From positions 1 to 5,650 of the forward strand of contig JALGZO010000579.1 of assembly GCA_025774865.1 (NCBI GenBank): DNA of 5,650 nt, given 5' to 3'. Under the pieces are notes generated by a model. It did not search any database. It was not told the DNA's origin and was given only the letters and a program-made list of their open reading frames with translations. Position numbers and translations under genes: made by a program. Source of the stretch: a bacterium (lineage in GTDB: Bacteria > ARS69). Shown here one piece after another: positions 1 to 5,650 of this stretch (within the stretch, counting starts at the first letter, position 1; every line of letters starts with the position of its first letter).

Positions 1-1
1 C

Positions 2-439
2 TATCTGTTCCTCCAGCTGATCAACTTCGTGCACGGACAGCTCTGGCGGCATTTCTCGGGAGGCTGGGCGCTCTGGTACGTCACGGAGATCGTCGGGTTC
101 GTGGCCCTGCCGATGATCTTGTTCCTCGTCGGGACCGCCCGCCGCCACGGTGGACTGATCCGCACCGCGTCGGTGCTCACGTTGCTCGGAATCGTAATCA
201 ACCGTCTCAACGTGTCGGTCATCGCGTTCAAGTGGTACGAAGCGAGCCACTACGTTCCGAACTGGATGGAAATCGTCGTCACCGGCGCGATCATCAGCGC
301 CGAAATCTGGGTCTTCCGCTGGGTCGTCCGTCGTATGCCGGTGGTGAGCTCGTCACCGGCGTGGGCGATCCAGAACCGCGTGCGAGAGCTCGTACCCGCA
401 GACGGCAGCGCCAGCGGGAGCAACGGAGGAGAACGCTGA
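2..439 (+). CDS. NrfD/HybB-like membrane subunit, C-terminal part
   Basis: The reading frame is open from the left edge, so the start lies outside the window; 145 residues and the TGA stop are visible. The visible part is an integral membrane protein with the end of one helix and then three clear hydrophobic segments (around ALWYVTEIVGFVALPMILF, ASVLTLLGIVINRLNVSVIA and IVVTGAIISAEIWVF). The pattern NRLNVS followed about 17 residues later by YVPNWMEI matches the last helices of the NrfD/PsrC/HybB family, which carries electrons between the quinone pool and a periplasmic iron-sulfur or cytochrome partner. Family knowledge supports a quinol-oxidising or quinone-reducing membrane anchor; the partner subunits would be upstream, outside the window. 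A polar tail of about 30 residues (SSSPAWAIQNRVRELV...) follows the last helix. The stop lies 2 nt before the next gene, so the two are very likely co-translated. I prefer HybB-like over DmsC-like, but the exact subfamily cannot be fixed from this end. Confidence 0.85.
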   Translation, partial: YLFLQLINFVHGQLWRHFSGGWALWYVTEIVGFVALPMILFLVGTARRHGGLIRTASVLTLLGIVINRLNVSVIAFKWYEASHYVPNWMEIVVTGAIISAEIWVFRWVVRRMPVVSSSPAWAIQNRVRELVPADGSASGSNGGER

Positions 440-441
440 TC

Positions 442-1179
442 ATGGACTTCCTGCCGACCAAAGGTGTCGAATACCTGATCATCCTGGCCTACCTGGCGGT
501 CCTCGCGCCGTTCTGGTGGCTCCTGTCCCGGCTCGGGCCGCGTCCGAGCCCGGCGCGCGCGGCGAGGCAGCCGGCGTCGCGCGGCGCAGGCTCGCCGTGG
601 TTCGCGCTGCCCGAGGGGTTCCACTTTCACCGCGGGCACACCTGGGTTCAGCCCGAGAAGGACGGAGTGATGCGCGTGGGGATGGACGACTTCGCTCAGC
701 GGCTGCTCGGAGCTCCAGACGCTTTGTTGCTGCCGGCCGTCGGTACGCGCCTGAGCGGCGGCGACCCCGGCTGGCGGACGCAGGTCGACGGGCACACGGT
801 CGATGTTCTGTCCCCGCTCGAAGGCGTGGTCACGGAGGTCAACCCGGAGGTCCAGAGCGCGCCCGAGAAGATCTGCGAAGACCCTTACGGCAGCGGCTGG
901 CTCTTGAAGGTGCGCACCGAGAAACCCCGCCGCGTTCTCAAGAATCTGATGCCCTACGAGCTCGCTCGCGACTGGATGGCCGAGACGACCCAACTCGTGA
1001 GCAGGATGGCCGGACCCGAGCTCGGCGCCGTCCTTCAGGACGGTGGGCGCCCCGTGTCCGGTTTCGTTCGGCCGCTCGGTGGCGAGCGGTGGGCCGACCT
1101 GGCCGCGGAGCTCCTGCTCACGGCGGAGCCTGACTCTTCGGAGACTCCTCCCGACGGACCGAAGGACAGCTTGGAATAG
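442..1179 (+). CDS. membrane-anchored GcvH-like protein without lipoyl lysine
   Basis: The protein has 245 residues from ATG 442, chosen because AGGAG at 427-431 sits 10 nt upstream and the upstream gene stops 2 nt before it; the frame is open further upstream but overlaps the NrfD-like gene. Residues 9-31 form one transmembrane helix, followed by an Arg-rich linker (34-47), which by the positive-inside rule suggests a cytoplasmic soluble domain. Residues about 55-160 resemble glycine cleavage H protein: GHTWV (65-69), RVGMDDFAQ (78-86), SPLEGVVTEVN (124-134) and DPYGSGWLLKV (147-157). In GcvH the lipoylated Lys sits in ESVKA about 12 residues before the conserved Gly of the P-x-x-G turn; here that place reads VDGHTVDV with Gly or Asp, so lipoylation appears impossible. 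About 90 further residues (LARDWMAETTQL, ELGAVLQDGGRPVSGF) are absent from true GcvH. Similar proteins, usually annotated as glycine cleavage protein H, sit beside NrfD-type respiratory subunits in other bacteria. The role is therefore probably structural or regulatory in that complex, not glycine cleavage; this is inference. Confidence 0.85.
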   Translation: MDFLPTKGVEYLIILAYLAVLAPFWWLLSRLGPRPSPARAARQPASRGAGSPWFALPEGFHFHRGHTWVQPEKDGVMRVGMDDFAQRLLGAPDALLLPAVGTRLSGGDPGWRTQVDGHTVDVLSPLEGVVTEVNPEVQSAPEKICEDPYGSGWLLKVRTEKPRRVLKNLMPYELARDWMAETTQLVSRMAGPELGAVLQDGGRPVSGFVRPLGGERWADLAAELLLTAEPDSSETPPDGPKDSLE

Positions 1180-1185
1180 GCACGT

Positions 1186-2862
1186 TCAGCGGATCCGCAC
1201 CATCTTCCGCGCGTCGACCTGCGAGCCGATGGTCATGGAGTAGTGATAGACGCCGGCGGGTAGCCGCTCGGGCTGCCACGCGTACCGGTGCGTCCCCGCC
1301 GCGAGCCGATCGTCGACGATGGTCGCCACGCGTCGGCCGAGCACGTCGTAGACGGCGAGGCGCACCTCGGCCGACCGCTCCAGCGAGAACGACAGCATAG
1401 TCCGCTCGCGAAACGGGTTCGGGAAGGCGGAGCGAAGCACGTACGCCGTCGGCAGGTCGACCGGGTCGACGGCGGTCCAGGGGTCGCATTCGATCGGATC
1501 CCCCGGGGAAAGGTCCCGGCCGTCGAAGCCGGGAAAGTCGGGCGAGTAACGGTGCGCCCGGAAGACCTGGTTACGATTCGGGACAGCTCCCTGGCACAGC
1601 GGACCCGTGTTGTTCACGGGATTGATGTAGATCCAGACGATGTCCTCGGCGGGGGTCACTTCGAAGATGCGTCCCCCCCGGCCCTGGCAGATGAGCGTAT
1701 TGCCGTTCGGAAGACGCTGGGCCCCGGAGATCCGCGCGGAATAGAAGCTCTCGGGAGGGTCCGCGGTGTAGATCCACGATTGGGCCTCGGGATCGTGCGG
1801 GGTCCCGGAGGGCGGTAATGGGTAGTCACCGTTCGCATCGACCGTCGTCGTGATCTCCTCGACGGTCGAATACTCCCCTTCCGGGCGTTCGAGCCCGTTG
1901 TTGAAGACCAGGATGTTCCCGGCGCCGGCGAGCCCGTCCGGGATCCAGTGAGAGTCGTGCAGCCGGTAGAACTTCTGGTCGGTGGAGGTTCCCGCGCGGT
2001 GGGCGGCCGGGTTTCCCCATCGATAGAGGAGGTCGCCTCCGCGGCCTCGGACTCCGCCGGTATGGCCCGCCGCCTCGGCCGTCGTCGTGCTGTGATCGAT
2101 GATCCAGAACTCGTCGAAGCGATTCACCGAGACCACGATCTGATCGAGTTCTTCGTCGTAGTCGATGGCGTTGAAGTGAAGCCAGTCGGGGTGGTCGTCC
2201 TGGATGAAGTTCAGGTCGATGAGCTCCGGATGATCCGCGACGACCCCGAAGTTCGCCTTCGTGGAGTCGAAGTCCTGGATCAGATGATCCCAGGCGTGCC
2301 ACTCCCAGACGATGTTTCCGCCGCCGGCGCCGACCGGCTCCACCTCCACGATGTGGTCCGGCCAGAGCACGCCCTCTGGGATGGTCGCCGGATCGCGCCC
2401 GGCCGCCACCGCCTCCGCCATCGTCTTGAGCTCCCACGCGATCAGGAGGACATTTCCGTTCGGCATCGGCTCGACGTCGTGGTGCTGGCGCACGAGGCTG
2501 TCGGAGTAGAGGAACTCCCACTGAAGGTCGCCATCCCAGTCCCAGCGCTGGATGAGACCGGCGTCGCCGCCGGCGATGAACACGTCGTTGCCGCCGGGGT
2601 CCGCCGGCCGGAGCAGATCACCGTTCTCCAGGAGGTAGGCCACGTTGCCGGGCTCCCAGAGGGTCGTCCAGGAGTGGACGAGCAACCCGTTCACGTCGAT
2701 CAGATAGGTGTCCGTGTAGTTCATCGGAGAGAACAACGTGTACCCGACATAGGTGCCGGGGTCGTTGAGAATCAGGCCGAGCGTGTCCGGCGGCTGCGCG
2801 CGCAGAGTCCCGAACGTCGTCAGCACACCGAGGACGGCTCCCATCCACCTCTTTGCGGCCAT
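1186..2862 (-). CDS. secreted arylsulfotransferase-family protein with C-terminal sorting domain
   Basis: The protein has 558 residues from ATG 2862-2860. The frame is open to 2937, but this start is preferred because MAAKRWMGAVLGVLTTFGTLRA is a good signal peptide (cleavage near Ala22) and GGAGAAAGG lies about 8 nt upstream. Residues about 30-470 form a repeat-rich propeller of the arylsulfotransferase (ASST) type: DTYLIDVNGLLVHSW (51-65), LENGDLLR (78-85), RQHHDVEPMPNGNVLL (125-140), DWLHFNAIDYDEE (226-238) and LHDSHWIPDG with NILVFNNG (301-323). Family members move sulfate between phenolic compounds through a phosphohistidine-like sulfo-His intermediate. His128, His229 and His302/His305 are the conserved candidates here, but which is catalytic cannot be decided without alignment, and FNNG replaces the more usual FDNG. 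Residues 478-558 (PNPF, AVYDVLGRRV, LPAGVYHYSM, KMVRIR) are a type IX-like sorting or FlgD-type Ig domain, so the protein is probably secreted or surface-attached. Substrate is unknown. Its stop is 6 nt from the stop of the convergent plus-strand gene. Confidence 0.87.
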   Translation of the reverse strand: MAAKRWMGAVLGVLTTFGTLRAQPPDTLGLILNDPGTYVGYTLFSPMNYTDTYLIDVNGLLVHSWTTLWEPGNVAYLLENGDLLRPADPGGNDVFIAGGDAGLIQRWDWDGDLQWEFLYSDSLVRQHHDVEPMPNGNVLLIAWELKTMAEAVAAGRDPATIPEGVLWPDHIVEVEPVGAGGGNIVWEWHAWDHLIQDFDSTKANFGVVADHPELIDLNFIQDDHPDWLHFNAIDYDEELDQIVVSVNRFDEFWIIDHSTTTAEAAGHTGGVRGRGGDLLYRWGNPAAHRAGTSTDQKFYRLHDSHWIPDGLAGAGNILVFNNGLERPEGEYSTVEEITTTVDANGDYPLPPSGTPHDPEAQSWIYTADPPESFYSARISGAQRLPNGNTLICQGRGGRIFEVTPAEDIVWIYINPVNNTGPLCQGAVPNRNQVFRAHRYSPDFPGFDGRDLSPGDPIECDPWTAVDPVDLPTAYVLRSAFPNPFRERTMLSFSLERSAEVRLAVYDVLGRRVATIVDDRLAAGTHRYAWQPERLPAGVYHYSMTIGSQVDARKMVRIR

Positions 2863-2880
2863 GACTCCGCCCTTTCTCCG

Positions 2881-2892
2881 CAGAGGCCTCTG
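2881..2892. repeat. perfect 12-bp palindrome upstream of the arylsulfotransferase-like gene
   Basis: CAGAGGCCTCTG is a perfect inverted repeat without a spacer, 18 bp upstream of the ATG at 2862 and just upstream of its GGAGAAAGG ribosome binding site. The flanking bases do not extend the symmetry. It could be an operator for a dimeric repressor or only a chance palindrome in GC-rich DNA; no promoter elements are convincing around it. Confidence 0.3.
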
Positions 2893-2938
2893 GCGACGGG
2901 GGTCGTCGAGTACCCGCGCCGCCTGGGGACCGCCCATC

Positions 2939-3052
2939 CTACCTCTGGCCGCCGGCCTCGTCTCGACGGAAACTGAGCTCGCTCACGTGCTCTCTCCGGG
3001 GATCGTCCGAAATCGGGTTCGTTGCATCGATGACGATCTTACCGGCGAGATT
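2939..3052 (-). pseudogene. possible relic of an F420-dependent NADP oxidoreductase-like gene
   Basis: Read on the minus strand from 3052, the gap between two genes translates as NLAGKIVIDATNPISDD (3052-3002) and continues in frame to a TAG at 2941-2939. The stretch LAGKIVIDATNP is a close match to the strand-turn motif after the nucleotide-binding half of the NADPH-dependent F420 reductase / F420-dependent NADP oxidoreductase family, where it follows a helix ending in L.GK. The rest of such a gene is missing: upstream DNA codes for the 146-residue protein in another frame, with no glycine-rich Rossmann loop, and the sequence becomes unlike the family soon after SDDP. There is no start codon or ribosome binding site for this piece alone. 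I read it as a degraded fragment of an old gene or a rearrangement scar. The family match is from memory and needs a search. Confidence 0.4.
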
Positions 3053-3068
3053 CCTCTTCCGTTCTCGC

Positions 3069-3509
3069 TCAGTCCTCTTCCCAGCGCGTCTCGACCCGGA
3101 ACGAAACGTTGTCATGACCGAGCGTGCCGCCGTAGAGAGCGCCAGCCGCCGCCGCCCCGCCGACCAGCCACCACGTCTTCTTCTCGTCCCACAGATCGTA
3201 CGATGCACCCATGGCTCCGAGCAGCGCGGCGGAACTGAACCCGAGGTGAGCCCCCTTCAATGTCGTCTCGAAACGGGAGAGCTCGACGGCCTTCAAGGGC
3301 GACCCGCCGAGGGGCAGTCCCTCCGCGGGGAGAGGCACCGTCATGGAGACTTCGAGCGTGGGATAGCGCAGCCGCTGATCGAGCGCCCCGAGCTTCCGGA
3401 CGAGCATCGTGGGCTCGCCGGCGGAGTCGGGAGCCACCGCCCCGGGATCGTCGGGCGGCGACGACGGGGTCGCGCCGGCCAGAATCAGAGCGGTGAGGAA
3501 CTGGATCAC
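3069..3509 (-). CDS. small exported or membrane protein of unknown function
   Basis: The protein has 146 residues and starts at GTG (3509-3507). GGGAGG (3519-3514) lies 4 nt upstream and overlaps the stop codon of the preceding propeller gene, which fixes the start and shows tight coupling (9 nt between genes). Residues 1-13 (VIQFLTALILAGA, initiator read as Met) look like a short signal sequence without a basic N-terminus, followed by a Pro/Asp-rich stretch (15-34). Residues 40-82 are alternating polar/hydrophobic (TLEVSMTVPLP, VELSRFETTL). Two Gly/Ala-rich hydrophobic segments follow (about 86-102 and 112-130), joined by YDLWDEKKTWW, and the end is charged (VETRWEED). This could be a two-helix hairpin in the inner membrane or a short outer-membrane element; I do not recognise a family. 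Codon-position bias and the Shine-Dalgarno support that it is real. Confidence 0.65.
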   Translation of the reverse strand: MIQFLTALILAGATPSSPPDDPGAVAPDSAGEPTMLVRKLGALDQRLRYPTLEVSMTVPLPAEGLPLGGSPLKAVELSRFETTLKGAHLGFSSAALLGAMGASYDLWDEKKTWWLVGGAAAAGALYGGTLGHDNVSFRVETRWEED

Positions 3510-3513
3510 AGCG

Positions 3514-3519
3514 CCTCCC
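3514..3519 (-). promoter_or_regulatory. ribosome binding site overlapping upstream stop codon
   Basis: GGGAGG on the minus strand begins within the TAG stop (3521-3519) of the propeller gene and sits 4 nt before the GTG start at 3509. It decides the GTG start of the 146-residue protein and implies translational coupling, so damage to the upstream frame could lower expression of the small protein. Confidence 0.6.
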
Positions 3520-4415
3520 TACTTGCGAACGATGATCTTCCGCGTCGTCCGTTCCGCCCCTGCCTGAAGAACCGCCAGGTACACGCCGCTGGAGACATCA
3601 TCGGTGAACCACGGCGTGGTCCGGATGACGCCGTCGCCCCGGCTGAAGTCCTCCAGGTCGGCGACCAACCGACCCCGGACGTCGTAGATCCGGAGTGACA
3701 CGGCGGCGGCGCTGCGGGCCGCGTACCTCAGAAGAGTACGGTCCCTCGCCGGGTTCGGCCACGGTTCGTCCAGCATCAGGTTGAGCGGCTGCGCCACGGC
3801 CACATCGCCCGCGTCCGTCACGGTGTTGCTGATGCTCACTTCCCAGCCGCCGCGACCATGCGTTCCGGCTACGAGCTTCTGCTGACTGCTCTTGATTTCG
3901 ACGTCGCAGACGACCACGTTCGGCAACCCCGTCCCGTAGGGCGTCCAGTTCGTCCCGCTGTTCGTCGACAGCCAGACTCCCAGGTCCGTCCCGATGTACC
4001 ACTCGGAGGTGGACAAGGACAGCGGATTCACTGCGATCCCGTTCACCGGGATGTTCGGCAGGTCACCGGTAATGTTCGTCCAGCTGCTCCCGCCGTCCGT
4101 CGTCTGCGCGATCTTGGCCGAGCTATTGAAGGTCGAGAACGTTGCGAACGCCGTGCTCGGATCCGTCGGGTGAGCGATGATCTTCGTGTCGTTCCCGACC
4201 GGGAACCCGAACGCCGCCACGGTCGGGAAGGTGGTCCCGCCGTCCGTGCTTCGTCGGACGGTCAGATCGCGGATCGTCCACACGATGTCGGGATCCGCAG
4301 GGCTGACCGAGATCCAGGTGGCCCGGCTCGATGACGTGTTGACCCACTGGGCGCCGCCGTTCGTCGTCCGGAAGATGCCGCTGCCATCGGTCTGGTCTTG
4401 ATCGACGGGCGTCAA
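3519..4415 (-). pseudogene. Asp-box propeller protein, C-terminal segment with sorting domain (out of frame with its N-terminus)
   Basis: This frame gives up to 298 residues. The only in-frame start candidate is TTG 4415-4413, with no convincing ribosome binding site and no signal peptide, so it is most likely the continuation of the segment at 4414-4791 after a frame break. Counting from that TTG, four Asp-box motifs of the BNR/sortilin type are present: TTNGGAQW (17-24), STDGGTTF (56-63), TTDGGSSW (105-112) and STNSGTNW (150-157), spaced 39-49 residues as propeller blades are. GTGLPNVVVCDVEI and AGTHGRGGWEV (about 161-193) are the typical last blade of such proteins. Residues about 213-298 (PNPARDRTLL, LRIYDVRGRLVADL, SSGVYLAVLQ, RKIIVRK) are a complete type IX-like sorting domain. 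Four or five blades is short for the family, which usually has one or two seven-bladed propellers. The function would be an extracellular binding or sialidase-fold protein; no catalytic residues can be assigned. Confidence 0.75.
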
Positions 4416-4791
4416 TCCGCCCCGCGAAGTTCGTGGGACCCAGCGAGAACCACGAGCTCCGCGGCTGGGGACCCATCGCCCGCTCGATTTCCCGCTTCTG
4501 CTCCCAGGCCCTCCACCGCGCTCCCGGCTCCGGCAGCCGGCCTTCGTCGATACGGTTCCCGTAGAACCACTTCAAGCGGTTGTAGGGCTTCCACCCACTG
4601 CCGGGGGTCGTCTTGAGGGCGGGGTTCCGGTCGAAGAACTCGTCCAATTCCTGGAAAAGGCCCTCGGGCGTCGTCGCTTGCCCGGCGATCGTCGGAGCGG
4701 CGATGGCACTCGGCAGCCAGGAGGCCCAGACGATGGTCAGGGCGGCAACGATGCACTTCGACACACTCAGACGGGCCCTCGTGGGGAGCAT
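4414..4791 (-). pseudogene. Asp-box propeller protein, N-terminal segment
   Basis: From ATG 4791-4789 (GAGG at 4801-4798, spacing 6 nt) this frame encodes about 126 convincing residues. Residues 1-31 are a signal peptide (RAR, then a hydrophobic core and AIA before Ala32). Residues 66-101 (GWKPYNRLKWFYGNR, EQKREI) resemble the N-terminal region that precedes the propeller in secreted BNR/VPS10-like proteins, and WFSLGPTNFAGRI (114-126) is the usual first strand of the propeller. Beyond about 4414 this frame turns into Arg-rich nonsense (RRSRPDRWQRHLPDDERRR) although it stays open to 4123, while the propeller sequence continues in the neighbouring frame. Omitting one base near the CCCC run at 4420-4423 would join the two. 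In intact relatives the GRI strand is followed by roughly 20-25 residues before the first Asp box; here far fewer remain, which suggests a deletion as well as a shift. Confidence 0.72.
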
Positions 4792-4905
4792 CGGTAACCT
4801 CGCGGGTTTGGGGACCTTTCAGGAGGGGAACCGACTACAGCACGAGATCCCGGGCTTCGCAGTTTCGCCTGAGCCAGGCCTCACGGCCCGCTGACGCCCG
4901 CTCGC

Positions 4906-4933
4906 TTGAATCCATGCGTCCAAGTGGTACTAT
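4906..4933 (+). promoter_or_regulatory. possible sigma70-like promoter for the beta-helix gene
   Basis: TTGAAT (4906-4911) and TACTAT (4928-4933) are separated by 16 bp and each match four of six consensus bases. This is the most AT-rich patch of the 191-bp divergent intergenic region (4792-4982). Transcription would begin near 4940, leaving a leader of about 40 nt that starts just before the hairpin at 4947-4960. The promoter of the divergent minus-strand gene must lie in the same region but shows no clear boxes. Confidence 0.35.
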
Positions 4934-4946
4934 GCATGAATCGGGG

Positions 4947-4970
4947 GTCAGGAATCTGACACCTTCTCAG
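4947..4970 (+). promoter_or_regulatory. leader hairpin next to the ribosome binding site, with an alternative fold
   Basis: GTCAG (4947-4951) and CTGAC (4956-4960) form a perfect 5-bp stem with the loop GAAT. The CTGA of the right arm can instead pair with TCAG (4967-4970), which contains the first two bases of the AGGAGG ribosome binding site. The two pairings exclude one another. The stems are short, so this is structurally possible but unproven as a control element. Confidence 0.25.
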
Positions 4971-4974
4971 GAGG
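4969..4974 (+). promoter_or_regulatory. strong ribosome binding site fixing a GTG start
   Basis: AGGAGG lies 8 nt before GTG 4983 and decides the start of the beta-helix gene. An in-frame GTG at 4974-4976 overlaps this element and is therefore not usable with it. Confidence 0.7.
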
Positions 4975-4982
4975 TGCGCGCC

Positions 4983-5650
4983 GTGCGCTCCCTGCTCCGC
5001 TCCGTCGCACTTCTCTCGGTCGTCGCGGTTTCACCCGCAGCGGCATTCACGTGGAACGTCCCCGGCGACGCTCCGACGATCGCGGCGGCCGTCGATTCGG
5101 CGGCGGCCGGCGACACTGTTCTCATCGCCTGCGGCACCTACTTCGAGCACGACATCCCCCTCTCGCGCGAGATCACGATCCGGAGCACGACCGGTGCCCC
5201 CGACTGCGTCACGATCGACGCCCTGGGTCTGGGCCGCGTCTTCATCAGCGACATCCCGGAAGGAGACGCCCGGATCGAGGGCATCACCATCAAGGGTGGC
5301 TCGGCCGTGAGCCCGGGTCCGATCGCCGGCTGGGGAGGCGGCATGCTGTTCTTTGGCGGCTCGCCCACCCTCGTTCGCTGCGATTTCCAGGGGAACGGAG
5401 CCACGGTTGGCGGCGCCCTCGCGCTGACGGGGCACGGCGAATCCACCGTCATCGACTGCACGTTCCACGACAACATCGCAGAGCACGGAGCGGGCGTGCT
5501 TTTCCTGAGCGCCACCGCGACGGTGAGCGGCTGCACGATCTACGCAAACTCCGCGGACTCGCTCGGGGGCGGCGCTTACGCGAGTCTGTCCTTCGTCACA
5601 ATGAGCGACTGCACGTTCCACGGGAACTCGGCGCCCGAGGGGGGCGGCGC
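4983..5650 (+). CDS. secreted right-handed parallel beta-helix protein, N-terminal part
   Basis: The gene starts at GTG 4983 and is open to the right edge, so 222 codons are visible and the end is missing. Residues 1-21 (VRSLLRSVALLSVVAVSPAAA, initiator read as Met) are a signal peptide with cleavage near Ala21. Residues 24-57 (WNVPGDAPTIAAAV, AGDTVLIACGTYFEHD) are the N-terminal cap common to pectin-lyase-fold proteins of this kind, followed by ITIRSTTGAPDCVTIDA and the first coils (ARIEGITIKGG). After that come regular coils of 25-26 residues, each with Cys then a hydrophobic strand and a GG turn: CDFQGNGATVGGA, CTFHDNIAEHGAG, CTIYANSADSLGGG and CTFHGNSAPEGGG. This is the PbH1 / polymorphic-membrane-protein-like repeat. 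Proteins of this type are surface or extracellular and often end in the same sorting domain seen on the minus-strand genes; that end is outside the window. No polysaccharide-lyase catalytic residues are evident, so an adhesive or structural role is as likely as an enzymatic one. Confidence 0.85.
   Translation, partial: MRSLLRSVALLSVVAVSPAAAFTWNVPGDAPTIAAAVDSAAAGDTVLIACGTYFEHDIPLSREITIRSTTGAPDCVTIDALGLGRVFISDIPEGDARIEGITIKGGSAVSPGPIAGWGGGMLFFGGSPTLVRCDFQGNGATVGGALALTGHGESTVIDCTFHDNIAEHGAGVLFLSATATVSGCTIYANSADSLGGGAYASLSFVTMSDCTFHGNSAPEGGG
5453..5622 (+). repeat. direct repeat from beta-helix coils
   Basis: CGACTGCACGTTCCACG occurs at 5453-5469 and again at 5606-5622, identical over 17 nt and 153 nt (51 codons, two coils) apart. 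Both encode DCTFH. The coil between them has the related CTIYAN at the same position but differs in DNA sequence. This suggests growth of the gene by duplication of two-coil units or strong constraint on this turn. Confidence 0.6.

Follow-up and report, generated by a model that had tools for sequence, protein, structure and literature searches.

Membrane-anchored GcvH-like proteins that lack the lipoyl-lysine recur beside Hmc-like FeS-NrfD modules

Positions 442 to 1,179 of the window (the whole stretch of DNA analysed, 5,650 nucleotides) encode a membrane-anchored protein that retains the H-protein fold of the glycine cleavage system without its lipoyl-lysine, and relatives of this protein recur next to genes for an FeS protein and an NrfD-type membrane protein. 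We give about an even chance to the reading that these non-lipoylated H-protein-fold proteins serve an Hmc-like FeS-NrfD quinone-oxidoreductase module as dedicated partners; most likely they are structural or regulatory partners at its cytoplasmic face. The relevant features of the window are as follows:

2 to 439, plus strand: C-terminal 145 residues of an HmcC/HybB-type NrfD membrane subunit (NCBIfam NF045714 HmcC, 106 bits for the fragment)
442 to 1,179, plus strand: non-lipoylatable, membrane-anchored GcvH-like protein with a C-terminal DGG extension (245 residues)
451 to 534, plus strand: predicted N-terminal transmembrane helix, residues 4-31, followed by an Arg-rich flank (AF2 model; flank charges in the family)
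625 to 972, plus strand: GCV_H domain, residues 62-177 (Pfam PF01597, 73.7 bits; 1htp, Z 19.4)
790 to 792, plus strand: codon of Gly117, which occupies the lipoyl-lysine column and lies in the hairpin turn that joins strands 109-115 and 118-123
1,039 to 1,047, plus strand: D200-G201-G202, a motif of the C-terminal extension common to the family (alignments A1 and A3)

The GCV_H profile of Pfam scored the window protein well above its cut-off of 22.2 bits. An AlphaFold model computed with 46 family members as input (mean pLDDT 86.8, pTM 0.75) comprises a long helix, the H-protein barrel, and C-terminal helices around the DGG loop. In structural comparison, the barrel matched the H-protein 1htp with an rmsd of 1.4 over 131 residues. 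These results bear out the earlier note, which had described a GcvH framework preceded by a transmembrane helix. The same note had placed Gly or Asp at the lipoyl-lysine position. The lysine is indeed absent, and alignments with H-proteins of the PDB put Gly117, not Asp, opposite it (VESTKSVSD in H-proteins, QVDGHTVD here); in the model, Gly117 lies in the turn that would hold the lipoyl-lysine. The ExxK context is missing as well, and lipoylation of the window protein is ruled out by this column. The predicted extension, with LQDGGRPVSG at residues 198-207, is present and comprises about 60-68 residues, not 90, beyond the H-fold, since the Pfam match ends at residue 177 and the structural match at 186. 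D200 and G201 are invariant in alignments A1 and A3, and the DGG motif as a whole is almost invariant.

Several known GcvH-fold proteins were compared. The window protein shares fold and framework with GcvH, but has neither lipoyl-lysine nor ExxK, carries a membrane anchor and the DGG extension, and stays below the NCBIfam gcvH cut-offs (64 bits against 115.85); moreover, the cluster copies have no gcvT/gcvP neighbours. LbpA of the sHdr pathway is likewise a GcvH-like protein serving respiration. However, LbpA is lipoylated and encoded beside Hdr-like genes, whereas the present proteins have lost the lysine and adjoin NrfD and FeS genes; a positive example of the LbpA type (L086) keeps the lipoylatable lysine in LQSSKWVGK, which the window protein lacks. 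GcvH-L (5a35) and the NCBIfam families 'not_gcvH' and GcvH_rel_desulf also represent the fold outside glycine cleavage, but the window protein scores far below their cut-offs and has other neighbours. It is thus neither a functional GcvH nor a lipoate-binding LbpA.

The ATG of the window protein lies 2 nt past the TGA (437-439) of the NrfD frame, as the earlier note had stated. The 5' part of this NrfD gene is on contig C67 (L008 1-960, minus strand), which overlaps the start of the window by 136 bp with one mismatch. The cluster therefore reads, in order, GcvH-like 1 with a Cys motif, GcvH-like 2, a Tat-type FeS protein, NrfD, and GcvH-like 3, which is the window protein. Divergent from this operon are genes for a c-heme sensor histidine kinase, an NtrC-type sigma-54 regulator, and an archaemetzincin. 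The pair of a Tat-type FeS protein followed by an NrfD-family membrane protein (Fer4_11 and PF03916 matches) corresponds to an Hmc-type module. The FeS protein scored 335 bits with the HmcB profile (equivalog cut-off 420) and a full-length NrfD homologue 383 bits with the HmcC profile (cut-off 550), so that the two are relatives of HmcB and HmcC rather than Hmc itself. Beside these scores, multiheme cytochromes in many of the GcvH-like clusters are shared with the Hmc complex (HmcA/B/C) and with the NrfD modules of sulfate reducers; the clusters described here differ in adding GcvH-like partners, a heme kinase, a sigma-54 regulator, and an archaemetzincin. No catalytic subunit was found beside the FeS-NrfD genes of this cluster. 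The same genome contains a second cluster on contig C334 and a separate true GcvH on contig C549, with gcvT and gcvP nearby. GcvH-like variants such as GcvH-like 1 (L008 2907-3887, minus strand; alignment A5) have a conserved N-terminal CxWMxAGxxSYKLCx5CxxC with four invariant Cys. This motif has no match in Pfam and is possibly a metal or FeS site; in the AlphaFold model of the Cys-motif protein the core is confident and the N-terminal Cys region has a pLDDT of about 50.

The lysine column was readable in 112 GcvH-domain proteins, among them those of 20 control regions that came for the most part from the same genomes; Lys is present in 27 proteins and absent from 85. Of the 85 copies without Lys, 73 have an NrfD or FeS gene within 5 kb, versus 2 of the 27 with Lys (Fisher 8e-14, indicative only, since rows within one cluster are dependent and share phylogeny). 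Counted separately, NrfD was found within this distance of 71, FeS of 67, and the kinase of 61 of the non-Lys copies. The distribution of gcvT/gcvP, taken over the same 5 kb, is the reverse (0/85 without Lys, 16/27 with Lys). Among the cassette-type copies, 85 of 87 lack Lys, and the column is occupied by G, D, S, N, E, H, and others; the copies at L009 and L057, which are the two Lys copies near NrfD/FeS, carry a Lys at the aligned column outside an ExxK context, and that at L057 also has a likely frameshift. The 12 non-Lys copies away from NrfD/FeS are in part at contig ends, while those at L055 and L075 are truly solitary. The recurrence beside NrfD-type modules, often with multiheme cytochromes, the departure from GcvH at the lysine column, and the separation from gcvT/gcvP had all been anticipated in the earlier note, and these counts agree with it. 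The L075 gene (8957-9691, minus strand) is a lone DGG-type gene, distant from NrfD, with its own sigma-54-like site. Proteins at L049, L050, L069, and L095 form another GcvH-like group with the lysine motif KW[IL]G or KYIG (ESGKWLGK and similar), and the L049 member adjoins a CCG/Fer4 (Hdr-like) protein. A 646-residue ORF at L057 that appeared to be an NrfD-GcvH fusion was set aside: its C-terminus is lost to an apparent frameshift, no second genome has the fusion, and with the Arg-rich NrfD C-terminus the GcvH domain would end up on the wrong side.

When 386 genomes, sampled across families, were scanned with a profile of the GcvH-like family, extended proteins turned up in about 30, as counted by us from listed scores and coverage. 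A wide scan of named genomes added 10 loci, all from MAGs and none from a cultured host, including Gemmatimonadales, Candidatus Benthicola (Gemmatimonadota), a Bacteroidetes, a Riflebacteria, and a Myxococcales. Each cluster has two to three GcvH-like genes, and two forms were distinguished. Form I combines GcvH-like proteins, FeS, NrfD, heme kinase, NtrC-type regulator, and archaemetzincin. Form II has the order FeS, NrfD, multiheme cytochrome (9-13 CxxCH), heme kinase, receiver-GcvH, and TM-receiver-GcvH; the phosphorylation-site residues of the receiver are kept in 11 of 12 receiver-GcvH proteins. Multiheme cytochromes occur inside many form I clusters too. Among the multiheme cytochromes of the clusters, one is weakly HmcA-like. 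FeS is immediately upstream of NrfD in 31/31 clusters, GcvH immediately downstream of NrfD in 14, and several GcvH-like copies are co-directional with NrfD with gaps of 3-18 nt or overlaps. The association is one-sided. When the 26 best-scoring NrfD hits of the subfamily were inspected, about 7 had no GcvH-like gene listed nearby, indicating that the GcvH-like partner is not essential to NrfD. At G356:C35, an NrfD gene (91541-92692) lies about 3 kb from an archaemetzincin (M54, 95880-96257) with no listed GcvH-like gene, and this may be a cluster without GcvH. Where three GcvH-like genes stand in tandem (L058 8986-9693, L072 9604-10323, L073 8991-9704), the third always lacks DGG, which suggests a division of labour.

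The cluster kinase has CxxCH in a PF21563-like periplasmic domain together with HAMP-HisKA-HATPase, as expected of a c-heme sensor kinase. PF21563 matched 24 of 25 kinase sensor members. The sensor matches the c-heme Cache/PAS sensors GSU0582 and GSU0935 of Geobacter (3b42 and 3b47) and keeps their second motif, CX4CH, but it is fused here to a histidine kinase of NrfD clusters, not to a chemotaxis receptor. Heme Cache domains fused to signalling modules have been reported to act as NO sensors in a 2026 preprint (PMC12889525). In the regions before the first GcvH-like gene, sigma-54 -24/-12 sites scoring at least 13 of 14 were found in 16 of 36 cases, against 0.26 expected from first-order shuffles; at a score of at least 12, the numbers were 24 of 36 and 2.5. 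The site of the present operon, TGGTGC-N5-TTGC (L008 ~2741-2727, minus strand), scores 12 of 14 and is weak taken alone.

The neighbouring archaemetzincin scored 152.7 bits with profile NF033823 (cut-off 145) and contains the M54 zinc motif HExxHxxxxxHCx4CxM (HELGHTYNLVHCHDDRCVM), which is intact in 21 of the 23 cluster copies. Genome lists read by eye from the family profile scan show M54 in 20 of the 23 genomes that encode DGG-type GcvH-like proteins and in 46 of the remaining 363 (Fisher 4e-14); none of the 5 genomes that have only the DGG-less receiver-GcvH forms contains it (p 6e-4). M54 and the DGG segment are connected by no more than this correlation, which tracks the split between the cluster forms and may therefore reflect shared ancestry.

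The location of the GcvH domain was deduced from three observations. Among TM-anchored copies, the more positive flank is on the GcvH side in 35 and on the other side in 11, a count that includes the present ORF in a mis-joined form. The TM-receiver-GcvH proteins must meet the kinase, which places the receiver in the cytoplasm. The FeS protein has an N-terminal twin-arginine signal (NRRCFFK) and should thus be periplasmic. Taken together, these observations put the GcvH domain opposite the electron-carrying subunit, most likely at the cytoplasmic face; the helix of the window protein would have an N-out/C-in orientation. Such a location would argue against a part in the electron path. The earlier note had read the protein as a dedicated accessory or structural subunit of a quinone-linked respiratory complex. 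This reading is supported in part: the family is non-lipoylatable, has no link with gcvT/gcvP, and is associated with NrfD/FeS genes. What that note did not mention is that clusters contain GcvH-like genes in twos or threes and a set of regulatory genes (heme sensor kinase, sigma-54 regulator, archaemetzincin), that receiver-GcvH fusions exist, and that the GcvH domain is probably cytoplasmic.

In the mechanism that we propose, two or three GcvH-like proteins per cluster, most of them anchored by a single N-terminal helix that leaves the GcvH domain in the cytoplasm, would act as scaffold or regulatory subunits at the cytoplasmic side of NrfD. The sensor kinase would sense redox state or NO through its periplasmic c-heme domain. 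In form I it would signal to the NtrC-type regulator, which would turn on the GcvH-FeS-NrfD-GcvH operon through sigma-54 promoters; in form II it would signal to the receiver-GcvH proteins. Gene order and co-occurrence suggest that the GcvH-like proteins dock on NrfD, and they may thereby control the FeS-NrfD complex. Gene neighbourhood does not tell a subunit of the complex apart from a protein that regulates the same operon. A further and rather doubtful proposal is that the GcvH fold is a phosphorylation-controlled output domain: the heme kinase would phosphorylate receiver-GcvH, which, bound at the cytoplasmic face of NrfD, would switch quinone turnover or proton movement, and the DGG-type proteins would do the same in the sigma-54/archaemetzincin form and be reset by proteolysis.

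It is a serious possibility, if an unlikely one, that the GcvH-like proteins are not subunits of the NrfD complex but signalling adaptors that bind the kinase and/or the regulator and report or tune the signal. The kinase lies near 61 of the 85 non-Lys copies, the GcvH domain is the output part of the receiver proteins, and the DGG-type clusters at L079 and L080 have kinase, regulator, and M54 with no NrfD found on the stretch. Lipoyl domains are also known to dock on GHKL kinases, and PDK-L2 complexes, in which a lipoyl-type domain controls a GHKL-family kinase, are among the structural neighbours; this is a functional analogy only. However, NrfD (71/85) and FeS (67/85) are as constant as the kinase, several copies are closely spaced and co-directional with NrfD, and no kinase accompanies NrfD on the stretches L074 and L042, the latter a short contig. 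We think it improbable that the proteins are assembly or maturation factors for FeS-NrfD which the archaemetzincin processes or turns over, possibly at DGG. The distribution of M54 among DGG-type and receiver-GcvH-only genomes and its largely intact zinc motif would fit such a role, but shared ancestry may explain a correlation that follows the cluster forms.

A mobile arm carrying lipoate or another cofactor and exchanging electrons with the FeS subunit is highly improbable. The H-protein fold is retained, and the sHdr pathway, with its lipoate-binding proteins, is an example of GcvH-like proteins at work in respiration (PMC6067878), but the near-complete loss of Lys in cassette-type copies largely refutes this role, and the GcvH domain probably lies on the side of the membrane opposite the Tat-exported FeS subunit. 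Loss of the functional lysine could also indicate a decaying gcvH paralogue beside NrfD by chance. DGG is conserved, however, the genes occur in two to three copies per cluster with the same neighbours in several phyla, and an intact gcvH stands beside gcvT/gcvP in the same genome; this conservation and recurrence refute decay, which can be set aside almost entirely.

Each part of the cluster belongs to a known family, and the combination appears undescribed in the literature searched. Within that open-access literature, no paper was found on the combined gene set, on NrfD together with GcvH, or on archaemetzincin together with a histidine kinase. Scoring as 'glycine cleavage system protein H', the GcvH-like genes would pass for a sign of glycine metabolism, and this annotation is wrong for them. 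What they mark instead is a respiratory module, conserved and redox-regulated, of little-studied bacteria; behind the annotation may lie a new type of partner for respiratory complexes. In the cluster, the GcvH fold has a role that does not involve lipoate, and bacterial archaemetzincin, a protease of unknown role, gains a genomic context. The cluster also offers a setting in which to test how a two-component system might act on a respiratory complex through a protein-fold adaptor.

The remainder of the window encodes predicted secreted proteins and an arylsulfotransferase-like protein. The latter (ASST; 1186-2937, minus strand), with a secretion-system C-terminal sorting tail, is convergent with the GcvH-like gene. 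A sortilin/BNR-type secreted protein (3519-4791, minus strand) appears to be divided between the frames 4123-4791 and 3519-4415, the likely cause being a frameshift or assembly error near 4400, and a secreted right-handed beta-helix protein (4914-5648, plus strand) is cut by the end of the window.
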